NCBI GenBank assembly: GCA_944384235.1
Contig: CALWSP010000006.1
Coordinates: 124,001-188,000 of the forward strand
DNA from: an uncultured Clostridia bacterium
Lineage (GTDB): Bacteria; Bacillota; Clostridia; Lachnospirales; CAG-274
Length of the DNA stretch: 64,000 nucleotides
Reading direction: 5' to 3'
Shown: in pieces, positions 1 to 64,000 of the stretch
How the letters are laid out: the number at the start of each line of letters is the position of its first letter
Numbering within the stretch: the stretch's first letter is position 1
Made by a program: the position numbers and the translations under genes
Notes under the pieces: generated by a model
Told to the model about the DNA's origin: nothing
Seen by the model: the letters and a program-made list of their open reading frames with translations, nothing else
Database searches by the model: none

Positions 1-331
1 TGCCTTCTTCAACACCATACCTCTTAGAAAATGAGCCTGCTGCAACATTTCTAACTATAACTTCAAGTGGGATAATATCAACTCTTTTAACAAGAGTCTC
101 TCTAGGAGATAACTCCTCAACTAAATGCGTTTTAACGCCGTCTTTTTCCAAAAGTTTAAAAATAAAATTAGCCATTTGGTTGTTAATAATTCCTTTGCCT
201 TCAAATGAACCCTTTTTTTGTCCATTAAATGCAGTTGCATCGTCCTTGTATTCAAATATACAAAGTTTTGGGTCATCTGTTTTATAAACTTTCTTTGCCT
301 TGCCTACATAGAGTAAATCTAGCTTCTTCAT
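1..331 (-). CDS. purC: phosphoribosylaminoimidazole-succinocarboxamide synthase (SAICAR synthetase), partial
   Basis: Only the first 110 codons are in the window; the gene runs off the left edge. The translation opens [16 protein letters not shown] and continues with a [13 protein letters not shown] nucleotide-binding strand near residues 9-21 and [16 protein letters not shown] near residues 90-105, both typical of SAICAR synthetase. The enzyme joins CAIR and aspartate with ATP in de novo purine synthesis. The start at 331 is preceded by GAGGTAATGAAA. A TATAAT-like -10 lies at 359-364 on the minus strand, but its -35 is poor. The gene is divergent from recD2, and the 229-bp gap between them shows nothing else recognisable. 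Confidence 0.93.
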
Positions 332-560
332 TTTTCATTACCTCACTTATTAAGTTAAATTATATAGATTTTTAGCATTAGTAGATTAATATATTTTAAA
401 TCTCTAAAACCATACATTTATACTATAACAGATTTTTTAACAATAATCAATCGAATTTTATACTAAATTTAACATTAAAATAAAGTAAAAATTAAATATA
501 TTGCTTTTTTTATAAATTAAGTATAAAATAAATATATAACACAAAAAAAGGAACGATTTA

Positions 561-2807
561 ATGGATATATTAACAGTTGAAGGCATTGTAGAAAGAATAA
601 CCTTTTACAATGCAGAAAATGGATATGCTGTCTTTGTTGTAAACCCAAACAACACAGAAAAAGTTAATGAAATAACTTGTGTTGGCTACACCTCCACAGT
701 AAATGTTGGAGAGTCTGTAACAATAAAAGGCAAAGTAGTAAACCACCCATACTACGGCAAACAAATTAATATAGAAACCTTTGAAAAAACTGAGCCACGT
801 TCAGAAAAGGCAATAGAGCTTTATCTTTCAAGTGGGGTTATAAAAGGAGTTGGTCCAAGAACTGCTAAAAGAATAGTAGAAAAATTTGGTGATAAAACTC
901 TAGAAGTAATAGATAAAACCCCCGAAAAACTTTCAAAAATAAAAGGCATAAGCCACGAAAAAGCCATTTCAATTGGTAAAGTGTATAGAGAAAAAACAGA
1001 TGAAAGAAATGCTCTTTTGTATCTTTCAGAATACGGAATTAGCCTCTCTTATGCAATTAAAATTTACGATAAATATAAAGACAAAACCATTAGCATAGTA
1101 AATAAAAACCCCTATGCTTTAGCTGATGACATTTTCGGAATTGGCTTTAAAATAGCTGATAATATAGCTGAAAATATAGGAATTCCTAAAAACTCGCCTT
1201 TTCGAATAAAAGCAGGAATTAAATACATCTTAAATCAAGGTGCAAATAATGGCAATGTGTTTTTGCCAGAAAATGTTTTAATTTCAAAAACAGCAGAACT
1301 TTTGTCCCTTCAACAAGAGCTTGTTGAAACAGAGCTTTTAAATATGCACATAGAAAATAAAATCTGGATAGAGCGAGCTGAAAACTCAACAAATGTCTAT
1401 CTAAACTTCTTCTATTATGCAGAAGGCTATGTTTCAAGAAAACTAAATGAGTTAAATTCAATAAATGTCAATTTAAACTATAACTACGATGCTGAAATTG
1501 ACTACCTTGAAAACATTCATAAAATCAAGTTTGCTAAACAACAACGAGATGCAATAAAACTTGCCACACAAAACGGGGTTTTAGTAATAACAGGTGGCCC
1601 TGGAACAGGAAAAACAACAATAATAAATGCCATAATAGAAATATTTAAGGCAGAAGGCTATAAAATAGAACTAGCTGCCCCAACTGGTAAAGCAGCTAAA
1701 AGAATGAAAGAGGCAACTGGCCACGAAGCCCAAACAATACATAGGCTTTTAGGCACAATTTCTTTAAGTGAAACTTCAAGAAATCAATCTTTTGAGAAAA
1801 ACGAAGAAAATCCAATAGAGGCTGATATAATAATAATTGATGAATCCTCTATGATAGACATTTTGCTAATGCACTCTCTTTTAAAAGCCATAGCAAGGGG
1901 AACAAGGCTAATTTTAGTTGGAGATAGCAATCAGCTCCCGTCTGTTGGCCCTGGCAATGTTTTAAAAGATGTGATTAATTCAAAAATTATAAGTGTTGCT
2001 AACCTAACAGAAATTTTTAGACAATCTCAACAAAGTGATATTGTAATAAATTCCCATAAAATAAATAACGGCGAATATCCGTCTTTGAAAAACAATAAAA
2101 ATGACTTTTATTTTATGAAAAGGCTAAATGCTGTGGATATTCAAAACCTACTTGTTGAACTTGTTAGCTCAAGGCTTCCAAACTATTTAAAATGTGACCC
2201 AATTAAAGATATCCAAGTTTTAACACCAATGAGAAAATCCCCTCTTGGAGTAATAGAACTAAATAAAATTCTACAAAACGCATTAAACCCACCTTCTCCA
2301 GATAAAACAGAAAAAACATATAGAGATAATGTTTTTCGTGAAGGCGATAAAATAATGCAAATAAAAAACGACTATAATATAGATTGGAAAATAATTGAAA
2401 GAGGTAAAATTATAGACGAAGGCACAGGTGTTTTTAACGGAGATGAGGGCATAATAACCTATATAGACCTTTCAAATGAATATGTTGAAATACTCTTTGA
2501 CGATAATAAAGTGGTTCACTATGAGTTCACTCAACTAGATAAAATCTCTCTAAGTTATGCTGTAACAATCCATAAAAGCCAAGGTAGCGAATATAAAGCA
2601 GTAATTATGCCTCTTTTAAATGGCCCTGAAATGCTAATGTCAAGAAACCTTTTATACACTGGCTTAACAAGAGCCAAACAACTTGCTGTTCTTGTTGGTT
2701 CTGAAGAAACCATCAAAAAAATGGTAGATAACAATAAAGAAATTAGTAGGTATACAAACCTAAACCAAAAAATTAAAGACTTTGCAACCTTTGCAAACCA
2801 AAAATAA
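561..2807 (+). CDS. recD2: ATP-dependent RecD2-type DNA helicase
   Basis: This is a superfamily 1B 5'-3' DNA helicase of the RecD2/YrrC type, found without RecBC in Firmicutes and linked to DNA repair and replication fork maintenance. At 748 aa it has the normal RecD2 length. An N-terminal OB-like region (about 1-80) is followed by helix-hairpin-helix segments (SGVIKGVGPRTAKRI near 89). Walker A GGPGTGKTT is at about 345-353, Walker B DESSM at about 426, and the C-terminal UvrD_C-like motif HKSQGSEYKAV at about 671, followed by YTGLTRAK near 698. AAAGGA precedes the ATG by 9 nt. The gene stands alone and ends at a strong bidirectional hairpin. No truncation is seen. Confidence 0.95.
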   Translation: MDILTVEGIVERITFYNAENGYAVFVVNPNNTEKVNEITCVGYTSTVNVGESVTIKGKVVNHPYYGKQINIETFEKTEPRSEKAIELYLSSGVIKGVGPRTAKRIVEKFGDKTLEVIDKTPEKLSKIKGISHEKAISIGKVYREKTDERNALLYLSEYGISLSYAIKIYDKYKDKTISIVNKNPYALADDIFGIGFKIADNIAENIGIPKNSPFRIKAGIKYILNQGANNGNVFLPENVLISKTAELLSLQQELVETELLNMHIENKIWIERAENSTNVYLNFFYYAEGYVSRKLNELNSINVNLNYNYDAEIDYLENIHKIKFAKQQRDAIKLATQNGVLVITGGPGTGKTTIINAIIEIFKAEGYKIELAAPTGKAAKRMKEATGHEAQTIHRLLGTISLSETSRNQSFEKNEENPIEADIIIIDESSMIDILLMHSLLKAIARGTRLILVGDSNQLPSVGPGNVLKDVINSKIISVANLTEIFRQSQQSDIVINSHKINNGEYPSLKNNKNDFYFMKRLNAVDIQNLLVELVSSRLPNYLKCDPIKDIQVLTPMRKSPLGVIELNKILQNALNPPSPDKTEKTYRDNVFREGDKIMQIKNDYNIDWKIIERGKIIDEGTGVFNGDEGIITYIDLSNEYVEILFDDNKVVHYEFTQLDKISLSYAVTIHKSQGSEYKAVIMPLLNGPEMLMSRNLLYTGLTRAKQLAVLVGSEETIKKMVDNNKEISRYTNLNQKIKDFATFANQK

Positions 2808-2809
2808 AA

Positions 2810-2837
2810 CAGTTTAAAATCAAAAGATTTTAAACTG
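2810..2837. terminator. bidirectional intrinsic terminator between recD2 and the folD/R-M operon
   Basis: A perfect 12-bp stem (2810-2821 with 2826-2837) has an AAAA loop. T-rich runs follow it on the plus strand (ttttt ctctttt), and on the minus strand (tttt a ttttt). It sits between convergent genes and should serve both. It is probably the original folD-operon terminator, now separated from folD by the restriction-modification cassette. Confidence 0.88.
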
Positions 2838-2856
2838 TTTTTCTCTTTTAAATATT
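2838..2856. repeat. 19-bp direct repeat, left copy, flanking the R-M cassette
   Basis: The 19 bases at 2838-2856 are identical to those at 4481-4499. On the minus strand the repeat contains the last codon, the TAA stop and the downstream AAGAGAAAAA of the methyltransferase gene. The similarity extends a few more bases on each side if one-base indels are allowed. This looks like a target duplication or recombination scar. Confidence 0.85.
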
Positions 2857-3825
2857 TATTACATTTAATATTTCTAATGCAATTCTTTCAACCACTGTAA
2901 CCACTACACTATTTCCAGCCTGTTTATACAATCGTGTATTACTTAAAGTGGTTGGTATTTTAAATGTATCAGGAAATCCCTGTAACATAAAACACTCCAT
3001 AGGTGTCAGCTTTCTTATACCATATTTTGTATTTATTAATGGAACATTATGTCCACCTGTTCCCATATTAGCAGTTAAAGTTGGACAAAGACCACTCTTA
3101 TTTTCTCTAACATATATCCTCCTCCATTGATATATTGATTTTTCATTTTTCATATTTTCATACAATTCATTATAAAATTTACAATTTTCTTCTGTATAAT
3201 AATATTTTTTATCAACCTTTTCTTCAAAATCAACTATATCTTCTATTTTCTTTGTTAATTTAATAGGCAAAGGAAAAATAAACTTTTCATATTTTTCTTT
3301 AGATAAAAATCCAACAATATATATTCTTTCTCTGTTTTGTGGTGTATTACCATATTCAGAAGCATTTAAAACTTGTTGCTTTACAAAATAACCTAATTTC
3401 TTTAACTCCTCTAAAATAGTTTGAAATGTATTTCCACTATCATGACTAACCAAATTTTTAACATTTTCAAAAAATACTATTTCTGGTTGTTTTCCCGTTT
3501 CAATTTTTTCTTTTATAATTCTTATCATTTCAAAAAATAAGGTTCCTCTACCTTTTTCATCATTAAACCCTTGTCTATAACCTGCCAAAGAAAATGCCTG
3601 ACAAGGAAACCCTCCTATCATAATATCAAAATCAGGTATTTCTTTGCCACTTACAATATTTATATCTCTATTATCTACCTTTAATTTAAAATTATTTTCA
3701 TATGTTATTACTGGATATTTATCTATCTCATTTGCATAAACTACCTCAAATAAATTAGTTTTTTCAAATCCTAAATCTATACCTCCAACTCCCGCAAAAA
3801 AACTTCCTACTTTATATTTATTCAT
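2848..3825 (-). CDS. DNA (cytosine-5-)-methyltransferase, type II R-M system
   Basis: This is an m5C methyltransferase that protects the host genome from the adjacent endonuclease. The 325-aa protein has the ordered family motifs: motif I FAGVGGIDLGF (10-20), motif IV GGFPCQAFS with the catalytic Cys75, motif VI ENV (120-122), motif VIII QNRERIYIVGF (163-173) and motif X GNSVV near 309. The variable target-recognition region between VIII and X is short. A GGAGAT site lies 6 nt before the ATG. It follows the endonuclease gene by 72 bp on the same strand. That gap holds two GCNGC motifs. The stop codon lies inside the 19-bp repeat. Target specificity cannot be read from sequence alone; overall resemblance and the Bsp6I-like partner suggest GCNGC, at low confidence. 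Confidence 0.93.
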   Translation of the reverse strand: MNKYKVGSFFAGVGGIDLGFEKTNLFEVVYANEIDKYPVITYENNFKLKVDNRDINIVSGKEIPDFDIMIGGFPCQAFSLAGYRQGFNDEKGRGTLFFEMIRIIKEKIETGKQPEIVFFENVKNLVSHDSGNTFQTILEELKKLGYFVKQQVLNASEYGNTPQNRERIYIVGFLSKEKYEKFIFPLPIKLTKKIEDIVDFEEKVDKKYYYTEENCKFYNELYENMKNEKSIYQWRRIYVRENKSGLCPTLTANMGTGGHNVPLINTKYGIRKLTPMECFMLQGFPDTFKIPTTLSNTRLYKQAGNSVVVTVVERIALEILNVINI

Positions 3826-3842
3826 AATATCTCCTTTATTAC

Positions 3843-3854
3843 GCGGCGTGCCGC
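3843..3854. promoter_or_regulatory. paired GCNGC sites / GC-rich inverted repeat in the methyltransferase leader
   Basis: The 12 bases gcggcgtgccgc form an inverted repeat of GCGGC and GCCGC two bases apart, in otherwise AT-rich DNA 18-29 bp upstream of the methyltransferase ATG. Each arm matches GCNGC, the target of the Bsp6I family. A 4-bp hairpin with a 4-nt loop is possible in the mRNA, just before the GGAG ribosome binding site. A role in methylation-dependent or structural control of the methyltransferase is an inference. Confidence 0.5.
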
Positions 3855-3897
3855 TTTTTTATAAAATAAAAGTAAAGGAATGTTTCACTCCTTTCTT

Positions 3898-4452
3898 TTA
3901 TTTTTTTCTATTAATACTTCTGCTACGAATATTAAAGATTATATCTGGTTCTAAATTATATTTATCTATTATCATTTTTTGTATTGAGAATCTAGGTCTA
4001 CGACCTTGCTTCTGTTGGTCTTCAACTGTTTCATTAGCATTAACCATTATCTTTTTTAAATCTTCTGAACTAACTCCTGTTTTATAAATTTTTAAAATAT
4101 CATCATATTTTTCTAATCTAACAAAAACTAACTCATCAAAATATTCAGATGGACTAAAGCTATTAGGTGCAAATATATTTTCTGCACTACTTCCCTTTAT
4201 TTCTATAACAAGAGGATTTTCAGGATTTTCCATATCTACAGAATCTCCATATGTTCCTTTTTTATTAACATAAAGATTTAGAGCATAACAAGCCATATAT
4301 TCAGAAATTTCTGAAGGAAAATTTATTCCCCTTGTTCCAGATAAAGTTTTTATTTCAGTATCTAAAACTTTCCAATGAAAATATATATCTATAACTTGAT
4401 TTATTCTTGCATCATCTACTTTAACTAAATCTATTTTTTGTATTTTTTCCAT
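3898..4452 (-). CDS. putative type II restriction endonuclease, Bsp6I-like
   Basis: A 184-aa protein is encoded directly upstream of the cytosine methyltransferase on the same strand, the usual layout of a type II restriction-modification pair. An RGINFPSEISEYMACYAL segment (41-58) and a PD-(D/E)XK-like active site, Asp70/Asp73 then E84-I-K86 (VIEIKG), fit a nuclease fold. I assign it to the Bsp6I family (GC^NGC) from remembered resemblance only. The start at 4452 lacks a clear ribosome binding site and lies 38 nt after the folD stop, so it is probably expressed by read-through from the folate operon or from a weak internal promoter. If not Bsp6I-like, it is still most likely the cognate nuclease. 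Confidence 0.62.
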   Translation of the reverse strand: MEKIQKIDLVKVDDARINQVIDIYFHWKVLDTEIKTLSGTRGINFPSEISEYMACYALNLYVNKKGTYGDSVDMENPENPLVIEIKGSSAENIFAPNSFSPSEYFDELVFVRLEKYDDILKIYKTGVSSEDLKKIMVNANETVEDQQKQGRRPRFSIQKMIIDKYNLEPDIIFNIRSRSINRKK

Positions 4453-4480
4453 ATATCTACATAATGAAACATTCCATTGC

Positions 4481-4499
4481 TTTTTCTCTTTTAAATATT
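4481..4499. repeat. 19-bp direct repeat, right copy, flanking the R-M cassette
   Basis: This is the identical partner of 2838-2856. On the minus strand it carries the last codon and TAA stop of folD plus AAGAGAAAAA. Removing one copy with the 1.6 kb between them would join folD directly to the terminator at 2810-2837. Confidence 0.85.
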
Positions 4500-5375
4500 A
4501 TTCTGGTTTTTGCAAGCAACTATACAGTTTTTCATAAGCATAGCAATAGTCATAGGCCCAACGCCACCAGGAACAGGAGTTATGTAGCTAGCCTTTTTCT
4601 CAACTTCCTCAAAATCCACATCTCCACATAACTTTCCGTTTTCTAACCTGTTAATACCTACGTCAATAACAACTACACCCTCTTTTACCATATCGCCTTT
4701 TATAAAATTAGGAATACCCACAGCTGCCACTAATATGTCAGCCTCTTTGCAAACTGCCTTAATGTCCTTTGTCTTTGAGTGGCAAATAGTAACAGTTCCG
4801 TTTTCAGCTAAAAGCAACATACTAACTGGCTTTCCAACAATGTTGCTTCTGCCAACAACAACACAATTTTTCCCTGAAATGTCAACGCCACTTCTTTTAA
4901 TAAGCTCAATGCAACCAGCAGGAGTGCAAGCCTTTAACTCAGCCTTTCCAATGCTTAACAACCCAACATTATATGGGTGGAAACCATCTACATCTTTTTC
5001 AGGTGAAATTCTTAACAAAACCTTGTTTTCGTCAATATGCTTAGGTAAAGGTAATTGAACTAATATACCATTACACTCCTTGTTTTCATTTAATTTATCA
5101 ATTAAATCTAACAACTCTTTTTCACTAATGCTTTCATCAAGCTCATAACTTAAAGACTTTATCCCACAATATTCACAAGCAGTTTTTTTGTTTCTAACAT
5201 AAACCTGGCTTGCGGGGTTTTGTCCAACTAAAATAACTGCTAAACAAGGCTTAACTCCCTTTTCTACTAAATTTTCAGCTATTTGCTTAACTTCATTTTT
5301 TATATCCAAAGAAATTGTTTTGCCATCTATAATCTTTGCCATTTTCCTTTTCACCAATCCTCTTTTAAATTTCAT
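4491..5375 (-). CDS. folD: bifunctional methylene-THF dehydrogenase / methenyl-THF cyclohydrolase
   Basis: FolD interconverts methylene-, methenyl- and 10-formyl-tetrahydrofolate. Features are YVRNKKTAC (59-67) with the likely catalytic Lys63, the Rossmann segment VVGRSNIVGKP near 172, and the family signature TPVPGGVGPMTIAML near 267. The annotated ATG overlaps the preceding lipoprotein stop in an ATGA, suggesting translational coupling. The usual FolD start, MAKIIDGK, is an internal ATG at 5342; neither start has a well-spaced ribosome binding site, so the N-terminal 11 residues are uncertain. It belongs to the fhs - lipoprotein - folD operon, giving a one-carbon unit set. Confidence 0.95.
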   Translation of the reverse strand: MKFKRGLVKRKMAKIIDGKTISLDIKNEVKQIAENLVEKGVKPCLAVILVGQNPASQVYVRNKKTACEYCGIKSLSYELDESISEKELLDLIDKLNENKECNGILVQLPLPKHIDENKVLLRISPEKDVDGFHPYNVGLLSIGKAELKACTPAGCIELIKRSGVDISGKNCVVVGRSNIVGKPVSMLLLAENGTVTICHSKTKDIKAVCKEADILVAAVGIPNFIKGDMVKEGVVVIDVGINRLENGKLCGDVDFEEVEKKASYITPVPGGVGPMTIAMLMKNCIVACKNQNNI

Positions 5376-6319
5376 TTTAAGTCAACCTTTTTAATATAAG
5401 GCTCTTTGTTTAACTCTTTAATATAGCAATATAAACTTTCATCTGTAAGGTTTATAAACATACCGTTTTCATCACATATAAGCTTTTTGTCCTCGCCCTT
5501 TAAATTGCAACTGTATACCTTGCTATCTTCTAAATTGTTGTAATATATTCTGCCATCATATATATTAATGTCGGCACAAGGGCTTTCAATAACTGTTGAT
5601 GTAGTTTTCTTTTCTATATCATAACAGAATAAAAAGTTTTGGTAATCAGCCTTTGAGCCCTCGCTTTCAGTCACAGCATTTGTGTAATATAGCTTTCCAT
5701 CGTTATAATTTAAATAAGCAGCTGTAATAGGATTTTTGTCGTCCATTACTTCCATTAAATCCCCGTTCGGCGTAATTCTTGTAACCTTTCCACCGTTTTT
5801 ATAATCTATATAATAAATATATCCATCATCTGCAACAATTGGGTAATAACAAATAGTGTCAACTAACTTTTTAAGCTCACTTCCGTCTGTTTTAACCTTA
5901 TATAAAGCTTGATTGTCATCATAGTTTACAAAATATATATAATCGTTATAAACAGTCATATAATAAGCTGACTTGTCAACTATCTCTGTGTTTTCACTTC
6001 CATCAGTTTTCATCTTGTATATATGAAAATCGCTATCTTCGTGAACATAATAAACATAATCTCCAACTACATTAATAAAATAGCTAGTGCCACTGTTTAA
6101 CTTTTGCCCCTCTCCACCATTAACTGACTTATATATAGAAAATTTATCTTCAAAATTTTGATAATAAATAGTGTCACCTTTCTGACAAACACTTCCTATG
6201 TTTGTAATGTTTCCATCGTTGTTTCCTATCTCGCCTTGAAGCTTGCTTTCAACCTTGCTTCCACAACCAGAAAGCATAACACAACCTAAAATTGTAGCTA
6301 AAAATAGCTTAATTTTCAT
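5372..6319 (-). CDS. DUF5050-type lipoprotein with propeller-like repeats
   Basis: A 315-aa exported lipoprotein. The signal peptide ends in the lipobox LSGC, with Cys19 as the lipidated residue. The rest is a series of about 40-residue repeats of the type DYIYFVNYDDNQALYKVKTDG, as in DUF5050 proteins, which are probably beta-propellers. No catalytic motif is visible and the ligand is unknown. It sits between fhs and folD with a 14-bp gap to fhs and a 4-bp overlap with folD, so it is co-transcribed with folate genes. The location may simply reflect operon packing and is no evidence for a folate role. Confidence 0.8.
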   Translation of the reverse strand: MKIKLFLATILGCVMLSGCGSKVESKLQGEIGNNDGNITNIGSVCQKGDTIYYQNFEDKFSIYKSVNGGEGQKLNSGTSYFINVVGDYVYYVHEDSDFHIYKMKTDGSENTEIVDKSAYYMTVYNDYIYFVNYDDNQALYKVKTDGSELKKLVDTICYYPIVADDGYIYYIDYKNGGKVTRITPNGDLMEVMDDKNPITAAYLNYNDGKLYYTNAVTESEGSKADYQNFLFCYDIEKKTTSTVIESPCADINIYDGRIYYNNLEDSKVYSCNLKGEDKKLICDENGMFINLTDESLYCYIKELNKEPYIKKVDLK

Positions 6320-6333
6320 AATAATTCCTCCAT

Positions 6334-7998
6334 TTAAAATAAACCTGTGATGTTTCCATCTTTGTCTATGTCAATATTTTCTGCAGATGGCTTTTTAGGT
6401 AAACCTGGCATAACCATTACATTTCCAGTTAAAACAACAATAAAACCAGCCCCAGCACTTACTCTAACTTCTTTTACATTAATTTTAAAATCACTAGGTC
6501 TGCCTAACAAACTAGGGTTGTCGCTTAAAGAATATTGAGTTTTAGCTATACAAATAGGCATTTTGTCAAAGCCTAACTCCTCAAGCCTTTTAATTTCCTT
6601 TTTAGCCTTAGCGTCAATTACTATGCCACTTGCCCCGTAAATTTCTTTGGCAATAGTTTCAATTTTAGCCTCAATGCTGTCCTTTTCATCGTATAAAAAC
6701 TTAAAATTGCTTTCGTTTCTGTCAATAACCTCTAAAACCTTGTTAGCAAGCTCAATTCCGCCATCTCCACCTTTTTCCCAAACTTTAGAAATAGCAAAAT
6801 CAGCACCTAGTTCTTCACATCTTGCCTTAATATAGTTTACCTCATCTTCTGTATCTGATACAAAATTATTTAATGTAACTACAACTGGCACACCAAATTT
6901 ATGTAAATTTTCAATATGCTTTTCAAGGTTGCAAAAACCGTTTTTAACAGCCTCTAAATTCGGCTCGTTTAAATCAGCCTTTTCTACACCACCGTTATAT
7001 TTTAAAGCCCTAACAGTTGCCACAAGAACTACACAATCTGGCTCTAAACCTGCCTTTCTGCACTTAATGTCAAAAAACTTTTCTGCACCTAAGTCAGAAC
7101 CAAAACCAGCCTCTGTAATAGCTATGTCACTTAAAGCCATAGCCATTTTAGTTGCCTTAACAGAGTTGCAACCGTGAGCAATGTTTGCAAAAGGTCCACC
7201 GTGAATAATAGCTAGAGTATGCTCAAGAGTTTGAACTAAATTTGGCTTTATAGCATCTTTTAAAAGAGTAGCCATTGCTCCAACAACATTTAAATCCTTT
7301 GGTGTAACTGGCTTTCCATCATAAGTGTAAGCTACAACAATTTTAGATAACTTGTCTTTTAAGTCAGAAATATCCTCAGCAAGACAAACTATTGCCATAA
7401 TTTCAGATGCAACTGTAATTGTGAAACCGTCCTCTCTAGTAACACCGTTTAACTTTCCTCCAACACCAACTATAACTTGTCTTAAAACTCTGTCGTTTAA
7501 GTCTAAAACTCTTTTCCAAGTTATGCTGTTTGGGTCTATACCAAGCTCATTTCCTTGATGAATATGGTTGTCAATAATAGAAGATAGCAAATTGTTTGCT
7601 GTTGTCATAGCGTGAATATCGCCTGTAAAGTGTAAGTTAATGTCCTCCATTGGAACAACTTGAGAATATCCACCACCTGCAGCTCCGCCTTTAACACCCA
7701 TACAAGGCCCTAATGATGGCTCTCTTAAAGCCACAATAGATTTTTTTCCTAGCTTGTTAATCCCTTGAGATAACCCAATAGTCACAGTAGTTTTTCCCTC
7801 TCCTGCTGGAGTAGGGTTAATTGCTGTAACAAGAACTAACTTGCCATTTTCGCTTCCCTTTTCTAACAATTCATCTGTCAACTTTGCCTTATATTTTCCA
7901 TAGTTTTCTATGCAGTCAATGTCTATGCCAAAATTTTGTGCCACCTCAGTTATAGGCTTCATTTCACACTCTTGTGCTATTTGAATATCAGTTTTCAT
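6334..7998 (-). CDS. fhs: formate--tetrahydrofolate ligase
   Basis: The enzyme makes 10-formyl-THF from formate, THF and ATP, feeding purine synthesis and, in acetogens, the methyl branch of the Wood-Ljungdahl pathway. The P-loop PAGEGKTT is near residue 63, followed by [11 protein letters not shown] (about 102) and the long conserved FTHFS body; length 554 aa is normal. I place the start at 7998 ([10 protein letters not shown]), because GGAGGAGATAGC lies just upstream; an in-frame ATG 24 nt earlier lacks a site. A full promoter precedes it. First gene of the fhs - lipoprotein - folD operon. No other Wood-Ljungdahl gene is in the window. Confidence 0.96.
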
Positions 7999-8036
7999 TG
8001 CTATCTCCTCCTGTTTTTCCACATAAATTTACTTAC

Positions 8037-8065
8037 ATTTTAACCCCATATTCTCCCTTTGTCAA
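8037..8065 (-). promoter_or_regulatory. sigma-A promoter of the fhs operon
   Basis: On the minus strand TTGACA (8060-8065) is separated by exactly 17 bp from TAAAAT (8037-8042), about 39 bp upstream of the fhs start. Confidence 0.8.
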
Positions 8066-8092
8066 TATTTTACGACAATTATAAATTCTCTT

Positions 8093-8551
8093 TTATTTTT
8101 CTTTTAAATATTTTAAAAGCCCTTCACAGCCATCTAACACATCGTTAAATGTTGCATCAAAATTTCCAGTGTACCAAGGGTCTGCAATGCTTTCGCCCTT
8201 TCTTTTGCAAAAATCTAAAAGCATATATACCTTTTTATCTTTGTCATCACCTATTATCCTCTTTAAGTTCCTAAGGTTGTTTGTGTCCATAACAATTAAA
8301 TAGTCATATTTGCCATAATCACTTTTTTCAACCCTTGTTGCTCTGTGGTCACCACAATAAATGTTCATTTGCTCTAACTTTCTTCTTGTCCCAAAATGAA
8401 CAGGGTTTCCAATTTCCTCGTAACTTGTGGCAGCAGAGTTAATGTAAAACTCCCCCTCCATATTCCTTTCCTTAACTAAATGCTTCATAACATACTCCGC
8501 CATAGTCGAACGACAAATGTTGCCGTGGCAGATGAATAATATTTTTATCAT
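8093..8551 (-). CDS. low-molecular-weight protein tyrosine (or arginine) phosphatase
   Basis: A 152-aa LMW-PTP. The P-loop CHGNICRS (residues 8-15) supplies the nucleophile Cys and Arg, and the acid loop ADPWYTG near 121 supplies the general-acid Asp. Both catalytic elements are intact. In Firmicutes relatives act on phosphotyrosine (capsule kinases) or phosphoarginine; the sequence here does not decide between them. A YxD-type loop favours a phosphotyrosine enzyme. A plausible AGGAG site precedes the ATG. It appears monocistronic. The 8552-8773 interval upstream is very AT-rich, with no gene or clear promoter that I can see. Confidence 0.9.
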   Translation of the reverse strand: MIKILFICHGNICRSTMAEYVMKHLVKERNMEGEFYINSAATSYEEIGNPVHFGTRRKLEQMNIYCGDHRATRVEKSDYGKYDYLIVMDTNNLRNLKRIIGDDKDKKVYMLLDFCKRKGESIADPWYTGNFDATFNDVLDGCEGLLKYLKEK

Positions 8552-8773
8552 AATAAACTCCTATCTCAAATTCTATATAATTACATATTTTGTATATTTT
8601 CCCCATTTAACAATAGCATAAATTTTTCTTTTATTAACTATATTTCTGTAAATTAATAAAAAAATTACAAATAAGTATATGTATAATAAGATTATATTAG
8701 AAAATATAAATATATTAATATTCTCTAAATAATTATATTTTTTATATTAATTGGTAAATATATAATTAACAAA

Positions 8774-8799
8774 ATGGGGTGCACATACTCACACCCCAT
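8774..8799 (-). terminator. intrinsic terminator overlapping the EcsC stop codon
   Basis: Arms atggggtg (8774-8781) and caccccat (8792-8799) form an 8-bp stem with a 10-nt loop that includes the stop codon of the EcsC-like gene. On the minus strand TTTTGTTAATTATA follows. Confidence 0.65.
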
Positions 8800-9861
8800 C
8801 AACTACAACTTCCTCAATAATCTCTGTATAATCTTCATATATAAAATCAGTACCAGAAATCAATGTGTTAATTCTAGCTTCTTTTTCTATCAAATATCTT
8901 TTATGGTAAAAAACATCTGCATATTCCAACACTATATTCATTTGAGCAGTATCGATTAATGCCCCTATTGCCGCACCCGCAACAGGCATAGCCTTGCTAA
9001 GAGATTTCTTTGTAAGATTTTTTCCAATCTGCTCAAATACCCCTTTTAATATACTCTGTTCAAGACCTTTTTTTCCTGCTTTTTCAAGCCCTTTCTTTGC
9101 CGCCTTATTAGCCAATGCTCTCATTTGACACATTAATAAAGCTATTCCCCCATGTTCGGCCATTTCTTTCCAAGTTTTTTTACTTAATTGCTTAACAACA
9201 GTTATCTCCGTCATAAACATTATTTTTTCAATATAATCTGTAGACCCATTAAGTCCATGTATACCAGGGCTTAAAGCATTTTTAAATACATCACCTGCAA
9301 TAACCAATTCCGAAGGATTATTCTTTATATCATATCCATAGAACATGGCCACCATCTGAACTGCTCTATAGTACAAAAATATGCTTAATACTAAATTAAA
9401 TGGTAAACCAAAAAATCCAAAGTATCCTGTTGCTCCTCCTTCAAGAAGTGCTAATCCTAAATTTTTTTCTTATAATCATTAACTAACTTTGATATGTTAT
9501 AACTTCTTGCAAGACAAATCTCATGTATAGATGAAATTTCTACTCCATCTGAAATATCATTAATTTTCTTAACAATTACATCTTCATTAACTGTAAATTT
9601 TGCAGCCTGTTTTTCTAATATAATAAAACCATCTGTAGCCACTTTTAAACACTGTATGTATAATTCATTTTCAGTCACAACATCTCTTAATTCGCAAACA
9701 TTTTTCACCTTAACAGGAATAATATCCGTAGCTTTTTTACCTAATTTAGCAATCACTCCTGGTTTTGTTAATTTATCAGACCTCTTAATTAAATCTTTCA
9801 TTACATCTTCCTCTTTAGCATCAATAATCGGAGATGGTAACGTTATTTTTTCACATAGCAT
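8789..9861 (-). pseudogene. EcsC-family protein, frameshifted
   Basis: Two open frames encode consecutive parts of one EcsC-type protein (about 357 aa if joined). The first starts at 9861 (MLCEKITLP, behind AGGAGGATTTATT) and stops at 9457. The second frame continues from about 9461 with LGLALLEGGATGYFGFFGLP, then YYRAVQMVAMFYGYD, and ends at 8789 with a hydrophobic AMPVAGAAIGALIDTAQM helix. The break lies in a run of seven A (minus strand, 9462-9468); one more A, or a -1 slip, restores the frame. EcsC proteins are of unknown biochemical function. It may be a true pseudogene, a sequencing error, or a gene expressed by slippage. Confidence 0.72.
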
Positions 9862-9997
9862 AATAAATCCTCCTAAAATACTTTTCTTAACATAACTTGT
9901 AAATTTCGCGTACATTAAAAACTTTTATAAACTGTATCTCCATAAAAACTTAATACCACCTAAATTATACCATAACCTCTAATTTTTTTCCATAAAA

Positions 9998-10022
9998 AAA
10001 GAGCTGTTAAACACAGCTCTTT
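9998..10022 (-). terminator. intrinsic terminator of the sirtuin operon
   Basis: Arms aaagagctgt (9998-10007) and acagctcttt (10013-10022) with a 5-nt loop; the minus strand continues with a run of T. Confidence 0.85.
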
Positions 10023-10034
10023 AAACTCAATAAA

Positions 10035-10874
10035 TTATCTTTTGTTAAACTCCTCTCTAATCTCTCCCAATATATCCTCAATATATCCATCTAACCCAAA
10101 AGACTTTTCTTTTATACTCTCTCTAATATAAACCTCCCCTAAGTTAATTGTAATATATGTTGCATTTTTTTCTCTCTCCACAATATCCATAAAAGGAGCT
10201 TTAATAAGTTGGTTTCTAAAACCAATTCCAAGCTCTAAAACAACAATCTTTTTATTGTGATACTTTTCTATAAACTCATAATAATTTTTTCTTTTTTCAT
10301 TACAAGATAAAGCGTTTAGCCCAAATTCCATATCAATTGCCATTTCTGCTCCACACTTTTGACAAACTGGAATTAAATCACCAATTTCTTTGCCCTGACT
10401 ATGTCTATCCATTATTTTTTTAACTATGTCAACATTTGAATAAACCTTTTTGTGGCAATGCTTTTCACAAACCATACCAAGCCATTTTCCCTCTATTTCA
10501 AAAACCTTGCTTTCTTCAAAACCACCCATTTGAAAATGTCCCTCTCCATTTGATGTAACCACAAAATAATCCTTGTCAGAAACAATAGCTCTTAAATCTT
10601 CCATAGTCTTTGTTTTTTTATATTTAATACAATAATTGTAAATTAGTTTGCTCCAAAAAGCCCACTTTTCTCTTTCATTTGGCCACATAGCTCCCATACC
10701 GTGTAATATACATCTTAAACCATATTTTCTTTTAAAATCGCCAAATAAATCTTCAAAATCTTGGTTATCTGCAAATAAGTTCAACCCCTCAGCAATTGAA
10801 AATCCATTACTTGCACCAATTAAAATGGCATCACAATCTTTAATTTTTCTAACAACTTCTTTTATTTCACACAC
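10035..10874 (-). CDS. divergent SirTM-like (macrodomain-class) sirtuin, second of pair
   Basis: A 279-aa Sir2-family protein closest in pattern to class M sirtuins, which in some bacteria ADP-ribosylate a lipoylated GcvH-like carrier. The nucleotide-binding glycine motif is ILIGASNGFSIAEG (17-30), unlike the canonical GAGxSxxSGIPDFRG. REKWAFWSKLIYNYC (68-82) matches the SirTM helix. The catalytic region reads VVTSNGEGHF (105-114), keeping Asn109 but with His113 where SirTM proteins have Gln. Cys136/Cys140 and Cys171/Cys174 may bind zinc. It begins with GTG behind GGAGG, 19 bp after the first sirtuin gene. No macrodomain, lipoate ligase or GcvH gene is adjacent. The substrate is unknown. Confidence 0.68.
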   Translation of the reverse strand: MCEIKEVVRKIKDCDAILIGASNGFSIAEGLNLFADNQDFEDLFGDFKRKYGLRCILHGMGAMWPNEREKWAFWSKLIYNYCIKYKKTKTMEDLRAIVSDKDYFVVTSNGEGHFQMGGFEESKVFEIEGKWLGMVCEKHCHKKVYSNVDIVKKIMDRHSQGKEIGDLIPVCQKCGAEMAIDMEFGLNALSCNEKRKNYYEFIEKYHNKKIVVLELGIGFRNQLIKAPFMDIVEREKNATYITINLGEVYIRESIKEKSFGLDGYIEDILGEIREEFNKR

Positions 10875-10893
10875 AACTATAACCTCCTCTTAC

Positions 10894-11862
10894 CTACTTA
10901 CTTTCTTTTAACTTAACAACATCTTCTAAAACCTTTGCTATATCTTCTACAATAACCATTCCCTTGTTTTCAATAGCCTTAGGCAAAAAGTTATATTTGT
11001 CATTTACAGCAATATAGCTTGCATTTTTTAAACTATAAGTTAAATTCCAAAATGGTTCTTGAATAAACATAGGTGTCATTCGCCCTACACCAAGCTCAAT
11101 AAACAAAATTTTCTTATCCATATTTTTTTGTATATAATCAGATATTTTTTGATACTCCTTTTCATACTTCTTTCCTTGTAAAAAATTTCCATATCCTCTT
11201 TCCCAAGTAAATGCTTCATCTCCACAATGTGGACAACGAGGTATTAAATTGCTAGGAACGCTTGTTCCATCTCCCATAGCTTCAACCATTTTTCTAACAG
11301 GTTCAGTGGCATCCCATACATCGTCAGTACAACATCTATAACATTGGAAAAATCTTTGATTTCCTTGAATTTCACTAACTTTATCTTCTTTATATATTTT
11401 GTTAAACTGAGAATCTTGGTTTGTAGTTACAATATGAAAATCTTTTCCACTAATAATTTTATCAAGGTCTAAATAAGTCTTTCTAACATCTGCATTTTGC
11501 GTAGTATATAAAAATGTCGCTAAATACCCCCAATATTCCTCTCTTGTTTCAAACCTGTGCATCATACCTGCAAAAGCACCTTTAAACCCATATTTTTCTG
11601 CAAATTTCCCAAAATACTTTCTGTATGATGGCGTATCATCATAATAAAAATCTCCACCTCCAGCAGAAGATAAGCCAGACGCCCCTCCTACAACAATACA
11701 TTCAGCCTCCTCAACTTTTTTAACAAATTCCTCTATTTGCTTTCTGTAATCTAAAGGCTTTTTGTCAGACAAAACATATGGAGTTTGCCCTGTTGCGTAC
11801 ATCGAATAATACTTTGAATAATTCATTTGAGTTTCCAAAACTAAGTTTTCATAAAAAGTCAT
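10894..11862 (-). CDS. divergent SirTM-like (macrodomain-class) sirtuin, first of pair
   Basis: A 322-aa Sir2-family protein. CIVVGGASGLSSAGG (55-69) is the NAD-binding loop, and HIVTTNQDSQFNK (143-155) retains the Asn, Asp and Gln of SirTM enzymes. Four zinc-ligand cysteines are visible as CYRCC (174-178) and CPHC (210-213). An extra N-terminal segment of about 40 residues precedes the fold. It is only distantly similar to its downstream neighbour, so this is an old or strongly diverged duplication. The start at 11862 follows AAGGAGATAAATT and a perfect promoter. A divergent Rrf2 regulator shares the upstream region. Likely activity is NAD-dependent ADP-ribosylation or deacylation. Confidence 0.75.
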   Translation of the reverse strand: MTFYENLVLETQMNYSKYYSMYATGQTPYVLSDKKPLDYRKQIEEFVKKVEEAECIVVGGASGLSSAGGGDFYYDDTPSYRKYFGKFAEKYGFKGAFAGMMHRFETREEYWGYLATFLYTTQNADVRKTYLDLDKIISGKDFHIVTTNQDSQFNKIYKEDKVSEIQGNQRFFQCYRCCTDDVWDATEPVRKMVEAMGDGTSVPSNLIPRCPHCGDEAFTWERGYGNFLQGKKYEKEYQKISDYIQKNMDKKILFIELGVGRMTPMFIQEPFWNLTYSLKNASYIAVNDKYNFLPKAIENKGMVIVEDIAKVLEDVVKLKESK

Positions 11863-11914
11863 AATTTATCTCCTTGTCACCTTTTGGTGTTATTTTTATA
11901 CTAACAACAATTTG

Positions 11915-11943
11915 AGTATAACATACCCTTGTTTTATTGTCAA
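11915..11943 (-). promoter_or_regulatory. sigma-A promoter of the sirtuin operon
   Basis: On the minus strand TTGACA (11938-11943), 17 bp, then TATACT (11915-11920). It overlaps the divergent Rrf2 promoter. An inverted repeat taacaaca (from about 11903) / tgttgtta (11946-11953) encloses both and is a possible Rrf2 operator. Confidence 0.82.
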
Positions 11944-11957
11944 TATGTTGTTATAAT
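11929..11957 (+). promoter_or_regulatory. promoter of the divergent Rrf2 gene
   Basis: TTGTTT (11929-11934), 17 bp, then perfect TATAAT (11952-11957), ending 26 bp before the ATG. Both core promoters occupy the same 43 bp on opposite strands, so polymerase binding should be mutually exclusive. Confidence 0.72.
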
Positions 11958-11983
11958 AATAAATACAACAAAGGAGGTCTAAA

Positions 11984-12418
11984 ATGAAATATTCAACAAA
12001 ACTTAGCGATGCCGTTCACATAATGGCGTTTATATCCCTAAACCCCGTAGAAAACTTATCTAGTGAAAAAATTGCATATAGCATAAAAACAAATCCTAGC
12101 TATGTAAGACAAATTATGTCTTTACTTAGAAAATCCAACTTAATAACAAGCATAAAAGGCCACCCAAAACCAACTTTAACAAAAGAACCTAAAAACATTA
12201 CTCTTTTAGATATTTATAAATCAGTTGAAGGCGAAAAACCTTTGCTACATCTTGACACACACACAAACCCCGAATGTGGTGTTGGCGTTCAAATCCAGCT
12301 TTCCTTGCAAGATTATTTTAATAAAATCCAAGAATGTGCAGAAAAACAAATGCAAAAAATCACACTTCAAGATATTTTAAATAAATATCACGAAAAGCTT
12401 TCAAAAATTAATATTTAA
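11984..12418 (+). CDS. Rrf2-family transcriptional regulator
   Basis: A 144-aa Rrf2 protein. The winged helix-turn-helix spans about residues 8-65 (SSEKIAYSIKTNPSYVRQIM as recognition region, then LLRKSNLI), followed by the wing and a C-terminal dimerisation helix. The three-Cys iron-sulfur cluster motif of IscR/NsrR is missing; a single Cys at about residue 90 and one near 112 remain. It is therefore more like cluster-free members such as CymR/YwnA. AAAGGAGGT precedes the ATG. The divergent arrangement with overlapping promoters suggests it controls the sirtuin pair and itself; the signal is unknown. Confidence 0.85.
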   Translation: MKYSTKLSDAVHIMAFISLNPVENLSSEKIAYSIKTNPSYVRQIMSLLRKSNLITSIKGHPKPTLTKEPKNITLLDIYKSVEGEKPLLHLDTHTNPECGVGVQIQLSLQDYFNKIQECAEKQMQKITLQDILNKYHEKLSKINI

Positions 12419-12426
12419 ATAAAAAA

Positions 12427-12456
12427 GCACCTATTAGTTATAAAACTAATAAGTGC
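12427..12456. terminator. bidirectional terminator after the Rrf2 gene
   Basis: gcac-c-tattagtt / aactaata-a-gtgc with a 4-nt loop and one mismatch, flanked by A and T runs on both sides. It separates convergent genes. Confidence 0.8.
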
Positions 12457-12464
12457 TTTTTCTC

Positions 12465-14384
12465 TCAAAAAATTTTGCCCTTCCCCTTTACAATAAAACT
12501 ATTTTCCCTAACTTCCATATTAAGCCCGTTTGTTATATCGCTACTCCCTGATATATTAACTTGCTTCATTTCAACATCTTCAAAACCATTTTTCGTCATA
12601 AATTCTAATAATCTGTATGTACTTTCTAGCCCCTTGCAAGCAACAACAAACCTACATTCGTTTTCCTTAGAAATGTCTTTTACAAGCTCCACAATGTCCC
12701 CTTTGTAATTGCTGTGAATTAAAACACAGCTTGGGTTTGGCAACTTTTCAATAATTTTATTCATATCTCCAACAATTGCCTTAACATTATTTAAAAAATA
12801 GCTTTTTATGTTCTTCTTTATGCTATATTTTGCTTGCTCGCTTTCCTCAATAGCAAAAACTTGACTTCTGTCGCAAATCAAGCCAATTTCCACTGAAGTT
12901 GCTCCACAACCACAACCCACGTCAAAAACTATCTCGTTGTTTAATAACTCTAAGTCCTTTATAAGAATGGCTCTAAAACTTTTGTCAGGAAAATATAAAC
13001 CGCCTTTGTAAAAGCTTTCGTCCTCAATACTTAAACGAATTTTTTTATATTCCTTGTTTTCAATATAAATCATAGTTAAGTCACTAAATTTTTCGTTCTC
13101 ATATTCATATAAACTACCAGTTAATATTAATTCATTTTTTAAAGATAAATTTTGTGCTATACAAACAAAATTGTCCTCAAAACCACTTTCCTTTAACTGC
13201 CTTAATATAATGTTAGTGTCATCGTTTGTGTATATAAAAGTGTGTTTGTTTTCTAAAACAGCTCTAACATAATTATCTCTTTCGCTGTTCACTACCTTAG
13301 CCTTAGATAAATCTAAGCCAAGCCTTGCAGAGAAATAGGCAACAGCTGAAATGCCTTGTAAAACAATAAGCTCAAACTCCCTTAAAACTTTAATATACTC
13401 ATAAAAATTGTTGTATAACGAAACATTTCCATCAAGTATAATTGCTATTTTGTTGTAATTGTGGGAATCAATAAAATCCTTTATTTTAACTGGGTCGTTG
13501 CTAAATAAATGCCTCTTGTTTTTTATCCCAAGAATGTTTAAAAACCTTTTCTCTCCTATAACAACTTCAACCTTGTCTATTGCCTCAATAGCCTCAACAG
13601 TCATATTTTTGTAGCTTCCAACGCCACCACCAATAATATAAACTTGCTTTAAACAGTCTATTTCCTTAATCTTTTCAATAGCCTCATCTACTGTATAACT
13701 TTCTTCTCCTGAATTTAAAATAATCATAATTATATTTTCTTCAACAGAAATGTCATACTTCATCTTAAGTACTTCTTCACTTTCGTCGCTACTTGCTATA
13801 AGATACTTAATATTGTTCTCTTTTATAAAACTAACTATATTTTCTTTGCTGTGGTCGTCGCCATAGTTCACCTTGTTTATGCTTATTCCCTTAGTTGCTG
13901 CCTTTAAAAGAATTGCATTTCCCCTTGGCAAGTCAGCATAAATTCTTTTCTTAAAATCTTTAATGCTGTCTAATTCGTCAATTTCTAAAGCTTCATTGGT
14001 AAAATAAATGTTGCTTCTAGTTCTGTTCACTACTGAAATAAGCTCTTTCATATCCTCGCAGTAAACAACATTAAACTTTTCCTTTTCTTCCTTTAATTTA
14101 ATGTACTTTTTGTTCTCAACAATGTCTTTAATGCTTTCGCAAAGTATAGTATTTTTTTCTTCAACACCGTTTACAACAATGTCTGGCTCAATTTTTTCAT
14201 ACTCATACTTTATATCTTCTTCACTAAGGCTTGTAATATGAATATTAATATTGTTTCTTTTCGGGTAATCTAATAAAAGGCTTTCACTTTCTGCATATAC
14301 ATCAATTATTGAGTCTAAACTGCTAACTTCTTCACAAAGTGAAATAGCTTCTTTTATTCCCGCAAAAATCATAATTCTACTCAC
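12465..14384 (-). CDS. fused cobalamin biosynthesis protein CbiJ-CbiE-CbiT
   Basis: About 639 aa with three domains. Residues 1-245 resemble CbiJ/CobK precorrin-6A reductase. About 248-440 resemble CbiE (VYIIGGGVGSYKNMTVEAI, then LQGISAVAYFSARLGL, ending in FSDLTMIYIE). About 450-639 resemble CbiT with the SAM-binding VFDVGCGCGATSVEIG. Together these would perform reduction, C5 and C15 methylation and decarboxylation of the corrin ring. The CbiE glycine signatures are eroded (GGGVGS for GxGPG, LDGN for SGDP), so that activity is doubtful. I choose the GTG at 14384 (MSRIMIFAG) since GGAGGTGTGGTAT sits before it; an upstream in-frame ATG at 14399 overlaps that site. No other cobalamin gene is nearby. 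Confidence 0.78.
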   Translation of the reverse strand: MSRIMIFAGIKEAISLCEEVSSLDSIIDVYAESESLLLDYPKRNNINIHITSLSEEDIKYEYEKIEPDIVVNGVEEKNTILCESIKDIVENKKYIKLKEEKEKFNVVYCEDMKELISVVNRTRSNIYFTNEALEIDELDSIKDFKKRIYADLPRGNAILLKAATKGISINKVNYGDDHSKENIVSFIKENNIKYLIASSDESEEVLKMKYDISVEENIIMIILNSGEESYTVDEAIEKIKEIDCLKQVYIIGGGVGSYKNMTVEAIEAIDKVEVVIGEKRFLNILGIKNKRHLFSNDPVKIKDFIDSHNYNKIAIILDGNVSLYNNFYEYIKVLREFELIVLQGISAVAYFSARLGLDLSKAKVVNSERDNYVRAVLENKHTFIYTNDDTNIILRQLKESGFEDNFVCIAQNLSLKNELILTGSLYEYENEKFSDLTMIYIENKEYKKIRLSIEDESFYKGGLYFPDKSFRAILIKDLELLNNEIVFDVGCGCGATSVEIGLICDRSQVFAIEESEQAKYSIKKNIKSYFLNNVKAIVGDMNKIIEKLPNPSCVLIHSNYKGDIVELVKDISKENECRFVVACKGLESTYRLLEFMTKNGFEDVEMKQVNISGSSDITNGLNMEVRENSFIVKGKGKIF

Positions 14385-14406
14385 ATACCACACCTCCATT
14401 TAAACT

Positions 14407-15513
14407 TTACTCATTTATCCACTTTAAATAAGCATTAATATACATATCTAAATCGCCGTCCATAACTGGTTGAACATTTCCAGTTTCAGCACCAGTTCTG
14501 TGGTCTTTAATCATATTGTAAGGGTGGAAAACATAACTTCTAATTTGGCTACCCCAAGCAATGTCTTTAACCTCGCCTCGAATACCCTCAAGCATTTCCC
14601 CTTGTTCTTTTAATTTCATTTCATATAACTTAGCTTTCAACATTTTCATAGCCATATCTTTGTTTTGAAACTGACTTCTTTCGTTTTGACATTGAACAAC
14701 TGTGTTTGTCGGTATGTGAGTTATTCTAATTGCAGAAGAAGTCTTGTTTACGTGCTGACCACCAGCACCACTAGCTCTGTAAGTATCTATTCTTAAATCA
14801 TCAGGGTTAATTTCAATCTCAATTTCTTCGTCAATTTCTGGCATAACATCACAACTAGCAAAAGATGTGTGCCTTCTTCCACTTGAATCAAAAGGAGAAA
14901 TTCTAACAAGTCTATGAATACCTTTTTCGCTTTTTAAATATCCATACGCATTTTCACCTGTAACCATAAATGTAACGCTTTTAATTCCAGCTTCATCACC
15001 CTCTTGATAGTCCATAAGCTCAAAGCCAAAACCCTCTCTTTCAACCCAACGGCTATACATTCTGTATAACATAGAAACCCAGTCACAAGCCTCTGTTCCA
15101 CCTGCACCAGAATGTAAAGTAACAATAGCGTTGCAGTGGTCATACTCTCCAGTTAATAAAGTTGAAATTCTAAGATGTTCATATTCTTGAATAAAGCTTT
15201 CTTTCATCTGCTTTGCTTCATCTACAACAGAACTGTCATCTTCTTCGTTTCCAATTTCAATAAGAGTCATTAAATCTTCGTAATCTCCGCAAAGTTTTTC
15301 AAAACCGTCAATTTTTTTGTTAATTTGCTTTATTTCTTGTAAAGTCTTTTGAGCTGCCTCCATATCGTTCCAAAACTCAGGGTCGCCAGTTATTTCTTCT
15401 AACTCTTTAACCTTTTCCTTAGCCTCGTCTATACTTAAAGAATTTCTAAGTTCTTTTAAACTATCCTCATACGAGGACATTTCTCCAGCAATCTGTTCTA
15501 GTTCAAATACCAT
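14407..15513 (-). CDS. prfB: peptide chain release factor 2, without programmed frameshift
   Basis: RF2 releases peptides at UGA and UAA. The SPF stop-recognition tripeptide ([11 protein letters not shown]) and the GGQ motif ([11 protein letters not shown]) are intact; 368 aa is normal. The ATG at 15513 ([12 protein letters not shown]) follows AAAGG at good spacing; earlier in-frame starts lie inside the secA hairpin. Many prfB genes need a +1 shift at an in-frame UGA near codon 26. Here the corresponding stretch, [11 protein letters not shown], is open with no UGA, so the autoregulatory frameshift is absent. It follows secA, a gene order also known in Bacillus. Confidence 0.95.
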
Positions 15514-15538
15514 TTTATCAACCTTTCTGTTTAATAAC

Positions 15539-15566
15539 AATAGGTGTGCCATAAGACACACCTATT
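15539..15566 (-). terminator. hairpin between secA and prfB
   Basis: aataggtgtg (15539-15548) pairs perfectly with cacacctatt (15557-15566) around an 8-nt loop. On the minus strand the tail after the stem is GTTATTAAAC, poor in U, so this may be a partial terminator or a processing/stability element that lowers prfB relative to secA. Confidence 0.6.
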
Positions 15567-15584
15567 AAATATATATTTTAATAA

Positions 15585-18179
15585 TTAGTCTGCTCTACCA
15601 CAGCATTGTTTATACTTTTTGCCACTTCCACAAGGACATAAATCGTTTCTACCAACTTTAGGCTCTTTTCTAACCTTTGTGTTGCCTTTTGCAGTTTCGT
15701 CTTTGTTAGTTGCTGTTGGCTTAGCCACCTGCTCTCTTTCAATAGGTTGCTCAGGTGCTTGTATTCTAATGTGATATAAAGTCTTAACAATATCGTTTTG
15801 AATGTTGTTAGAAAGCTCGTCAAACATATCATAACTAACAAATTGATAATCCACAAGAGGGTCTCTTTGAGCTAAAGCTCTAAGCATAATACCTTGACGC
15901 ATCTGGTCCATATCATCAATATGAGCCATCCACTTAGAGTCAACAACCTTTAAAGTAATAACTCTTTCAAGCTCTCTCATCATTTCTTCGCCATACTCAG
16001 CTTCTTTTGCGTCATACTTAGCAATAGCGTCTAAATAAACTCTTTCAATAAGCTTTTCTTTAGTGATGTTTTTCATATCTTCATCACTTAAAATATACAT
16101 TTCCTCAAAACTAAAGAAAGGTCTTAAAAGCTCGTTAAATTCTGTCATATCCCATTCCATTGGGTCGTCGTTGTTAGGGCAAACAGCGTCAGCACATCTA
16201 GTAATAACAGCCTTTACCATATTTAAAATTTTGTCCTTTAACTCTGCGCCTAAAAGCACTTCTTTTCTTTGAGCGTAAATAATCTCTCTTTGCTCGTTGT
16301 TAACCTTGTCGTAGTCAAGCAATCTCTTTCTTGCAGAGAAGTTGTTGCCTTCAACTTTCTTTTGAGCATTTTCAATAGTCTTAGTGAGCATTTTTGCCTC
16401 AATAGGCTCATCTTCAGGAAGACCCATTTTCTTAATAAGCTCTGCTGTTTTTTCAGAGCCAAATAATCTTAAAAGTTCATCTTCTAAAGATAAATAAAAT
16501 CTAGATTCACCAGGGTCGCCCTGTCTACCAGCACGTCCTCTTAACTGGTTGTCAATTCTTCTTGATTCGTGTCTTTCAGTACCAATAATTTTCAAACCAC
16601 CAAGCTCAACAACGCCCTCGCCAAGTTTAATGTCAGTACCTCTACCAGCCATATTTGTAGCTATTGTAACAGCACCCTTTTCACCAGCTTTAGAAACAAT
16701 TTCAGCCTCTCTTTTGTGGTTTTTAGCATTTAACACTTCGCACTTAACACCTTCTCTTTTAAGAAGTGTGCCAAGCATTTCAGATATTTCAATGTTCACA
16801 GTACCAACAAGAACAGGCTGACCTTTTTGGTGTGCCTCTACAACATCTTTAACAACAGCTCTAAACTTAGCAGCCTCTGTTTGATACACAACATCGTTAA
16901 GGTCCTCTCTAATAACAGGCTTGTTAGTAGGAATACACACAACGTCCATACCATAAATAGCTCTAAACTCAGCTTCTTCTGTCTGAGCAGTACCTGTCAT
17001 ACCAGATTTTTTCTCGTATTTGTTAAAGAAGTTCTGGAAAGTAATAGTTGCAAGAGTTTTGCTCTCTCTCTTAACTTCCATATTCTCCTTAGCCTCAATA
17101 GCTTGATGTAAACCGTCTGAATATCTTCTACCAGGCATCATTCTACCAGTAAAAGTGTCTACAATAACAATTTCAGGCTCGCCTTTGTCATTTTCTGTAA
17201 CATAGTCTTTGTCCTTAAACATATTGTAATTTGCCTTTAAAGCATTGTTTATATGGTGCTGTAAAGCAATGTTTTCAGGGTCTGAAAGGTTTTCAACATT
17301 AAAATATTTTTCAGCCTTAGCCACACCCTCTTGAGTAAGAGTAGAAGTTTTGCCCTTTTCGTCAACAACAAAATCTCCTTCTTCTTTTAATTCTTCTCTA
17401 ACAAGAGGATTCATAGCCTCGTCTTCATTTAAAATTCTACCTTTAGTTAATGTCTTAACAAACCTGTCAGCTAATTCATATAACTTAGTTGACTTGTCAG
17501 ACTGTCCAGAAATAATAAGAGGAGTTCTCGCCTCGTCAATAAGAATAGAGTCAACCTCGTCAATAATAGTAAAAGGTAAACTTCTTTGAACAAGGTCTCT
17601 TTCATACACAACCATATTATCTCTTAAATAGTCAAAGCCAAGCTCGTTGTTAGTAGCATAAGTAATGTCGCAGTTGTATGCCTCTTGTCTTTCCTCTTTT
17701 TCAAGGTCGTGTAAAATAACTCCAACACTAAGGCCTAAAAATCTGTGAATTTGACCCATTTCCTCAGCATCTCTTTTAGCAAGGTATTCGTTAACAGTAA
17801 CAATATGAACACCTTTTCCAGCTAAAGCGTTAAGGTAAGCAGGGCAAGTTGAAACTAAAGTTTTACCCTCACCAGTTTTCATTTCAGCAATTCTACCTTG
17901 GTGTAAAACAATACCACCAATTAACTGCACATCAAAATGACGCATACCAAGAACTCTCTTAGATGCCTCTCTAACAACAGCAAAAGCTTCAGGAAGTATA
18001 TCATCAAGAGTTGCCCCCTCAGCAAGCCTTGCCTTAAATTCATCAGTTTTAGCTCTTAACTCATCGTCGCTAAGAGCTTCTATCTCTGGCTCAAGTGAAT
18101 TAATTTTGTTCACAATAGGGAGAATTTTTTTAATCTCCTTATCGCTATAAGAGCCAAATATTTTAGTTAATAAACTCAT
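15585..18179 (-). CDS. secA: preprotein translocase ATPase SecA
   Basis: SecA drives export of unfolded preproteins through SecYEG. The 864-aa protein has Walker A MKTGEGKT near 100, the [19 protein letters not shown] helicase block near 208, and [37 protein letters not shown] in motor domain 2. The C-terminal zinc-binding tail [13 protein letters not shown], which contacts SecB or lipids, is complete. The linker before the tail (about 810-840) is Lys/Thr/Gln-rich. GAGGTGTT precedes the ATG. It is probably transcribed with prfB. Confidence 0.98.
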
Positions 18180-18331
18180 TTATAACACCTCTTATTCTTC
18201 TAGGTTTAATTAAACATATTATACTATTTTCTATAATAACAGATTTCCCCTATAATATGCAATAGTAAATTCACATTTTTACTATTCTTAATATTTGTGA
18301 AACATTTAAAAACAATCAAATTCAATAAAAA

Positions 18332-18358
18332 AGGCAAGCCATTTTAAATAGCTTGCCT
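18332..18358 (-). terminator. intrinsic terminator after the DUF1015 gene
   Basis: aggcaagc (18332-18339) pairs with gcttgcct (18351-18358); inner bases extend the stem. The minus strand continues with six T. Confidence 0.88.
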
Positions 18359-18365
18359 AAAATTT

Positions 18366-19616
18366 TTAATCCTCTAATGAATGAATAAAAATTCCACTTC
18401 TTAACTTTGGTTCAAACCAAGTAGATTTTGGTGGCATAATCTTGTTCTCATCAGCAATGTTCATAAGTTGCTCCATAGTTGTTGGATACATAGAAAAAGC
18501 AATTTTCATCTCTCCGCTATCAACTCTTCTTTCAAGCTCACCAAGCCCTCTAATTCCGCCAACAAAATCAATTCTCTTGTCTGTTCTAGGGTCGTTAATG
18601 TTTAAAATAGGGGATAAAATCTCGTTTTGAAGAATAGAAACATCTAAACAACCCACGCTGTCCTCTTCCTTTACAATCTCGCTTTTAGCCTTTAACACAT
18701 ACCACTTTTTGTCCATATACATACCAAAAGTATGTTTTTCACTTGGCTTGTAAGCTCCATCTTTTTCATATAATGAAACATCAAATTTTTCACTTATTTT
18801 GTTTATAAACTCCTTAATATCTAAACCATTAAGGTCTTTAACAACCCTGTTGTAATCCATTATATAAAGCTGGTTGTCAGGGAAAATAACAGATAAATAA
18901 TAGTTAAATTCTTCATCTCCTGTGTAATTCTTTTTTTCCTCTCTCCTTTTTAAACCAACTTTAACAGCAGAAGCGTTTCTGTGGTGTCCATCTGCAATGT
19001 AAAGAGAAGGAACATCTTTAAACAATTTAACAAGGCTCTCTATAACGTTTTCATCGTCAATCACCCAAACACAATGCTCAACACCATCATCACACACAAA
19101 GTCGTAAACAGGCTCTTTTTCAACCCATTTGTTAATAATTAAATCAATTTCCTCTTTGTTTTTGTAAGTTAAAAAAATAGGTCCTGTGTTTGCGTTGCAA
19201 ACATCAACGTGCTTTATTCTATCTTGCTCTTTATCTTCTCTAGTTAATTCGTGCTTTTTAATTTTGTTTTGAAGATATTCATCAATAGAAGTGCAGGCAA
19301 CAAGTCCAGTCTGGCTTTTTCCATTCATAGTAAGCCTATATATATAAAGCATAGGCTTTTCATCTTGAATGTATATACCCTTTTTAATCATATCCTCCAA
19401 GTTGCTTTTAGCCTTTAAATACACCTCGTCACTATAATGGTCAACGCTTTTATCCAAATCAATTTCAGCCTTGTCAATATGTAAAAAAGAATATGGATTA
19501 TCCTTAACCATCTCCCTAGCCTCCTCAGAACTCATAACATCATAAGGTAGAGCAGCTACTTTTTGACATAACTCCTGAATTGGTCTAAAACTTTTAAACG
19601 GTCTAATTATTGACAT
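18366..19616 (-). CDS. DUF1015 family protein
   Basis: A 416-aa soluble protein of the DUF1015 family. Recognisable segments are IRPFKSFRPIQELCQKVAAL at the N-terminus with LPYDVMSSEEA, and the strongly conserved YIADGHHRNASA near residue 210. The biochemical function is unknown; in other Clostridia the gene is often beside serine biosynthesis genes, which are not present here. The start at 19616 is chosen because GGAGGTTGATAA lies just upstream; an in-frame ATG 33 nt earlier has no site. A single-gene unit with its own promoter and terminator. Confidence 0.88.
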   Translation of the reverse strand: MSIIRPFKSFRPIQELCQKVAALPYDVMSSEEAREMVKDNPYSFLHIDKAEIDLDKSVDHYSDEVYLKAKSNLEDMIKKGIYIQDEKPMLYIYRLTMNGKSQTGLVACTSIDEYLQNKIKKHELTREDKEQDRIKHVDVCNANTGPIFLTYKNKEEIDLIINKWVEKEPVYDFVCDDGVEHCVWVIDDENVIESLVKLFKDVPSLYIADGHHRNASAVKVGLKRREEKKNYTGDEEFNYYLSVIFPDNQLYIMDYNRVVKDLNGLDIKEFINKISEKFDVSLYEKDGAYKPSEKHTFGMYMDKKWYVLKAKSEIVKEEDSVGCLDVSILQNEILSPILNINDPRTDKRIDFVGGIRGLGELERRVDSGEMKIAFSMYPTTMEQLMNIADENKIMPPKSTWFEPKLRSGIFIHSLED

Positions 19617-19640
19617 TTTATCAACCTCCTTTATTTTTTT

Positions 19641-19669
19641 ATTATACAATTTTTAAAAATTTAATTCAA
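19641..19669 (-). promoter_or_regulatory. promoter of the DUF1015 gene
   Basis: On the minus strand TTGAAT (19664-19669), 17 bp, TATAAT (19641-19646). Confidence 0.72.
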
Positions 19670-19745
19670 CATAATTATTCCACTAAAAACTTAATTTTCC
19701 ATTATTAAATATAATTGTAAAATGGTTAGTAAAAAATGCACTAAA

Positions 19746-19756
19746 ACATCAGACAT
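19746..19756 (+). promoter_or_regulatory. possible distal operator half-match for the GntR regulator
   Basis: acatcagacat shares its first eight bases with the palindrome at 19853-19863, 107 bp downstream. It lies upstream of the -35, a position where a second operator could act by looping. This is weak evidence by itself. Confidence 0.35.
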
Positions 19757-19811
19757 AATTGTTCGTTTTTAAAGACTAATTTGTCAATTTTAACAAAATA
19801 TTTTTAATATA

Positions 19812-19840
19812 TTGACTAAAAACATTGATTATGTTAATAT
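19812..19840 (+). promoter_or_regulatory. sigma-A promoter of the dehydratase-permease operon
   Basis: TTGACT (19812-19817), 17 bp, TAATAT (19835-19840), 49 bp upstream of the dehydratase start. Confidence 0.75.
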
Positions 19841-19852
19841 CAAAACATAAAG

Positions 19853-19863
19853 ACATCAGATGT
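19853..19863 (+). promoter_or_regulatory. candidate GntR/FCD operator
   Basis: acatc-a-gatgt is an odd palindrome centred 18 bp after the -10 hexamer, just past the expected transcription start, where a repressor would block elongation or clearance. The regulator at 23129 is the obvious candidate binder. Confidence 0.5.
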
Positions 19864-19888
19864 ATATTCAATGTTAGGAGGATTTAAT

Positions 19889-21607
19889 ATGTTAAAAAGT
19901 CAAGCAGTTAGAGCAATAGCTCCTGAAATGGATCCACTTAGAATGGGTATGGGTTGGACAGTTAATGACCTTTCAAAACCACAAGTAATAGTTGAAAGTA
20001 CTTTTGGCGATAGCCACCCAGGTAGTGCTCATTTATTTAACCTTGTTGAACAAGCTGTAAAAGGAATAAATGACAACGGCTCAAAAGCAGCTAGATACTT
20101 TGCAACAGACATTTGCGATGGTATGGCACAAGGCCACGATGGAATTAACTACTCCCTTGCTTCAAGAGATACTATCTGCAATATGATAGAAATTCACGCT
20201 AATGCAACAACCTTTGATAGCGGTGTTTTTGTAGCAAGTTGTGATAAAGCAGTTCCTGCTCACCTTATGGCTATTGGTAGGTTAAACATTCCAGCAGTAG
20301 TTGTAACAGGTGGCGTTATGGAAGCAGGCCCAAACCTTCTCACACTTGAACAAATTGGTATGTATTCAGCTATGTGTCAAAGAGGTGAAATAACAGAAGA
20401 AAAACTCACATACTATAAACATAATGCTTGCCCTAGCTGTGGTGCTTGCTCTTTTATGGGAACTGCATCTACAATGCAAATTATGGCAGAAGCATTAGGT
20501 CTTATGATACCTGGCAGTGCTTTAATGCCAGCAACTTGTGAAGATTTACAAAAAATGGCCTATAAAGCTGGTGTTTACGCAGCTAAATTGTCAACTTCTG
20601 GAAAAACAGCTAAAGACATTGTAACAATGAGTTCTTTTGAAAATGCAATTAAAGTTCACGCGGCTATTTCTGGCTCTACAAACTCCTTGCTTCACATTCC
20701 AGCAATAGCACACGAATTTGGATATTATATAGATGGTGATACATTTGATAGAATGCACGCTAACGCTAACTATCTTTTAGACATAAGACCAGCTGGAAAA
20801 TGGCCAGCAGAATATTTCTACTATGCTGGTGGTGTTCCAAGAATTATGGAAGAAATTAAAGACTTGTTAGACCTTGATGTTATGACAATAACAGGTAAAA
20901 CATTAGGCGAAAACCTTGAAGAACTTAAACACAATGGATATTATGAAAGATGTGATGAACTTCTTTCAAAAACAGGCCTTAAAAGAACAGATATAATAAG
21001 AAGCATCGATAACCCTATTGGTAAAAATGGCACAATTGCTATTTTAAAAGGTAATCTTGCGCCAAACGGTTCTGTTGTAAAACATAGTGCTGTTCCAAAA
21101 GAAATGCACTACGCTGTTTTAAAGGCTAAACCTTTTGATTGCGAAGAAGATGCAATTAAAGCTGTAATAAATAAAGACATTAAGCCTGGAGATGCTGTTA
21201 TTATTAGATACGAAGGTCCTAAGGGTAGCGGTATGCCAGAAATGTTCTACACAACAGAAGCAATAGCCTCTGATGAGGAGCTTGGCAAGTCAATAGCTCT
21301 TTTAACTGACGGTAGGTTTTCTGGTGCATCTAAAGGCCCTGCAATTGGACACATTTCCCCAGAAGCTGCTGAAGGTGGCCCTATTGCATTGCTTGAAGAA
21401 GATGACTTAATAGAAATCGACATTAAAAATAGAGTTTTACAAATTATAGGTGTAAAAGGCGAAAAATTGCCACTTGAAGAAATTGATAAAATTTTGTCAG
21501 AAAGAAAGAAAAATTGGAAACCAAAAACTCCAAAATATAAATCAGGCGTTTTAAAAATTTTCTCTGAACACGCAGTGTCCCCAATGAAAGGTGGATATAT
21601 GGAATAA
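19889..21607 (+). CDS. IlvD/Edd family dehydratase, probably for a sugar acid
   Basis: A 572-aa iron-sulfur dehydratase of the IlvD/Edd superfamily. [12 protein letters not shown] (about 120) and [19 protein letters not shown] (about 185) carry cluster-ligand cysteines, and [19 protein letters not shown] near 490 is the family signature. The branch is not the biosynthetic dihydroxyacid dehydratase: no ilv genes are present, and the gene is followed by a GntP permease and a GntR/FCD regulator. A role in converting an aldonate or similar acid to a 2-keto-3-deoxy acid is inferred. The ATG at 19889 follows GGAGGATTTAAT; an in-frame ATG 18 nt earlier overlaps the site. Confidence 0.85.
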
Positions 21608-21663
21608 TCTTAAATGCTCTGTTTTTTAAGCAGAGCCTAATAAAAAATAAGGAGGATAAAATT

Positions 21664-23037
21664 ATGGGAAATTTAGCTTTGCTAACGGCTAACCAAAACG
21701 TATCAACAGCTCAACTTATATTAGCTGCCTTAATAGGCCTTGCTGTTTTACTAATACTTATTATCGGCGTCAAACTGCACGCTATGCTTTCAATACTAAT
21801 TTCAGCCTGCTTAATTGGTGTTCTCTCTGGTATGGACGTTCAAACAATTATAGACTCAGTCAACCAAGGCATTGGCGACACTTTAAAAAGCATTGCCCTT
21901 TTAGTTGGCCTTGGCTCAATGTTTGGTGCAGTTCTTGAAATCTCAGGTGGTGCTCAGAGAATAGCAACCACCCTTGTAAAACAATTTGGCGAGAAAAAAG
22001 CTGCTTGGGCTCTAGGAATTACAGGCCTTATAATTGCAATGCCAGTTTTCTTTGACGCTGGCCTTATTATCCTTATTCCTCTTGCAATAGCTCTTTCAAA
22101 AAGCACAAAAAGGTCAACTCTTTATTACACAATTCCTCTTTTAGCAGGTCTTGCAGTTGGCCACGCTTTTATCCCTCCAACTCCAGGCCCAATATTAGTT
22201 GCTAATCTCTTAGGAGTTGATTTAAGCTATGTAATTGTAGTAGGTTTAATTGTTGGTACATTTGCTATGATATTAGCTGGTCCTGTCTTTGGCTCTTTTG
22301 TTGGAAATAGAATTTATGTGCCTGTTCCACAAAACATCGCAGAAATGCCAGAATATGATGAATCAAAGCTTCCTAGTTTCTTCTCTGTTGTAGGCATAAT
22401 CTTCATTCCTTTAGTTTTAATAATTTTAAAAACTATTGTAAATGTAGTTGCTCCAGACACAAAAATAATGCCACTTTTAACATTCCTTGGCGAACCATTT
22501 GTAGCTTTACTAATTGCTACTATTGTAGCTATGGTTGTTTTAGGCATTAAACACGGCTATTCAAGAGAGGAACTTGAAAAAGTAATGTCAAAATCCCTTG
22601 AACCAACAGGTATGATTTTGCTTGTAACTGCTTGCGGTGGTGTTTTAAAATATATGCTTCAAGCGTCAGGTCTTGGTGATGTAATTGGTAGCCTTGTTTC
22701 TGGTGTTGGTTTACCAATGGTAGTTGTTTCTTTTGTCATTGCTGTTCTTGTAAGAATTTCTGTTGGTTCTGCAACAGTAGCTATGACAATGGCTGCTGGA
22801 ATTGTAGCTGCTATTCCAGGAATTGAAAACTATTCCCCAATGTATTTAGCTTGTTGCACAGCTGCTATTGCTGGTGGTTCAACAGTGTGCTCCCACTTTA
22901 ACGACTCAGGTTTCTGGCTTGTTAAATCCCTTTTACAAATAGACGAAAAAACAACTTTAAAATCTTGGACAATTATGGAAACAATAGTTGGTGTAACTGG
23001 TTTTGTTGTCGCTTTAATAATTTCATTTTTTGTTTAA
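21664..23037 (+). CDS. GntP-family gluconate/sugar acid permease
   Basis: A 457-aa membrane protein with about 12-14 hydrophobic segments. GntP marks are KLHAMLSILISACLIGVLSG near 36, ITGLIIAMPVFFDAGLIIL near 121, GHAFIPPTPGPI near 162 and CCTAAIAGGSTVCSHFNDSGFW near 398. The family takes up gluconate and related acids with protons. It lies 56 bp after the dehydratase with its own AAGGAGGA site and ends at a UUCG hairpin, so the two form one operon. The substrate is likely the dehydratase substrate. Confidence 0.92.
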   Translation: MGNLALLTANQNVSTAQLILAALIGLAVLLILIIGVKLHAMLSILISACLIGVLSGMDVQTIIDSVNQGIGDTLKSIALLVGLGSMFGAVLEISGGAQRIATTLVKQFGEKKAAWALGITGLIIAMPVFFDAGLIILIPLAIALSKSTKRSTLYYTIPLLAGLAVGHAFIPPTPGPILVANLLGVDLSYVIVVGLIVGTFAMILAGPVFGSFVGNRIYVPVPQNIAEMPEYDESKLPSFFSVVGIIFIPLVLIILKTIVNVVAPDTKIMPLLTFLGEPFVALLIATIVAMVVLGIKHGYSREELEKVMSKSLEPTGMILLVTACGGVLKYMLQASGLGDVIGSLVSGVGLPMVVVSFVIAVLVRISVGSATVAMTMAAGIVAAIPGIENYSPMYLACCTAAIAGGSTVCSHFNDSGFWLVKSLLQIDEKTTLKSWTIMETIVGVTGFVVALIISFFV

Positions 23038-23045
23038 TATTTTAA

Positions 23046-23065
23046 GAACAGCCTTCGGGCTGTTC
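23046..23065 (+). terminator. intrinsic terminator after the GntP permease
   Basis: gaacagcc-ttcg-ggctgttc, an 8-bp stem with a UUCG tetraloop, followed by gtttttta. Confidence 0.92.
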
Positions 23066-23078
23066 GTTTTTTATTAAC

Positions 23079-23107
23079 TTGAAAATATTCATAAAAATAT
23101 ATATAAT
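23079..23107 (+). promoter_or_regulatory. promoter of the GntR-family gene
   Basis: TTGAAA (23079-23084), 17 bp, TATAAT (23102-23107). The acatcagatgt operator is not present here. Confidence 0.7.
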
Positions 23108-23128
23108 AATTATATAGAGGTGATGAAA

Positions 23129-23827
23129 ATGAATTTAAACGAAAATAAATCTCTCCCAGAACAAACTGCAGATAAAATAGTTCAATACATAATCAACAAT
23201 AATTTAAATGTAAATGATAAAATCCCAAACGAATTTGAACTTTGTGAAATTTTGGGAGTTGGAAGAAGCACAATAAGAGAAGCCGTAAGAATTTTAGTAA
23301 GCCGTAACGTTTTAAATATAAGACGAGGTGCAGGCACATTCATAGCAAACAATACAGGTGTAAGCGATGACCCTCTAGGCCTTGCCTTCGAAAAAGATAT
23401 AAATAAACTAGCAAAGGACTTGCTCCAAGTTAGAATAATAATAGAGCCAGAAATAGCTGCTATGGCCGCTAATATGGCAACAGAAAAAGATATAGAAGAA
23501 ATATTTAAAAAATGTAATAAAGTAGAAAATATGATTTTAAACGGAGAAAATCATATGCTTGATGATGTAAAGTTCCACGAAGCAATAGCTAGATGCACTA
23601 AAAACTCAATAATAGAAAAACTTATTCCAATAATAGATAAATCCGTTGCTGTCTTTGCTAACATAACTGATAGACAGCTAAAAGAAGAAACAATAACAAC
23701 CCATAGAGCAATAGCAAATGCCATTGCAAACCATAACCCAACTGATGCTAAACACGCTATGACAATGCATCTTCTTTACAACAAAGATAAAATTAATCAA
23801 ATAGTAAATGATTTAACCGAAAAATAA
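23129..23827 (+). CDS. GntR-family (FadR/FCD) transcriptional regulator
   Basis: About 232 aa. The N-terminal winged helix (IPNEFELCEILGVGRSTIREAVRILVSRNVL, split about 35-65) is the GntR DNA-binding domain, and an all-helical FCD domain follows. DVKFHEAIA near 150 and the THRAIANAI / HAMTMHL histidines near 195 and 219 fit the FCD metal/carboxylate ligand site. The ATG at 23129 is chosen because AGAGG lies 8 nt upstream; a GTG nine bases earlier overlaps that site. Likely a repressor of the dehydratase-permease operon, released by a carboxylate ligand. It has its own promoter and terminator. Confidence 0.9.
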   Translation: MNLNENKSLPEQTADKIVQYIINNNLNVNDKIPNEFELCEILGVGRSTIREAVRILVSRNVLNIRRGAGTFIANNTGVSDDPLGLAFEKDINKLAKDLLQVRIIIEPEIAAMAANMATEKDIEEIFKKCNKVENMILNGENHMLDDVKFHEAIARCTKNSIIEKLIPIIDKSVAVFANITDRQLKEETITTHRAIANAIANHNPTDAKHAMTMHLLYNKDKINQIVNDLTEK

Positions 23828-23850
23828 AAGGTGTTGCTTTGCAACACCTT
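23828..23850. terminator. bidirectional terminator between the GntR gene and the HIT gene
   Basis: aaggtgttgc (23828-23837) and gcaacacctt (23841-23850), a perfect 10-bp stem with a 3-nt loop, then ttttttc on the plus strand and tttattttt on the minus. Confidence 0.9.
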
Positions 23851-23856
23851 TTTTTC

Positions 23857-24264
23857 TTAAAGATTATTTTTAATTTTTTCCCCAATCTCAATAATTTTTT
23901 CGCTTTCAGTTTTAAAATCACCAAAATCAATTTTAACTGAATCCTTTTCTAACCTTGGAATAATGTGAATATGAAAATGGAAAACAGTCTGCCCAGCAAC
24001 AACACCATTGTTTTGTAATATGTTAATACCATCGCAATTAGTCGCTTCTTTAATTGCCTTTGCCACCTTTTTAGCAACTATAAAACCCTTGCCAACTAAC
24101 TCCTCTGGCATTTCAATTAAATTTTCATAATGATGCTTGCAAATAACAAGGCTATGACCTAAATTCGCTGGGCTAATATCTAAAATAACTTTAAAATCAT
24201 TGTCCTCAAATATAGTCGTTGAAGGAATTTGCCCCTCAACTATTTTACAAAAAACACAATCCAT
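23857..24264 (-). CDS. HIT family nucleotide-binding hydrolase
   Basis: About 135 aa. The histidine triad is FHFHIHIIPR near residue 97, and the N-terminal CVFC(KIVEG) fits the zinc-binding pair seen in Hint-type proteins. Hint-like enzymes hydrolyse purine nucleoside phosphoramidates. The start at 24264 (MDCVFCKI) is chosen because GGAGGAGAAGTT precedes it. It lies 23 bp after asnB and is likely co-transcribed. Confidence 0.92.
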   Translation of the reverse strand: MDCVFCKIVEGQIPSTTIFEDNDFKVILDISPANLGHSLVICKHHYENLIEMPEELVGKGFIVAKKVAKAIKEATNCDGINILQNNGVVAGQTVFHFHIHIIPRLEKDSVKIDFGDFKTESEKIIEIGEKIKNNL

Positions 24265-24287
24265 AACTTCTCCTCCTTCTTTCAAAC

Positions 24288-26174
24288 TTACGCCACTTCT
24301 TTGTCCCCAAAAAAGTTATCATACCAAATAAGGAACATATAAACTGTCCAAACTTTTCTGCTGTAATCGCCTTTTCCTGCCTTGTGGTCGTCTAAATACT
24401 TCATTATCTTCTCAGTTTCAAAAAACTTCTTTGCAGCCTCTGAGTTAAAAGCCTCTTTAATAATGTTGTAATACTTATCTTCCTTAAGCCAAACTCTAAT
24501 AGGAACAGGGAAACCAAGTTTTTTCTTTGTTGCAGTTGCCTCTGGTAAATATTTCTTTGAAGCCATTCTAAAAGCATACTTTGTAGCCCTTCTGTTCACT
24601 CTGTAATCAGTTGGAAGCTTTCTAGCAACCTCAAACACTTCCTTGTCTAAAAACGGAACTCTAACCTCAAGAGAGTTTGCCATACTCATTTTGTCAGCCT
24701 TTAATAAAATATCCCCAACCATCCAAAGGTTTAAGTCAATAAACTGCATCTTTGTAACATCGTCAAGCCCATTACAAAAATCATAATATGGCTTTGTAAT
24801 GTCTTTGTGGTCGTAATTTCCGCTTGGGTTTTTCAATATACTTTCTCTTTCAGCCTTGCTAAACATTTGGTTTCCGTTGCCATAAAACCTTTCTTCAACA
24901 TCAAGGGCAGCTCTCCTAAAATAGTTTTTGCCCTTAAACTTAACTGGTATAGCTCCCGTAACCTTGGCAATAGCCTTTCTTATTGGCTTAGGTAAAATTC
25001 TAATTGGAGCAAGTGCCATAGGCTCTTCATATATGTTGTATCCGCCAAAAAACTCGTCAGCCCCCTCGCCTGAAAGAGCAACCTTAACCTTTTCTCTAGC
25101 TAATTTACTAACAAAATATAAAGCAACAGCACTTGGGTCAGCTAAAGGCTCGTCCATATGATACTGCACTTTAGATAAACTATCCCAATACTCCTTTGTT
25201 GATATAATCTTTGAATTGCTTTCTATTCCAACATATTTTGATAACTCTTGTGCGTAACCAATTTCGTTGTATTTTTCATAATCAAAACCAACTGTAAAAG
25301 TCTTTCCACTAGCCTTGTCCATATCTTTTCTAAATGTAGCTGCAACAAAACTAGAGTCAACACCACTTGAAAGGAAAGAACCAACTTCAACATCGCTAAC
25401 TTCTGTGTGCATACCAACAGATTCAAGAACAACATCTTCAACCTCTTGAATTGCATCTTGTAACTTTTTACCATTTATAGGGTCAGCAACAATGTCCTTT
25501 TCTGGCTCAAATTTAGGTTGCCAATACCTGTTAATAGATAACTTACCGTTTTCAAAAACTAAATAATGCGCAGGTTTTAATTTATAAACACCTTTAAAAA
25601 ATGTTTCATCTAAAACAGAATATTGAAAAGTTAAATAGTTTTCAAGAGCAACTGTGTTTACTTCCTTTTTAAATTTAGGATATGGTAAGAAACTTTTAAT
25701 TTCTGACCCAAAAAGAAGCTCGCCGTCAACCTCTGAATAATAATATGGCTTAATACCAAAAAAATCTCTAGCAGCAAATAACTTCTTCTTTTTCATATCA
25801 TAAATAGTAAAAGCAAACATACCCCTTAAATCGTTTAACATTTGCTCGCCTTTTTCTTCATAAAGATGCACAAGAACTTCTGTGTCTGCGTGAGTATAAA
25901 AACTGTGCCCCTTTGCAATAAGCTCTTCTTTTAAAGTCCTGTAATTATATATTTCGCCGTTAAAAACAATAACAATAGACTTGTCCTCGTTGTAAATTGG
26001 CTGTGAACCATCTTCAAGCCCTATAATACTAAGCCTTCTAAAACCAAAAGTAACTTCATCATCTGAATGAACCCCGCCACTGTCTGGCCCTCTGTGAACA
26101 ATTTTGTCCATCATTTTTTCAATAATTTGCTCTTTATTTTTAAGTTTTCCTGTAAAACCACAAAAACCACACAT
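24288..26174 (-). CDS. asnB: asparagine synthase (glutamine-hydrolysing)
   Basis: AsnB makes asparagine from aspartate, glutamine and ATP. The start at 26174 places the nucleophile as Cys2 (MCGFCGF) and follows TTGGAGGATTTAGAA; the in-frame extension upstream would bury this cysteine. An N-terminal glutaminase (RGPDSGG, NGEIYNYRTL, ADTEVLVHLYEEKG) is followed by the synthetase domain with SGVDSS (near 260), GADEFFGGY and RVPFLDKEV. At 628 aa it is complete. It has its own promoter, and HIT follows. Confidence 0.95.
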   Translation of the reverse strand: MCGFCGFTGKLKNKEQIIEKMMDKIVHRGPDSGGVHSDDEVTFGFRRLSIIGLEDGSQPIYNEDKSIVIVFNGEIYNYRTLKEELIAKGHSFYTHADTEVLVHLYEEKGEQMLNDLRGMFAFTIYDMKKKKLFAARDFFGIKPYYYSEVDGELLFGSEIKSFLPYPKFKKEVNTVALENYLTFQYSVLDETFFKGVYKLKPAHYLVFENGKLSINRYWQPKFEPEKDIVADPINGKKLQDAIQEVEDVVLESVGMHTEVSDVEVGSFLSSGVDSSFVAATFRKDMDKASGKTFTVGFDYEKYNEIGYAQELSKYVGIESNSKIISTKEYWDSLSKVQYHMDEPLADPSAVALYFVSKLAREKVKVALSGEGADEFFGGYNIYEEPMALAPIRILPKPIRKAIAKVTGAIPVKFKGKNYFRRAALDVEERFYGNGNQMFSKAERESILKNPSGNYDHKDITKPYYDFCNGLDDVTKMQFIDLNLWMVGDILLKADKMSMANSLEVRVPFLDKEVFEVARKLPTDYRVNRRATKYAFRMASKKYLPEATATKKKLGFPVPIRVWLKEDKYYNIIKEAFNSEAAKKFFETEKIMKYLDDHKAGKGDYSRKVWTVYMFLIWYDNFFGDKEVA

Positions 26175-26205
26175 ATTTCTAAATCCTCCAATAATAATTA
26201 ATTTT

Positions 26206-26234
26206 ATTATACAATAATTAATTAAATTATTCAA
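26206..26234 (-). promoter_or_regulatory. promoter of asnB
   Basis: On the minus strand TTGAAT (26229-26234), 17 bp, TATAAT (26206-26211). Confidence 0.74.
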
Positions 26235-26251
26235 TCCTTTTAAATATCCAC

Positions 26252-27226
26252 TTAAACCTTGTAAAGTTCATCTACATCTGGCTCAGATAAAATATATTTT
26301 TTCCCTTTTTCAATAACATACCTTCCACTTTCTGTCATAATGCCAATTTTTGTTGCAAAAATGCCAGCTTTTTCAAGTTCACATAACATTTTCTTGTAAT
26401 CCCTGCAAGCAATTAACATTGACCCACTTGAAATTAACTTTAAAGGGTTCACCTTAAGCTCGTCGCAAATAACCCTAGTTTCCTTTAAAATAGGAATTTT
26501 CTCTACTTCAATTTCAATACCAAGCCCTGAACAATTAGCTATTTCCCAACAAGCACCTAAAATTCCACCCTCTGTCACATCGTGCATAGCATTTGCACCA
26601 GCTTTAACAGCAACCTCTCCCTCTTTAATAACAGAAAGGTTTTCGCCAAAAGTTTTAGCTTTCTCTAAAATTCTCTTGTCAACATTTTTTAATAAATAAG
26701 CCTTGTCGCTAGCAAATATAGCTGTGCCCTCTAATCCAGCATATTTTGTCATTATAACACTGTCACCAGCTTTAGCTCCCCCAGAAGATATTAATTTTTT
26801 AGTTTTGCCTATAACTGTACAGCTTAAAATAGGCTTGTTTACTGCGTCAGTTATTTCTGTATGCCCGCCTAAAATGGCAATGTCAATTTTTCTTGCTTCT
26901 GAATATAAATCTTCTATAATTTTAGCTATTTCCTTTTCCGTAATTGACTGAGGTAATAAAGCAGTAACCATAATTCCAATAGGCTCTCCACCACTTGATG
27001 CAATATCGTTAGCGTTAATGTTTATAGCCAACTTTCCAATGTCCTCTATTGCTCCTGTTATAGGGTCAGTAGATAAAAGGCATATATTCTCGCCTAAATC
27101 TAAAGCAGCACAATCTTCTCCAATAGACGGCTTTAAAAGCACCTCTTTTCTATCAACACTATTTTTGTTAATAGGCTCAATTATTATACTTTCTAAAAGA
27201 CTGTTTGATAATTTACCTATTTTCAT
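26252..27226 (-). CDS. AIR synthase-related (HypE/PurM-like) protein
   Basis: A 324-aa ATP-binding protein of the PurM/HypE/ThiL superfamily. SIGEDCAALDLGE (34-46) and STDPITGAIEDIGKLAININANDIASSGGEPIG (split near 53-85) form the nucleotide site, AILGGHTEIT near 119 and MHDVTEGGILGACWEIA near 214 are also typical. HypE proteins end in a Cys that carries the cyanide ligand; this one ends in DELYKV with no terminal Cys, and no hyp genes are near, so it is probably not a functional HypE. Substrate unknown. It overlaps the nagA stop by 4 bp and is translationally coupled. Confidence 0.8.
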   Translation of the reverse strand: MKIGKLSNSLLESIIIEPINKNSVDRKEVLLKPSIGEDCAALDLGENICLLSTDPITGAIEDIGKLAININANDIASSGGEPIGIMVTALLPQSITEKEIAKIIEDLYSEARKIDIAILGGHTEITDAVNKPILSCTVIGKTKKLISSGGAKAGDSVIMTKYAGLEGTAIFASDKAYLLKNVDKRILEKAKTFGENLSVIKEGEVAVKAGANAMHDVTEGGILGACWEIANCSGLGIEIEVEKIPILKETRVICDELKVNPLKLISSGSMLIACRDYKKMLCELEKAGIFATKIGIMTESGRYVIEKGKKYILSEPDVDELYKV

Positions 27227-28260
27227 TCCTTTACCCTCTTTCCTATATCTAAATGACCATATTTTTCAAGCCCTAACAATTTAGCAGGGTTTTCACTTGC
27301 CATTTTTATAGCTTGTTTAAAACCAACAATTTTTGACATATTTTCAATAGCTTTTTCAAGGGTTAAAACACTTCCAGCTAACCTGCCATAACTATCCCTT
27401 GCTGAATTTTCATCTACATAAATGTTCTTTCCACAAAATTCGTATTCTCCCTTGCCAAATCCCATAGCCTCAATTCCATCACTTATTAAAATTATTTTAT
27501 CTTCTTTTAACCTACAAATTATTTCAATTAATTCCCTCGATAAATGAACAAAATCGCATATAACCTCTACATACTTGTCGCTTAAAAGCCCTGCCCCAGC
27601 AATTCCAACGTTTCTGTGGTGTAAAGGTGCCATAGCATTAAAAATATGAGTAAAACTACTTGCTCCTGCCTCTAAAATAGCGTTTGTTTTCTCAAAACTA
27701 GCTCCGCTATGCCCTAAAGAAACATAATCCCCGTTTTTAACAACATACTCACAAAACTCTCTTGCCCCCTCACATTCAGGAGCAATTGTAAACCTAACTT
27801 TTAACTCGCCTACAACGTTTTTAATCTTTTCATAAAGCTTAATGTCGCAACTTCTTATATATTTTTCTTCCATTATTCCCTTGTAGTTGCCACTAATAAA
27901 AGGCCCTTCAATATGCACTCCAACTATTTCCGAATACCTTTTTTCCTTGCTTGCTAAATATATTTCTTTAACATTTGTTAAAATCTTGCTTTCACTTTTA
28001 GCAACAGTTGTTGGCATATACCCACCAACATTTCTTTCCCATAACTTCTTGCTTAAATACTTTATTTCGCTACTAACACTGTTTGTAATGTCAACACCAA
28101 ACCCCCCGTGAATGTGCAAATCTAAAAATAAAGGATATAAGTCAATTTTTTCAGATTTTCCCTTTTCTTTAATTTCAACAATTATACCATCTTCAATTTT
28201 AATGTCACCAGAAACAATTTCATATTCTTTGTTTAAAAAACTTATATCCTTAATTGTCAT
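27223..28260 (-). CDS. nagA: N-acetylglucosamine-6-phosphate deacetylase
   Basis: An amidohydrolase of amino sugar catabolism and wall recycling, 345 aa. DLHIHGGFG near 47 supplies the metal HxH, HIEGPFISG near 118 the metal Glu, SLGHSGAS near 180, FTHIFNAMAPLHHRN near 202 the substrate histidines, and LISDGIEAMG near 259 the catalytic Asp. NagB is not in the window. It precedes the AIR-synthase-like gene in a two-gene unit. GAGGTAGAA lies upstream of the ATG. Confidence 0.93.
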   Translation of the reverse strand: MTIKDISFLNKEYEIVSGDIKIEDGIIVEIKEKGKSEKIDLYPLFLDLHIHGGFGVDITNSVSSEIKYLSKKLWERNVGGYMPTTVAKSESKILTNVKEIYLASKEKRYSEIVGVHIEGPFISGNYKGIMEEKYIRSCDIKLYEKIKNVVGELKVRFTIAPECEGAREFCEYVVKNGDYVSLGHSGASFEKTNAILEAGASSFTHIFNAMAPLHHRNVGIAGAGLLSDKYVEVICDFVHLSRELIEIICRLKEDKIILISDGIEAMGFGKGEYEFCGKNIYVDENSARDSYGRLAGSVLTLEKAIENMSKIVGFKQAIKMASENPAKLLGLEKYGHLDIGKRVKE

Positions 28261-28337
28261 ATTTCTACCTCAAAATACTATTAATATTTAATTATAACAT
28301 TTTTTTATGCTTTTTAAAAGAAATATTTCAATTAAAA

Positions 28338-28358
28338 AAAGGCTTAAAAAAGCCTTTT
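28338..28358 (-). terminator. intrinsic terminator after mnmA
   Basis: aaaggctt (28338-28345), loop aaaa, aagcctttt; the minus strand continues with seven T. It overlaps the mnmA stop codon by two bases. Confidence 0.85.
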
Positions 28359-29415
28359 ATTCAATGTTAGTAATAACTCCGCCACCAATAACGTATTCTT
28401 CGTCATAAAACACAGCAGCTTGTCCAGGTGTAACAGCTCTTTGAGGCTCGTCAAATATAGCCTCAATATACTCTCCCATAGGCCTTAAAACACAAGGAGA
28501 TTTGTCTTGGTTGTATCTTAATTTTCCAAAACATCTAACTTCTTCTTTAATTTCCCCATAACCCATTGGGTTGTAGTCTTTAATAATTACCCTAGTTCTA
28601 AATAAATCGTCGTTGCTGCCAATAACAACTTGGTTTTTCTCCTTGTCTATTCTAGTCACATAGGCAGGAACACCAAGAGCTATCCCAAGTCCTTTTCTCT
28701 GTCCAATAGTATAATTCGTTATCCCACTGTGCCTACCTAAAACATTTCCTTTGCAGTCCACAAAATCACCCTCAAGAATTTTCTCGCTTGAGTTTTCTTT
28801 TATAAACTTGCTGTAATTTCCATCTGGAACAAAACATATATCCTGGCTATCTGGCTTGTTAGCAACTCTCAAACCTATTTTTTCTGCAATTTCTCTTATT
28901 TCAGCCTTTGTATACTTTCCATCTGGCATAAGAGTGTTAGCAAGTTGGTCTTGAGTTAAGTTATATAAAGCATAGCTTTGGTCTTTGTTTCCAGCCATTT
29001 TAATTGTATATCTTCCAGTTAAAGGGTGCTTTGCAATGCTTGCATAATGGCCAGTTGCCATATAATCTGCACCAATCTCCTTTGCCCTATGCATAAGAGC
29101 TTCCCACTTTACATATCTGTTGCAAGCAATACAAGGGTTTGGCGTAGATGCGTTTAAATATTCGCCAACAAAATAGTCAATAACTTTCTCTTTAAACACT
29201 TTTTTAAAGTTGAAAACATAGTGAGGTATGCCAATTTTGTAAGCAACAGCTCTTGCGTCCTCTGCCGCACTTAAACCACAACAGTTGCCCTCGCAGTCCT
29301 CTCCTTCCCACAGTTGCATAGTCACACCAATAACATCATAACCTTGTTCCTTTAAAAGCCAAGCTGCCACAGAGGAATCTACTCCTCCTGACATACCCAC
29401 AACTACCTTAGCCAT
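28357..29415 (-). CDS. mnmA: tRNA-specific 2-thiouridylase
   Basis: MnmA puts sulfur on U34 of Lys, Glu and Gln tRNAs. The 352-aa protein has the PP-loop GMSGGVDSSVAA (7-18), STPNPCIACNRYVKW near 89 with the first catalytic Cys and DSQDICFVPDG near 193 with the second. The downstream position after nifS and nifU supplies the persulfide donor in the same unit, which is the usual clostridial arrangement. A hairpin separates it from nifU. Confidence 0.96.
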   Translation of the reverse strand: MAKVVVGMSGGVDSSVAAWLLKEQGYDVIGVTMQLWEGEDCEGNCCGLSAAEDARAVAYKIGIPHYVFNFKKVFKEKVIDYFVGEYLNASTPNPCIACNRYVKWEALMHRAKEIGADYMATGHYASIAKHPLTGRYTIKMAGNKDQSYALYNLTQDQLANTLMPDGKYTKAEIREIAEKIGLRVANKPDSQDICFVPDGNYSKFIKENSSEKILEGDFVDCKGNVLGRHSGITNYTIGQRKGLGIALGVPAYVTRIDKEKNQVVIGSNDDLFRTRVIIKDYNPMGYGEIKEEVRCFGKLRYNQDKSPCVLRPMGEYIEAIFDEPQRAVTPGQAAVFYDEEYVIGGGVITNIE

Positions 29416-29451
29416 AAAATAAACTCCTTTTACAATCTTTTTTTTACAATC

Positions 29452-29485
29452 AAAATTGTGCTAAGCAAAAACCTAGCACAATTTT
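29452..29485 (-). terminator. hairpin between nifU and mnmA
   Basis: aaaattgtgcta (29452-29463) pairs perfectly with tagcacaatttt (29474-29485) around a 10-nt loop. The minus-strand tail TTTTGATTG is only moderately U-rich, so partial read-through into mnmA is likely. Confidence 0.7.
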
Positions 29486-29496
29486 TTTAAACAAAT

Positions 29497-29937
29497 TTAT
29501 TCTTCTTCAGGTATTTCCTCGTGTTCACCAATATCTTCAACTGGCTTTTCAAGGCCCTCAATAACAATACCATTTTTTTCTGCATAATCCCATAATGCAG
29601 CGTGTAAAGCTTCCTCAGCAAGGCAAGAACAATGCACCTTTACTGGTGGAAGACCATCAAGAGCTTCCATAACAGCCTTGTTAGTAATTTTCATAGCTTC
29701 TTCAATAGTCTTTCCCTTAATTAATTCAGTAGCCATAGAACTAGTTGCAACAGCAGCACCACAGCCAAAAGTCTTAAACTTAGCATCTTCAACAATGCCG
29801 TTTTCAATCTTTAAATAAACTTTCATAATGTCGCCACACTTAGCGTTACCAACTGTACCAACACCACTAGCGTCTTCAATTTCACCCACATTTCTAGGGT
29901 TCATAAAATGGTCCATAACTTTTTCACTATATTGCAT
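29497..29937 (-). CDS. nifU: iron-sulfur cluster assembly scaffold NifU/IscU
   Basis: A 146-aa IscU-type scaffold. The three cluster cysteines are Cys34 (AKCGD, with Asp36), Cys59 (FGCGA) and Cys103 in VHCSC, where Cys105 is an extra one. The C-terminus has an acidic extension rich in Glu (about 133-146). It lies 5 bp after nifS. The nearby mnmA suggests shared use of nifS persulfide for clusters and tRNA thiolation. Confidence 0.95.
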   Translation of the reverse strand: MQYSEKVMDHFMNPRNVGEIEDASGVGTVGNAKCGDIMKVYLKIENGIVEDAKFKTFGCGAAVATSSMATELIKGKTIEEAMKITNKAVMEALDGLPPVKVHCSCLAEEALHAALWDYAEKNGIVIEGLEKPVEDIGEHEEIPEEE

Positions 29938-29942
29938 AATCC

Positions 29943-31121
29943 TTATTCTCCTTTGCTCTTTAAAACTTCCTCATATAAAGGTGACATCATTCTCAATCTT
30001 TCAATAATTGGAGGTAACTCCTTTAAAATATAATCCACCTGTTCTTCTGTGTTAAAATGGCCCATAGAAAATCTAACAGAGCCGTGAGCTTTCTCGTGAG
30101 GTAACCCAATAGCTAAAAGAACGTGTGATGGGTCAAGAGAACCACTTGTGCAAGCACTACCACTTGAAGCAAGTATACCCTTATAATCAAGTAAAAGTAA
30201 AATACCTTCGCCCTCAATATACTCAAAAGAAATGTTAGCATTTCCTGGCAATCTGTTTGTCTTGTGTCCATTTAATCTGGAATATGGAATTTTCTCTAAA
30301 ATGCCATTAATTAATTTATCTCTTAAACTAGTTAATCTAGGAACTTCACTTTCAAGCTCATTAACTGCAAGCTCAATAGCCTTACCCATACCAACAATAG
30401 CTGGAACGTTTTCAGTGCCTGCTCTTTTTCTTCTCTCCTGAGCACCACCGTGTATAAATGGGTTTAACTTAATTCCTTTTCTAACATATAACGCACCTAC
30501 ACCCTTAGGCCCGTTAAACTTATGACCACTCATAGAAAGAAGGTCAATGTTCATTTCCTTAACATCTATATTAATATGCCCAACTGCCTGAACAGCATCT
30601 GTGTGGAATAACACATCGTTTTCTCTTGCAATTTTGCCAATTTCAGCAATAGGCTCAATAGTGCCAATTTCATTGTTGGCAAACATAATTGAAATTAAAA
30701 TTGTATCTTTTCTTATTGCCTTTTTAAGGTCCTCAAGGCTAACTAAACCATCTTCATCAACAGGTAAATATGTCACCTCATAACCCTTAGTTTCAAGGTA
30801 TTCACAAGTATGGAGTACAGCGTGGTGTTCAATAGCAGAAGTTATAATATGCTTTCCCTTGCTTGCATAACTTTCAGCAATGCCTTTAATTGCCCAGTTG
30901 TCAGCTTCTGAACCACTGCCAGTAAAATAAATTTCGTTCACGCCCGCATTAATAGCTTTTGCAACCTGCTCTCTAGCGTTTTCAATAGCATTTTTATTTT
31001 TTTGAGCTATTTTGTAAACACTTGAAGGGTTACCAAAACTTTCAGTAAAATATGGTAACATCTCCTCTAAAACCTCTGGTCTAACAGCAGTTGTTGCTGC
31101 ATTATCAAAATAACACTCCAT
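29943..31121 (-). CDS. nifS: cysteine desulfurase NifS/IscS
   Basis: A PLP enzyme that takes sulfur from cysteine for cluster assembly and tRNA thiolation. 392 aa. The PLP lysine is Lys201 ([10 protein letters not shown]), His100 lies in AIEHHAV, and the mobile-loop catalytic Cys is Cys324 ([17 protein letters not shown]), the group I IscS/NifS type. It lies 6 bp after the Rrf2 regulator and is co-transcribed with nifU. Confidence 0.96.
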
Positions 31122-31127
31122 TTAAAT

Positions 31128-31544
31128 TCAACTCCTTTTTATTAATTCAGACAAATTTATACCATCTGCTGCACTTTTAACACTATTACTTAACCTAGCC
31201 CAAACATCTCTAGTTGTGCAACAGCTACAATCACTTAAACCACATTTTTGATTACCCGATAGACATTCAACCAAATCCATTGACCCCTCAACAGCCCTAA
31301 GAACATCTCCTACTGAAATATCATCTGCACTTTTAGCTAAAATATAACCACCATTTGCACCTCTAGTGCTTTTAACAAGCCCAGCCTTTTTTAAAGGTGC
31401 AATAATTTGCTCAAGATAACACTCACTTAAATTTGTTCTTTCTGCAATTGATTTAAGGGAAACACAGCTCTTGTTGCTGCCATTAGTTGCAATATCCACC
31501 ATAGCCTTTAATCCATATCTACCTCTTGTGGATATTTTCATCAT
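31128..31544 (-). CDS. iscR: IscR-like Rrf2 regulator of the Isc operon
   Basis: A 138-aa Rrf2 protein with an N-terminal winged helix (MKISTRGRYGLKAMVDIA; LSECYLEQIIAPLKKAGLV) and a wing ending in STRGANGGY. Cys94, Cys101 and Cys106-109 (CLSGNQKCGLSDCSCC) match the iron-sulfur-binding region of IscR-type sensors. As first gene of iscR-nifS-nifU-mnmA it should autoregulate the operon according to cluster supply. A promoter and a dyad lie just upstream. Confidence 0.9.
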   Translation of the reverse strand: MMKISTRGRYGLKAMVDIATNGSNKSCVSLKSIAERTNLSECYLEQIIAPLKKAGLVKSTRGANGGYILAKSADDISVGDVLRAVEGSMDLVECLSGNQKCGLSDCSCCTTRDVWARLSNSVKSAADGINLSELIKRS

Positions 31545-31564
31545 ATCACCTGCCTATTATATTT

Positions 31565-31581
31565 CCGAGTAATTTCATCGG
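31565..31581. promoter_or_regulatory. candidate IscR operator
   Basis: Inverted CCGA / TCGG with a 9-bp spacer lies at the transcription start predicted by the promoter at 31589-31617. Confidence 0.5.
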
Positions 31582-31588
31582 TATTAAT

Positions 31589-31617
31589 ATACTACCACTT
31601 TAACCCATTAATGTCAA
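31589..31617 (-). promoter_or_regulatory. sigma-A promoter of the iscR-nifS-nifU-mnmA operon
   Basis: On the minus strand TTGACA (31612-31617), 17 bp, TAGTAT (31589-31594). Confidence 0.8.
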
Positions 31618-31643
31618 GTATTTTACTAGGAATTATTATAAAA

Positions 31644-31670
31644 AAAATCAGGGCTTTCACCACTGATTTT
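31644..31670 (-). terminator. terminator of the surface polysaccharide operon
   Basis: aaaatcag (31644-31651) pairs with ctgatttt (31663-31670), with further GG/CC pairing inside; the minus strand ends in a run of T. It closes the long operon that begins at 44653. Confidence 0.78.
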
Positions 31671-31713
31671 TAATACTTAAACTTAATAAAATAAACTTTG
31701 TCTTTTAGTTAAT

Positions 31714-32445
31714 TTATTTTCCAAAAATTTTGGTTCTAATAACAACTAACATAAATAAAGGTAGTTGTAACATTCTAACAAATCTTGATGGCTGTTTAAT
31801 TAACCTGTAAAACCATTCAAGGTTGTTTTTAACAAAAAACTCAGGAGCTCTTTTAACGTTGCCACTCCAGCCATCTAAGCTTCCACCAACGCCAACAGCC
31901 ACTTTAACATTAAGGTCGTTAATATGCTCATAAATCCATTTTTCTTGTTTAGGAAAACCTATTCCAACAAGTAATAAATCTGGCTTTTTCTCGTTAATTT
32001 CTTCAATAATTTCTTTTTCTTTTTTTTCGTCAAAATAGCCGTCAGCACAGCCCACAACCTTTAAGCCTTTAAATTGTTTCTCAATAGCTTCTTTAGCCTT
32101 TTCAGCCACACCAGGAGCACTGCCAAAAAAGAAAACAGTCTTGCCCTTGTCTTTCATTTTGTCAAAAGCTCCAAGTAACATATCATAACCTGCTACTCTT
32201 TCTTTAATTTTAACATCTGTAAACTTTGAGCCGTATATAATTCCAATTCCGTCAGGCACGTTCATAGAGCTAGAATTTAAAATTTTCATAAACTCATCGT
32301 TTTTTCTGGCCTCCATCACCATTTCAGGGTTAGGCGTAAAAACCATATTTTTGCTATCTTCGTCCAAATAACCTAAAAGCCTGTCAACAGCTCCGCTAGG
32401 AGAAATGTTTGTAAACTTAACTCCTAAAATATTACATTCTTTCAT
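31714..32445 (-). CDS. WecG/TagA/CpsF family glycosyltransferase
   Basis: A 243-aa GT26 enzyme, by family N-acetylmannosamine (or related) transferase acting on a polyprenyl-linked primer. NPEMVMEARK near 40, NVPDGIGIIYGSK near 62, VFFFGSAPGVAEKAKE near 104 and LLVGIGFPKQEKWIYEH near 158 are typical. The UDP-ManNAc dehydrogenase-type gene and CsaB in the same operon suggest a wall polymer containing ManNAc-derived sugar. Last gene of the operon. Confidence 0.9.
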   Translation of the reverse strand: MKECNILGVKFTNISPSGAVDRLLGYLDEDSKNMVFTPNPEMVMEARKNDEFMKILNSSSMNVPDGIGIIYGSKFTDVKIKERVAGYDMLLGAFDKMKDKGKTVFFFGSAPGVAEKAKEAIEKQFKGLKVVGCADGYFDEKKEKEIIEEINEKKPDLLLVGIGFPKQEKWIYEHINDLNVKVAVGVGGSLDGWSGNVKRAPEFFVKNNLEWFYRLIKQPSRFVRMLQLPLFMLVVIRTKIFGK

Positions 32446-32454
32446 AAACTACCT

Positions 32455-32922
32455 CTATTTTATATTATAGCTACCCTTAACTAAAAACCAAGCAGCTTCT
32501 GTAACTTTAAACCCTCTACCATCGTTTCTAGATATAATATTTAAATGGTTTAAAGTAGCCTTGTGTCCATTGTAAAGAGTATGCCCAGTTGTAACATCTG
32601 CAATGCCTTCTTTGCCACTAATAACAACATCAGCCTTTCCAGCTCTTAAAATAATTTCTGTTCCCTCGCCACCAATAATAGTCTTTCCAACTGGAACACT
32701 AACTGGTGTAAACTTGTCGCCACTTACAACAGTGCTAGACCCAGAATTTGAGCTGCCACCACCACTATTAATCTTTTCAAGCAATTGGTCAAATTTATCA
32801 TCTACATAACTTTTAGAAACAAGCGGGTCGGCTTCAGAACCTGCATCTGCACCATAAACACTACCCATAATCATAACAACACTAGCCAACACACTTATAA
32901 AACCAACCAAAAATTTTTTCAT
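32455..32922 (-). CDS. small secreted protein of unknown function
   Basis: 155 aa. A clear signal peptide (MKKFLVGFISVLASVVMIMG, cleavage near VYGADA) is followed by PLVSKSYVDDKFDQLLEKI, a short predicted coiled coil, a Gly/Ser linker (SGGGSSNSGSS), and a beta-rich C-terminal region with GKTIIGGEGTEIILRAGKADVVI. I do not recognise a named family. It overlaps the csaB stop by 4 bp and lies between csaB and the TagA-like gene, so a role at the cell surface with the polymer is plausible. No SLH motif is seen. Confidence 0.8.
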   Translation of the reverse strand: MKKFLVGFISVLASVVMIMGSVYGADAGSEADPLVSKSYVDDKFDQLLEKINSGGGSSNSGSSTVVSGDKFTPVSVPVGKTIIGGEGTEIILRAGKADVVISGKEGIADVTTGHTLYNGHKATLNHLNIISRNDGRGFKVTEAAWFLVKGSYNIK

Positions 32923-34055
32923 TTTCTTTTTCTCTCCTTTTCTTTTCTAGTAACCTCAAATAATTTAGCAAGTAAAGCGTCGTTTTCTTCAGCTTTGCTT
33001 GTCATAATATCTGCCTTTTCTTTCAAAATTTCCTTGTATTTATCCATATTTTCAAATAAATCTAAGGTAGTTGAAGTAATTTTGTCACTATCAAGTTTTT
33101 CAGTTCTAACATCTCCACCCTCTGGCATATTTAACTCGTTTAAATAAAACTCAATTTTAGGGTCGTATATAATACCAACCATAGGCTTGTTTTTAACAGC
33201 AGCAAAAATTAAAGTGTGAAGCCTCATACTAAGCATAACATCAACCCTGCCAACTATTCCAAGCATTTCAGATGGAGTATATCTATTTTTCAAAATGTAT
33301 GACTTATTTTTCATCATCGATGCAATTTTTTTAGATATTGCAATGTCGCTTGGATATTGCATCGGTATAAATATAATTTCTTTTCCTGTGTCTGCTATGT
33401 TGTCACAAGCCTTAGCTATTTTAGAAATAAAATCATCTCCATACCTAGCCTTAGCCCATTCTCTAACAGACACACCAACTCTTTTGTTCCCTCTTTCAAT
33501 AAAACCCTCGTTTTTAAGAATCTGCTCTGCATCTTCGTCACTAATGCTAGATAGCTTAAAAGCAGCATCAGCAGTAACAGTAACATTTGGGTTGCTAACC
33601 CCAAGGCTTCTTAAATCAGAGGCAGAAAGCTTTTCTCTTAAAGTTATAACATCAACAGTATTAATAACAATTCTAACAAGCATTTGGTTAAACTTTCCTG
33701 TCACAGGGCCAATACCGTTTGCATATAACATAACCTTTTTTCCAAACAATTTTGCAACTTTAATTATACTAAGATAATATATTAAAGACCTTGTACTAGT
33801 TCCATTTTGCAAAAGAGTTCCGCCACCACTCAGGATAATGTCACTATTTTTAATAGCAGAAATTACCTGAATTACATTAAATCTCTTAACTGACTTTATA
33901 TTATATTCATTTTTAGTAAACTCAGGATTATGACTAAGAGCAGTAATATCCACATCACTTGCTAGACTTTTAATGTTAGTAGTCATAGCCTTTAAAATCG
34001 CCTCATCACCGCAATTTCCAAAGCCGTGATAACCTGCTATTAATAAATTAATCAT
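32919..34055 (-). CDS. csaB: polysaccharide pyruvyl transferase CsaB
   Basis: CsaB adds ketal-linked pyruvate to the secondary wall polymer, making the ligand for SLH domains of S-layer and exoenzyme proteins. 378 aa. GYHGFGNCGDEAIL (8-21), LSGGGTLLQNGTS near 95, and the C-terminal VMLSMRLHTLIFA near 292 are CsaB/WcaK marks. GGAGGTAATGTT precedes the ATG. Its presence implies that SLH proteins are made; a protein with SLH-like segments is encoded at 46444-48501. Confidence 0.92.
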   Translation of the reverse strand: MINLLIAGYHGFGNCGDEAILKAMTTNIKSLASDVDITALSHNPEFTKNEYNIKSVKRFNVIQVISAIKNSDIILSGGGTLLQNGTSTRSLIYYLSIIKVAKLFGKKVMLYANGIGPVTGKFNQMLVRIVINTVDVITLREKLSASDLRSLGVSNPNVTVTADAAFKLSSISDEDAEQILKNEGFIERGNKRVGVSVREWAKARYGDDFISKIAKACDNIADTGKEIIFIPMQYPSDIAISKKIASMMKNKSYILKNRYTPSEMLGIVGRVDVMLSMRLHTLIFAAVKNKPMVGIIYDPKIEFYLNELNMPEGGDVRTEKLDSDKITSTTLDLFENMDKYKEILKEKADIMTSKAEENDALLAKLFEVTRKEKERKRK

Positions 34056-34067
34056 AACATTACCTCC

Positions 34068-34090
34068 TTAACCAGCTAAAAACTGGTTAA
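34068..34090 (-). other. hairpin in the ligase-csaB junction
   Basis: ttaaccag (34068-34075) pairs with ctggttaa (34083-34090) over a 7-nt loop. It overlaps the stop codon of the upstream gene and lies just before the csaB ribosome binding site. There is no U-tract, so it is more likely an mRNA processing or stability element than a terminator. Confidence 0.5.
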
Positions 34091-35466
34091 TCTCCAAACT
34101 GACTTAATTTTTTGTATTCATAATACCAAATGTTCATAACAACAGCAACAAATAGCCAAAATAGGCTTGTCATCATAGGTATCTCAAAAATGTTCTCCAC
34201 AAAATTATGAGCAATAACACCACAAAGACCAGCCATAATGCCAGCAATTAATTCCTTTGAAACCTTGCTAGTTGATATTTTCATAGTTCTAAAACCGTTT
34301 GCAACAACACTATACATTAAAATTGCAAAGGAACTAAAACCAACAATTCCTGATTCAACAGCAGTTTTAAGCATATAATTATCCATATAAAATGTTTTAA
34401 CCATTTTAGCATCTACCATTGTAGTTAAATCGTGGTTCATAGCCACAGCTCCACCAAAATGTCCTAGCCCCACTCCAAAAACAAGGTTGTTTGATAATAT
34501 CTTAAAACCTGTTATCCATCTAACAAGACGACCACCTTTAAGAGATGATTCTATATACTCAGGGCTTAACATATAACTTATTCTGTTTCCAACACTAGGA
34601 ACAGCCACAAATAAAACTAAAGCAAGCACTACACAAGGTATAATAAGCCTTTTGTCCTTAATTAAAACATATATACCAATAGCAAGTGCAAAGCCAATCC
34701 AAGCACCTCTTGAAGATGTAAATATAAGGCTTGCAACCATACATAATGCTATAAATATAAATAAAAGTTTTCCCTTAATATTTTTGTTTATAACTGCAAG
34801 AGATATAGCCATAGGCGATGCTAAAGTTAATAAAGAACCAAAAAGGTTAGGGCTTGTAAAAATAGAAAACACCCTTGTTCTAACTCCAGCTTCCTTTTGG
34901 TCCACCCACCCAGCAGGCATCTCAACTCCAATTATATACTGATATATACCGTGTAAAGCAAGTAAAGCAACAACAATAACAAAAAATGTTGTAATACCTT
35001 TAGCACTTTTTTCGCCCCTAAGAATTTGAAGCACAACAAAATACCAAAGCATATACTGAACAATAGCTCTAAAACCTTCTAATGCTATGCTAAAATCCAT
35101 AGAGTTAATTATAAGGCAAATTAACATAACACTAATAAAAAGAAATAAAGGTATATCCATTGGCGATGTTTTAAACCCATCATCATCTCTGTTTTTTATC
35201 CATTTAAAACCCCAGAGCATTATTAAAGCAATAAGGAACATTTCGTCCCAAACACTTCCTAAAAAGTCGCTAAAATTTCTAATCAAAACATCAACAACAC
35301 CATATGCTGCTAAAATAAAAATTGCCACATCATACTTTAGTAAAACTACACTTGTTCCAATTAAAACTGCAATAAGCCCAAGTAAAGCAACTGGCCCTAA
35401 TATACCAAAAAATATACCTGCTATAATTCCAGTTAATATCAGTAAAATTGTATTTTTATTACTCAA
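34087..35466 (-). CDS. O-antigen ligase / polymerase family membrane protein
   Basis: 459 aa with about 11-12 hydrophobic helices. A long extracytoplasmic loop contains the RxxGxxxxPN-type sequence (RTRVFSIFTSPNLFGSLL near 190) and the SSRGAWIGFALAI segment near 250, both typical of the Wzy/WaaL-like O-antigen ligase superfamily. GVGLGHFGG near 336 is also common in that family. It probably polymerises or transfers lipid-linked polysaccharide outside the membrane. Operon member. Confidence 0.88.
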   Translation of the reverse strand: MSNKNTILLILTGIIAGIFFGILGPVALLGLIAVLIGTSVVLLKYDVAIFILAAYGVVDVLIRNFSDFLGSVWDEMFLIALIMLWGFKWIKNRDDDGFKTSPMDIPLFLFISVMLICLIINSMDFSIALEGFRAIVQYMLWYFVVLQILRGEKSAKGITTFFVIVVALLALHGIYQYIIGVEMPAGWVDQKEAGVRTRVFSIFTSPNLFGSLLTLASPMAISLAVINKNIKGKLLFIFIALCMVASLIFTSSRGAWIGFALAIGIYVLIKDKRLIIPCVVLALVLFVAVPSVGNRISYMLSPEYIESSLKGGRLVRWITGFKILSNNLVFGVGLGHFGGAVAMNHDLTTMVDAKMVKTFYMDNYMLKTAVESGIVGFSSFAILMYSVVANGFRTMKISTSKVSKELIAGIMAGLCGVIAHNFVENIFEIPMMTSLFWLFVAVVMNIWYYEYKKLSQFGD

Positions 35467-35477
35467 AAAATCACCAA

Positions 35478-36026
35478 CTATCTGATTAATTCAATAAATT
35501 TTCTAAAAACTAAAACAAACTTACTATCCTCTAAATTAACAAAAGATAAAATAATAAGCACAACACCTAAGACAAGCATAAATAAAGCCACAATTAAACT
35601 AAAAATAGAAGATATATTAAGAAAAATAATAGCTAAAAAATTTCCTATCGAAAGACTAGTTGAAAAAACACCTAAAACAAAAAGCTTGTCCTCACACCCA
35701 GATTTAAAAAATTTCTCAACACCCTTTTTAATAAGAGAGCCAGATAAAATCGCTCCCAAAAATTTGTTTAAAAACCCACAAAATCTATCAATTAAACCAA
35801 CAAAAAACATAATTATTTTGTAAATAAAACTGTTTCTGTAAAAAGGTCTTTTGTTAGCATAGCTTTGGATTTTTTTGTAAAACACACTTTGGCAATATAT
35901 GTTAGAAATTTTTCCTAAATTAATTTTTAACCTACTATTTTCATAAGATATTTCAAAAGCCTTTACAATGTTTAATAAAACTTCAATAACCTTGCTTCCC
36001 TTAAATACATTTAATAAGCTATTCAT
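35478..36026 (-). CDS. membrane protein of unknown function
   Basis: About 182 aa. A soluble N-terminal half contains many Lys/Tyr residues, IYCQSVFYKKIQSYANKRPF near 41, then several hydrophobic helices (about 72-95 and two near 115-165). I do not recognise a family. The start at 36026 (MNSLLNVF) follows AGGAGATGACCTA; an upstream in-frame codon at 36053 abuts the DUF4330 stop. Its place directly before the ligase suggests a helper role in polymer assembly. Confidence 0.72.
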   Translation of the reverse strand: MNSLLNVFKGSKVIEVLLNIVKAFEISYENSRLKINLGKISNIYCQSVFYKKIQSYANKRPFYRNSFIYKIIMFFVGLIDRFCGFLNKFLGAILSGSLIKKGVEKFFKSGCEDKLFVLGVFSTSLSIGNFLAIIFLNISSIFSLIVALFMLVLGVVLIILSFVNLEDSKFVLVFRKFIELIR

Positions 36027-36052
36027 TAGGTCATCTCCTTTTATCAAAAGCA

Positions 36053-36559
36053 TTATTCACTTTTAAACTCAATGCCTCTAACTCTAGCATTTGCCTCAAC
36101 AGTTTGAGTTTTAATTATGTAATTAAAACCAACTCTTGCCTCTTGTCCACCAACTTTTAATGTAATGTTAGATGGGTTTACTTTTTCCTTAATAGTAACA
36201 GTAACATCTTTCCATAATGGGTGTTCGCTGTAAACAGCCTTACCCTCAGTGTTCACACCAACATAAGCTGCTGGAGCAACCTTCACATCAACAATTTCAG
36301 CGTCTGTGTACTTGCCACCAACAACAATGTGGTCGCCAATATTTAAAGATTGAGCAACTTCAGGAACTTGTAAACTAGCAAAAGCTGTCACATAACAATA
36401 CTCATCTTCAACAGTTGGGTTAAGTCCATTGGCATTTAACTTAGAAGATGTAAATCTAACAACTACTGTAGCAACTAATGCAATAATAACTAAAACAACA
36501 AGTAAATCAACAACATTTAACTTGCCAAAAATTCTACCTTTTTCATCAATAAGTTTCAT
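36053..36559 (-). CDS. DUF4330 domain protein, membrane-anchored
   Basis: 168 aa. MKLIDEKGRIFGKLNVVDLLVVLVIIALVATVVVRF (split as cytoplasmic lead about 1-15 and one membrane helix 16-36) is the DUF4330 start, followed by an extracytoplasmic beta-rich domain with GDHIVVGGKYTDAEIVDV. The function is unknown. The family is regularly found in clostridial polysaccharide loci. It begins one base before the end of the upstream glycosyltransferase intergenic boundary (gene ends abut at 36559/36560). Confidence 0.85.
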   Translation of the reverse strand: MKLIDEKGRIFGKLNVVDLLVVLVIIALVATVVVRFTSSKLNANGLNPTVEDEYCYVTAFASLQVPEVAQSLNIGDHIVVGGKYTDAEIVDVKVAPAAYVGVNTEGKAVYSEHPLWKDVTVTIKEKVNPSNITLKVGGQEARVGFNYIIKTQTVEANARVRGIEFKSE

Positions 36560-37696
36560 TTATTTGCACTCCTTTATTATTCTGTCATAAATTTTAATGT
36601 GTGTACTAGCCATAGCCTCAACAGAAAAATTATTTAAAGCTCTTTCATAAAACTTTTGACCCATTTCTTCCCTTTTTCCATCGTCTTTACAAAGCTCCTC
36701 TATTTTTTCAGCAAGCATATTGTAATCACCAGATTCAACTAAGTATCCGCTAACACCATCTTCAATCATTTCAGGTATTCCTCCAACTCTAGTTGCAACT
36801 GTCGCTCTTTTCATTCTAGCACCTTCTAAAAGAGCATATGGAAAACTTTCAGAATATGAGCTTAATGTGTTTACATCAATATAGCTGTAAAAACTGTTCA
36901 TAACTACTGAGTTCATAATTTGCCCAATCATAAAAACTCTTTCTTTTAAACCATTTTCTTCTATAAATTTTTCACAGCTTTCCCACATTTCACCGTCACC
37001 AAAAACAATAAAATCAATGTTTTCACATCTTTTGGCTATTACATTACAGGCCTTTAAAAATACATCAACACCCTTAACAGCAAAAAGCCTTGCGGCAATG
37101 CCAACATACTTCTTTCTTGGGTTGTATTCTAAGTGTAGCCTGTCAAAAAACTTTTCTTTGTCTAAAACTTCTAATTCCTCTTTAAAATCAATTCCATTGT
37201 ATATAACATCAATTTTTTCTCTTTTAAAGCCTCTTTGAATTAACATATTTTTAAAAGCGTTAGTTACACACAAAATATGCTCAAACTTTCTTAAAGCAAA
37301 AGAATTAATTGGTGTGTAAACCATCTGCTTTCTTCTGTTGTCTTTAAAGTCCAGCTTATAATCACTGTGTAAAGTAGTAATCATAGGAACTTTAACTTTG
37401 TTTTTAATAAAAAGATATATATAATTTGCCCTTGCACCGTGGCAATGAACTAAATCACAACCGCTTTTGTTTATAAAATCGCAAATTTTTCTGTTCACAG
37501 AAAGGTCGTATCTTTTGCTTTGAGGTATAATAGTCACAGGAATACCAAGCTCCTGTGCTTCTTGAGTAAATATACCCTCCATAATACAAAGAAGCTCTAC
37601 CTCTATATTCAATTTTCTAAGATTGTCAAGCAGGGTAAGAACGTGTGTTTTAGCTCCACCAGTATCTCCTCCGCTTATGAAGTGTATAATTTTCAT
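36560..37696 (-). CDS. glycosyltransferase family 4
   Basis: 378 aa with the two Rossmann folds of GT-B enzymes. FISGGDTGGAKTHVLTLLDNL near the N-terminus is the acceptor-side glycine-rich loop; IYNGIDF near 166, GIAARLFAVKGVDVFL near 201 and YSESFPYALLEGARMK near 282 with the E-x7-E donor site are typical of GT4. It is a retaining sugar transferase for the surface polymer; donor not predictable. Confidence 0.9.
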   Translation of the reverse strand: MKIIHFISGGDTGGAKTHVLTLLDNLRKLNIEVELLCIMEGIFTQEAQELGIPVTIIPQSKRYDLSVNRKICDFINKSGCDLVHCHGARANYIYLFIKNKVKVPMITTLHSDYKLDFKDNRRKQMVYTPINSFALRKFEHILCVTNAFKNMLIQRGFKREKIDVIYNGIDFKEELEVLDKEKFFDRLHLEYNPRKKYVGIAARLFAVKGVDVFLKACNVIAKRCENIDFIVFGDGEMWESCEKFIEENGLKERVFMIGQIMNSVVMNSFYSYIDVNTLSSYSESFPYALLEGARMKRATVATRVGGIPEMIEDGVSGYLVESGDYNMLAEKIEELCKDDGKREEMGQKFYERALNNFSVEAMASTHIKIYDRIIKECK

Positions 37697-37712
37697 ATCA
37701 TCACCATATATT

Positions 37713-38969
37713 TTATTTTAAGCTGTCAAAAACCTTTGCTAAACTTTCTGTTAGCTTCTTTCTTTCAAAACTTTCAATAACATCTCTGTTAGGCTTAAAA
37801 TCTAACTCTTTTAAACACCATTTGTCATAATAATGTTTAATGTTTTTCTTAATAACCTCAACATCGTCTGTGTTTGCCACAATACCTATTCCACTTTCTT
37901 TAACCAAGTCGCTAGCACAACCCTCTGGTAAAATAGCCAAAACAGGCCTGTTAGTGTTCATATACTCAAATATTTTTCCAGTATAAAAGGCGTTTGCACC
38001 CCTTCCACTGCCCTCAATAAGAACAAGCACATCTGCACTAATTTGATGCTCAATACATACATTGTGAGGCACATATCCAACTATTTCAAAATTTTCTGTA
38101 AGAGAAAAACTATCAATTTGAGCTTGTAACTTGTCAATATGATAATTTCCAATTAACTTAACTAAAAATTTGCTACCATCTATCTGCCCTTCTTTTTTAA
38201 GCTCAGAAAGAGCTTTAAAAAATGTATCTGGCTTTCTTCTTCCGTATAATGCTCCAGTGTATACCATAGTAAGCTTGTCGTTTTTAGGCATAACACTGCT
38301 GTCAAAACCCTTAAAATCTTCCTCATCATATCCGTTTGGTATAACAACAAAGTTCTCTCCAGTTAAGTTGTTGTTTTTCACAAAATTTTCCCTCATAACT
38401 GGAGTGTTTGTAATAAGCATATCAGCAGTTGTAACCACTTTCTTTTCCATATCTTTTTCTATCTTTGTTCTAATAGGATTATATGGGTTGTCAAGAGTAT
38501 AAGGGTTGTTTGTCCACTCATCTCTAAAGTCCACCACCCACTTTATATTTGGCATTTTCTTTTTAATATAAAGCCCTAAAAGATGGTCGCTATAAGGAGC
38601 AGAAGTAGTATAAATAATGTCAATTTTCTCGTTTTGAATAATCTCAAGAGCCTTTTTCCTGCTGTTTTTATACCAAAAATACGCAGTGTCAGGAATTATA
38701 AACTTTCCCGCAACTTTTCCTGGTATTTTCATAACTCCCTTAAATTCAACAACTTCATAAGGCTTTGTTCTATATATTTTAACACCCTCAGGAATGTCTT
38801 TTAAAAGAGTTTCGTCTTTAAGAGGCATATTTCCAACCTCTCTAGTTAAAACAACTGGCTCGTAGCCAAAACTTCTTAAATGCTTAACAAATTTCACACT
38901 TCTTTGAACACCTGAACCGCCCATAGGTGGAAATTGATTTGCTATTATTAATACTTTTTTCATACTCAC
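37713..38969 (-). CDS. glycosyltransferase family 4
   Basis: 418 aa. ANQFPPMGGSGVQRSVKFVKH (split near 11-31) is the GT4 start, PNGYDEEDF near 213 marks the interdomain junction, and VYTGALYGRRKPDTFFKAL near 235 begins the donor-binding domain. The C-terminal EYMNTNRPVLAI replaces the usual E-x7-E site. Second glycosyltransferase of the operon, directly upstream of the first by 16 bp. Confidence 0.88.
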   Translation of the reverse strand: MSMKKVLIIANQFPPMGGSGVQRSVKFVKHLRSFGYEPVVLTREVGNMPLKDETLLKDIPEGVKIYRTKPYEVVEFKGVMKIPGKVAGKFIIPDTAYFWYKNSRKKALEIIQNEKIDIIYTTSAPYSDHLLGLYIKKKMPNIKWVVDFRDEWTNNPYTLDNPYNPIRTKIEKDMEKKVVTTADMLITNTPVMRENFVKNNNLTGENFVVIPNGYDEEDFKGFDSSVMPKNDKLTMVYTGALYGRRKPDTFFKALSELKKEGQIDGSKFLVKLIGNYHIDKLQAQIDSFSLTENFEIVGYVPHNVCIEHQISADVLVLIEGSGRGANAFYTGKIFEYMNTNRPVLAILPEGCASDLVKESGIGIVANTDDVEVIKKNIKHYYDKWCLKELDFKPNRDVIESFERKKLTESLAKVFDSLK

Positions 38970-38998
38970 TTACCTACCAAATAAATTCTTAGAAAAAA

Positions 38999-40267
38999 TT
39001 AATTTTCTTCCTTGCCCTCACCTAAGAGAATATACTCAACTCCAGCTTTTTCAACATCTTCTCTGTTCCAGAAGTTTCTAGTGTCAAATATAACTTTGTT
39101 GTTCATATTCTTAGTCATCTTTTCAAAGTCAACGCCTATAAACTGGTCGTGGTTCACACCTAAAACAGCTATATCACTGCCATCACAAGCACTATAAATG
39201 TCAAAATTGTTTTCTACTTTTTCATTTGCGTGAGGGTCACAAACTCTAACATTTGCCCCACTTTCTTTTAACATATCCATAATGTGCATAACTGGTGATT
39301 CTCTAACATCGTCAATGTTAGGCTTGTATGTAACACCAAATAAAGTAACAGTCTTGCCCTTTAACCCGCCTAAAATGCTGTCAATTTTGTCAACAACAAA
39401 CTTAGGCATAGAGTCGTTGTTAAGTCTAGCTTGGTGAATTAACTTAGCATTTTGGCTCTTTTCAACTAAAAACCAAGGGTCAAGAGCTATACAGTGTCCG
39501 CCAACGCCAGGGCCTGGCTGTAAAATGTTCACTCTAGGGTGCTGGTTAGCCATTCTAATAACGTCCCAACAGTTCACACCAAGTTCTTCACTCATTTTAG
39601 CAAGCTCGTTAGCTAAAGCAATGTTCACATCTCTAAAAGTGTTTTCCATAAGCTTACACATTTCAGCAGTTGTGGAAGTAGTTATAAAAATTTCACCCTC
39701 TACAATGCTTTCGTAAACCTTTTTAACTTCAAGGCTAGATTTTTCGTTAATACCGCCAACAATACGGCTGTTAGTTCTTAACTCTTCAATAACCTTTCCT
39801 GGTAAAATTCTTTCAGGTGAATGAGCAACTAAAAGCTCCTCGCCTAAAACAAAACCAGTTTCTTTAAGAATAGGAAGCATAAGGTCTTGAACAGTTCTAG
39901 GAGGAGAAGTTGACTCAAGAATAACAATGGCACCTTTTCTAACATTAGGCACAATAGCTCTTGTAGCAGCCTCAACAAACCTCATATCAGCACTCTTGTC
40001 CTCATTTATTGGAGTTGGAACAGCAATAATGTACACATCGCAACCCTCTGGACACTCTGTTGTGCCAACTAAATTTCCGTCAGCAACAACCTGCTTAACA
40101 AGTTCGCCAAGACCAGGCTCTTCAATAATAATTTCACCTTTGTTAAGTGCATCAACAGCCTTTTGGTTTAAATCATATCCAATAACCTTGTGGCCTTTTG
40201 ATGCAAACATAGCTGCAGTAGGTAAACCCACATAGCCGATACCAATTACACAAATGCTCTTTTTCAT
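38999..40267 (-). CDS. wecC: UDP-N-acetyl-D-mannosamine dehydrogenase-like nucleotide sugar dehydrogenase
   Basis: 422 aa. The NAD-binding ICVIGIGYVGLPTAAMFASK is at the N-terminus, followed by AVPTPINEDKSAD near 86, ESTSPPRTVQDL near 119 and GPGVGGHCIALDPWFL near 252 with the catalytic Cys. The SPPGT-like and GGHCIPVDP-type motifs place it with WecC rather than UDP-glucose dehydrogenases. It would make UDP-ManNAcA. No epimerase WecB is in the window, so UDP-ManNAc must come from elsewhere. Confidence 0.88.
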   Translation of the reverse strand: MKKSICVIGIGYVGLPTAAMFASKGHKVIGYDLNQKAVDALNKGEIIIEEPGLGELVKQVVADGNLVGTTECPEGCDVYIIAVPTPINEDKSADMRFVEAATRAIVPNVRKGAIVILESTSPPRTVQDLMLPILKETGFVLGEELLVAHSPERILPGKVIEELRTNSRIVGGINEKSSLEVKKVYESIVEGEIFITTSTTAEMCKLMENTFRDVNIALANELAKMSEELGVNCWDVIRMANQHPRVNILQPGPGVGGHCIALDPWFLVEKSQNAKLIHQARLNNDSMPKFVVDKIDSILGGLKGKTVTLFGVTYKPNIDDVRESPVMHIMDMLKESGANVRVCDPHANEKVENNFDIYSACDGSDIAVLGVNHDQFIGVDFEKMTKNMNNKVIFDTRNFWNREDVEKAGVEYILLGEGKEEN

Positions 40268-40310
40268 TAGTTTATCTCCCTTTCTTGCCCTTTAAGACAA
40301 TGAATTTATA

Positions 40311-41807
40311 TTATTTTAAAAATTTTCTTTTAATAATAGCAACCTCGTTTTTAACTTCACCAGTTAAAATAAGCATTACTCCATATACTATAATACCACA
40401 AATTATAAATAATGCCAAACATATTTTGCTTTTTGGTAAAATTGTTTTTAACATTTCAATTACAACAATCATAACAACAGAAGAAAATATAATTTTAAAT
40501 AAATTTTTAAAATTAATGTGCCACTTTAAATACTTCCTTGTTCCGTATCTAGCAAGAAGGAAGTAAACAAAAAAGCCTAAAAATGTAGTTACAGCAGCTA
40601 TAAAATAACTTTGAGTTAATTTAATTAAAATTAAATTTAAACCCACATTTACAGCTCCACCAATTAAACTTCTTCTAAATATAGCCTTTGTGTTTGCGTT
40701 TAACTCCCAGTGCTTAATTGAATATTCTGTAAGCCCTAAAAACATCATTCCAAGAGCAACCCAGAACATAACAATATGCCCGCTAACATATTGGCTTTCA
40801 AAAAGAGCATAAGCCATAACGTCACTAACAGCAAACACTCCTGCAACAGCTGGTATTGCAATAAGCATATACATTCTAACTGCTTGGTCTAAAAGCCTTT
40901 TAACATCTTCTTTTCTCCCCTCAGACCAAGCTCTAATAATTGTTGGGTAACACCCTCTCATAACAGAAGCGTTTAAAAGAGTAAAGGCAGTTGCAATTAA
41001 ACTGTAATTAGTTTGGTAAATACCAACTGCACTAGCGCCAAGAGAAGCTGTAATAATGTAAATATCAGATTTGTTAAGAACAGATGTTGCCAGTTGGTTT
41101 CCCATAAGAGGCATACCATATTCTTTTAACTCAACTAAAATTTCTTTGTTCACTTTTCCTTTAAGGTAACTAAATATTTTAAGCCTTTTCATTCCTATAA
41201 ACGAAACAATTGCATCTGTAATAAAATAACTTAAAAATATCCATTCAATTTTGCTTTTAAACAATTTACAGAATATAACCATAAAAATTAATCTTCCACA
41301 AACTGTTATCATAGATAACAAAAGATTTAATTTTGCCTCTCTAACAGCGGCAAGCATAGCTATCATAAGCTGAGATGTGTTGTATGTAACAAACCATAAA
41401 AGCCCACATATAAACACTTTATATGTATATACCTTGGTAAATTCCTTAAAAAATTCAAACCTACCAAGTAAAAATACAAACCCTAAAAATAAAATTAAAG
41501 CCGAAATAATGCTTATTAAATTAACTTTTAACCAAGCCGAAAAAACAGTTGAGTAAAACTCCTCGTGCCTTCCTGCAATGTCATATTTGTTTATATATCT
41601 TAAAACTGATTGCACTAACCATTGAATAGCAACCATACCTATTGTAGTTATGGCAATGTTTACAGTTGAATAATATCCATATTGAGCTGTTGTAAATAAA
41701 TAGGTCATAACAGACATTGTAACAATTCCCACAATGCCCTCAATGCCTTTTGCTATCATATATATAACTGTTTCCTTTGCCATTGTACCACTTGAACTAT
41801 TTGCCAT
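40311..41807 (-). CDS. polysaccharide flippase (Wzx/MVF superfamily)
   Basis: 498 aa, about 12-14 membrane helices, with the N-terminal GTMAKETVIYMIAKGIEGIVGI helix typical of oligosaccharide flippases, and LVELKEYGMPLMGNQLATSVLNKSDIYII (split about 225-253) marking the second half. It would translocate the lipid-linked repeat unit for the Wzy-like polymerase at 34087. The start at 41807 follows AAAAGGTGGAAAT. Confidence 0.9.
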   Translation of the reverse strand: MANSSSGTMAKETVIYMIAKGIEGIVGIVTMSVMTYLFTTAQYGYYSTVNIAITTIGMVAIQWLVQSVLRYINKYDIAGRHEEFYSTVFSAWLKVNLISIISALILFLGFVFLLGRFEFFKEFTKVYTYKVFICGLLWFVTYNTSQLMIAMLAAVREAKLNLLLSMITVCGRLIFMVIFCKLFKSKIEWIFLSYFITDAIVSFIGMKRLKIFSYLKGKVNKEILVELKEYGMPLMGNQLATSVLNKSDIYIITASLGASAVGIYQTNYSLIATAFTLLNASVMRGCYPTIIRAWSEGRKEDVKRLLDQAVRMYMLIAIPAVAGVFAVSDVMAYALFESQYVSGHIVMFWVALGMMFLGLTEYSIKHWELNANTKAIFRRSLIGGAVNVGLNLILIKLTQSYFIAAVTTFLGFFVYFLLARYGTRKYLKWHINFKNLFKIIFSSVVMIVVIEMLKTILPKSKICLALFIICGIIVYGVMLILTGEVKNEVAIIKRKFLK

Positions 41808-41830
41808 ATTTCCACCTTTTCATAATCTTG

Positions 41831-44653
41831 CTATTTAACATCAACAAATTGATAATAAAGTTCATTGTCATTTCCCATAAACCTTATATATTGTCTGTTT
41901 TTGCTCTTTACTCCTGCAAGATTAATGTATCTAATTCCATCTTTTATTTCTACATAGTTGCTCTCTCCAACAGAAGATAAAACAACTATGTTTTTATCAG
42001 CCTGCCTTGATGCAGTCTTTAAAATGTCGTGTAATGCTTCCACTTCTCTTTTATCGCTTATTCCAGACCAAAGGTAACTGTCCATCATAACAATAACATT
42101 TTTTCTGCTAAGCCTGTTTATATAGTCCTTAACATATCTCCATTGGTCAGGGTTTCCACTTTTTAAACTACCCCCTGAAACAGATAAAGTCACAAAAGAA
42201 AAATGCTCATTTTCATTTGTTGTGTATTTGTTTTGGTTAATAACTGCTGGAACACCTAAAGTGTCGCTTATGCCATATCCTCCAACAAAAGCCATTGACC
42301 TCGTTTTGTTAGCCATTTTAGATATAAGCTCTTTTCCACCATTTTCAATGCCCTTTGAGTTGCCAAAAGCAGTCACAGATGTGTAATTTCCAACAAGGCT
42401 AGATAAATTAACTTCCATATAGTCGTTTATGTTTGTGTTTTCCATTCCACCTCCGCCAACAGCGGCTCTTGCAGTTAAATAATCTACATAAACGCTTCCG
42501 CTAACATTTTCGTTAGTTGTGTTTAAAGCAGAAACATATATTTTGTTTAAATATATTGGAGCTTTAACATCGCTAGGCAATTTAACACTAGCCTTTGTCC
42601 ATTGAGTACTTTTAAGGTTGTCTGCTATAACAACGTCTGTTGACTTGTTTTGCCCGTAGTTAATAACAGCCTTTAACATATTCTCGCTTCCATCTCCTTT
42701 GTACCAAATTTCAAATTCAGTAACACCTTTTGGAAATGGAATGTTCTTTTTTTCAAAACTTGCATATACAGACTGAGTTGTTGTCATATTCTCTTTAAAC
42801 TTGTAATCTATTCTGACAGCCCTACTTCCGTCATATTTAACACTGTCATCGCTTAAAGCCTTGCCCTCTATCCCAGAATTTTCTGGATAATAATACATAA
42901 CAAAGTCCCTTTTAGCTTCAAAACTGTTTAAAGCAACTAATTTCTTTCCAACATATATCCTAATTTTAGATGAAACATCGTATCCAGAGCCAGTTATAAC
43001 ACACTCGCCCTCTCCTGTTGCAACAAAATATCCATTTTCTATATGCCCTACATTTTCGTTGCTAACACTATAACTTACCTTACTATCATCTACATTAAGG
43101 CTATATCCGTCTTTGTTTATAACGCTTGCATTTAACTTAGTTTTTTCTCCAACACCAAGAGCATATTCCTCTGCAGATAATCTTAAAGCAGCTGCACCTT
43201 TTAACACTGTAACATCTACACTACCAACTAAGTTTCCATATTTAACAGTAATTGTGCCACTTCCAGTTTGAGTTGGAGTAAATACGTTTCCTTCCCAACT
43301 TCCGCTTAAACTTGAACTAAACTCTAGCTTGCCCACATCAACACTCATTTGGGATAATTGCCCGTCATATAGACTAACATATATTTTTGAACCAAAGTCT
43401 TTAAACAAAATATTCTCGTCACTATCAGCAATATATGGCTCAATTCTGCTAGGAACACCTGCTTCTCCTGTAACCTTTATTCCAAGTCCGTTTGCAACCG
43501 CTCTTTGAGAACCCTCACTAGGCACATTTACAATAGTTGGCACTTTTGTGTCTTTTAACTGAACTGCCATAGTTGTAGATCCACCACCATCTAAATGTAT
43601 AGCATCATAACAACCATATTCTTTCATAATTGTGGCAGCCTCTGTGTGAGTTGCACCTTTTCCGTTTTTTCTACCGTCAATGCAAACTAAATAAATTTTT
43701 GTCTTTTCTTTGTTCACACCTACAAGAGTTCTTGGGTTGTAAGCGTTCTCTCCAATAATTAACCCTTTGCTAATTATTTCCCCGTTTCTTAAAAGCTCGC
43801 CACCACCACTTATTCCAACTAATATGTCAGAAATTTTCTTGCTTTCTCTAAACAAAAACTTTTCACTTTCTGTAAAACTAACACTCATTCCAACAGAAAA
43901 TTTGCTTATTTCCTTTTGCCTTGTTGCCTCACTTAAAACAATAATATATCCATTTTCTGGAACATTAACTGTTTCCCCAGCGTTTGATATATACTTAATT
44001 TTTCCATCTTCTACAACTATTTTAGTCAAATTTTTAAAATTAGCATCTAAATTTTTTGTGTTTGAAATGGCTCTCTTGTCAAAATAAACAGGCTTTGAAA
44101 AATCTGTAACCTTGTTTTTTGCTCCCATTTCCATACTCACAGAACCTGAGCCATAAAAACCTATTGTCGACTTAACATAGTCAATAAATGGAGTGCCGCT
44201 ACTGTCTATAAAAAGTCCAGCATATTTGTTGTCGCTACCGTTATAGTAGTTTTGTACAGCTACCATATCTCCATTTTCAGCAACTTGCCCCATACTAGAT
44301 TTTAACTTGCCTGAGCCAAAAAAATCGCCATTAATAGCAGCCACAACTCCATTGTCCTTAGCCAACTTTTCAACAGTTGCTTTAGCACCATAGCTGTCCA
44401 CACTTTCAATAACATCTAAAGCTAGGTCGTTTTCTTGTGCGTCCATAGTTAAAACATAAACATCTAACCAACCTGATTTATACATTCTTGTACTTTTTTC
44501 GTATGTAAGCCCTTTAGCTATTGTTTGTATGTCCTTTTTTTCATACAAAATAGCTGTATCTGCACCAAAGACATTTACAACACCAGTTGATGTAAATATC
44601 ATAGATGTAGATAAAAAAACGCTTATTAACTTTTTAAACACCCTTTTATTCAT
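41831..44653 (-). CDS. secreted multidomain protein with NAGPA phosphodiester glycosidase domain
   Basis: About 940 aa. After a signal peptide (to about residue 29, VFGAD), residues 55-370 form a phosphodiester glycosidase (NAGPA) domain with GVVAAINGDFFGSG near 98 and HLDGGGSTTMAVQL near 355, which in relatives cleaves or modifies GlcNAc-1-phosphodiester links. Residues 380-580 contain Ig-like strands (GSITVKYGNLVGSVDVTV type), 590-780 a jelly-roll carbohydrate-binding-like region, and 780-940 a calcineurin-like end (IVMMDSYLWSG, VVLSSVGESNYVEI). The ATG at 44653 is chosen over an upstream TTG; GAGG is close to it. First gene of the operon, likely a wall-polymer remodelling enzyme. Confidence 0.82.
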   Translation of the reverse strand: MNKRVFKKLISVFLSTSMIFTSTGVVNVFGADTAILYEKKDIQTIAKGLTYEKSTRMYKSGWLDVYVLTMDAQENDLALDVIESVDSYGAKATVEKLAKDNGVVAAINGDFFGSGKLKSSMGQVAENGDMVAVQNYYNGSDNKYAGLFIDSSGTPFIDYVKSTIGFYGSGSVSMEMGAKNKVTDFSKPVYFDKRAISNTKNLDANFKNLTKIVVEDGKIKYISNAGETVNVPENGYIIVLSEATRQKEISKFSVGMSVSFTESEKFLFRESKKISDILVGISGGGELLRNGEIISKGLIIGENAYNPRTLVGVNKEKTKIYLVCIDGRKNGKGATHTEAATIMKEYGCYDAIHLDGGGSTTMAVQLKDTKVPTIVNVPSEGSQRAVANGLGIKVTGEAGVPSRIEPYIADSDENILFKDFGSKIYVSLYDGQLSQMSVDVGKLEFSSSLSGSWEGNVFTPTQTGSGTITVKYGNLVGSVDVTVLKGAAALRLSAEEYALGVGEKTKLNASVINKDGYSLNVDDSKVSYSVSNENVGHIENGYFVATGEGECVITGSGYDVSSKIRIYVGKKLVALNSFEAKRDFVMYYYPENSGIEGKALSDDSVKYDGSRAVRIDYKFKENMTTTQSVYASFEKKNIPFPKGVTEFEIWYKGDGSENMLKAVINYGQNKSTDVVIADNLKSTQWTKASVKLPSDVKAPIYLNKIYVSALNTTNENVSGSVYVDYLTARAAVGGGGMENTNINDYMEVNLSSLVGNYTSVTAFGNSKGIENGGKELISKMANKTRSMAFVGGYGISDTLGVPAVINQNKYTTNENEHFSFVTLSVSGGSLKSGNPDQWRYVKDYINRLSRKNVIVMMDSYLWSGISDKREVEALHDILKTASRQADKNIVVLSSVGESNYVEIKDGIRYINLAGVKSKNRQYIRFMGNDNELYYQFVDVK

Positions 44654-44687
44654 TACCTCACACCCATTCAATAAATTTACACTAGAA

Positions 44688-44716
44688 ATTATAACACAAT
44701 TAATATTTCAATACAA
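44688..44716 (-). promoter_or_regulatory. promoter of the surface polysaccharide operon
   Basis: On the minus strand TTGTAT (44711-44716), 17 bp, TATAAT (44688-44693), 35 bp upstream of the NAGPA gene. No internal terminator is seen until 31644, giving a unit of about 13 kb and 11 genes. Confidence 0.68.
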
Positions 44717-44754
44717 CAAATTAATATTTACAGTTTAGTTACATATATAAACAA

Positions 44755-44778
44755 AAAAGATGCCAAAAGGCATCTTTT
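44755..44778 (-). terminator. intrinsic terminator after adenine deaminase
   Basis: aaaagatgcc / ggcatctttt, perfect 10-bp stem with a 4-nt loop, overlapping the stop codon by two bases; T-rich tail on the minus strand. Confidence 0.88.
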
Positions 44779-46432
44779 ACTGCTTCACATATTCAAACTT
44801 GTCTACATCAAATATTCCCTTGTCGCCTAATTTAAAATGAGGTATAACAAGTAAAGATATAAATCCTAAAATCATAAGAGTTTCGTTGCTACCACTTGGA
44901 GATAAACTCTTTGCCATTTTAACAATTTCATCGTGTTCTTTAACAACCTCTAAAATATCTTTTTTAGACATTATTCCTCCAATAGCAAGCTCCATCTTAG
45001 CAACAACTTTTTTGTCCTTAACAACAACTATACCGCCTTGTGTTCCAAGCTCATTAACAGCAATTTCCATATTTTTGCTGTCGCTACCTATAACACTAAC
45101 GTTGTGCGAGTCGTGTCCAATAGTTTGTGCAATTGCACCGTTTTTAATATCCAAGCCCTTAACAAAACATTTTCCTATGTTTCCAGTTCCTTTGTGTCTT
45201 TCAATGTTTGCACAAATTGAAAGCCCATCTTTGCTTTCACAATATACCTTGTCTGTAATAAGGCTGCCTTTGTTAAGAGAAATAACCATTTTGTTTTTGT
45301 CAAAGGCTAAATCTAAATCACTTTCTCTAACTTTGTCAATATTAACTGTGTTTTCAACTTCTTTAGTGTCTGAAATATTAACATCAAATAAAGCCTCTCC
45401 ATTTTTAGCCACAAGAACACCGTTTTTATAAACTCTTTCAATTTTTGTAGCGTTAATATCTCTTGTAATAACAATGTCAGCATCAAAACCGCTTGCAATA
45501 GCACCTTTTCTCCCTAAGTCATAATTGCAACAAGGGTTGTAACAAGCCATAGTATATACATCTAATGGGTCATATCCAAGGGAAATAGCTTTGTCAATGC
45601 AATGTGAAATAGTTCCCTCTTTTAATATTTCAGCAGGGTGCTTGTCGTCTGTGCAAAAAGAAAAATGTCTTAAATTATAGCTATTTACAGCTTTCATAAG
45701 CTCCTCTAAATTTTTTGCTCCAGTACCCTCTCTAACAAAAATGTCAAAACCATTGCTAATTTTTTCAATAGCTTCCTCGTAGCTACCACATTCGTGGTCG
45801 TTTCTAATTCCGCCACAAGCATAGGCATTTAAACTCTTTCCACTTATCATAGGAGCGTGTCCATCAATATACTTAGCAGACTTTAACTTTCTCATAACAT
45901 CGCTGTCGCAACCTATAACACCCGGGTAGTTCATCATTTCACCAAGTCCTAAAAAGTTGTATTTACTTAACAACTGTTCAGTCATTTCCCCGTCTATTAC
46001 ACAACCTGCATTGTCAAAAGGAGTTGCTGGCACACAAGAAGGTAACATAAAATGAACATCTAAAGGAACATTTTTGCTATCTTCTATCATAAACTTTAAA
46101 CCAGCCTCGCCCTTTACATTAGCAATTTCGTGAGGGTCAGCTATAATCGTTGTAACTCCTTTTGGAATAACTGCCTTTGCATACTGGCTAGGGCTTACCA
46201 TTGCAGATTCAATGTGAATGTGGCTATCTACAAAACCAGAGCTAACATAAGCCCCTTTAAGGTCAACTTCTTCTACACCCTCATAATCTCCTATTCCAAC
46301 AATTTTACCACAACTAATTGCAACATCACCGTCTACAATTCTGTGGTTTAAAACATCAATAATTTTACCATTTTTTAAAACTAAGTCTGCCTTTTCTTCT
46401 CCTAGAGCAGCCTTTATAATCTTTTCTAACAT
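44777..46432 (-). CDS. ade: adenine deaminase
   Basis: Adenine to hypoxanthine plus ammonia, purine salvage. 551 aa. VDSHIHIESAMVSPSQYA near 67 carries the metal HxHxE, IADPHEIANVKG near 97, SFCTDDKHPAE near 275 and GHDSHNVSVIGSD near 439 are specific for the AdeC family. Unusually, it lies 11 bp after the rhamnogalacturonan acetylesterase gene and shares its terminator, so it seems to be transcribed with the pectin genes. Confidence 0.94.
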   Translation of the reverse strand: MLEKIIKAALGEEKADLVLKNGKIIDVLNHRIVDGDVAISCGKIVGIGDYEGVEEVDLKGAYVSSGFVDSHIHIESAMVSPSQYAKAVIPKGVTTIIADPHEIANVKGEAGLKFMIEDSKNVPLDVHFMLPSCVPATPFDNAGCVIDGEMTEQLLSKYNFLGLGEMMNYPGVIGCDSDVMRKLKSAKYIDGHAPMISGKSLNAYACGGIRNDHECGSYEEAIEKISNGFDIFVREGTGAKNLEELMKAVNSYNLRHFSFCTDDKHPAEILKEGTISHCIDKAISLGYDPLDVYTMACYNPCCNYDLGRKGAIASGFDADIVITRDINATKIERVYKNGVLVAKNGEALFDVNISDTKEVENTVNIDKVRESDLDLAFDKNKMVISLNKGSLITDKVYCESKDGLSICANIERHKGTGNIGKCFVKGLDIKNGAIAQTIGHDSHNVSVIGSDSKNMEIAVNELGTQGGIVVVKDKKVVAKMELAIGGIMSKKDILEVVKEHDEIVKMAKSLSPSGSNETLMILGFISLLVIPHFKLGDKGIFDVDKFEYVKQ

Positions 46433-46443
46433 CTTTCCACCCT

Positions 46444-48501
46444 CTATAAAACATCGTTTTCCTTATTTATATCAGAACCTAATACATACATAAAATATAA
46501 ATATTTTGCAGCTTTTTCTCTTGTAACAATAGCCTTTGGCTCAAGCTTATAGCCGTTTTCCATTTTCCCTCTTTCACATTCCTCGCTTCTAATTAAACCA
46601 AGCTCGTAACTATCTTCCATAGCTTTTTTATATTTTTCATCTATCTCACTCTTGTCTGTTATTTTTCCATAACCAACAAGTGGATAATATTGAGCTTCTT
46701 CGCCAACTAAATTAGGGTCGTAGTTAGGGTCGTCAGGAGAAATGTTTGTGCCATTGTAGTCAGTCATATATTTAGGCTTTTCATCAAATTTAGAATTATA
46801 CGCATCAAGGTTAATTTTCGCCATAACCTCCCTTGTCAATTCTCCACAGCCATATGTATTTCCCTCAAAAATATCCTCGCCATAAATAGTTTTTAACCCC
46901 TCTAAATATTCCTCAATACTAATGCTATTTTTAGGGTTAAACTTTCCATCTTCATCTTTTTTCATAGCTCCAATCTGAACCATTTTTTCAATTTGGTTTC
47001 TATAATATGAGTTTTCTCCCACAACATCAACGCAAACTTCAGGGTATACTCTTTCCCAGTTGCCACTTTCAACATCATCTGCCATAAAATCAACCAAAGG
47101 CTCTAGCTCACTAAAACCATTTGTTGCAAGCTTTTTAACTTCCTCAACAACAAGTCTTGCATATTGCTTAGCAAGTGCTTCTTTAAAATGAGTTGTGTCT
47201 ATTTTGTTGTCAGGGTGACCATTTGCATAACTTCCGCTGTTTGTCTTTCCAGGTGTTTCTCCTGCCTCTAAAGACATAACAATTGCCATCGCATCTTCAT
47301 ACCCAATTTCAGTCAAATACTCACAGCTTAAACTGTTTAAATCAACTAAAGGAACATTTAGCTTCTTAGCAACTTCTTTCATAACCTTTGGAAATTCTCT
47401 GTCCTCTGTTGTAAAGCTGTTTTTAAACTCTCCGTTTTCAAACTTGCTAGCTCTTGTCATAGGCGTTACTAATATAGGAATCATTCCTCTGGCTCTAATA
47501 GCTGGTATATAACAATTTTCAAGATATTCTCTATACATCTTTTCTGTTGAGCCAACACCAAACCTTCCTGTTGGGTCAGCTGCTACACCAATGTCGTTTC
47601 CTTTTTTTTCGTCATTATGCCCAGACTGAATAAAAACAAAATCCCCCTCAGAGCCTGTCATAAGCACATCATTTAGCCTACCCTCTTGATACATCTGCTT
47701 AACAGACCTTCCTCCCATAGAGTAGTTTACAACATTCACTTTGTCAAGCTCAAATAGCCTGTCAAAAACCTGTCCCCAACCACACATAGGAGCTTCTTCA
47801 AAAAGGTACGATTTTAAAGTTGAATCCCCTAAAAGGTAAATGCTTATTTTTTCGCTTTTGTTCTTTTCAATTGGTGTTATTTTTATGCTTTTTAAAACAA
47901 CTGGCTTGTTTATTTCCTTTGCCTCAACTTCAATGTCTATAAAATCTCTGCCGTTAGCAAAGTCAAAAGACCAAATATCTCCGTCCCACTTAGCTGGGTG
48001 TAAGTTAGGAACTAGCTTTGCTGCGTCCCAGTAAGGTGTGTTTTCAAGCCTGTATGTCTGCATAGCGCTAACACTTAAATAAGAGCTGTTTTGTCCATCT
48101 TCAACCTCAACTTCAATATGGTATGCCCCAGCAGGAGCTTTAACCCTAAAAACCATTCCACCATAGTTGTAAGTTGTAGCTTTGTTTAACCCAAGCTTTT
48201 TGCCGTTTTTATCCACAGTGTTAAACATTTGAACACTTTGCTCTTTAACAACAAACCCCTCTTTAGTTTCTTCAATTTTTGACATATTAACTTCTCTAAC
48301 TGGCATAGAGCTTGTTTGGTTTACAAAACCATATCCTCTGTCATAATCATACTTTTCAGCTTTTAACACTCTTTTAGAGCCTGCCATAAAATCGCTTGTA
48401 AAATTAAAATACATATTGCTTTCCTTTCCAATAGCAAAGCTACTGCAAGATATAGTCATAATTGTAGCCAAGCCAATAGATAAAATTCTTTTTAGTTTCA
48501 T
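46444..48501 (-). CDS. secreted rhamnogalacturonan acetylesterase-type SGNH hydrolase with SLH-like C-terminus
   Basis: 685 aa with an N-terminal signal peptide (MKLKRILSIGLATIMTIS...). An N-terminal beta domain (about 40-210) precedes an SGNH hydrolase domain (about 215-465) with YLLGDSTLKSY (block I, Ser), NYSMGGRSV (block II, Gly), QSGHND (block III, Asn) and KIDTTHF (block V, Asp/His), as in rhamnogalacturonan acetylesterases. The C-terminal part has two degenerate SLH-like segments (DVVGENSYYRNQIEKMVQIG near 495; YELGLIRSEECERG near 640). It would remove acetyl groups from RG-I at the cell surface. It lies 9 bp downstream of the AraC gene. Confidence 0.82.
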   Translation of the reverse strand: MKLKRILSIGLATIMTISCSSFAIGKESNMYFNFTSDFMAGSKRVLKAEKYDYDRGYGFVNQTSSMPVREVNMSKIEETKEGFVVKEQSVQMFNTVDKNGKKLGLNKATTYNYGGMVFRVKAPAGAYHIEVEVEDGQNSSYLSVSAMQTYRLENTPYWDAAKLVPNLHPAKWDGDIWSFDFANGRDFIDIEVEAKEINKPVVLKSIKITPIEKNKSEKISIYLLGDSTLKSYLFEEAPMCGWGQVFDRLFELDKVNVVNYSMGGRSVKQMYQEGRLNDVLMTGSEGDFVFIQSGHNDEKKGNDIGVAADPTGRFGVGSTEKMYREYLENCYIPAIRARGMIPILVTPMTRASKFENGEFKNSFTTEDREFPKVMKEVAKKLNVPLVDLNSLSCEYLTEIGYEDAMAIVMSLEAGETPGKTNSGSYANGHPDNKIDTTHFKEALAKQYARLVVEEVKKLATNGFSELEPLVDFMADDVESGNWERVYPEVCVDVVGENSYYRNQIEKMVQIGAMKKDEDGKFNPKNSISIEEYLEGLKTIYGEDIFEGNTYGCGELTREVMAKINLDAYNSKFDEKPKYMTDYNGTNISPDDPNYDPNLVGEEAQYYPLVGYGKITDKSEIDEKYKKAMEDSYELGLIRSEECERGKMENGYKLEPKAIVTREKAAKYLYFMYVLGSDINKENDVL

Positions 48502-48510
48502 AAATACCTC

Positions 48511-49368
48511 CTAAATATATTCTCTGTTTTTTCTATATTGCAAAGGTGATATACCTTTACTTTTTTTAAACACATCTCCAAAATAGTTGCTGTCGTTAAA
48601 GCCAGATTCATACGCTACATCTGTTATAGATAACTTTGTTTCAAGTAAAAGTTCACAAGCCTTTTTTATTCTTAAATTAAGTAAATACTCTTTAAAGCCA
48701 AAGCCCGTCACTTCTTTAAACTTTTTAGAAAAATAAGTGCTACTCATATTCACATAATTTGACACATCTAAAAGGCTAACATTTTTGTTAAAGTTGTCTA
48801 ATATAAACTTTGCAGCCTTTTGTATGCTTTCATCTGACGAACTTAAAATTTGAATGTTGTCAATAACATCAATCCCCTGCTTGTTTATATTAATATGCCT
48901 TTTAAACCTAATTAAAAATATTAAAAGTTCTGTCATATAACATTCAATTAAAGTTTCAGAAAAATCATCTTTGTTTTGGTATTCATTTATAATTTGAGCT
49001 ATAAGATTTTCAACATATTCCCTTCTCTGAATTGGAATACTAAATATTCTTTGTTTAAAACAATCTTCAACTTCCTTTTTCCCAAACTTTTCTATAACCT
49101 TTGAAAGATATTTTTCACTAAATAAAATATAGTCCCTTTCGTTCACTTTGTCAGAGCTATATGTAGTTTTGTGCATAATATCCTTGTCTATAAGAACTAA
49201 ATCTCCCTTTGATATGTTGTATATATCACTTTCAATAAAAAACTTTCTAGTTCCAGCAACAAGGTAATATATTTCATAAACAGAATGGAAATGGGCATTT
49301 TTCATTTCATAATACTTTCCCTGTCTATCATTTGCTGCCTCTATTTCTGAATAAATTTTACGATACAT
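48511..49368 (-). CDS. AraC-family transcriptional regulator
   Basis: 285 aa. An N-terminal cupin-like sensor (NAHFHSVYEIYYLVAG near 24) and a C-terminal double helix-turn-helix (VSLLDVSNYVNMSSTYFSKKF near 197; SITDVAYESGFNDSNYFGDVF near 248) form the standard AraC layout. It is divergent from the lyase-like gene and heads the esterase-ade unit, so it probably activates both on a pectin-derived signal. The lyase promoter has a good -10 but no -35, as expected for an activated promoter. Confidence 0.9.
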   Translation of the reverse strand: MYRKIYSEIEAANDRQGKYYEMKNAHFHSVYEIYYLVAGTRKFFIESDIYNISKGDLVLIDKDIMHKTTYSSDKVNERDYILFSEKYLSKVIEKFGKKEVEDCFKQRIFSIPIQRREYVENLIAQIINEYQNKDDFSETLIECYMTELLIFLIRFKRHININKQGIDVIDNIQILSSSDESIQKAAKFILDNFNKNVSLLDVSNYVNMSSTYFSKKFKEVTGFGFKEYLLNLRIKKACELLLETKLSITDVAYESGFNDSNYFGDVFKKSKGISPLQYRKNREYI

Positions 49369-49443
49369 AACAATCCACCTTAAAATATCTGTATTTTAAT
49401 TATATCACATAAGCATTTAAAGGTAAATACATTTTTATTGTAG

Positions 49444-49449
49444 TATAAT
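49444..49449 (+). promoter_or_regulatory. -10 element of the lyase-like gene, no -35
   Basis: TATAAT lies 31 bp before the ATG. The bases 17 bp further upstream (aggtaa) do not resemble TTGACA, fitting dependence on an activator such as the divergent AraC protein. Confidence 0.5.
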
Positions 49450-49479
49450 ATAAAAAAACTAAAAGAAAGGTTACTTAAA

Positions 49480-51660
49480 ATGATTAAATTAGATTTTGAA
49501 AAAATATACTCAACAGATGGAATAAATGAAAATTGTTATATAGGAATTCCTTTTAAAAAAGGCTCTTTAAAAGATGTTTCAACTGTGTCAATTACAAACG
49601 AGGATAACATAGAGTATGCTTCTCAGTCAAAGGCAACTAGCCTTTGGGACGATGGAAGTGTTAAATGGCTTTTTACAGACTTTGAGGCTGATATTTTAGC
49701 AAATAAATCAGCTACATATTTCCTACACACAAATAAAGCTCCTTCTAGCTTTGATGGAATAGAATATAAAAACCAAATTATAAACACTGGCACATTAAAA
49801 GCAAAACTTGGCAAAAACAACACTTTGTTTGAATATGTAGAGTTTAATAACAAAAAATATGAAAACTTAGTAAACTTGCCAGTTTTAACAGACAAAAAAA
49901 ATAATGTCTACACACCTGAAATAGAAAATATAGAAACTTTAGATAAAGGTAAACTTCTAACAAGGTTAAAAGTCACTGGCTATCATAAATTAAATAATAT
50001 AAAAACATATAAATTTGAAATAAAACTAACTTTTTATAGAAATAAAAACTCCTTTGAACTTGCCTACAATTTAATAAACACCACAAACTCACCTTTAAAA
50101 ATTAAAAGCCTTGTTGCAAGCTCAGAATTAGAAAATAACCAAAATATAGTTGCGCACACAGGCATATCTAATTATAAAACAAGGTTTACTAAAAGTAATG
50201 GTGAAGAAATATTTACATACATTGACGCTAATTTATTAAAATTTGAATCTAATGAACATAACTCAGAAGTCTTTTATGGCACATTTTTTGGAGATTTAAC
50301 AAACTCAGAAATAGGTTTAAGTGCAACAGTTTTCCAAGCACATCAAAACTTCCCTAAAGCAATAAAAATTAAAGATACTAAAATGGAAGTTATGATTGTT
50401 CCAGAAAACATAGGAAATGTAAAAATGGAAAGCGGTATGGCAAGAGAACAAAAAATATTATACTACTTCCATACTCCTTGCGAGGATATACAAAGCATAA
50501 ACGATAAAACAATTAGATACCAAATGCCAAATAGGCCTAGTGTTAGCCCAGAAGTGTTTAAAACATCTGAAGTCTTTTTAGATGTTTTTACAGAAAATAA
50601 AAACTTTGAAATTGAACTTTTTCTAACATCTAAAGCTGATGAACACGCAAGATGCTATGGAATGATGTCTTGGGGAGATGCTCCTGATATAGGCTATACA
50701 ACACAAGGTAGAGGTAATGGTGCATTAGTTTGGACAAATAACGAATATGACTTTTCCCATAGCTGTGCTCTTCAGTATGTAAGAACAGGAACAAGAAGAT
50801 ACTTAGACTACTTAATAACATCTGCAAGACACTGGATAGATGTTGATGTGTGCCATTATAGTGATGACCCTTTAATTATGGGTGGCCAATATGAACATAG
50901 CCACGGGCATATCCTTTCAAAATCTATTGTTTGCTCTCATCAATGGGTTGAAGGCCTTTTAGATTACTACCACTTAACAGGCGATATAGATGGCTATAAC
51001 ACAGCTCTTGGAATTGGTGAAAATGTGCTTAGGCTTCTTGACACTCCTAAGTTTAACACCCCAGGCGAAACAAGTGCAAGAGAAACTGGCTGGGCTTTAA
51101 GAACATTAACTACCTTATATCTTGAAACATATGATGAAAAATGGCTTGAAAAATGCGAGTGGATAGTTCATCACTTTAAAGTTTGGGAAGAAAAATATGG
51201 CCTTTGGCTTTCCCCATACACAGATAACACAGCTATTAGAGTAGTCTTTATGATTTCAGTTGCAGTAGGTAGCTTAATTAGATATTATAGAATAAATCCT
51301 AAAGAAGAAATTAAAAATATGATTTTAAAAGCTGTAAAAGACCTTTGCGATAATGCAAGGCTTGACAATGGCTTGTTCTATTATAAAGAGCTTCCTAGCT
51401 TAAAAAGGTTAGGAAATAACCCTTTAATTTTAGAAGCTCTTTCAATTGCTTATGAACTAAGTGGAGATGTAGAATTTATTAAAGCTGGTATCCCAACTTT
51501 AAAATATGTTATGAGCTATAAAGCAGCTGGAATTAGCTTTAGTAAAAGACTAGAAGAAGATTCCCTCATACAAGGCCAAATGGGCACTAAAAACTTTGCT
51601 CAACTTATGGTTCCTGTAACTGTCTTTTATGTAATAGCATCAAATCTTAATTTATTATAA
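49480..51660 (+). CDS. exo-rhamnogalacturonan lyase-like protein (PcRGLX type)
   Basis: 726 aa, no signal peptide, so cytoplasmic. The N-terminal IGIPFKKGSLKDVSTVSI and LWDDGSVKWLFTDFEA (about 22-70) resemble the N-terminal domain of PcRGLX-type exo-rhamnogalacturonan lyases, and the C-terminal half (about 390-720) has an alpha/alpha-barrel pattern with ARCYGMMSWGDAPDIGY, QYEHSHGHILSKS and TSARETGWALRTL. Family placement is from resemblance and context (AraC regulator, rhamnogalacturonan acetylesterase); exact bond specificity is not known. The ATG follows AAAGAAAGG. The stop codon abuts the tRNA gene end. Confidence 0.68.
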   Translation: MIKLDFEKIYSTDGINENCYIGIPFKKGSLKDVSTVSITNEDNIEYASQSKATSLWDDGSVKWLFTDFEADILANKSATYFLHTNKAPSSFDGIEYKNQIINTGTLKAKLGKNNTLFEYVEFNNKKYENLVNLPVLTDKKNNVYTPEIENIETLDKGKLLTRLKVTGYHKLNNIKTYKFEIKLTFYRNKNSFELAYNLINTTNSPLKIKSLVASSELENNQNIVAHTGISNYKTRFTKSNGEEIFTYIDANLLKFESNEHNSEVFYGTFFGDLTNSEIGLSATVFQAHQNFPKAIKIKDTKMEVMIVPENIGNVKMESGMAREQKILYYFHTPCEDIQSINDKTIRYQMPNRPSVSPEVFKTSEVFLDVFTENKNFEIELFLTSKADEHARCYGMMSWGDAPDIGYTTQGRGNGALVWTNNEYDFSHSCALQYVRTGTRRYLDYLITSARHWIDVDVCHYSDDPLIMGGQYEHSHGHILSKSIVCSHQWVEGLLDYYHLTGDIDGYNTALGIGENVLRLLDTPKFNTPGETSARETGWALRTLTTLYLETYDEKWLEKCEWIVHHFKVWEEKYGLWLSPYTDNTAIRVVFMISVAVGSLIRYYRINPKEEIKNMILKAVKDLCDNARLDNGLFYYKELPSLKRLGNNPLILEALSIAYELSGDVEFIKAGIPTLKYVMSYKAAGISFSKRLEEDSLIQGQMGTKNFAQLMVPVTVFYVIASNLNLL

Positions 51661-51732
51661 TGCACCCTAGGAGAATCGAACTCCCATTTCTTGGTCCGGA
51701 GCCAAGTGTTTTATCCATTAAACTAAGGGTAC
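51661..51732 (-). tRNA. tRNA-Arg (anticodon CCG)
   Basis: The minus strand folds as a complete cloverleaf. The acceptor pairs GTACCCT with AGGGTGC (one G-U), the D stem is GTTT/AAAC, the anticodon arm is CTTGG-CTCCGGA-CCAAG giving anticodon CCG (Arg, codon CGG), and the T arm is GGGAG-TTCGATT-CTCCT. The discriminator base is A at 51661; CCA is not encoded. Its 3' end directly touches the stop codon of the convergent lyase-like gene. It lies just downstream of the fumarase genes. Confidence 0.95.
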
Positions 51733-51737
51733 AAATT

Positions 51738-51761
51738 TATAGCAGGCTTTTGCCTGCTATA
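51738..51761. terminator. hairpin between fumarase and tRNA-Arg
   Basis: tatagcaggc (51738-51747) pairs perfectly with gcctgctata (51752-51761), 4-nt loop. On the minus strand the tail AATTTGTACCC is short, so read-through from fumarase into the tRNA may occur; on the plus strand the tail is more T-rich. Confidence 0.65.
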
Positions 51762-51762
51762 T

Positions 51763-52311
51763 TTATTTTCTATATTTTTGAACTTCTGTTTCGTAAAGGT
51801 TGTTTCCTTCACTGTCTATTATAACTATTCCAGGAAAGTTTTCAACTTCTAATTTATGAATTGCCTCTGAACCTAAATCATTATATGCAATCACTTCGCA
51901 ACTTTTTACACAAGTGCTTAATAACGCTCCTGCTCCACCAACAGCTCCAATATATACTGCACCATATTTTTTCATAGCCTCTATAACTAAAACATCTCTG
52001 CTCCCTTTTCCAATCATACAAGTTAAACCAAGCTCAATAGTTTTTGGCGAATATTTGTCCATTCTATAACTTGTTGTTGGCCCAACAGAACCAATAACCT
52101 CCCCCTCCTTTGCTGGCGATGGCCCTGCAAAATATATAGTTTGGTTTTTTATGTCAAAAGGCAAGTCAATTCCCTTTTCTAAATTTTCTAACATTCTCTT
52201 ATGGGCTGCATCTCTTGCTGTGTATATCACTCCATTAATTTTAACAATATCCCCTGCTTTTAACTCTCTTGCCTTTTCTCTTGTAATAGGTGTGTTTAAA
52301 ACTATTTCCAT
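51763..52311 (-). CDS. fumB: class I fumarate hydratase, beta subunit
   Basis: 182 aa, the C-terminal half of two-subunit iron-sulfur fumarases. FAGPSPAKEGEVIGSVGPTT (about 66-85), SYRMDKYSPK near 87 and MIGKGSRD near 102 are conserved. It pairs with the alpha subunit that ends 15 bp upstream. Together they interconvert fumarate and malate; the oxygen-sensitive type fits an anaerobe. The exported gene symbol follows the beta subunit naming and is not important. Confidence 0.92.
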   Translation of the reverse strand: MEIVLNTPITREKARELKAGDIVKINGVIYTARDAAHKRMLENLEKGIDLPFDIKNQTIYFAGPSPAKEGEVIGSVGPTTSYRMDKYSPKTIELGLTCMIGKGSRDVLVIEAMKKYGAVYIGAVGGAGALLSTCVKSCEVIAYNDLGSEAIHKLEVENFPGIVIIDSEGNNLYETEVQKYRK

Positions 52312-52326
52312 AAATAAGCCTCCAAT

Positions 52327-53169
52327 TTAAATGTATCTTTCGCTATGCCTTGTCACGTGGCAACTAATGTTAACTGCCAAAGGTAACCCTGCTATATGAG
52401 TTGCAAAACTTTCTATGTTAACCCCTAAAATTGTAGTGTTTCCGCCTAAACCTTGAGGCCCTATACCTAAATTGTTAGCCCTTTTAAATATTTCTTCTTC
52501 AATTTCAGCAATATGTGCTTTTTCAGATTTAGAGCCAACTTTTCTTAAAAGAGCTTTTTTTGCTAACTTAGCACACATTTCAAAATTTCCGCCAATACCA
52601 ACGCCAACAACCATCGGCGGGCAAGGGTTAGGTCCTGCACTTTTAATACAGTCAATAATAGCGTTTTTAACACCCTCCACACCATCAGCAGGCTTTAACA
52701 TATATACTTTACTCATATTTTCGCTTCCAAAACCCTTTGGTGCAACTTCTATGTGAATTTTATCCCCCTCAACAATATCATAATGAATAATTGCAGGTGT
52801 GTTATCCTTTGTGTTTTCTCTAATTAAAGGGTCTTTAACAACAGACTTTCTAAGATAACCATCTACATAACCTCTTCTAACACCTTCGTTTATAGCCTCT
52901 GTCAAACTTCCACCAACAAGATGAACATCTTGTCCAACTTCTATAAACACAACAGCCATTCCAGTGTCTTGGCAAATTGGCTTGTTTTTACACTTAGCTA
53001 ATTTAGCGTTTTCTATAAGCTGAGATAAGATATTTTTACCTATTTCAGACTGCTCATTTTTTTCAGCATTTTCTATTGCGCTATAAATATCCTCGTTTAA
53101 ACAACAATTAGCCTCAATACACATTTCCTTAATAGCTTCGCTAATTAAAGCAACATTAACTTCTCTCAT
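52327..53169 (-). CDS. fumA: class I fumarate hydratase, alpha subunit
   Basis: 280 aa. The Fe4S4 ligands lie at KPICQDTGMAVVF near 62 (Cys), GPNPCPPMVVGVGIGGNFEMCAKLAKKALL (Cys near 187 and Cys near 206, motif split here for length in two parts GPNPCPPMVVGVGIGG and NFEMCAKLAKKALL). GLGGNTTILGV near 247 is also typical. It is the first gene of the fumarase pair, with its own promoter. L-tartrate dehydratase is a related alternative, but the subunit lengths and context favour fumarase. Confidence 0.92.
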   Translation of the reverse strand: MREVNVALISEAIKEMCIEANCCLNEDIYSAIENAEKNEQSEIGKNILSQLIENAKLAKCKNKPICQDTGMAVVFIEVGQDVHLVGGSLTEAINEGVRRGYVDGYLRKSVVKDPLIRENTKDNTPAIIHYDIVEGDKIHIEVAPKGFGSENMSKVYMLKPADGVEGVKNAIIDCIKSAGPNPCPPMVVGVGIGGNFEMCAKLAKKALLRKVGSKSEKAHIAEIEEEIFKRANNLGIGPQGLGGNTTILGVNIESFATHIAGLPLAVNISCHVTRHSERYI

Positions 53170-53202
53170 AATTTTTTCTCCTCGTCTGAAATATTTAAAT
53201 CA

Positions 53203-53231
53203 ATTATAACAAATCAATTTAATTTTCACAA
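53203..53231 (-). promoter_or_regulatory. promoter of the fumarase genes
   Basis: On the minus strand TTGTGA (53226-53231), 17 bp, TATAAT (53203-53208). Confidence 0.72.
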
Positions 53232-53248
53232 TAATTTTTTAAATAAAA

Positions 53249-53268
53249 AAGGACGCATAAGCGCCCTT
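53249..53268 (-). terminator. intrinsic terminator after efp
   Basis: aaggacgc / gcgccctt with one G-U pair and a 4-nt loop, followed by TTTTTT on the minus strand. Confidence 0.85.
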
Positions 53269-53274
53269 AAAAAA

Positions 53275-53838
53275 TTATTTATTTACTCTACCTAAGTATT
53301 CACCAGTTTCAGTGTCAACCTTAATAATTTCGCCTTGGTTAATAAATAAAGGAACATTTACAGTAGCACCTGTTTCAACAGTAGCTGGCTTAGTAGCACC
53401 TGTTGCAGTGTCGCCCTTAAACCCAGGCTCAGTTTCAATAACCTCAAGCTCAACATTAAGAGGAGGCTCAATACCAAACACCTTGCCTTGGTAGCTAAGC
53501 ACCTTAACATTTTCATTTTCCTTAACAAACTTTAAAGTGTCGCCAACTTCAGACGCAGGAATAGGAATCTGGTCATAAGTTTCAACGTCCATAAAGTAGT
53601 AAAGCTCGCCATCGTTGTAAAGGTAAGACATATCCTTTCTATCAATATGAGCCTTAGGCATTTTTTCAGTTGGTCTAAAAGTTTTTTCAACAACAGCACC
53701 AGAAACAAGATTTTTTAACTTAGTTCTAACAAAAGCTGCACCTTTACCAGGCTTAACGTGCTGGAACTCAATAATCTGGTAAATATTACCTTCATATTCC
53801 ATAGTAACGCCGTTTCTAAATTCACCAGCAGAAATCAT
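53275..53838 (-). CDS. efp: elongation factor P
   Basis: EF-P rescues ribosomes at polyproline. 187 aa with the three beta-barrel domains; the tip loop is [11 protein letters not shown] with Lys32 at the residue that is modified in many bacteria. The C-terminal [17 protein letters not shown]-type ending ([19 protein letters not shown] here) is intact. No EpmA or similar modifier gene is in the window. The long proline-rich linkers of the pilin-like proteins at 57448 and 58753 are plausible EF-P clients. Confidence 0.97.
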
Positions 53839-53878
53839 ATATTTTTCCTCCTTGATATCCTTATAAATATATAACTTT

Positions 53879-53907
53879 ATAATAACCTATATTTACAAAA
53901 AATGCAA
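53879..53907 (-). promoter_or_regulatory. promoter of efp
   Basis: On the minus strand TTGCAT (53902-53907), 17 bp, TATTAT (53879-53884). Confidence 0.65.
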
Positions 53908-53998
53908 TAAAAATTTTTATTTAGCAATATTTTTATAAATTTGTGTCTTAAAACAATAAATAAATTAAAGATAATTTTTTTGAAAAAAACCCATTTTT

Positions 53999-54007
53999 TG
54001 TGGATAA
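53999..54007 (-). other. DnaA-box-like 9-mer, perfect consensus
   Basis: The minus strand reads TTATCCACA, the consensus DnaA box. It lies in the 230-bp gap between murC and efp, next to an AT-rich stretch. Confidence 0.6.
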
Positions 54008-54041
54008 TTTAAACTCTCCACACTTGTTTACATATAAATAT

Positions 54042-54050
54042 TGTGGATAA
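54042..54050 (-). other. DnaA-box-like 9-mer, perfect consensus, second copy
   Basis: A second perfect TTATCCACA on the minus strand, 43 bp from the first and in the same orientation. A 7/9 match (TTATCCCAG) and an opposite-strand 7/9 match (CTCTCCACA at 54014-54022) lie beside it. Confidence 0.6.
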
Positions 54051-54068
54051 CTGGGATAACTTTGTGCA

Positions 54069-55442
54069 TTACTTTCTTAAAACTAGTTTTTCCCCTAGTT
54101 TTACTACATCTCCAGCACCCATAGTTATCAACATATCTTGTGGATTACAGTTGTTGATAATATATTTTTCAGCGTTTTCAAAACTTCCACTATACTCCAC
54201 TTTTCCACCATATTTTACAATCTTCTCAGCTAAATCTTTGCTGCTAACAATCCCTGTGTCTTTTTCTCTTGCAGCATAAATGTCTAAAAGAATAACCTTG
54301 TCAGCCTTTGCTAAAGACTTTCCAAACTCGTCTAAAAGCTCATACGTTCTTGTATATGTGTGTGGCTGAAAAACAATATATAAGTTTTTAATGTCGTTTG
54401 CTCTTGCACTGTTTATAGTTGCATCTATTTCAGTTGGGTGGTGTGCATAATCGTCAATCACAGTCACACCGTTAAACTCTCCTTTGTGCTGAAATCTCCT
54501 GTCTGTTCCCTTGTAATTTAAAATTCCCTTTACAATCTTTTCCACATCAATGCCATATTTATAAGCTAAAGCAAAAGCTGAAAGAGAATTATACACATTG
54601 TGTTCACCAGGAATTGATAGCTGAACTTCTGCAATTTTCTCACCATTGTGATTTACTGTATACTTGCCATATCCAAAGTTGTTGTAACTAATGTTTGTAG
54701 CATACCAGTTAGCGCTCTTATCTAAGCCATATGTTTCATATTCACACTTAATGTCTTTTAAAACTTCCTCTATCCTTTGAATTTCTTTGTTTATAATTAA
54801 AAATCCATCTTCTGGAAGCCTTTTAACAAATTTATTAAAAGATTTGTATATATTATCTAAAGTCTTAAAATAGTCAATGTGGTCTTTGTCTATGTTTAAA
54901 ATAATAGCAGAATGAGGGTTAAACTTTAAAAAACTGTCACAATATTCACAAGTTTCTAAAACAAAATAATTGTCCTTGCCTATTTTATAATTTCCATTTA
55001 TGCTTGGCAACATACCACCAATAGAAACAGTTGGCTCAACCTCACCTGCAAGTAAAATTTCAGTAACAAGAGAAGAAGTTGTTGTTTTGCCGTGAGTTCC
55101 AGCTACTGATATTGGGTGCTTATATTCAAGCATTAACATTCCAACAAGCTCAGCCCTGTCTATAACAACAGCTTTAGATAGTCTGCTTGCCACAAGCTCA
55201 GGGTTATCCTCTTTAACTGCTGCCGTGTAAACAATAAGGTCAATATCATCAGTAATATTTTCTGCCACTTGCCCAATTTTAACTTCTATTCCTCTTTGCT
55301 CTAATTTTTCTGTAACACTACTTTTGCTAATGTCAGAACCTGAAACTTTCTTTCCCTTGTATGCTAAAATTTCAGCAAGGCTTGACATACTAATTCCACC
55401 AATGCCAATAAAATGAATTCTATTAAAACTATCTAATCTCAT
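54069..55442 (-). CDS. murC: UDP-N-acetylmuramate--L-alanine ligase
   Basis: MurC adds the first residue of the peptidoglycan stem peptide. 457 aa. HFIGIGGISMSSLAEILA (10-27) is the UDP-binding start, VAGTHGKTTTSSLV near 113 the ATP loop, and DDYAHHPTEI near 339 the conserved Mur ligase motif. It follows the small membrane protein gene by 13 bp. The stop lies close to the DnaA-like boxes. Confidence 0.96.
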   Translation of the reverse strand: MRLDSFNRIHFIGIGGISMSSLAEILAYKGKKVSGSDISKSSVTEKLEQRGIEVKIGQVAENITDDIDLIVYTAAVKEDNPELVASRLSKAVVIDRAELVGMLMLEYKHPISVAGTHGKTTTSSLVTEILLAGEVEPTVSIGGMLPSINGNYKIGKDNYFVLETCEYCDSFLKFNPHSAIILNIDKDHIDYFKTLDNIYKSFNKFVKRLPEDGFLIINKEIQRIEEVLKDIKCEYETYGLDKSANWYATNISYNNFGYGKYTVNHNGEKIAEVQLSIPGEHNVYNSLSAFALAYKYGIDVEKIVKGILNYKGTDRRFQHKGEFNGVTVIDDYAHHPTEIDATINSARANDIKNLYIVFQPHTYTRTYELLDEFGKSLAKADKVILLDIYAAREKDTGIVSSKDLAEKIVKYGGKVEYSGSFENAEKYIINNCNPQDMLITMGAGDVVKLGEKLVLRK

Positions 55443-55455
55443 ATTATATCTCCTT

Positions 55456-56133
55456 TTATATAGTTGTATTTAAAAAGTCTTTTAAAACAATTTTCATATC
55501 TTCATAATCATAATCCATAGCTATACACTCTAAAGTGTATTTAGTTCCGTCTTCATACCACATAATTTGCTTCATTGGCAGTAACTCATCTGCATTGTTT
55601 CCATATCTAATAACAACTCTGCCCTCGTCACTAGCTTTTTGTATGTTTTGAGGTATTTTACTTCCATCTTTTGCAAAATATAAATTTCTTTCGTTAAACC
55701 AAATTGTCTTTCCCTTCACTTCTTCACTTTTTGCAACACTTGGAATGCTTTTGTTAAATATATCTTCTTCCATTTTTTCAGCAGTTATGCTAAGCCTTTC
55801 ACCAGTTGTAACAACTTTTGTAATGTAATTATATTTAACTTTGTTGTCCTCAATTTCAAAATCTTTTAACTTAATACCCTCGTTAATTTTGTTTGTCTGC
55901 CTTATGCCATATAAATTAGCCTTTTCAAGATTTTCTTTGTTAGGTAAAACTGCCTCTTTAAATTTATATATACTTTCTTCATTTTCTTTTTCGCTTAAAT
56001 AAATATTGCTTTCATATTCACCATTTCTCTTTTTAGTTTCTCTAATACTAAAAGCTAAAATAAAAATAAGAAAAATAACTAAAACACAAATAATAGTATA
56101 AACCAATTTATTAAAACTAATTTTAAATTTCAT
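55456..56133 (-). CDS. membrane-anchored protein of unknown function
   Basis: 225 aa. A short cytoplasmic lead is followed by one membrane helix (LVYTIICVLVIFLIFILAFS, 10-29) and an extracytoplasmic domain with alternating strands ending in AMDYDYEDMKIVLKDFL. The outside domain resembles in layout DUF4367-type sensor domains, but I cannot place it firmly. It lies upstream of murC with a 13-bp gap, so it is probably co-transcribed and acts at the envelope. Confidence 0.75.
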   Translation of the reverse strand: MKFKISFNKLVYTIICVLVIFLIFILAFSIRETKKRNGEYESNIYLSEKENEESIYKFKEAVLPNKENLEKANLYGIRQTNKINEGIKLKDFEIEDNKVKYNYITKVVTTGERLSITAEKMEEDIFNKSIPSVAKSEEVKGKTIWFNERNLYFAKDGSKIPQNIQKASDEGRVVIRYGNNADELLPMKQIMWYEDGTKYTLECIAMDYDYEDMKIVLKDFLNTTI

Positions 56134-56276
56134 AAATATTATCCCTTCTTACAAAATTTTCATACTAGTTTCATTATACCATAAAATAATTATTTTTTAA
56201 ATAAAAACTATATACATTTCAAAAATGTATTTTTCCCTTTAAATAAACATAACATATAAAAGAAAGGGGAGATTTT

Positions 56277-57230
56277 ATGAAATCCTGTATTTTAAAAAAT
56301 AATTTAGGCATTTACCATATTTATAGTAAAAATAAATGTATCTTTGTTTCAACCTATAAAAATAATTCTTTTTCCAATAGCGAGTTAATTGCAGAAAATG
56401 CTTTAAATAATTTTTCTGTTCTAAAAAGTGATATAAATAACAATATAGCAATTTTATATCAAGACTTTAACAACAACATATTCTTAAAATATAATAATAA
56501 AGAAGCAAGAAAAGTGTTTTCTTCAACTACAAGCCCACAAAGTTTCCACATTGACGGCATAATTTCTAACAACAACCTTAAACTAATTTACAGCAAAGAA
56601 AATTTTAACCAGTCCTACTTAACAGAACAACACTTATTACCCTCAAAACAATGGTCAAACCCCATAATTTTAGACAATTATTTAAAAAAAAATAACTTCA
56701 CAAAACTTCTTCCAATAAAAAACAACTATATTTTGTTTTACATAAAAAAAGCCCCTGAATATCAAATTGGATATAGAGAAATTTCAAAAGAGAATATAAG
56801 CTCTTTTAAATTAATATATTCAAGTTTAAATGAAATAATAGACTATTGTGTGGCTTTTACAGAAAATGTTATACATATAGTGTCAATAATTAAATCTAAT
56901 AGAAGTTATTCCCTAGTTTATATAAAAAAAGATAGCTCTGGCATATCAAAAGAAAAAACTCTATATATAGGCTATTTAAAACTTTGCCATATTTCCATAG
57001 AAAATAGTAAAATAAATATAATTTTTTCCACAAACAATTCAAATAAAATAATATCTTCTTACGATATGGGAACTTCCTTTAAAAAAATAACTAACCTTGA
57101 AAATAATATTTTGCAAAAAAATATATTCATAGACTACTCTAACCAAACAGAAGATAAATATGTTCTTTCAGAAATATTAACTGACAATTTGTATAACCCT
57201 AAACACTGTTTGCTCTTTAATAACTACTAA
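56277..57230 (+). CDS. hypothetical protein, Asn/Lys/Ile-rich, propeller-like repeats
   Basis: 317 aa, no signal peptide or membrane helix. The composition is strongly biased to Asn, Lys, Ile and Ser. Repeated strands of the type NNIAILYQDFNNNIFLKYNN, NLKLIYSKENFNQSYLTEQ and KINIIFSTNNSNKIISSYD at roughly 45-residue spacing suggest a beta-propeller. No family is recognised. GGGGAGATTTT precedes the ATG. It is divergent from the murC unit and lies 217 bp before the first pilin-like gene; a link to the pilins is possible but unsupported. Confidence 0.7.
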   Translation: MKSCILKNNLGIYHIYSKNKCIFVSTYKNNSFSNSELIAENALNNFSVLKSDINNNIAILYQDFNNNIFLKYNNKEARKVFSSTTSPQSFHIDGIISNNNLKLIYSKENFNQSYLTEQHLLPSKQWSNPIILDNYLKKNNFTKLLPIKNNYILFYIKKAPEYQIGYREISKENISSFKLIYSSLNEIIDYCVAFTENVIHIVSIIKSNRSYSLVYIKKDSSGISKEKTLYIGYLKLCHISIENSKINIIFSTNNSNKIISSYDMGTSFKKITNLENNILQKNIFIDYSNQTEDKYVLSEILTDNLYNPKHCLLFNNY

Positions 57231-57447
57231 TTAAACTCTTTAATTTTTGCACATTTTAGCTCTAAAAAATATTAATTTTTTATTAAAAACACTTTATATA
57301 TGCTCTTATCTGTTGAAACTAAACATTTTATATGTTATATTTAAATTAGATAAAAATCGACAAATTTAGTTTTTAATTTACTTTTTATAATAAAATAGTT
57401 GTATATTCTTATTCTAATCTCAACTACTATATACAGAGGGTGATACT

Positions 57448-58506
57448 ATGAAAAATAAAATACTAAATAATAAAGGTTTTACATTAATAGAAATCATCGT
57501 AGTTCTTGTAATTATATCAATTTTAATGACAATTGCTATGCCATCTATCTTTGGCTACACACAAAAAGGTCAAGAAACTGCCGCCATATCTGAATGTCGC
57601 TCTGTTGTAACAGCTGCTATTCAAGAATTAAGCGATAAATATGTTAAAACTGGCAATAGAGAATTTGATTCTGATGTTATAAATAAATCCCTTGCTCTTT
57701 CAAATGTTGAAGGCTATGTTCAAAACCAAAGAATTGGTAGCGAAGAACTAATTGAATATTTAGAATACGTTCACCCAAGTGGAATTGTAGCAATTTATGA
57801 AAACGGAAAATATAGAATTGCTGGCGATGGAGAAACAGCAGTAACACCTACGCCTCCAACTCCTAGCGAGCCAGAAAACCCAACTCCTCCACCTACCCCT
57901 AGCGAGCCAGAAACTTCTGCTCCTCCTGTAACAGAAGAACAACCTACTGTCACAGAACCAACAACTGAAGTAACTTCTAGCGTAGCAATAGTTGGTGAAG
58001 ATGATAATTTCTACATAATACCTGAAAACAAAAGTTGGGAGGAAATGAAAGCTACAATCATATCTTATGCAAATGGAGATACAACTAAACCTACACACCT
58101 ACCTTTTATGAAAGGTGACCTTTTCTATGATAACGGCAAGCTTTATCTCTTTGTTTATGATAATAGCCATTCTGTAACTAATGACCACTATCAAAACGGC
58201 GTATTTAACCAAAACACTAGCTTAACTGAGTTTTTAGAAAAATCTGGTGCTAACAAAAATAACTATGTAATAATTGATAAAAACTCAAAACTTTATAATC
58301 GCTCTGATTACCCAGATTCAAATGATATGCCTTGGGATAGCGACCCTAGCTATTCTCCTGATAAAAACCCTATATTATATAAAAACAACTTAGTTTATGA
58401 CAATGGAAAACTTTATATAATAATTGCAGAAAAAGTTCAAATGAAACAATTTCACGAAAGCTGGGCAAGAATGGAAGTTCCAACTGATGTAATATCTGGT
58501 GCATAA
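57448..58506 (+). CDS. type IV pilin-like protein with Pro-rich linker, copy 1
   Basis: 352 aa. The prepilin leader MKNKILNNKG precedes the class III cleavage site G/FTLIEIIVVLVII, with Glu at +5 intact and a hydrophobic helix to about 32. A pilin-type domain (about 33-130) with QKGQETAAISECRSVVTAA follows, then a proline/Thr-rich linker (about 133-178), and a C-terminal domain carrying two YDNGKLY motifs (near 228 and 317) that resembles small carbohydrate-binding modules. Minor/adhesive pilin or pseudopilin. No pilus motor genes are in the window. GAGGGTGATACT precedes the ATG. Confidence 0.85.
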   Translation: MKNKILNNKGFTLIEIIVVLVIISILMTIAMPSIFGYTQKGQETAAISECRSVVTAAIQELSDKYVKTGNREFDSDVINKSLALSNVEGYVQNQRIGSEELIEYLEYVHPSGIVAIYENGKYRIAGDGETAVTPTPPTPSEPENPTPPPTPSEPETSAPPVTEEQPTVTEPTTEVTSSVAIVGEDDNFYIIPENKSWEEMKATIISYANGDTTKPTHLPFMKGDLFYDNGKLYLFVYDNSHSVTNDHYQNGVFNQNTSLTEFLEKSGANKNNYVIIDKNSKLYNRSDYPDSNDMPWDSDPSYSPDKNPILYKNNLVYDNGKLYIIIAEKVQMKQFHESWARMEVPTDVISGA

Positions 58507-58516
58507 TTTATAAAAA

Positions 58517-58537
58517 AGCTAACTTTAAAAGTTAGCT
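58517..58537 (+). terminator. intrinsic terminator after pilin-like copy 1
   Basis: agctaactt / aagttagct, 9-bp stem, followed by a run of T; so the two pilin-like genes are separate transcription units. Confidence 0.85.
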
Positions 58538-58752
58538 TTTTTTATTTGTTAAAATTAACTTAATTTTAATATACTCAAAATTAAAATTATATTATATTTT
58601 TATAAACCTTAAATTTAATAAAAAAATAAACATTAAATTCATTATAATAAGTACTTGATATAATGTTTCAATTATGATATTATTATCACATAACATACAT
58701 AGTATAATATAAATAACTAAATAATGTTTTTATTGTATCGGAGGTAAATACT

Positions 58753-59940
58753 ATGAAAGAAAGGTGTTTTAATAACAAAGGTTTTACTTTAATTGAAATT
58801 ATTGTAGTTCTTGTTATTATGGCAATTTTAATGTCAATTGCTATGCCATCTGTCTTTGGCTACACACAAAAAGGCCAAGAAACGGCTGCAACTTCTGAAT
58901 GTCGCTCAGTTGTAACAGCTGCTATTCAAGAACTAAGCGATAAATATATTAGAACAGGCAATAGAGAATTTGATTCTGATGTTATAAATAAAGCTCTTAA
59001 ACTTTCAAATGTTGAAGGCTACATTCAAAACCAAAAAATTGGTAGCGATGAATTAATTGAATATTTAGAATATGTCCACCCAAGCGGAATTGTTGTAGTT
59101 TATGAAAACGGTTCTTATAGAGTTGCTGGTGATGGAGAAGTAACAATAACTCCTAACCCTGGTAATCCAGACAATTCTAAACCTAATGAGCCAGATGACT
59201 CCACTCCTGATACTCCAGGTGATTCTAAGCCTGATGTGCCAGATAACTCCACTCCTGATACTCCAGATAATACAAACCCTGACACACCAGGAGATGATGT
59301 TGACACACCAGAAGATAACAACCCTAATCCAGCTCCTAACGAGCCAGAAACTTCTGCTCCTACACCACCTGTTGTAGAAGAAAAACCAACTGTTACAGAA
59401 ACTACAACTGAAATAACATCAAGTGTTGTAATTTTTGATGAAGATAAGAACGACCCATTCATTATTCTTCCAAATAAAAGCTGGCAAGAAATTAAAGATA
59501 CAATAATACACGGAACAGAAAATAACTGTGGCCCTTGGTATCTTCCATTAAAAATGGATTATGTTTTCTATGATAACGGAAAATTGTTTTTAATTGTATA
59601 TGAATGGGGTATATCAAGCGACCACTATAATAACGGAGTGTTTGATAAAAATACTAGTTTAGAAGATTTCTTAGATAAATCTGGTGCTCCTGACACAAAC
59701 TATTCTATCATTGATAAAAACACAAAGCTTTACAACCGTGCTAACTACCCTTCATCAGAAAGCATTGATTGGAATGAAACTAACGAAAAAATTAACCCAA
59801 CTTTATATAAAGACGATTTATTATACGATAACGGTAAACTTTATATAATAATAACTCCAACAGTTCAAATGAAACAAGCTCAAGAAGGTTGGGCAAGACG
59901 AGAACTACCTATAAAAGTTATTACAAACGATGATATTTAA
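58753..59940 (+). CDS. type IV pilin-like protein with Pro-rich linker, copy 2
   Basis: 395 aa, paralogue of the preceding gene. The leader MKERCFNNKG and G/FTLIEIIVVLVIM are followed by an almost identical pilin domain (about 130 residues); the linker is much longer (about 133-215) and consists of D/N/S/T-P-D repeats such as DSTPDTPGDSKPDVPDN. The C-terminal domain again has two YDNGKL(F/Y) motifs. The near-identical N-terminus with variable linker and tip suggests duplication followed by diversification of the exposed part. GGAGGTAAATACT precedes the ATG. Confidence 0.85.
   Translation: MKERCFNNKGFTLIEIIVVLVIMAILMSIAMPSVFGYTQKGQETAATSECRSVVTAAIQELSDKYIRTGNREFDSDVINKALKLSNVEGYIQNQKIGSDELIEYLEYVHPSGIVVVYENGSYRVAGDGEVTITPNPGNPDNSKPNEPDDSTPDTPGDSKPDVPDNSTPDTPDNTNPDTPGDDVDTPEDNNPNPAPNEPETSAPTPPVVEEKPTVTETTTEITSSVVIFDEDKNDPFIILPNKSWQEIKDTIIHGTENNCGPWYLPLKMDYVFYDNGKLFLIVYEWGISSDHYNNGVFDKNTSLEDFLDKSGAPDTNYSIIDKNTKLYNRANYPSSESIDWNETNEKINPTLYKDDLLYDNGKLYIIITPTVQMKQAQEGWARRELPIKVITNDDI
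59191..59266 (+). repeat. 48-bp-period repeat in the pilin linker
   Basis: A 28-base segment starting ccagatgactccactcctg at 59191 recurs at 59239 with one difference (g to a). The period is 48 bp, so 16 residues, and the frame is kept. Further diverged units follow to about 59300. Slippage here would change linker length without a frameshift. Confidence 0.75.
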
Positions 59941-59954
59941 ATCTTAAAAAATTA

Positions 59955-59980
59955 AAAGTCGGCTTTTAAAAGCCGACTTT
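59955..59980 (+). terminator. intrinsic terminator after pilin-like copy 2
   Basis: aaagtcggctt / aagccgacttt with a 4-nt loop, then tttttaattt. Confidence 0.88.
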
Positions 59981-60172
59981 TTTAATTTCTTCTAAAAATT
60001 TTCATTTTTAAAAAAAGTTTTAAATAATTTATTGTTAAATTTGTCTTTAAAAACCGACATTTATCCCCATAAAATATATAATAATGCCCTATAAAAAAAT
60101 ATACTAAAAAAAATCTGACCAAAAACATACAAAACTCTCAATATTTTCCTAATTTTTTTTATTCAACACTAT

Positions 60173-60201
60173 TTGACAATATACAAATTTAATATTATAA
60201 T
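60173..60201 (+). promoter_or_regulatory. sigma-A promoter of prs, full consensus
   Basis: TTGACA (60173-60178), 17 bp, TATAAT (60196-60201). The 59981-60172 interval before it shows only AT-rich sequence. In the leader, cccg (60224-60227) could pair with cggg (60252-60255) at the ribosome binding site, a weak possibility for translational control. Confidence 0.88.
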
Positions 60202-60267
60202 ATATTTGTTTAAGCGTTTTATACCCGCAAATTTTAAATTGTAGTTATTATCGGGAGGAAATTATTT

Positions 60268-61227
60268 ATGAATATTAGCGGTGGCGGTATCAAAATATTT
60301 GGTTGTAACGGCAACCACGTATTAGCTGAGAAAATTGCTTCTGAATTAGGCCTTTCTCTTAGTAAATCAGAAATTAGCAAATTTAGTGATGGCGAAATTA
60401 GCGTAAGAATTAACGAAACAGTTAGAGGCAACGATATTTTCATCGTTCAGCCAACAAGCTATCCAGTAAATGACAACTTAATGGAACTTCTTATCACAAT
60501 TGACGCAGTTAAAAGAGCGTCTGCAGGAAGAATTAACGCAGTTATTCCTTACTATGGCTATGCTCGTCAGGATAGAAAAGCAAAAGCTAGAGATCCAATT
60601 TCAGCAAAACTTGTAGCAGACCTTATCACAAGTGCTGGTGCAGATAGAGTTATAACAATGGACTTGCACTGTGCACAAATTCAAGGCTTTTTCAACATTC
60701 CAGTTGACCACTTAGTGGGTATGCCTTTGTTGTCTAAATACTATGGCGAAAAGTTTGGCTACGGAAACGATAACTTAGTTGCAGTTTCTCCAGACTTAGG
60801 ATCTGTAACAAGAACAAGAGCTTTTGCAGAACAGCTTGATATTCCTATTGCTATTGTAGATAAAAGAAGACCAAAGCCAAATGTTTCTGAAATTATGAAC
60901 ATCATTGGCGACTTTAAAGACAAAACTGTTATCTTATACGATGATATGATTGACACAGCAGGAACAATCACAAATGCTGCTAATGCTATTATTGAAAGAG
61001 GTGCAAAAGAAGTTTACGCTTGTTGTACTCACGGCGTGCTTTCTGGTGCAGCTATTGAAAGAATTGAAAATAGTAAAATTAAAGAACTTCTTGTTCTTGA
61101 CACAGTTCCTCTTACAGAAGAAAAAGCTATTCCAAAAATCAAGCAAATGTCTGTATCTAAAGTTTTCGCTGATGCAATTTATAGAATTCACGAAGGCTTG
61201 CCAGTTTCTAGAATATTTGAATATTAA
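60268..61227 (+). CDS. prs: ribose-phosphate pyrophosphokinase (PRPP synthetase)
   Basis: PRPP for purine, pyrimidine, His, Trp and NAD synthesis. 319 aa. KIFGCNGNHVLAEKIA near 9 starts the fold, GYARQDRKAKARDPISAK near 95 is the ATP-binding flexible loop, VITMDLHCAQIQGFFN near 126 the metal site, and VILYDDMIDTAGTITNAA near 213 the PRPP/ribose-5-phosphate loop. GGGAGGAAATTATTT precedes the ATG. Single gene with a consensus promoter and terminator. Confidence 0.97.
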   Translation: MNISGGGIKIFGCNGNHVLAEKIASELGLSLSKSEISKFSDGEISVRINETVRGNDIFIVQPTSYPVNDNLMELLITIDAVKRASAGRINAVIPYYGYARQDRKAKARDPISAKLVADLITSAGADRVITMDLHCAQIQGFFNIPVDHLVGMPLLSKYYGEKFGYGNDNLVAVSPDLGSVTRTRAFAEQLDIPIAIVDKRRPKPNVSEIMNIIGDFKDKTVILYDDMIDTAGTITNAANAIIERGAKEVYACCTHGVLSGAAIERIENSKIKELLVLDTVPLTEEKAIPKIKQMSVSKVFADAIYRIHEGLPVSRIFEY

Positions 61228-61230
61228 TAA

Positions 61231-61253
61231 AAAGGTGGCTTAAAGCCACCTTT
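61231..61253 (+). terminator. intrinsic terminator after prs
   Basis: aaaggtggct / agccaccttt with a 3-nt loop and following T run. Confidence 0.9.
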
Positions 61254-61255
61254 TT

Positions 61256-62167
61256 TTACAAGCAAACCTTTGCAAGTGCCTCTGCAATAACCTCCACGCT
61301 GTTTAAAGCTTCTTTGTAAGTGTTTGTTTGAGCACCAAGCTCAATTAACATACTCTTGTCCTTCATATGTAAAGAATACCTGTAAGCATTTATATATATT
61401 TTTCTAGCTATACTGCTGTTAAAGTTAGTAATAGCACACTGCATTTGAAAACTAAGTGCTAAATTTGTTTTTAAATAAGGGTTTTCTAAACCACTTATGT
61501 TAATTAACTTTCCATCATCCCACTTTTTGCATATTCCGTTAAATAACATAATTTTTGCATAGTTTTTTCCGTCAATGTTTGTAACTAACTTTAAATTTTC
61601 ATTCACTCCATCTCTGTGTAAGTCTATAACCACCTCAATTGATGGGTTTTCCTTTATAACTTGCGAAATAACAACCTCCGCTCTCTCATACGCCCCATCT
61701 CTTTGCAATCTTCCATCAACAATGTCAAACTTGTCTGTAATATGTAAACACTCTACCCCATATTTGTCCTCTAAAATGCTTTTTAAATACTCTCCTGCAC
61801 CAATAACACCTTCGCTAGTGTCCTTGCTGTCAGCATACATTTCGCTTCCGTGCGTATGAAATATTAATATTTTAGGTCCATTTCCACTATTTTTTATATG
61901 TAAATTTTCCTTTTCAAATTTGTCTAAATTAAATAAACTCTCCTCCATACCAGTTTTTTTATCTATTGCATAAAATGCCTTTTTTAATTTTTCTTTATCT
62001 TTTAAATTAATTTTAACCTCTTGCTCGTAGTTGTTTCCAACCATTAAAGTAGCACTTCCCATTTCAAATAAAGAAACCTTTCCAAGAGTAACATTTTTTC
62101 TATTGTATGTTACAACTGTAAATGAAATTATCATAACACAAAACATAAAACACATTACTCTTTTCAT
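61256..62167 (-). CDS. spoIIP: stage II sporulation protein P (SpoIIP)
   Basis: SpoIIP is the peptidoglycan amidase/endopeptidase of the DMP machine that drives engulfment during sporulation. About 303 aa. An N-terminal membrane anchor (VMCFMFCVMIISFTVVTY) is followed by a linker and the SpoIIP domain with ILIFHTHGSEMY near 104, VVIDLHRDGV near 182 and a C-terminal LIELGAQTN near 281, which hold the zinc and catalytic residues. The ATG at 62167 follows AAGGAGATTTTAT. It marks the organism as sporulating or descended from a sporulator. Confidence 0.9.
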   Translation of the reverse strand: MKRVMCFMFCVMIISFTVVTYNRKNVTLGKVSLFEMGSATLMVGNNYEQEVKINLKDKEKLKKAFYAIDKKTGMEESLFNLDKFEKENLHIKNSGNGPKILIFHTHGSEMYADSKDTSEGVIGAGEYLKSILEDKYGVECLHITDKFDIVDGRLQRDGAYERAEVVISQVIKENPSIEVVIDLHRDGVNENLKLVTNIDGKNYAKIMLFNGICKKWDDGKLINISGLENPYLKTNLALSFQMQCAITNFNSSIARKIYINAYRYSLHMKDKSMLIELGAQTNTYKEALNSVEVIAEALAKVCL

Positions 62168-62247
62168 ATAAAATCTCCTTGCTAACATTTATTTATTATT
62201 ATATTTTAAATATTAAAAATAATTACTATTTTTTAATAAAAAAATAC

Positions 62248-62276
62248 TTGCTTTTTTTTCGAAAAAAAGTTAAAAT
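62248..62276 (+). promoter_or_regulatory. promoter of the c-di-GMP riboswitch transcript
   Basis: TTGCTT (62248-62253), 17 bp, TAAAAT (62271-62276). The spacer is itself an inverted repeat of T and A runs around TCGA. Transcription would begin near 62283, about 16 nt before the aptamer. Confidence 0.62.
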
Positions 62277-62298
62277 AAATTTATCAATAAATATATGT

Positions 62299-62369
62299 GG
62301 CAAACTAATTGAAAAGTTAGGACGCAAAGCCAAGGGTCTAACCTCGTATGAGTAAGACAGCCGGTTGCC
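62299..62369 (+). promoter_or_regulatory. cyclic di-GMP-I (GEMM-I) riboswitch aptamer
   Basis: P1 is GGCAA (62299-62303) with TTGCC (62365-62369). One arm is CTAATT-GAAA-AGTTAG, carrying the GAAA tetraloop; the joining core is GGACGCAAAGCC; the second arm is GTCT...AGAC ending in AGCCGG. The core and tetraloop match the GEMM-I consensus that binds c-di-GMP. An intrinsic terminator follows 57 nt downstream. Confidence 0.92.
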
Positions 62370-62425
62370 TGTTAAAAACAGATAAACTTTGTTTCCCCCA
62401 GATTGTCTTAGATATTATCAAAGCT

Positions 62426-62459
62426 AGTTGCCATAAGGCAACTTTTTGTTTTTTTTGGG
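62426..62459 (+). terminator. riboswitch expression-platform terminator
   Basis: agttgcc (62426-62432), loop ataa, ggcaact (62437-62443), then a T-rich tail. The 5' arm GTTGCC is identical to the 3' strand of aptamer P1 (62364-62369), so GGCAAC (62437-62442) can pair with either one. This gives mutually exclusive terminator and antiterminator structures. Confidence 0.85.
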
Positions 62460-62548
62460 CAACGAAGCAATATGCTTCATTTCCCCCAATCCGGTTAAGG
62501 TAAATATAAAGGAAATTATATTTATTGATTTTAATACAGCTATTGCTG

Positions 62549-62590
62549 AAAAAAGTCCTCGTTCCCCCTTTCTTTACGGAGGGCTTTTTT
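62549..62590 (+). terminator. second terminator, before the symporter promoter
   Basis: aaaaaagtcctc (62549-62560) pairs with gagggctttttt (62579-62590), 12 bp with one G-U and an 18-nt loop. It lies upstream of the symporter promoter and should stop transcription that passed the riboswitch terminator. Confidence 0.7.
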
Positions 62591-62609
62591 ACTATTTAGA
62601 CATTTTGTC

Positions 62610-62638
62610 TTGAAATATAAATAATAATATAGTATAAT
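62610..62638 (+). promoter_or_regulatory. promoter of the DAACS symporter gene
   Basis: TTGAAA (62610-62615), 17 bp, TATAAT (62633-62638), 37 bp before the ATG. Confidence 0.76.
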
Positions 62639-62674
62639 TATTTTACCATATTAAAATATAAAAGGGGTTTTAAA

Positions 62675-63871
62675 ATGAAAAATCATATGAGTTTATTATT
62701 TAAACTAATTTTAGGCATCTTAGCTGGTATTGTGCTTGGCTCAATAAGTGCCTTTGTAGGCGATAACATACTATACATAGGTTTTGTTCGCCTCTTTGTA
62801 ACTTTCACAAATCTGTTTTCAACTTTCCTAAGCTTCATAATTCCTTTAATAATTATTAGCTTTGTTGCTGTTGGTATGGCAGATTTAGGTAAAAGAGCAA
62901 ATAAACTTTTTGCCATAACTTTAGGCCTTGCTTATGTTTCAACAATCCTTGCAGGCTTTATATCTTTTTTTGTAGGAAAATTAACTCTAAATAACGTAGT
63001 AACTACAATAAATAACAGCGAAATAGTAGAAAAAACTTTTGAGCCAATATTCACAATACAAGTTGACCCAGTTGTTTCTGTTATGACAGCTTTAGTTCTT
63101 GCTTTCCTCCTAGGCATAGGAATGGCAAATATAAAAGGAACTGGCCTACTTAATGGTATGAGAGATTTACAAAAAATAGTAGAAAATACTATTGCAAAAG
63201 TTTTAATTCCTCTAATACCTTATTACATCGCTGGTCTTTTCTGTAAAATCGGTGCTGAAGGAAAACTAGTTTCAACAATTAAAATGTTTGTAACTTTATT
63301 CTTCCTTATTGTTGTTTTACAACTATTATATATTCTTATCCAATATATAATAGCAAGCATTGTATGTAAGAAAAACCACTTAAAGAGCATAAAAAATGCC
63401 ATTCCAGCATATTTTACAGCCCTTGGAACACAGTCTTCTGCTTCTACCATTCCTGTTGCTTTAGAATGTGCTAGAAAAAATGGAATAAAAGAGGAAGTTG
63501 CAGACTTTTGCATACCACTTTGTGCAACTATTCACCTTGCAGGTGACACAATCTGCCTTGTTTTAGGCTCTATGGGAATTATGGTATCTCAAGGAATAGA
63601 ACCTACAATAACTATGTTCTTTTCTTACATACTTCTTCTTGGTGTAACAATGGTTGCCGCTCCAGGCGTTCCAGGTGGTGGAGTTATGGCAGCACTTGGT
63701 CTTATTGAAAGCATTTTAGGCTTTACAAACCCAATGAAACAGTTAATAATTTCTTTACATCTTTCACAAGATAGCTTTGGAACAGCAACAAACATTATGG
63801 GTGACCAAGCTCTTGCTCTTATTGTAGATAAATTTGATGATTTTACTTCAGCAAAAGAAAATAAAAACTAA
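62675..63871 (+). CDS. dicarboxylate/amino acid:cation symporter (DAACS family)
   Basis: 398 aa, about 8 membrane helices plus two re-entrant hairpins. FLSFIIPLIIISFVAVGMADL near 48 (normally LIxPLVF), YFTALGTQSSASTIPVALECA near 248 (the serine-rich hairpin 1) and FGTATNIMGDQALALIVD near 367 (the NMDG-type motif, here NIMGD) fit the glutamate/dicarboxylate symporters. Substrate is not certain. AAAGGGGTTTT precedes the ATG. The stop overlaps the stop of the convergent deacetylase gene by four bases. Confidence 0.9.
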   Translation: MKNHMSLLFKLILGILAGIVLGSISAFVGDNILYIGFVRLFVTFTNLFSTFLSFIIPLIIISFVAVGMADLGKRANKLFAITLGLAYVSTILAGFISFFVGKLTLNNVVTTINNSEIVEKTFEPIFTIQVDPVVSVMTALVLAFLLGIGMANIKGTGLLNGMRDLQKIVENTIAKVLIPLIPYYIAGLFCKIGAEGKLVSTIKMFVTLFFLIVVLQLLYILIQYIIASIVCKKNHLKSIKNAIPAYFTALGTQSSASTIPVALECARKNGIKEEVADFCIPLCATIHLAGDTICLVLGSMGIMVSQGIEPTITMFFSYILLLGVTMVAAPGVPGGGVMAALGLIESILGFTNPMKQLIISLHLSQDSFGTATNIMGDQALALIVDKFDDFTSAKENKN

Positions 63872-64000
63872 TTCGCAAGTTGGCTTGCATAAACAAATTC
63901 AACATCATTTTTATATTCATTATATATTTCTAAAATAGCTTCAGCAGTTATTTTTCCACCCTCGGCTCCAACGTGCCCTATGGCAAGTGCGGAGCCCTTT
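63868..64000 (-). CDS. divergent polysaccharide deacetylase family protein, C-terminal fragment
   Basis: Only the last 44 codons are in the window. The reading KGSALAIGHVGAEGGKITAE, then AILEIYNEYKNDVEFVYASQL and the TAG stop at 63868-63870 match the end of divergent polysaccharide deacetylases (YibQ-like), where GHxG is the last conserved strand. In sporulating Clostridia such genes often sit with envelope functions. The remainder lies beyond the right edge. Confidence 0.72.
   Translation of the reverse strand, partial: KGSALAIGHVGAEGGKITAEAILEIYNEYKNDVEFVYASQLAN

Follow-up and report, generated by a model that had tools for sequence, protein, structure and literature searches.

The question raised by this locus is how a restriction-modification (R-M) unit came to lie between the host genes recD2 and folD, with a perfect 19-bp direct repeat at its borders. 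In the window, as we call the whole 64,000-nucleotide stretch of DNA that was analyzed, positions 2838-2856 are identical to positions 4481-4499 (TTTTTCTCTTTTAAATATT), and rechecking both borders bore out the coordinates and the identity given in the original prediction. Read on the minus strand, the repeat (AATATTTAAAAGAGAAAAA) encodes Asn-Ile-stop followed by AAGAGAAAAA, and it forms the common end of two genes. The left copy holds the Asn-Ile-TAA of the methyltransferase and then runs into a terminator arm, while the right copy holds the final Asn-Ile-TAA of folD. That the repeat carries the TAA of each gene had been recognized before, but together with a single last codon, where it actually carries the last two (AAT ATT). 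Exact copies of the 19-mer, with no mismatch allowed, number two in the window and two in the entire 1.75-Mb genome. Of the 1624 bp between the copies, 28 bp form a leader and 72 bp the gap that separates the nuclease gene from the methyltransferase gene, and the two genes take up the rest, so the earlier description of nothing but a nuclease and a methyltransferase was accurate.

The first gene (3898-4452, minus strand) encodes a 184-aa type II restriction endonuclease of the Bsp6I family. It scores 31.6 bits against the Pfam family RE_Bsp6I, for which the curated cut-off is 25 bits, and its D70 and ExK (E84, K86) residues are conserved in the family alignment. Among solved structures, no relative of the nuclease was found. 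Directly downstream, in the same R-then-M order as in tandem relatives, lies a C5-cytosine DNA methyltransferase of the Bsp6I/LlaDII type (2848-3825, minus strand, 325 aa; Pfam DNA_methylase, 5.7e-91; NCBIfam dcm), which is 56-67% identical to the methyltransferases adjoining Bsp6I-family nucleases in tandem cassettes. Since the nuclease belongs to this family, whose specificity we take to be GCNGC, and two GCNGC sites precede the methyltransferase gene, the predicted specificity of the window system is GCNGC. Plasmids of Clostridioides difficile, Bacillus, Streptococcus, Lactococcus and Enterococcus carry relatives with the R-then-M order, and further ones occur in a Blautia phage, IMG/VR contigs and two additional genomes from the same order. 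One genome-contig match (L062) proved to be false. Searches of the six other genomes from the genus detected no homolog of the nuclease, and a wider search of genomes from the phylum yielded nothing new. The R-M genes have a GC content of 25-26%, compared with 31-36% for their neighbors and 32.5% for the genome. This low GC content fits a recent arrival, as does the failure to detect the nuclease elsewhere in the genus.

The unit is flanked by two convergent host genes, recD2 (561-2807, plus strand; NCBIfam helicase_RecD2, 871 bits) and folD (4491-5375, minus strand; Pfam THF_DHG_CYH), to which a bidirectional intrinsic terminator at 2806-2841 is common, as judged from its inverted repeat and from folding. 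Its limits had been placed at 2810-2837 and are corrected here. The terminator consists of 16-bp perfect arms around a 4-nt loop, is terminator-like on both strands, and folds with a z of about -5 on either strand. It overlaps the recD2 stop codon (2805-2807) at one end and reaches 4 bp into the left repeat copy at the other, where AAAA (2838-2841) pairs with 2806-2809 inside the stem. The AAAA of the right copy has no comparable pairing partner. In that copy, AATATTTAA appears as the natural 3' end of folD, and an Asn-Asn-Ile/Leu ending (NNI or NNL) recurs in the folD of related species. Because the folD half of the repeat is native on the right and the terminator half is native on the left, the repeat would span a single ancestral junction. 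Its best explanation is that one ancestral stretch, leading from the end of folD through AAGAGAAAAA into the terminator, is now present twice. When one repeat copy and the unit were deleted in silico, the join consisted of the folD stop codon, about 10 nt and the intact terminator.

The 3' end of the methyltransferase bears on the same junction. The closest homolog is encoded on a C. difficile plasmid and is 67% identical. Its last residue falls immediately ahead of the repeat, and its C-terminus (...IKDII*) aligns with ...ILNVI in the window, after which NI* follows from the repeat. Since the homolog ends exactly where the repeat begins, the window methyltransferase evidently takes its Asn-Ile-stop from folD.

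We consider it likely that a horizontally acquired Bsp6I-type unit of 1624 bp, with the predicted GCNGC specificity, entered the locus in a single insertion that separated the folD stop codon from the bidirectional folD/recD2 terminator, and that the 19-bp target was duplicated in the process. The insertion may have proceeded by a staggered break and fill-in, or by an equivalent end-joining. The methyltransferase would then finish with two codons and a stop codon taken from the duplicated 3' end of folD, and the old folD terminator would now lie 3' of the methyltransferase. No mobility gene was found nearby, in keeping with the earlier remark that no transposase was visible. An insertion had already been proposed for this locus; the two native repeat halves and the homolog that ends before the repeat support it, but no duplication was seen around 14 related cassettes. 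In these cassettes, from plasmids, phages and other genomes, flanking duplications were absent even with mismatches allowed, and no flanking direct repeat rose above the shuffled null, which goes against the idea that the same cassette lies between copies of another target. We also counted against target duplication that this is a single locus, that a 19-bp AT-rich repeat is short, and that similar isolated repeats occur elsewhere in the genome.

We compared the junction with six other genomes of the genus, in which the DNA identity of folD is 70-77%. Convergent recD2 and folD genes were present only in one of the six, the sister species G001, where they are separated by approximately 2.3 kb of unrelated small genes. 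Across the genomes of the genus and family compared, no empty site with a single repeat copy turned up; G001 alone has recD2 next to folD, and the members of the genus are too diverged or rearranged at this junction. The arrangement in G001 supports an ancestral recD2-folD neighborhood and, because other genes are held at the junction there, the junction looks tolerant of insertions. An SMR-type transporter and a small HTH protein are encoded between the two genes in this species (L053, G001:C7, 5586-7926).

Comparisons between plasmids show that the Bsp6I-type unit travels as just the R and M genes. The two-gene unit, with the same leader-arm start, is 97-99% identical in unrelated plasmid backbones, and near-identical plasmid copies begin at the nuclease leader and diverge within the last codons of the methyltransferase. 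In one rep backbone, the same place is occupied by an Eco47II R-M unit in pIBB3403.1 (L077) and by a Bsp6I-type unit in p1525-c (L080), and this is evidently an R-M exchange site. The units of pAF22 (L086) and p1525-c are 99% identical until the last ~20 codons of the methyltransferase, where the tails differ. Methyltransferase tails thus seem to be exchanged at the junctions.

Such swapping of tails, and of entire R-M units at one backbone site, lends some weight to a different origin of the window arrangement, namely recombination, homologous or homology-facilitated, with a donor strain or plasmid in which the cassette already lay behind a folD-like end. In that case, an older event would have left the repeat, or microhomology at the methyltransferase end would account for it. 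The methyltransferase 3' ends of two relatives do hold TAATAAATAT, in another frame, which makes a microhomology of a few bp plausible. However, a microhomology of at most ~10 bp cannot yield the AAGAGAAAAA half of the repeat, which is terminator sequence and belongs to one side only, and we regard recombination of this kind as unlikely compared with an insertion that duplicated its target.

The repeat could also be a coincidence, or could have been kept by selection for the stop codon and T-rich terminator tract instead of being a product of insertion. A scan of almost the whole genome for direct repeats that are isolated, exact, 19 bp or longer and spaced 0.8-6 kb apart found 13 pairs in ~9e9 position pairs of this AT-rich genome. 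A repeat of at least 19 bp somewhere in the genome is unremarkable. Two other isolated repeats of 18-22 bp with similar spacing were inspected in the same genome, and both lie in ordinary genes and not around cassettes. In the flanks of the two R-M genes (~310 x 340 positions, ~1e5 pairs), ~1.5e-4 repeats of at least 19 bp are expected, and the longest direct repeat in shuffled flanks was 12 bp. Because the repeat coincides exactly with both gene ends, a chance origin is untenable given its location. The ~13 isolated repeats of this length in the genome are what this explanation has in its favor, but with so low an expectation in these flanks, both copies matching gene ends to the base, and a right copy without terminator function, we find it very improbable. 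Least credible of all is that the unit is self-mobile by means of terminal inverted repeats and a short target duplication, like the short-duplication class in the literature; the duplication is indeed short and an inverted-repeat pair flanks the nuclease gene, but that pair is internal, reaching only as far as the R-M gap and not to the methyltransferase end, no terminal inverted repeats were found at the unit ends (score 14, p=0.35), and the relatives have no duplications.

That R-M units can insert and duplicate their target is known from published work (PMC3874152, PMC3031569), but a case as clean as this is rarely seen. The first of these papers, reviewing Nobusato et al. 2000 and Furuta et al. 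2010, distinguishes short duplications, which come with imperfect terminal inverted repeats, from long duplications of ~100 bp. The second describes the same for long duplications, as well as IS-linked movement in the laboratory. Like these units, the window unit lacks a mobility gene and is bracketed by direct repeats derived from host sequence. It differs from the short-duplication class in that its 19-bp repeat is not accompanied by terminal inverted repeats, and from the ~100-bp class in that the repeat is only 19 bp and the flanks diverge at once. Unlike in the published insertions, the methyltransferase stop codon would be supplied by the target. The locus may capture cleanly the entry of an R-M unit into a chromosome, without a transposase and with the host genes unbroken. 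The target would give the new gene its stop codon and a terminator, and the nuclease would be placed under a housekeeping operon. The movement of bare R-M units thereby becomes testable at one base-resolved site.

The left border of the unit also has consequences for expression. The unit starts 5 bp before the leader arm, so that the arm begins 5 bp inside the repeat border. Because this leaves no room for a promoter of its own, the nuclease would have to depend on transcription that continues out of the folD operon or on a promoter that folD sequence provides. It lies 38 bp behind the folD stop codon and no terminator was found between the two on the minus strand, so the nuclease is probably driven by read-through from the folD operon.

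Between the two R-M genes, a palindrome with two GCNGC sites (GCGGCACGCCGC, 3843-3854, minus strand) is the presumed methylation-sensitive control element of the methyltransferase promoter. All tandem cassettes compared (the window, L050, L051, L063-L068, L070, L072 and L083) have this palindrome, whole or almost whole, and in most of the tandem relatives it overlaps the -35 box of the presumed methyltransferase promoter. The window system resembles the Bsp6I/LlaDII systems (GCNGC) in its nuclease family, its tandem R-M order and the GCNGC palindrome before the methyltransferase. It differs from them in being chromosomal, in having no visible promoter of its own for the nuclease, and in its R-M gap of 72 bp, which measures 83-108 bp in the relatives. 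Moreover, the palindrome in the window is not followed by a recognizable -10 box. Since the promoter boxes of the relatives, including the -10 box, are not recognizable here, control of the methyltransferase may be different in the window. LlaDII itself is regulated by methylation of the methyltransferase promoter (PMC12707154).

The nuclease leader is complementary to the 3' untranslated region (UTR) of the same gene. In the window, the leader arm GGAATGTTTCA (4465-4475, minus strand) pairs with TGAAACATTCC at 3877-3887, which is contained in a terminator-like hairpin just 3' of the nuclease stop codon (3874-3894, minus strand). This duplex has a predicted energy of -22.2 kcal/mol (p=0.002 against shuffles) and was the best of 11 partners. 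Overall, the leader, from about -37 to -8 relative to the start, is complementary to a stretch ~9-31 nt past the nuclease stop in 10 of 11 tandem cassettes (the window, L050, L051, L063, L064, L066, L067, L070, L072 and L083), several of which are closely related, so that the independent groups number about six. The Blautia phage is the exception. The paired sequences vary by group (GATAAAACAAC, GGAAGCACAC, TAGAAAATAACAC, TGGTAATATGCCAC and GGAATGTTTCA), but the pairing is conserved. Each of these leaders prefers its own 3' UTR, which ranked first of 11 in nine cassettes and second in the tenth, with p values of 0.002-0.01 relative to shuffles. Among the flanking mismatches there is a mild excess of G-U pairs (28% versus 18% expected). 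In two IMG/VR contigs (L069 and L071), the Bsp6I-type R and M genes are convergent and the leader/3' UTR pairing is absent.

When whole nuclease mRNAs were folded, five favored the 5'-3' pairing and the rest the local terminator hairpin, which suggests that these structures are alternatives to each other. The covarying pairing suggests post-transcriptional control in a well-known R-M family, and no earlier description of it was found in the papers searched. One reading is that it acts as a hok-like fold-back lock on the nuclease mRNA; other readings would make it an operator pair or a purely structural terminator. In hok/sok-type systems, a potentially toxic mRNA folds back on itself through complementarity between its two ends. 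The likeness lies in this 5'-3' complementarity alone, as the window offers a sequence pattern, and antisense RNA or processing is not part of the comparison. A tentative and rather doubtful extension is that the unit represents a minimal portable cassette. Its left border would be the 5' end of the nuclease mRNA, it would carry no nuclease promoter of its own, and a self-locking mRNA, in which leader:3' UTR pairing competes with the terminator hairpin, would delay the nuclease until the methyltransferase is made. Because the nuclease mRNA would lock itself, such a cassette would be safe behind any host promoter.

Elsewhere in the window's own genome, we observed a long CRISPR array with the repeat GTTTAAATAGTAGTATAGTGGAATGTAAAG (L115, G000:C26:1-13706).

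Follow-up and report, generated by a model that had tools for sequence, protein, structure and literature searches.

A candidate c-di-GMP-gated, LhrC-like small RNA gene headed by a c-di-GMP-I riboswitch in an uncultured gut Clostridia species

In the genome of an uncultured gut Clostridia species, a c-di-GMP-I (GEMM-I) riboswitch with no protein gene of its own forms the 5′ end of what is probably a stand-alone small RNA (sRNA) gene, a candidate c-di-GMP-gated, LhrC-like anti-Shine-Dalgarno regulator; we put this reading at roughly 0.6. Judged by its sequence, the locus is its own transcription unit made of an intact aptamer, a first terminator (T1), a non-coding body and a second terminator (T2), and it is conserved within the genus and keeps no reading frame. 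Folding predicts an OFF switch, in which the ligand would give a short RNA and low c-di-GMP a long one.

Results

A riboswitch-headed RNA with two terminators

The locus lies near the end of the window, the whole 64-kb stretch of DNA that was analysed, and comprises the following features together with its neighbours.

61256-62188, minus strand: spoIIP gene, divergent upstream neighbour (PF07454, E 4e-50)
62248-62276, plus strand: weak promoter-like site TTGCTT-17-TAAAAT, 5′ of the aptamer, read from the sequence and under the scanner threshold
62289-62372, plus strand: c-di-GMP-I (GEMM-I) riboswitch aptamer (RF01051, 72.5 bits, full model 1-87)
62385-62400, plus strand: C-motif 1, AACTTTGTTTCCCCCA, which reads AACTTTGTTTCCCCA in genus-mates
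62425-62457, plus strand: terminator T1, AGTTGCC-ATAA-GGCAACT and T tract (terminator scan, folding)
62455-62463, plus strand: TTGGGCAAC, invariant in four genomes (comparison, folding)
62465-62492, plus strand: small hairpin GAAGC/GCTTC, then C-motif 2, ATTTCCCCCAATCC (folding, motif search, alignment)
62500-62525, plus strand: hairpin with an AAGGAAA loop (folding)
62549-62590, plus strand: terminator T2, a 12-bp stem whose loop GTTCCCCCTTTCTTTACG contains C-motif 3 (scan, folding)
62610-62638, plus strand: independent, sigma-A-like symporter promoter TTGAAA-17-TATAAT (11/12 matches, scan)
62675-63871, plus strand: sodium:dicarboxylate symporter (SDF) gene, downstream neighbour outside the RNA (PF00375, E 3e-76)

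The first-pass annotation had called a GEMM-I aptamer at 62299-62369, which lies inside the RF01051 match; the covariance model covered the whole aptamer at more than its gathering score of 35 (E 2.7e-12), and this was the sole match detected in the 1.75-Mb genome, in which 13 GGDEF matches, which could supply the ligand, exceeded the Pfam cut-off. A c-di-GMP-II search gave no match, its controls being equally silent. The terminator proposed at 62426 was recovered by the terminator scan as the hairpin AGTTGCCATAAGGCAACT with the T tract TTTTTGTTTTTTTT (62426-62443), and folding agreed with the two hairpins and the 12-bp terminator proposed behind it. The T2 stem, AAAAAAGTCCTC/GAGGGCTTTTTT, closes an 18-nt loop, and the terminator scanner lists for it just the inner 6-bp hairpin (62566-62583). 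T1 and T2 are ~110 nt apart with two further hairpins between them, and this stretch folds better than 200 of 200 shuffles (z −3.45). The separate symporter promoter announced at 62610 was found as a near-consensus site, and that announced at 62248 is present but weak, fitting the consensus at 8/12 positions by eye and being unlisted by the scanner.

The earlier view that no credible frame lies between the terminators agrees with the ORF list, in which the longest frames of the gap (51-58 aa, TTG or ATG start) are unconserved and have no evident ribosome-binding site. On the minus strand, the RNA is crossed by frames of 20-35 aa only, without further support. A minus-strand match to U11 snRNA (26.4 bits against a cut-off of 39) was judged a chance match. 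The window also encodes, some 4 kb 5′ of the riboswitch RNA, two tandem prepilin-like proteins with an N_methyl motif (57448-58506 and 58753-59940), both with long proline-rich middle parts.

Three exposed C-rich motifs

TTCCCCC occurs four times on the two strands of the window, and three of these copies (62393, 62481 and 62562) fall within ~175 nt of this RNA, in a riboswitch loop, in the single strand after T1 and in the T2 loop. A further 240-nt stretch with three C5 runs was found on neither strand of the window, nor in 87 kb elsewhere in the genome searched on both strands; C-richness was gauged against this genome background, because dinucleotide shuffles preserve CC steps and are a weak test of it. 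In partition-function folds, the CCCC of C-motif 1 was unpaired with a probability of mostly 0.85-1.0, C-motif 2 with 0.1 to 0.9 depending on the state of the RNA, and C-motif 3 in the T2 loop with about 1. The predicted folds therefore display the arrangement typical of LhrC, with three redundant CU-rich single-stranded motifs of which the terminator loop holds one. Over the plus strand of the whole window, C5 and G5 runs are strongly asymmetric, with 16 CCCCC runs and no GGGGG.

The AGGAAA loop, previously suggested as a seed or an anti-ribosome-binding decoy, is real and has a GGA-type loop as its counterpart in relatives, but it is unlikely to be the main element, because the C-rich motifs are repeated and exposed and there is no CsrA to read a GGA loop.

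A predicted OFF switch

When the RNA up to T1 was folded freely, T1 had a predicted probability of 0.48 and an antiterminator, formed by the T1 5′ arm and the aptamer 5′ strand GGCAAACT (GGCAAACU as RNA), one of 0.52; enforcing the aptamer shifted these values to 1.00 and 0. The fold of the expression platform thus depends on the aptamer in these predictions, suggesting a short RNA with ligand and a long RNA without it. In the proposed mechanism, c-di-GMP would hold the aptamer and make GGCAAACU unavailable to the T1 5′ arm, so that T1 would form and stop transcription after about 150-170 nt; the resulting short RNA would hold one C-motif. When c-di-GMP is low, the antiterminator could form and transcription would proceed to T2, giving a long RNA of ~300 nt that would show all three C-motifs, the first in a loop, the second in a single strand and the third in the loop of the terminator. 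An OFF logic of this kind has been reported for class I switches of Clostridioides difficile. The exposed UUUCCCCC motifs would then pair with G-rich Shine-Dalgarno or 5′-UTR sequences and block the translation of several mRNAs without Hfq, and low c-di-GMP would therefore mean repression of those mRNAs.

A second, post-transcriptional effect of the ligand is also possible. The element TTGGGCAAC shows complementarity to GGTTGCC, the 3′ strand of the aptamer, and partial complementarity to the C-motifs. In predicted folds of the full-length RNA, the pairing of UUGGGCAAC with the aptamer strand GGUUGCC had a probability of 0.52 in the free RNA and 0 with the aptamer enforced, and aptamer formation buried C-motif 2 further, such that the ligand might act through both changes on the finished transcript.

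Candidate partners and targets

Profile searches found no Hfq in the source genome, with controls that gave the expected signal, and no CsrA (PF02599), with controls that did so in three genomes, leaving a CsrA sponge without its protein. With both proteins missing, an Hfq-independent mode of action would be required. Across 53 start regions of the window, the best predicted duplexes of the C-motifs were no better than those of shuffled motifs; the best for motif 3 reached −19.5 kcal/mol (at 56277) against a null median of −18.7. The pattern GAAAGGGG(N3-14)ATG occurred at 16 sites, among them that of the ORF at 56277, against 4 for reversed controls, Shine-Dalgarno sequences being purine-rich in any case. 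The canonical Shine-Dalgarno sequences of the window are AGGAGG-like, and GGGG occurs in only 2 of 55 start regions; few mRNAs would therefore match CCCCC, and the targets may be few in number. Among the candidates in the window the best, to be taken as a lead only, is the ORF at 56277, of unassigned function, in which AAAGAAAGGGG makes an 11-nt match to the T2 loop and which adjoins two prepilin-like genes downstream.

The same RNA at another locus in genus-mates

To find relatives, 48 family and 392 order genomes were searched for c-di-GMP-I riboswitches and the downstream DNA was read. A homologous RNA stood behind the riboswitch in three genus-mates (G001, G002 and G006, with loci L084, L085 and L087), all rabbit-gut MAGs of uncultured Clostridia, and a wider contig scan for orthologs returned the same three MAGs and six unrelated matches only. 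BLASTN of the gap against the 48 family genomes gave only AT-rich chance matches, because the RNA body diverges too far; the orthologs were found via the aptamer instead.

In the genus-mates the RNA is adjoined by an acyltransferase gene and another membrane-protein-like gene, and neither spoIIP nor the symporter is present at the locus, so the RNA is an independent unit conserved irrespective of its neighbours. Within the post-aptamer part that was compared, every indel among the three mates was 1 nt long, so no reading frame is kept; the predicted transcript contains no conserved ORF downstream of the aptamer, and a terminator precedes the next gene. A protein gene in the relatives' gap, which would have spoken against an RNA product, was thus not found in these three, and the suggestion of a c-di-GMP-regulated small RNA gained support from the homologous gene-less RNA at a different locus.

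Islands common to the four genomes are the aptamer, AAACTTTGTTTCCCC, TTGGGCAAC, TTCC(C/T)CC and a hairpin with a GGA loop, and in all four a terminator whose loop is CU-rich ends the RNA; in the four-genome consensus fold nine pairs were changed on both sides. In the genus-mates, the position of the AAGGAAA loop is taken by the GGA-loop hairpin TATAC-GGATTAAA-GTATA, and C-motif 2 aligns with CTTCCTCCCAG. As a terminator, T1 is poor or missing in these relatives, where the hairpin at its position has no good T tract, so the genus has not conserved the transcription switch itself. There the post-transcriptional effect may be the main one, and the ligand might free or mask a C-motif of the finished RNA via the invariant UUGGGCAAC. 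L084 and L085 carry ~40-nt tandem repeats (AGTTTTTGGATTTCATTCCAAAAAGTCTG...) beyond the RNA, at 300-480 nt past the aptamer.

RNAs of similar style in other genera

Outside this genus, the family's c-di-GMP-I riboswitches precede RNAs of unrelated sequence and similar style, and CU-rich loops recur independently behind them in genera g4, g8 and g2. The g8 RNA, present in five species (L053, L089, L092, L094 and L097) 100-150 nt after the aptamer, has a terminator loop, UUCCUCCU or GTTCCTCCTA, that is near-invariant on a covarying stem: (G/A)TTCCTCCTA is kept while the stem changes from GCAGCC/GGCTGC to GCAGTC/GACTGC. The same RNA carries CTCTCCTTT and ATATCCCCCC in the five species. The loop (G/A)TTCCTCCTA resembles the anti-Shine-Dalgarno sequence of 16S rRNA, and the g8 RNA gives the better anti-Shine-Dalgarno match.

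A hairpin, ATATCC-TCCCCC-TATT-GGATAT, is shared by g4, g2 and one g8 genome, with up to three exact copies per RNA. A pattern search of the 48 family genomes placed it (AUAUCC-UCCCCC-UAUU-GGAUAU in the RNA) exclusively behind these riboswitches, except for one contig-end copy that seems to continue a split g4 locus. The 392 order genomes added two matches, one in G071 and a weak variant in G104. The G071 hairpin, ATATCCTCCCCCCTATTGGATAT (L212:1501-1523), is intergenic and accompanied by promoter-like and terminator-like sequence without a riboswitch, and it is possibly the same sRNA module without its switch. Three matches in viral contigs, with no c-di-GMP-I riboswitch nearby, were set aside as chance matches.

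In genus g7, the orphan RNAs (L031, L034-L037, L039 and L043) contain repeated hairpins, up to three per RNA and about 120-290 nt after the aptamer, whose UUGGGG loops are G-rich rather than C-rich. Genes resembling hrcA and grpE, named from translations by eye, are among the g7 neighbours.

At least two CU-boxes were counted in 11 of the 21 loci that the analyst had labelled as orphan and in none of the 18 riboswitch loci labelled as coding (Fisher 2e-4, a value that overstates independence because related loci were counted as independent); the label of the g2 locus L055 is uncertain because a gene lies ~180 nt downstream. Secreted proteins of one protein family (MKK...AATVNAADLRSAI...) are regularly encoded behind c-di-GMP-I riboswitches of this bacterial family (L038, L040-L042, L044, L046-L050, L052 and L056).

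Alternative explanations

The C-rich loops here, like the G-rich loops in g7, could titrate an RNA-binding protein or a G-rich RNA instead of blocking Shine-Dalgarno sites, as Rli55 titrates EutV. Rli55/EutX is a precedent for a riboswitch-controlled sponge (PMC8079631), the UUGGGG loops occupy the same position in the g7 RNAs and a GGA-loop hairpin is present; with neither CsrA nor Hfq in the genome and no candidate partner found, we consider this unlikely.

Slightly less probable still is a c-di-GMP reservoir like Bdellovibrio merRNA, in which the RNA would bind and buffer c-di-GMP and its remainder would be stabilising structure. One strong aptamer on a gene-less c-di-GMP-I RNA, as in merRNA (PMC3627812), is what such a reservoir would look like, but it leaves unexplained both the T1/antiterminator logic and the recurrence of CU-rich loops on unrelated sequences in other genera, and the promoter looks weak whereas a sponge needs very high expression.

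The symporter gene lies 303 nt downstream on the same strand, and Bc1 of Bacillus thuringiensis has a long expression platform with two terminators behind a c-di-GMP-I aptamer (PMC11218506), so the riboswitch and its dual terminator might govern read-through into the SDF gene. The near-consensus promoter that lies behind T2 and ahead of the gene, the presence of the RNA without the symporter in genus-mates and the want of a close symporter relative in those sampled (best 28% identity) make a leader function improbable.

Decay of a riboswitch that lost its protein gene, leaving the gap as junk, had been the other earlier proposal and found no support: no gene is present and other riboswitches of the genus control secreted proteins, yet the aptamer scores over its full length, islands are conserved in four genomes, the position and loops of T2 are conserved and the alternative pairing is intact, and we regard decay as very unlikely. 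A small unrecognised peptide encoded between T1 and T2 can practically be dismissed, as the open frames of 51-58 aa that exist there show no evident ribosome-binding site and are broken by single-base indels between close relatives.

Discussion

Taking these observations together, we favour a c-di-GMP-gated anti-Shine-Dalgarno sRNA. A broader proposal is more tentative, and we give it somewhat less than an even chance: in one Clostridia family, c-di-GMP-I riboswitches may repeatedly and independently drive Hfq-independent sRNAs with arrays of C-rich (g1, g4, g8 and g2) or G-rich (g7) loops, an undescribed layer in which a second messenger would directly set a multi-target anti-Shine-Dalgarno regulator. 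Riboswitches for c-di-GMP have chiefly been described as leaders that act locally, each on a single operon; if the reading favoured here is right, c-di-GMP would also act at a distance via an RNA that base-pairs through several redundant seeds, creating a riboswitch regulon, and at least some gene-less c-di-GMP-I riboswitches would be accounted for. The comparative set of four CU-rich genera and one G-rich genus makes heterologous reporter tests feasible without culturing.

Gene-less c-di-GMP riboswitch RNAs (merRNA, the Clostridioides difficile orphan and RCd11/RCd12) and a riboswitch-gated trans-acting ncRNA (Rli55) are already known. A search of openly licensed papers turned up no c-di-GMP-gated sRNA that is built from redundant CU-rich loops and recurs on different sequences within a family. 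An Rfam scan of the locus named no sRNA family. In Actinobacteria, the structured 6C/B11 sRNA pairs ribosome-binding sites with its C-rich loops (PMC10470900); it belongs to another phylum and has no riboswitch, and the Rfam 6C model gave no match up to E 1 at the window locus or up to 0.5 at nine relatives' loci.

In C. difficile, c-di-GMP-I riboswitches precede the antitoxin RNAs RCd11 and RCd12, and an orphan lies between CD2517 and CD2517.1 (PMC11477304). These cases share with our locus a class I riboswitch with an RNA product (RCd11/RCd12) or no known product (the CD2517 orphan) and the OFF logic (PMC11477304); RCd11/RCd12 differ in being cis-encoded prophage antitoxins, and for the strand opposite the locus RNA the ORF list gives the 20-35-aa frames noted above and no evident toxin gene. 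The merRNA of Bdellovibrio, a massively expressed 445-nt RNA proposed to store c-di-GMP, likewise has a c-di-GMP riboswitch within an ncRNA and no conserved ORF downstream, and C-rich loops are unreported for it in the portion of that source drawn on here (PMC3627812). In Rli55/EutX, an adenosylcobalamin (B12) riboswitch precedes an ncRNA whose ANTAR element sequesters EutV (PMC8079631): there, too, a ligand OFF-switch decides whether the ncRNA is short and truncated or long and active, but the ligand is B12 and the active part is the ANTAR element rather than C-rich loops.

The layout seen here is shared by LhrC of Listeria monocytogenes, which blocks the Shine-Dalgarno sites of several mRNAs, binding its targets without Hfq, through three redundant CU-rich UCCC sites, one in a stem-loop, another in a single strand and the third in the loop of the terminator (PMC4132741, PMC8079631). 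LhrC differs in being about 110 nt long, multicopy, controlled by LisRK and without a riboswitch, and the likeness is one of layout, not of family membership; both RNAs combine the three-site CU-rich arrangement with a low-GC Gram-positive host.
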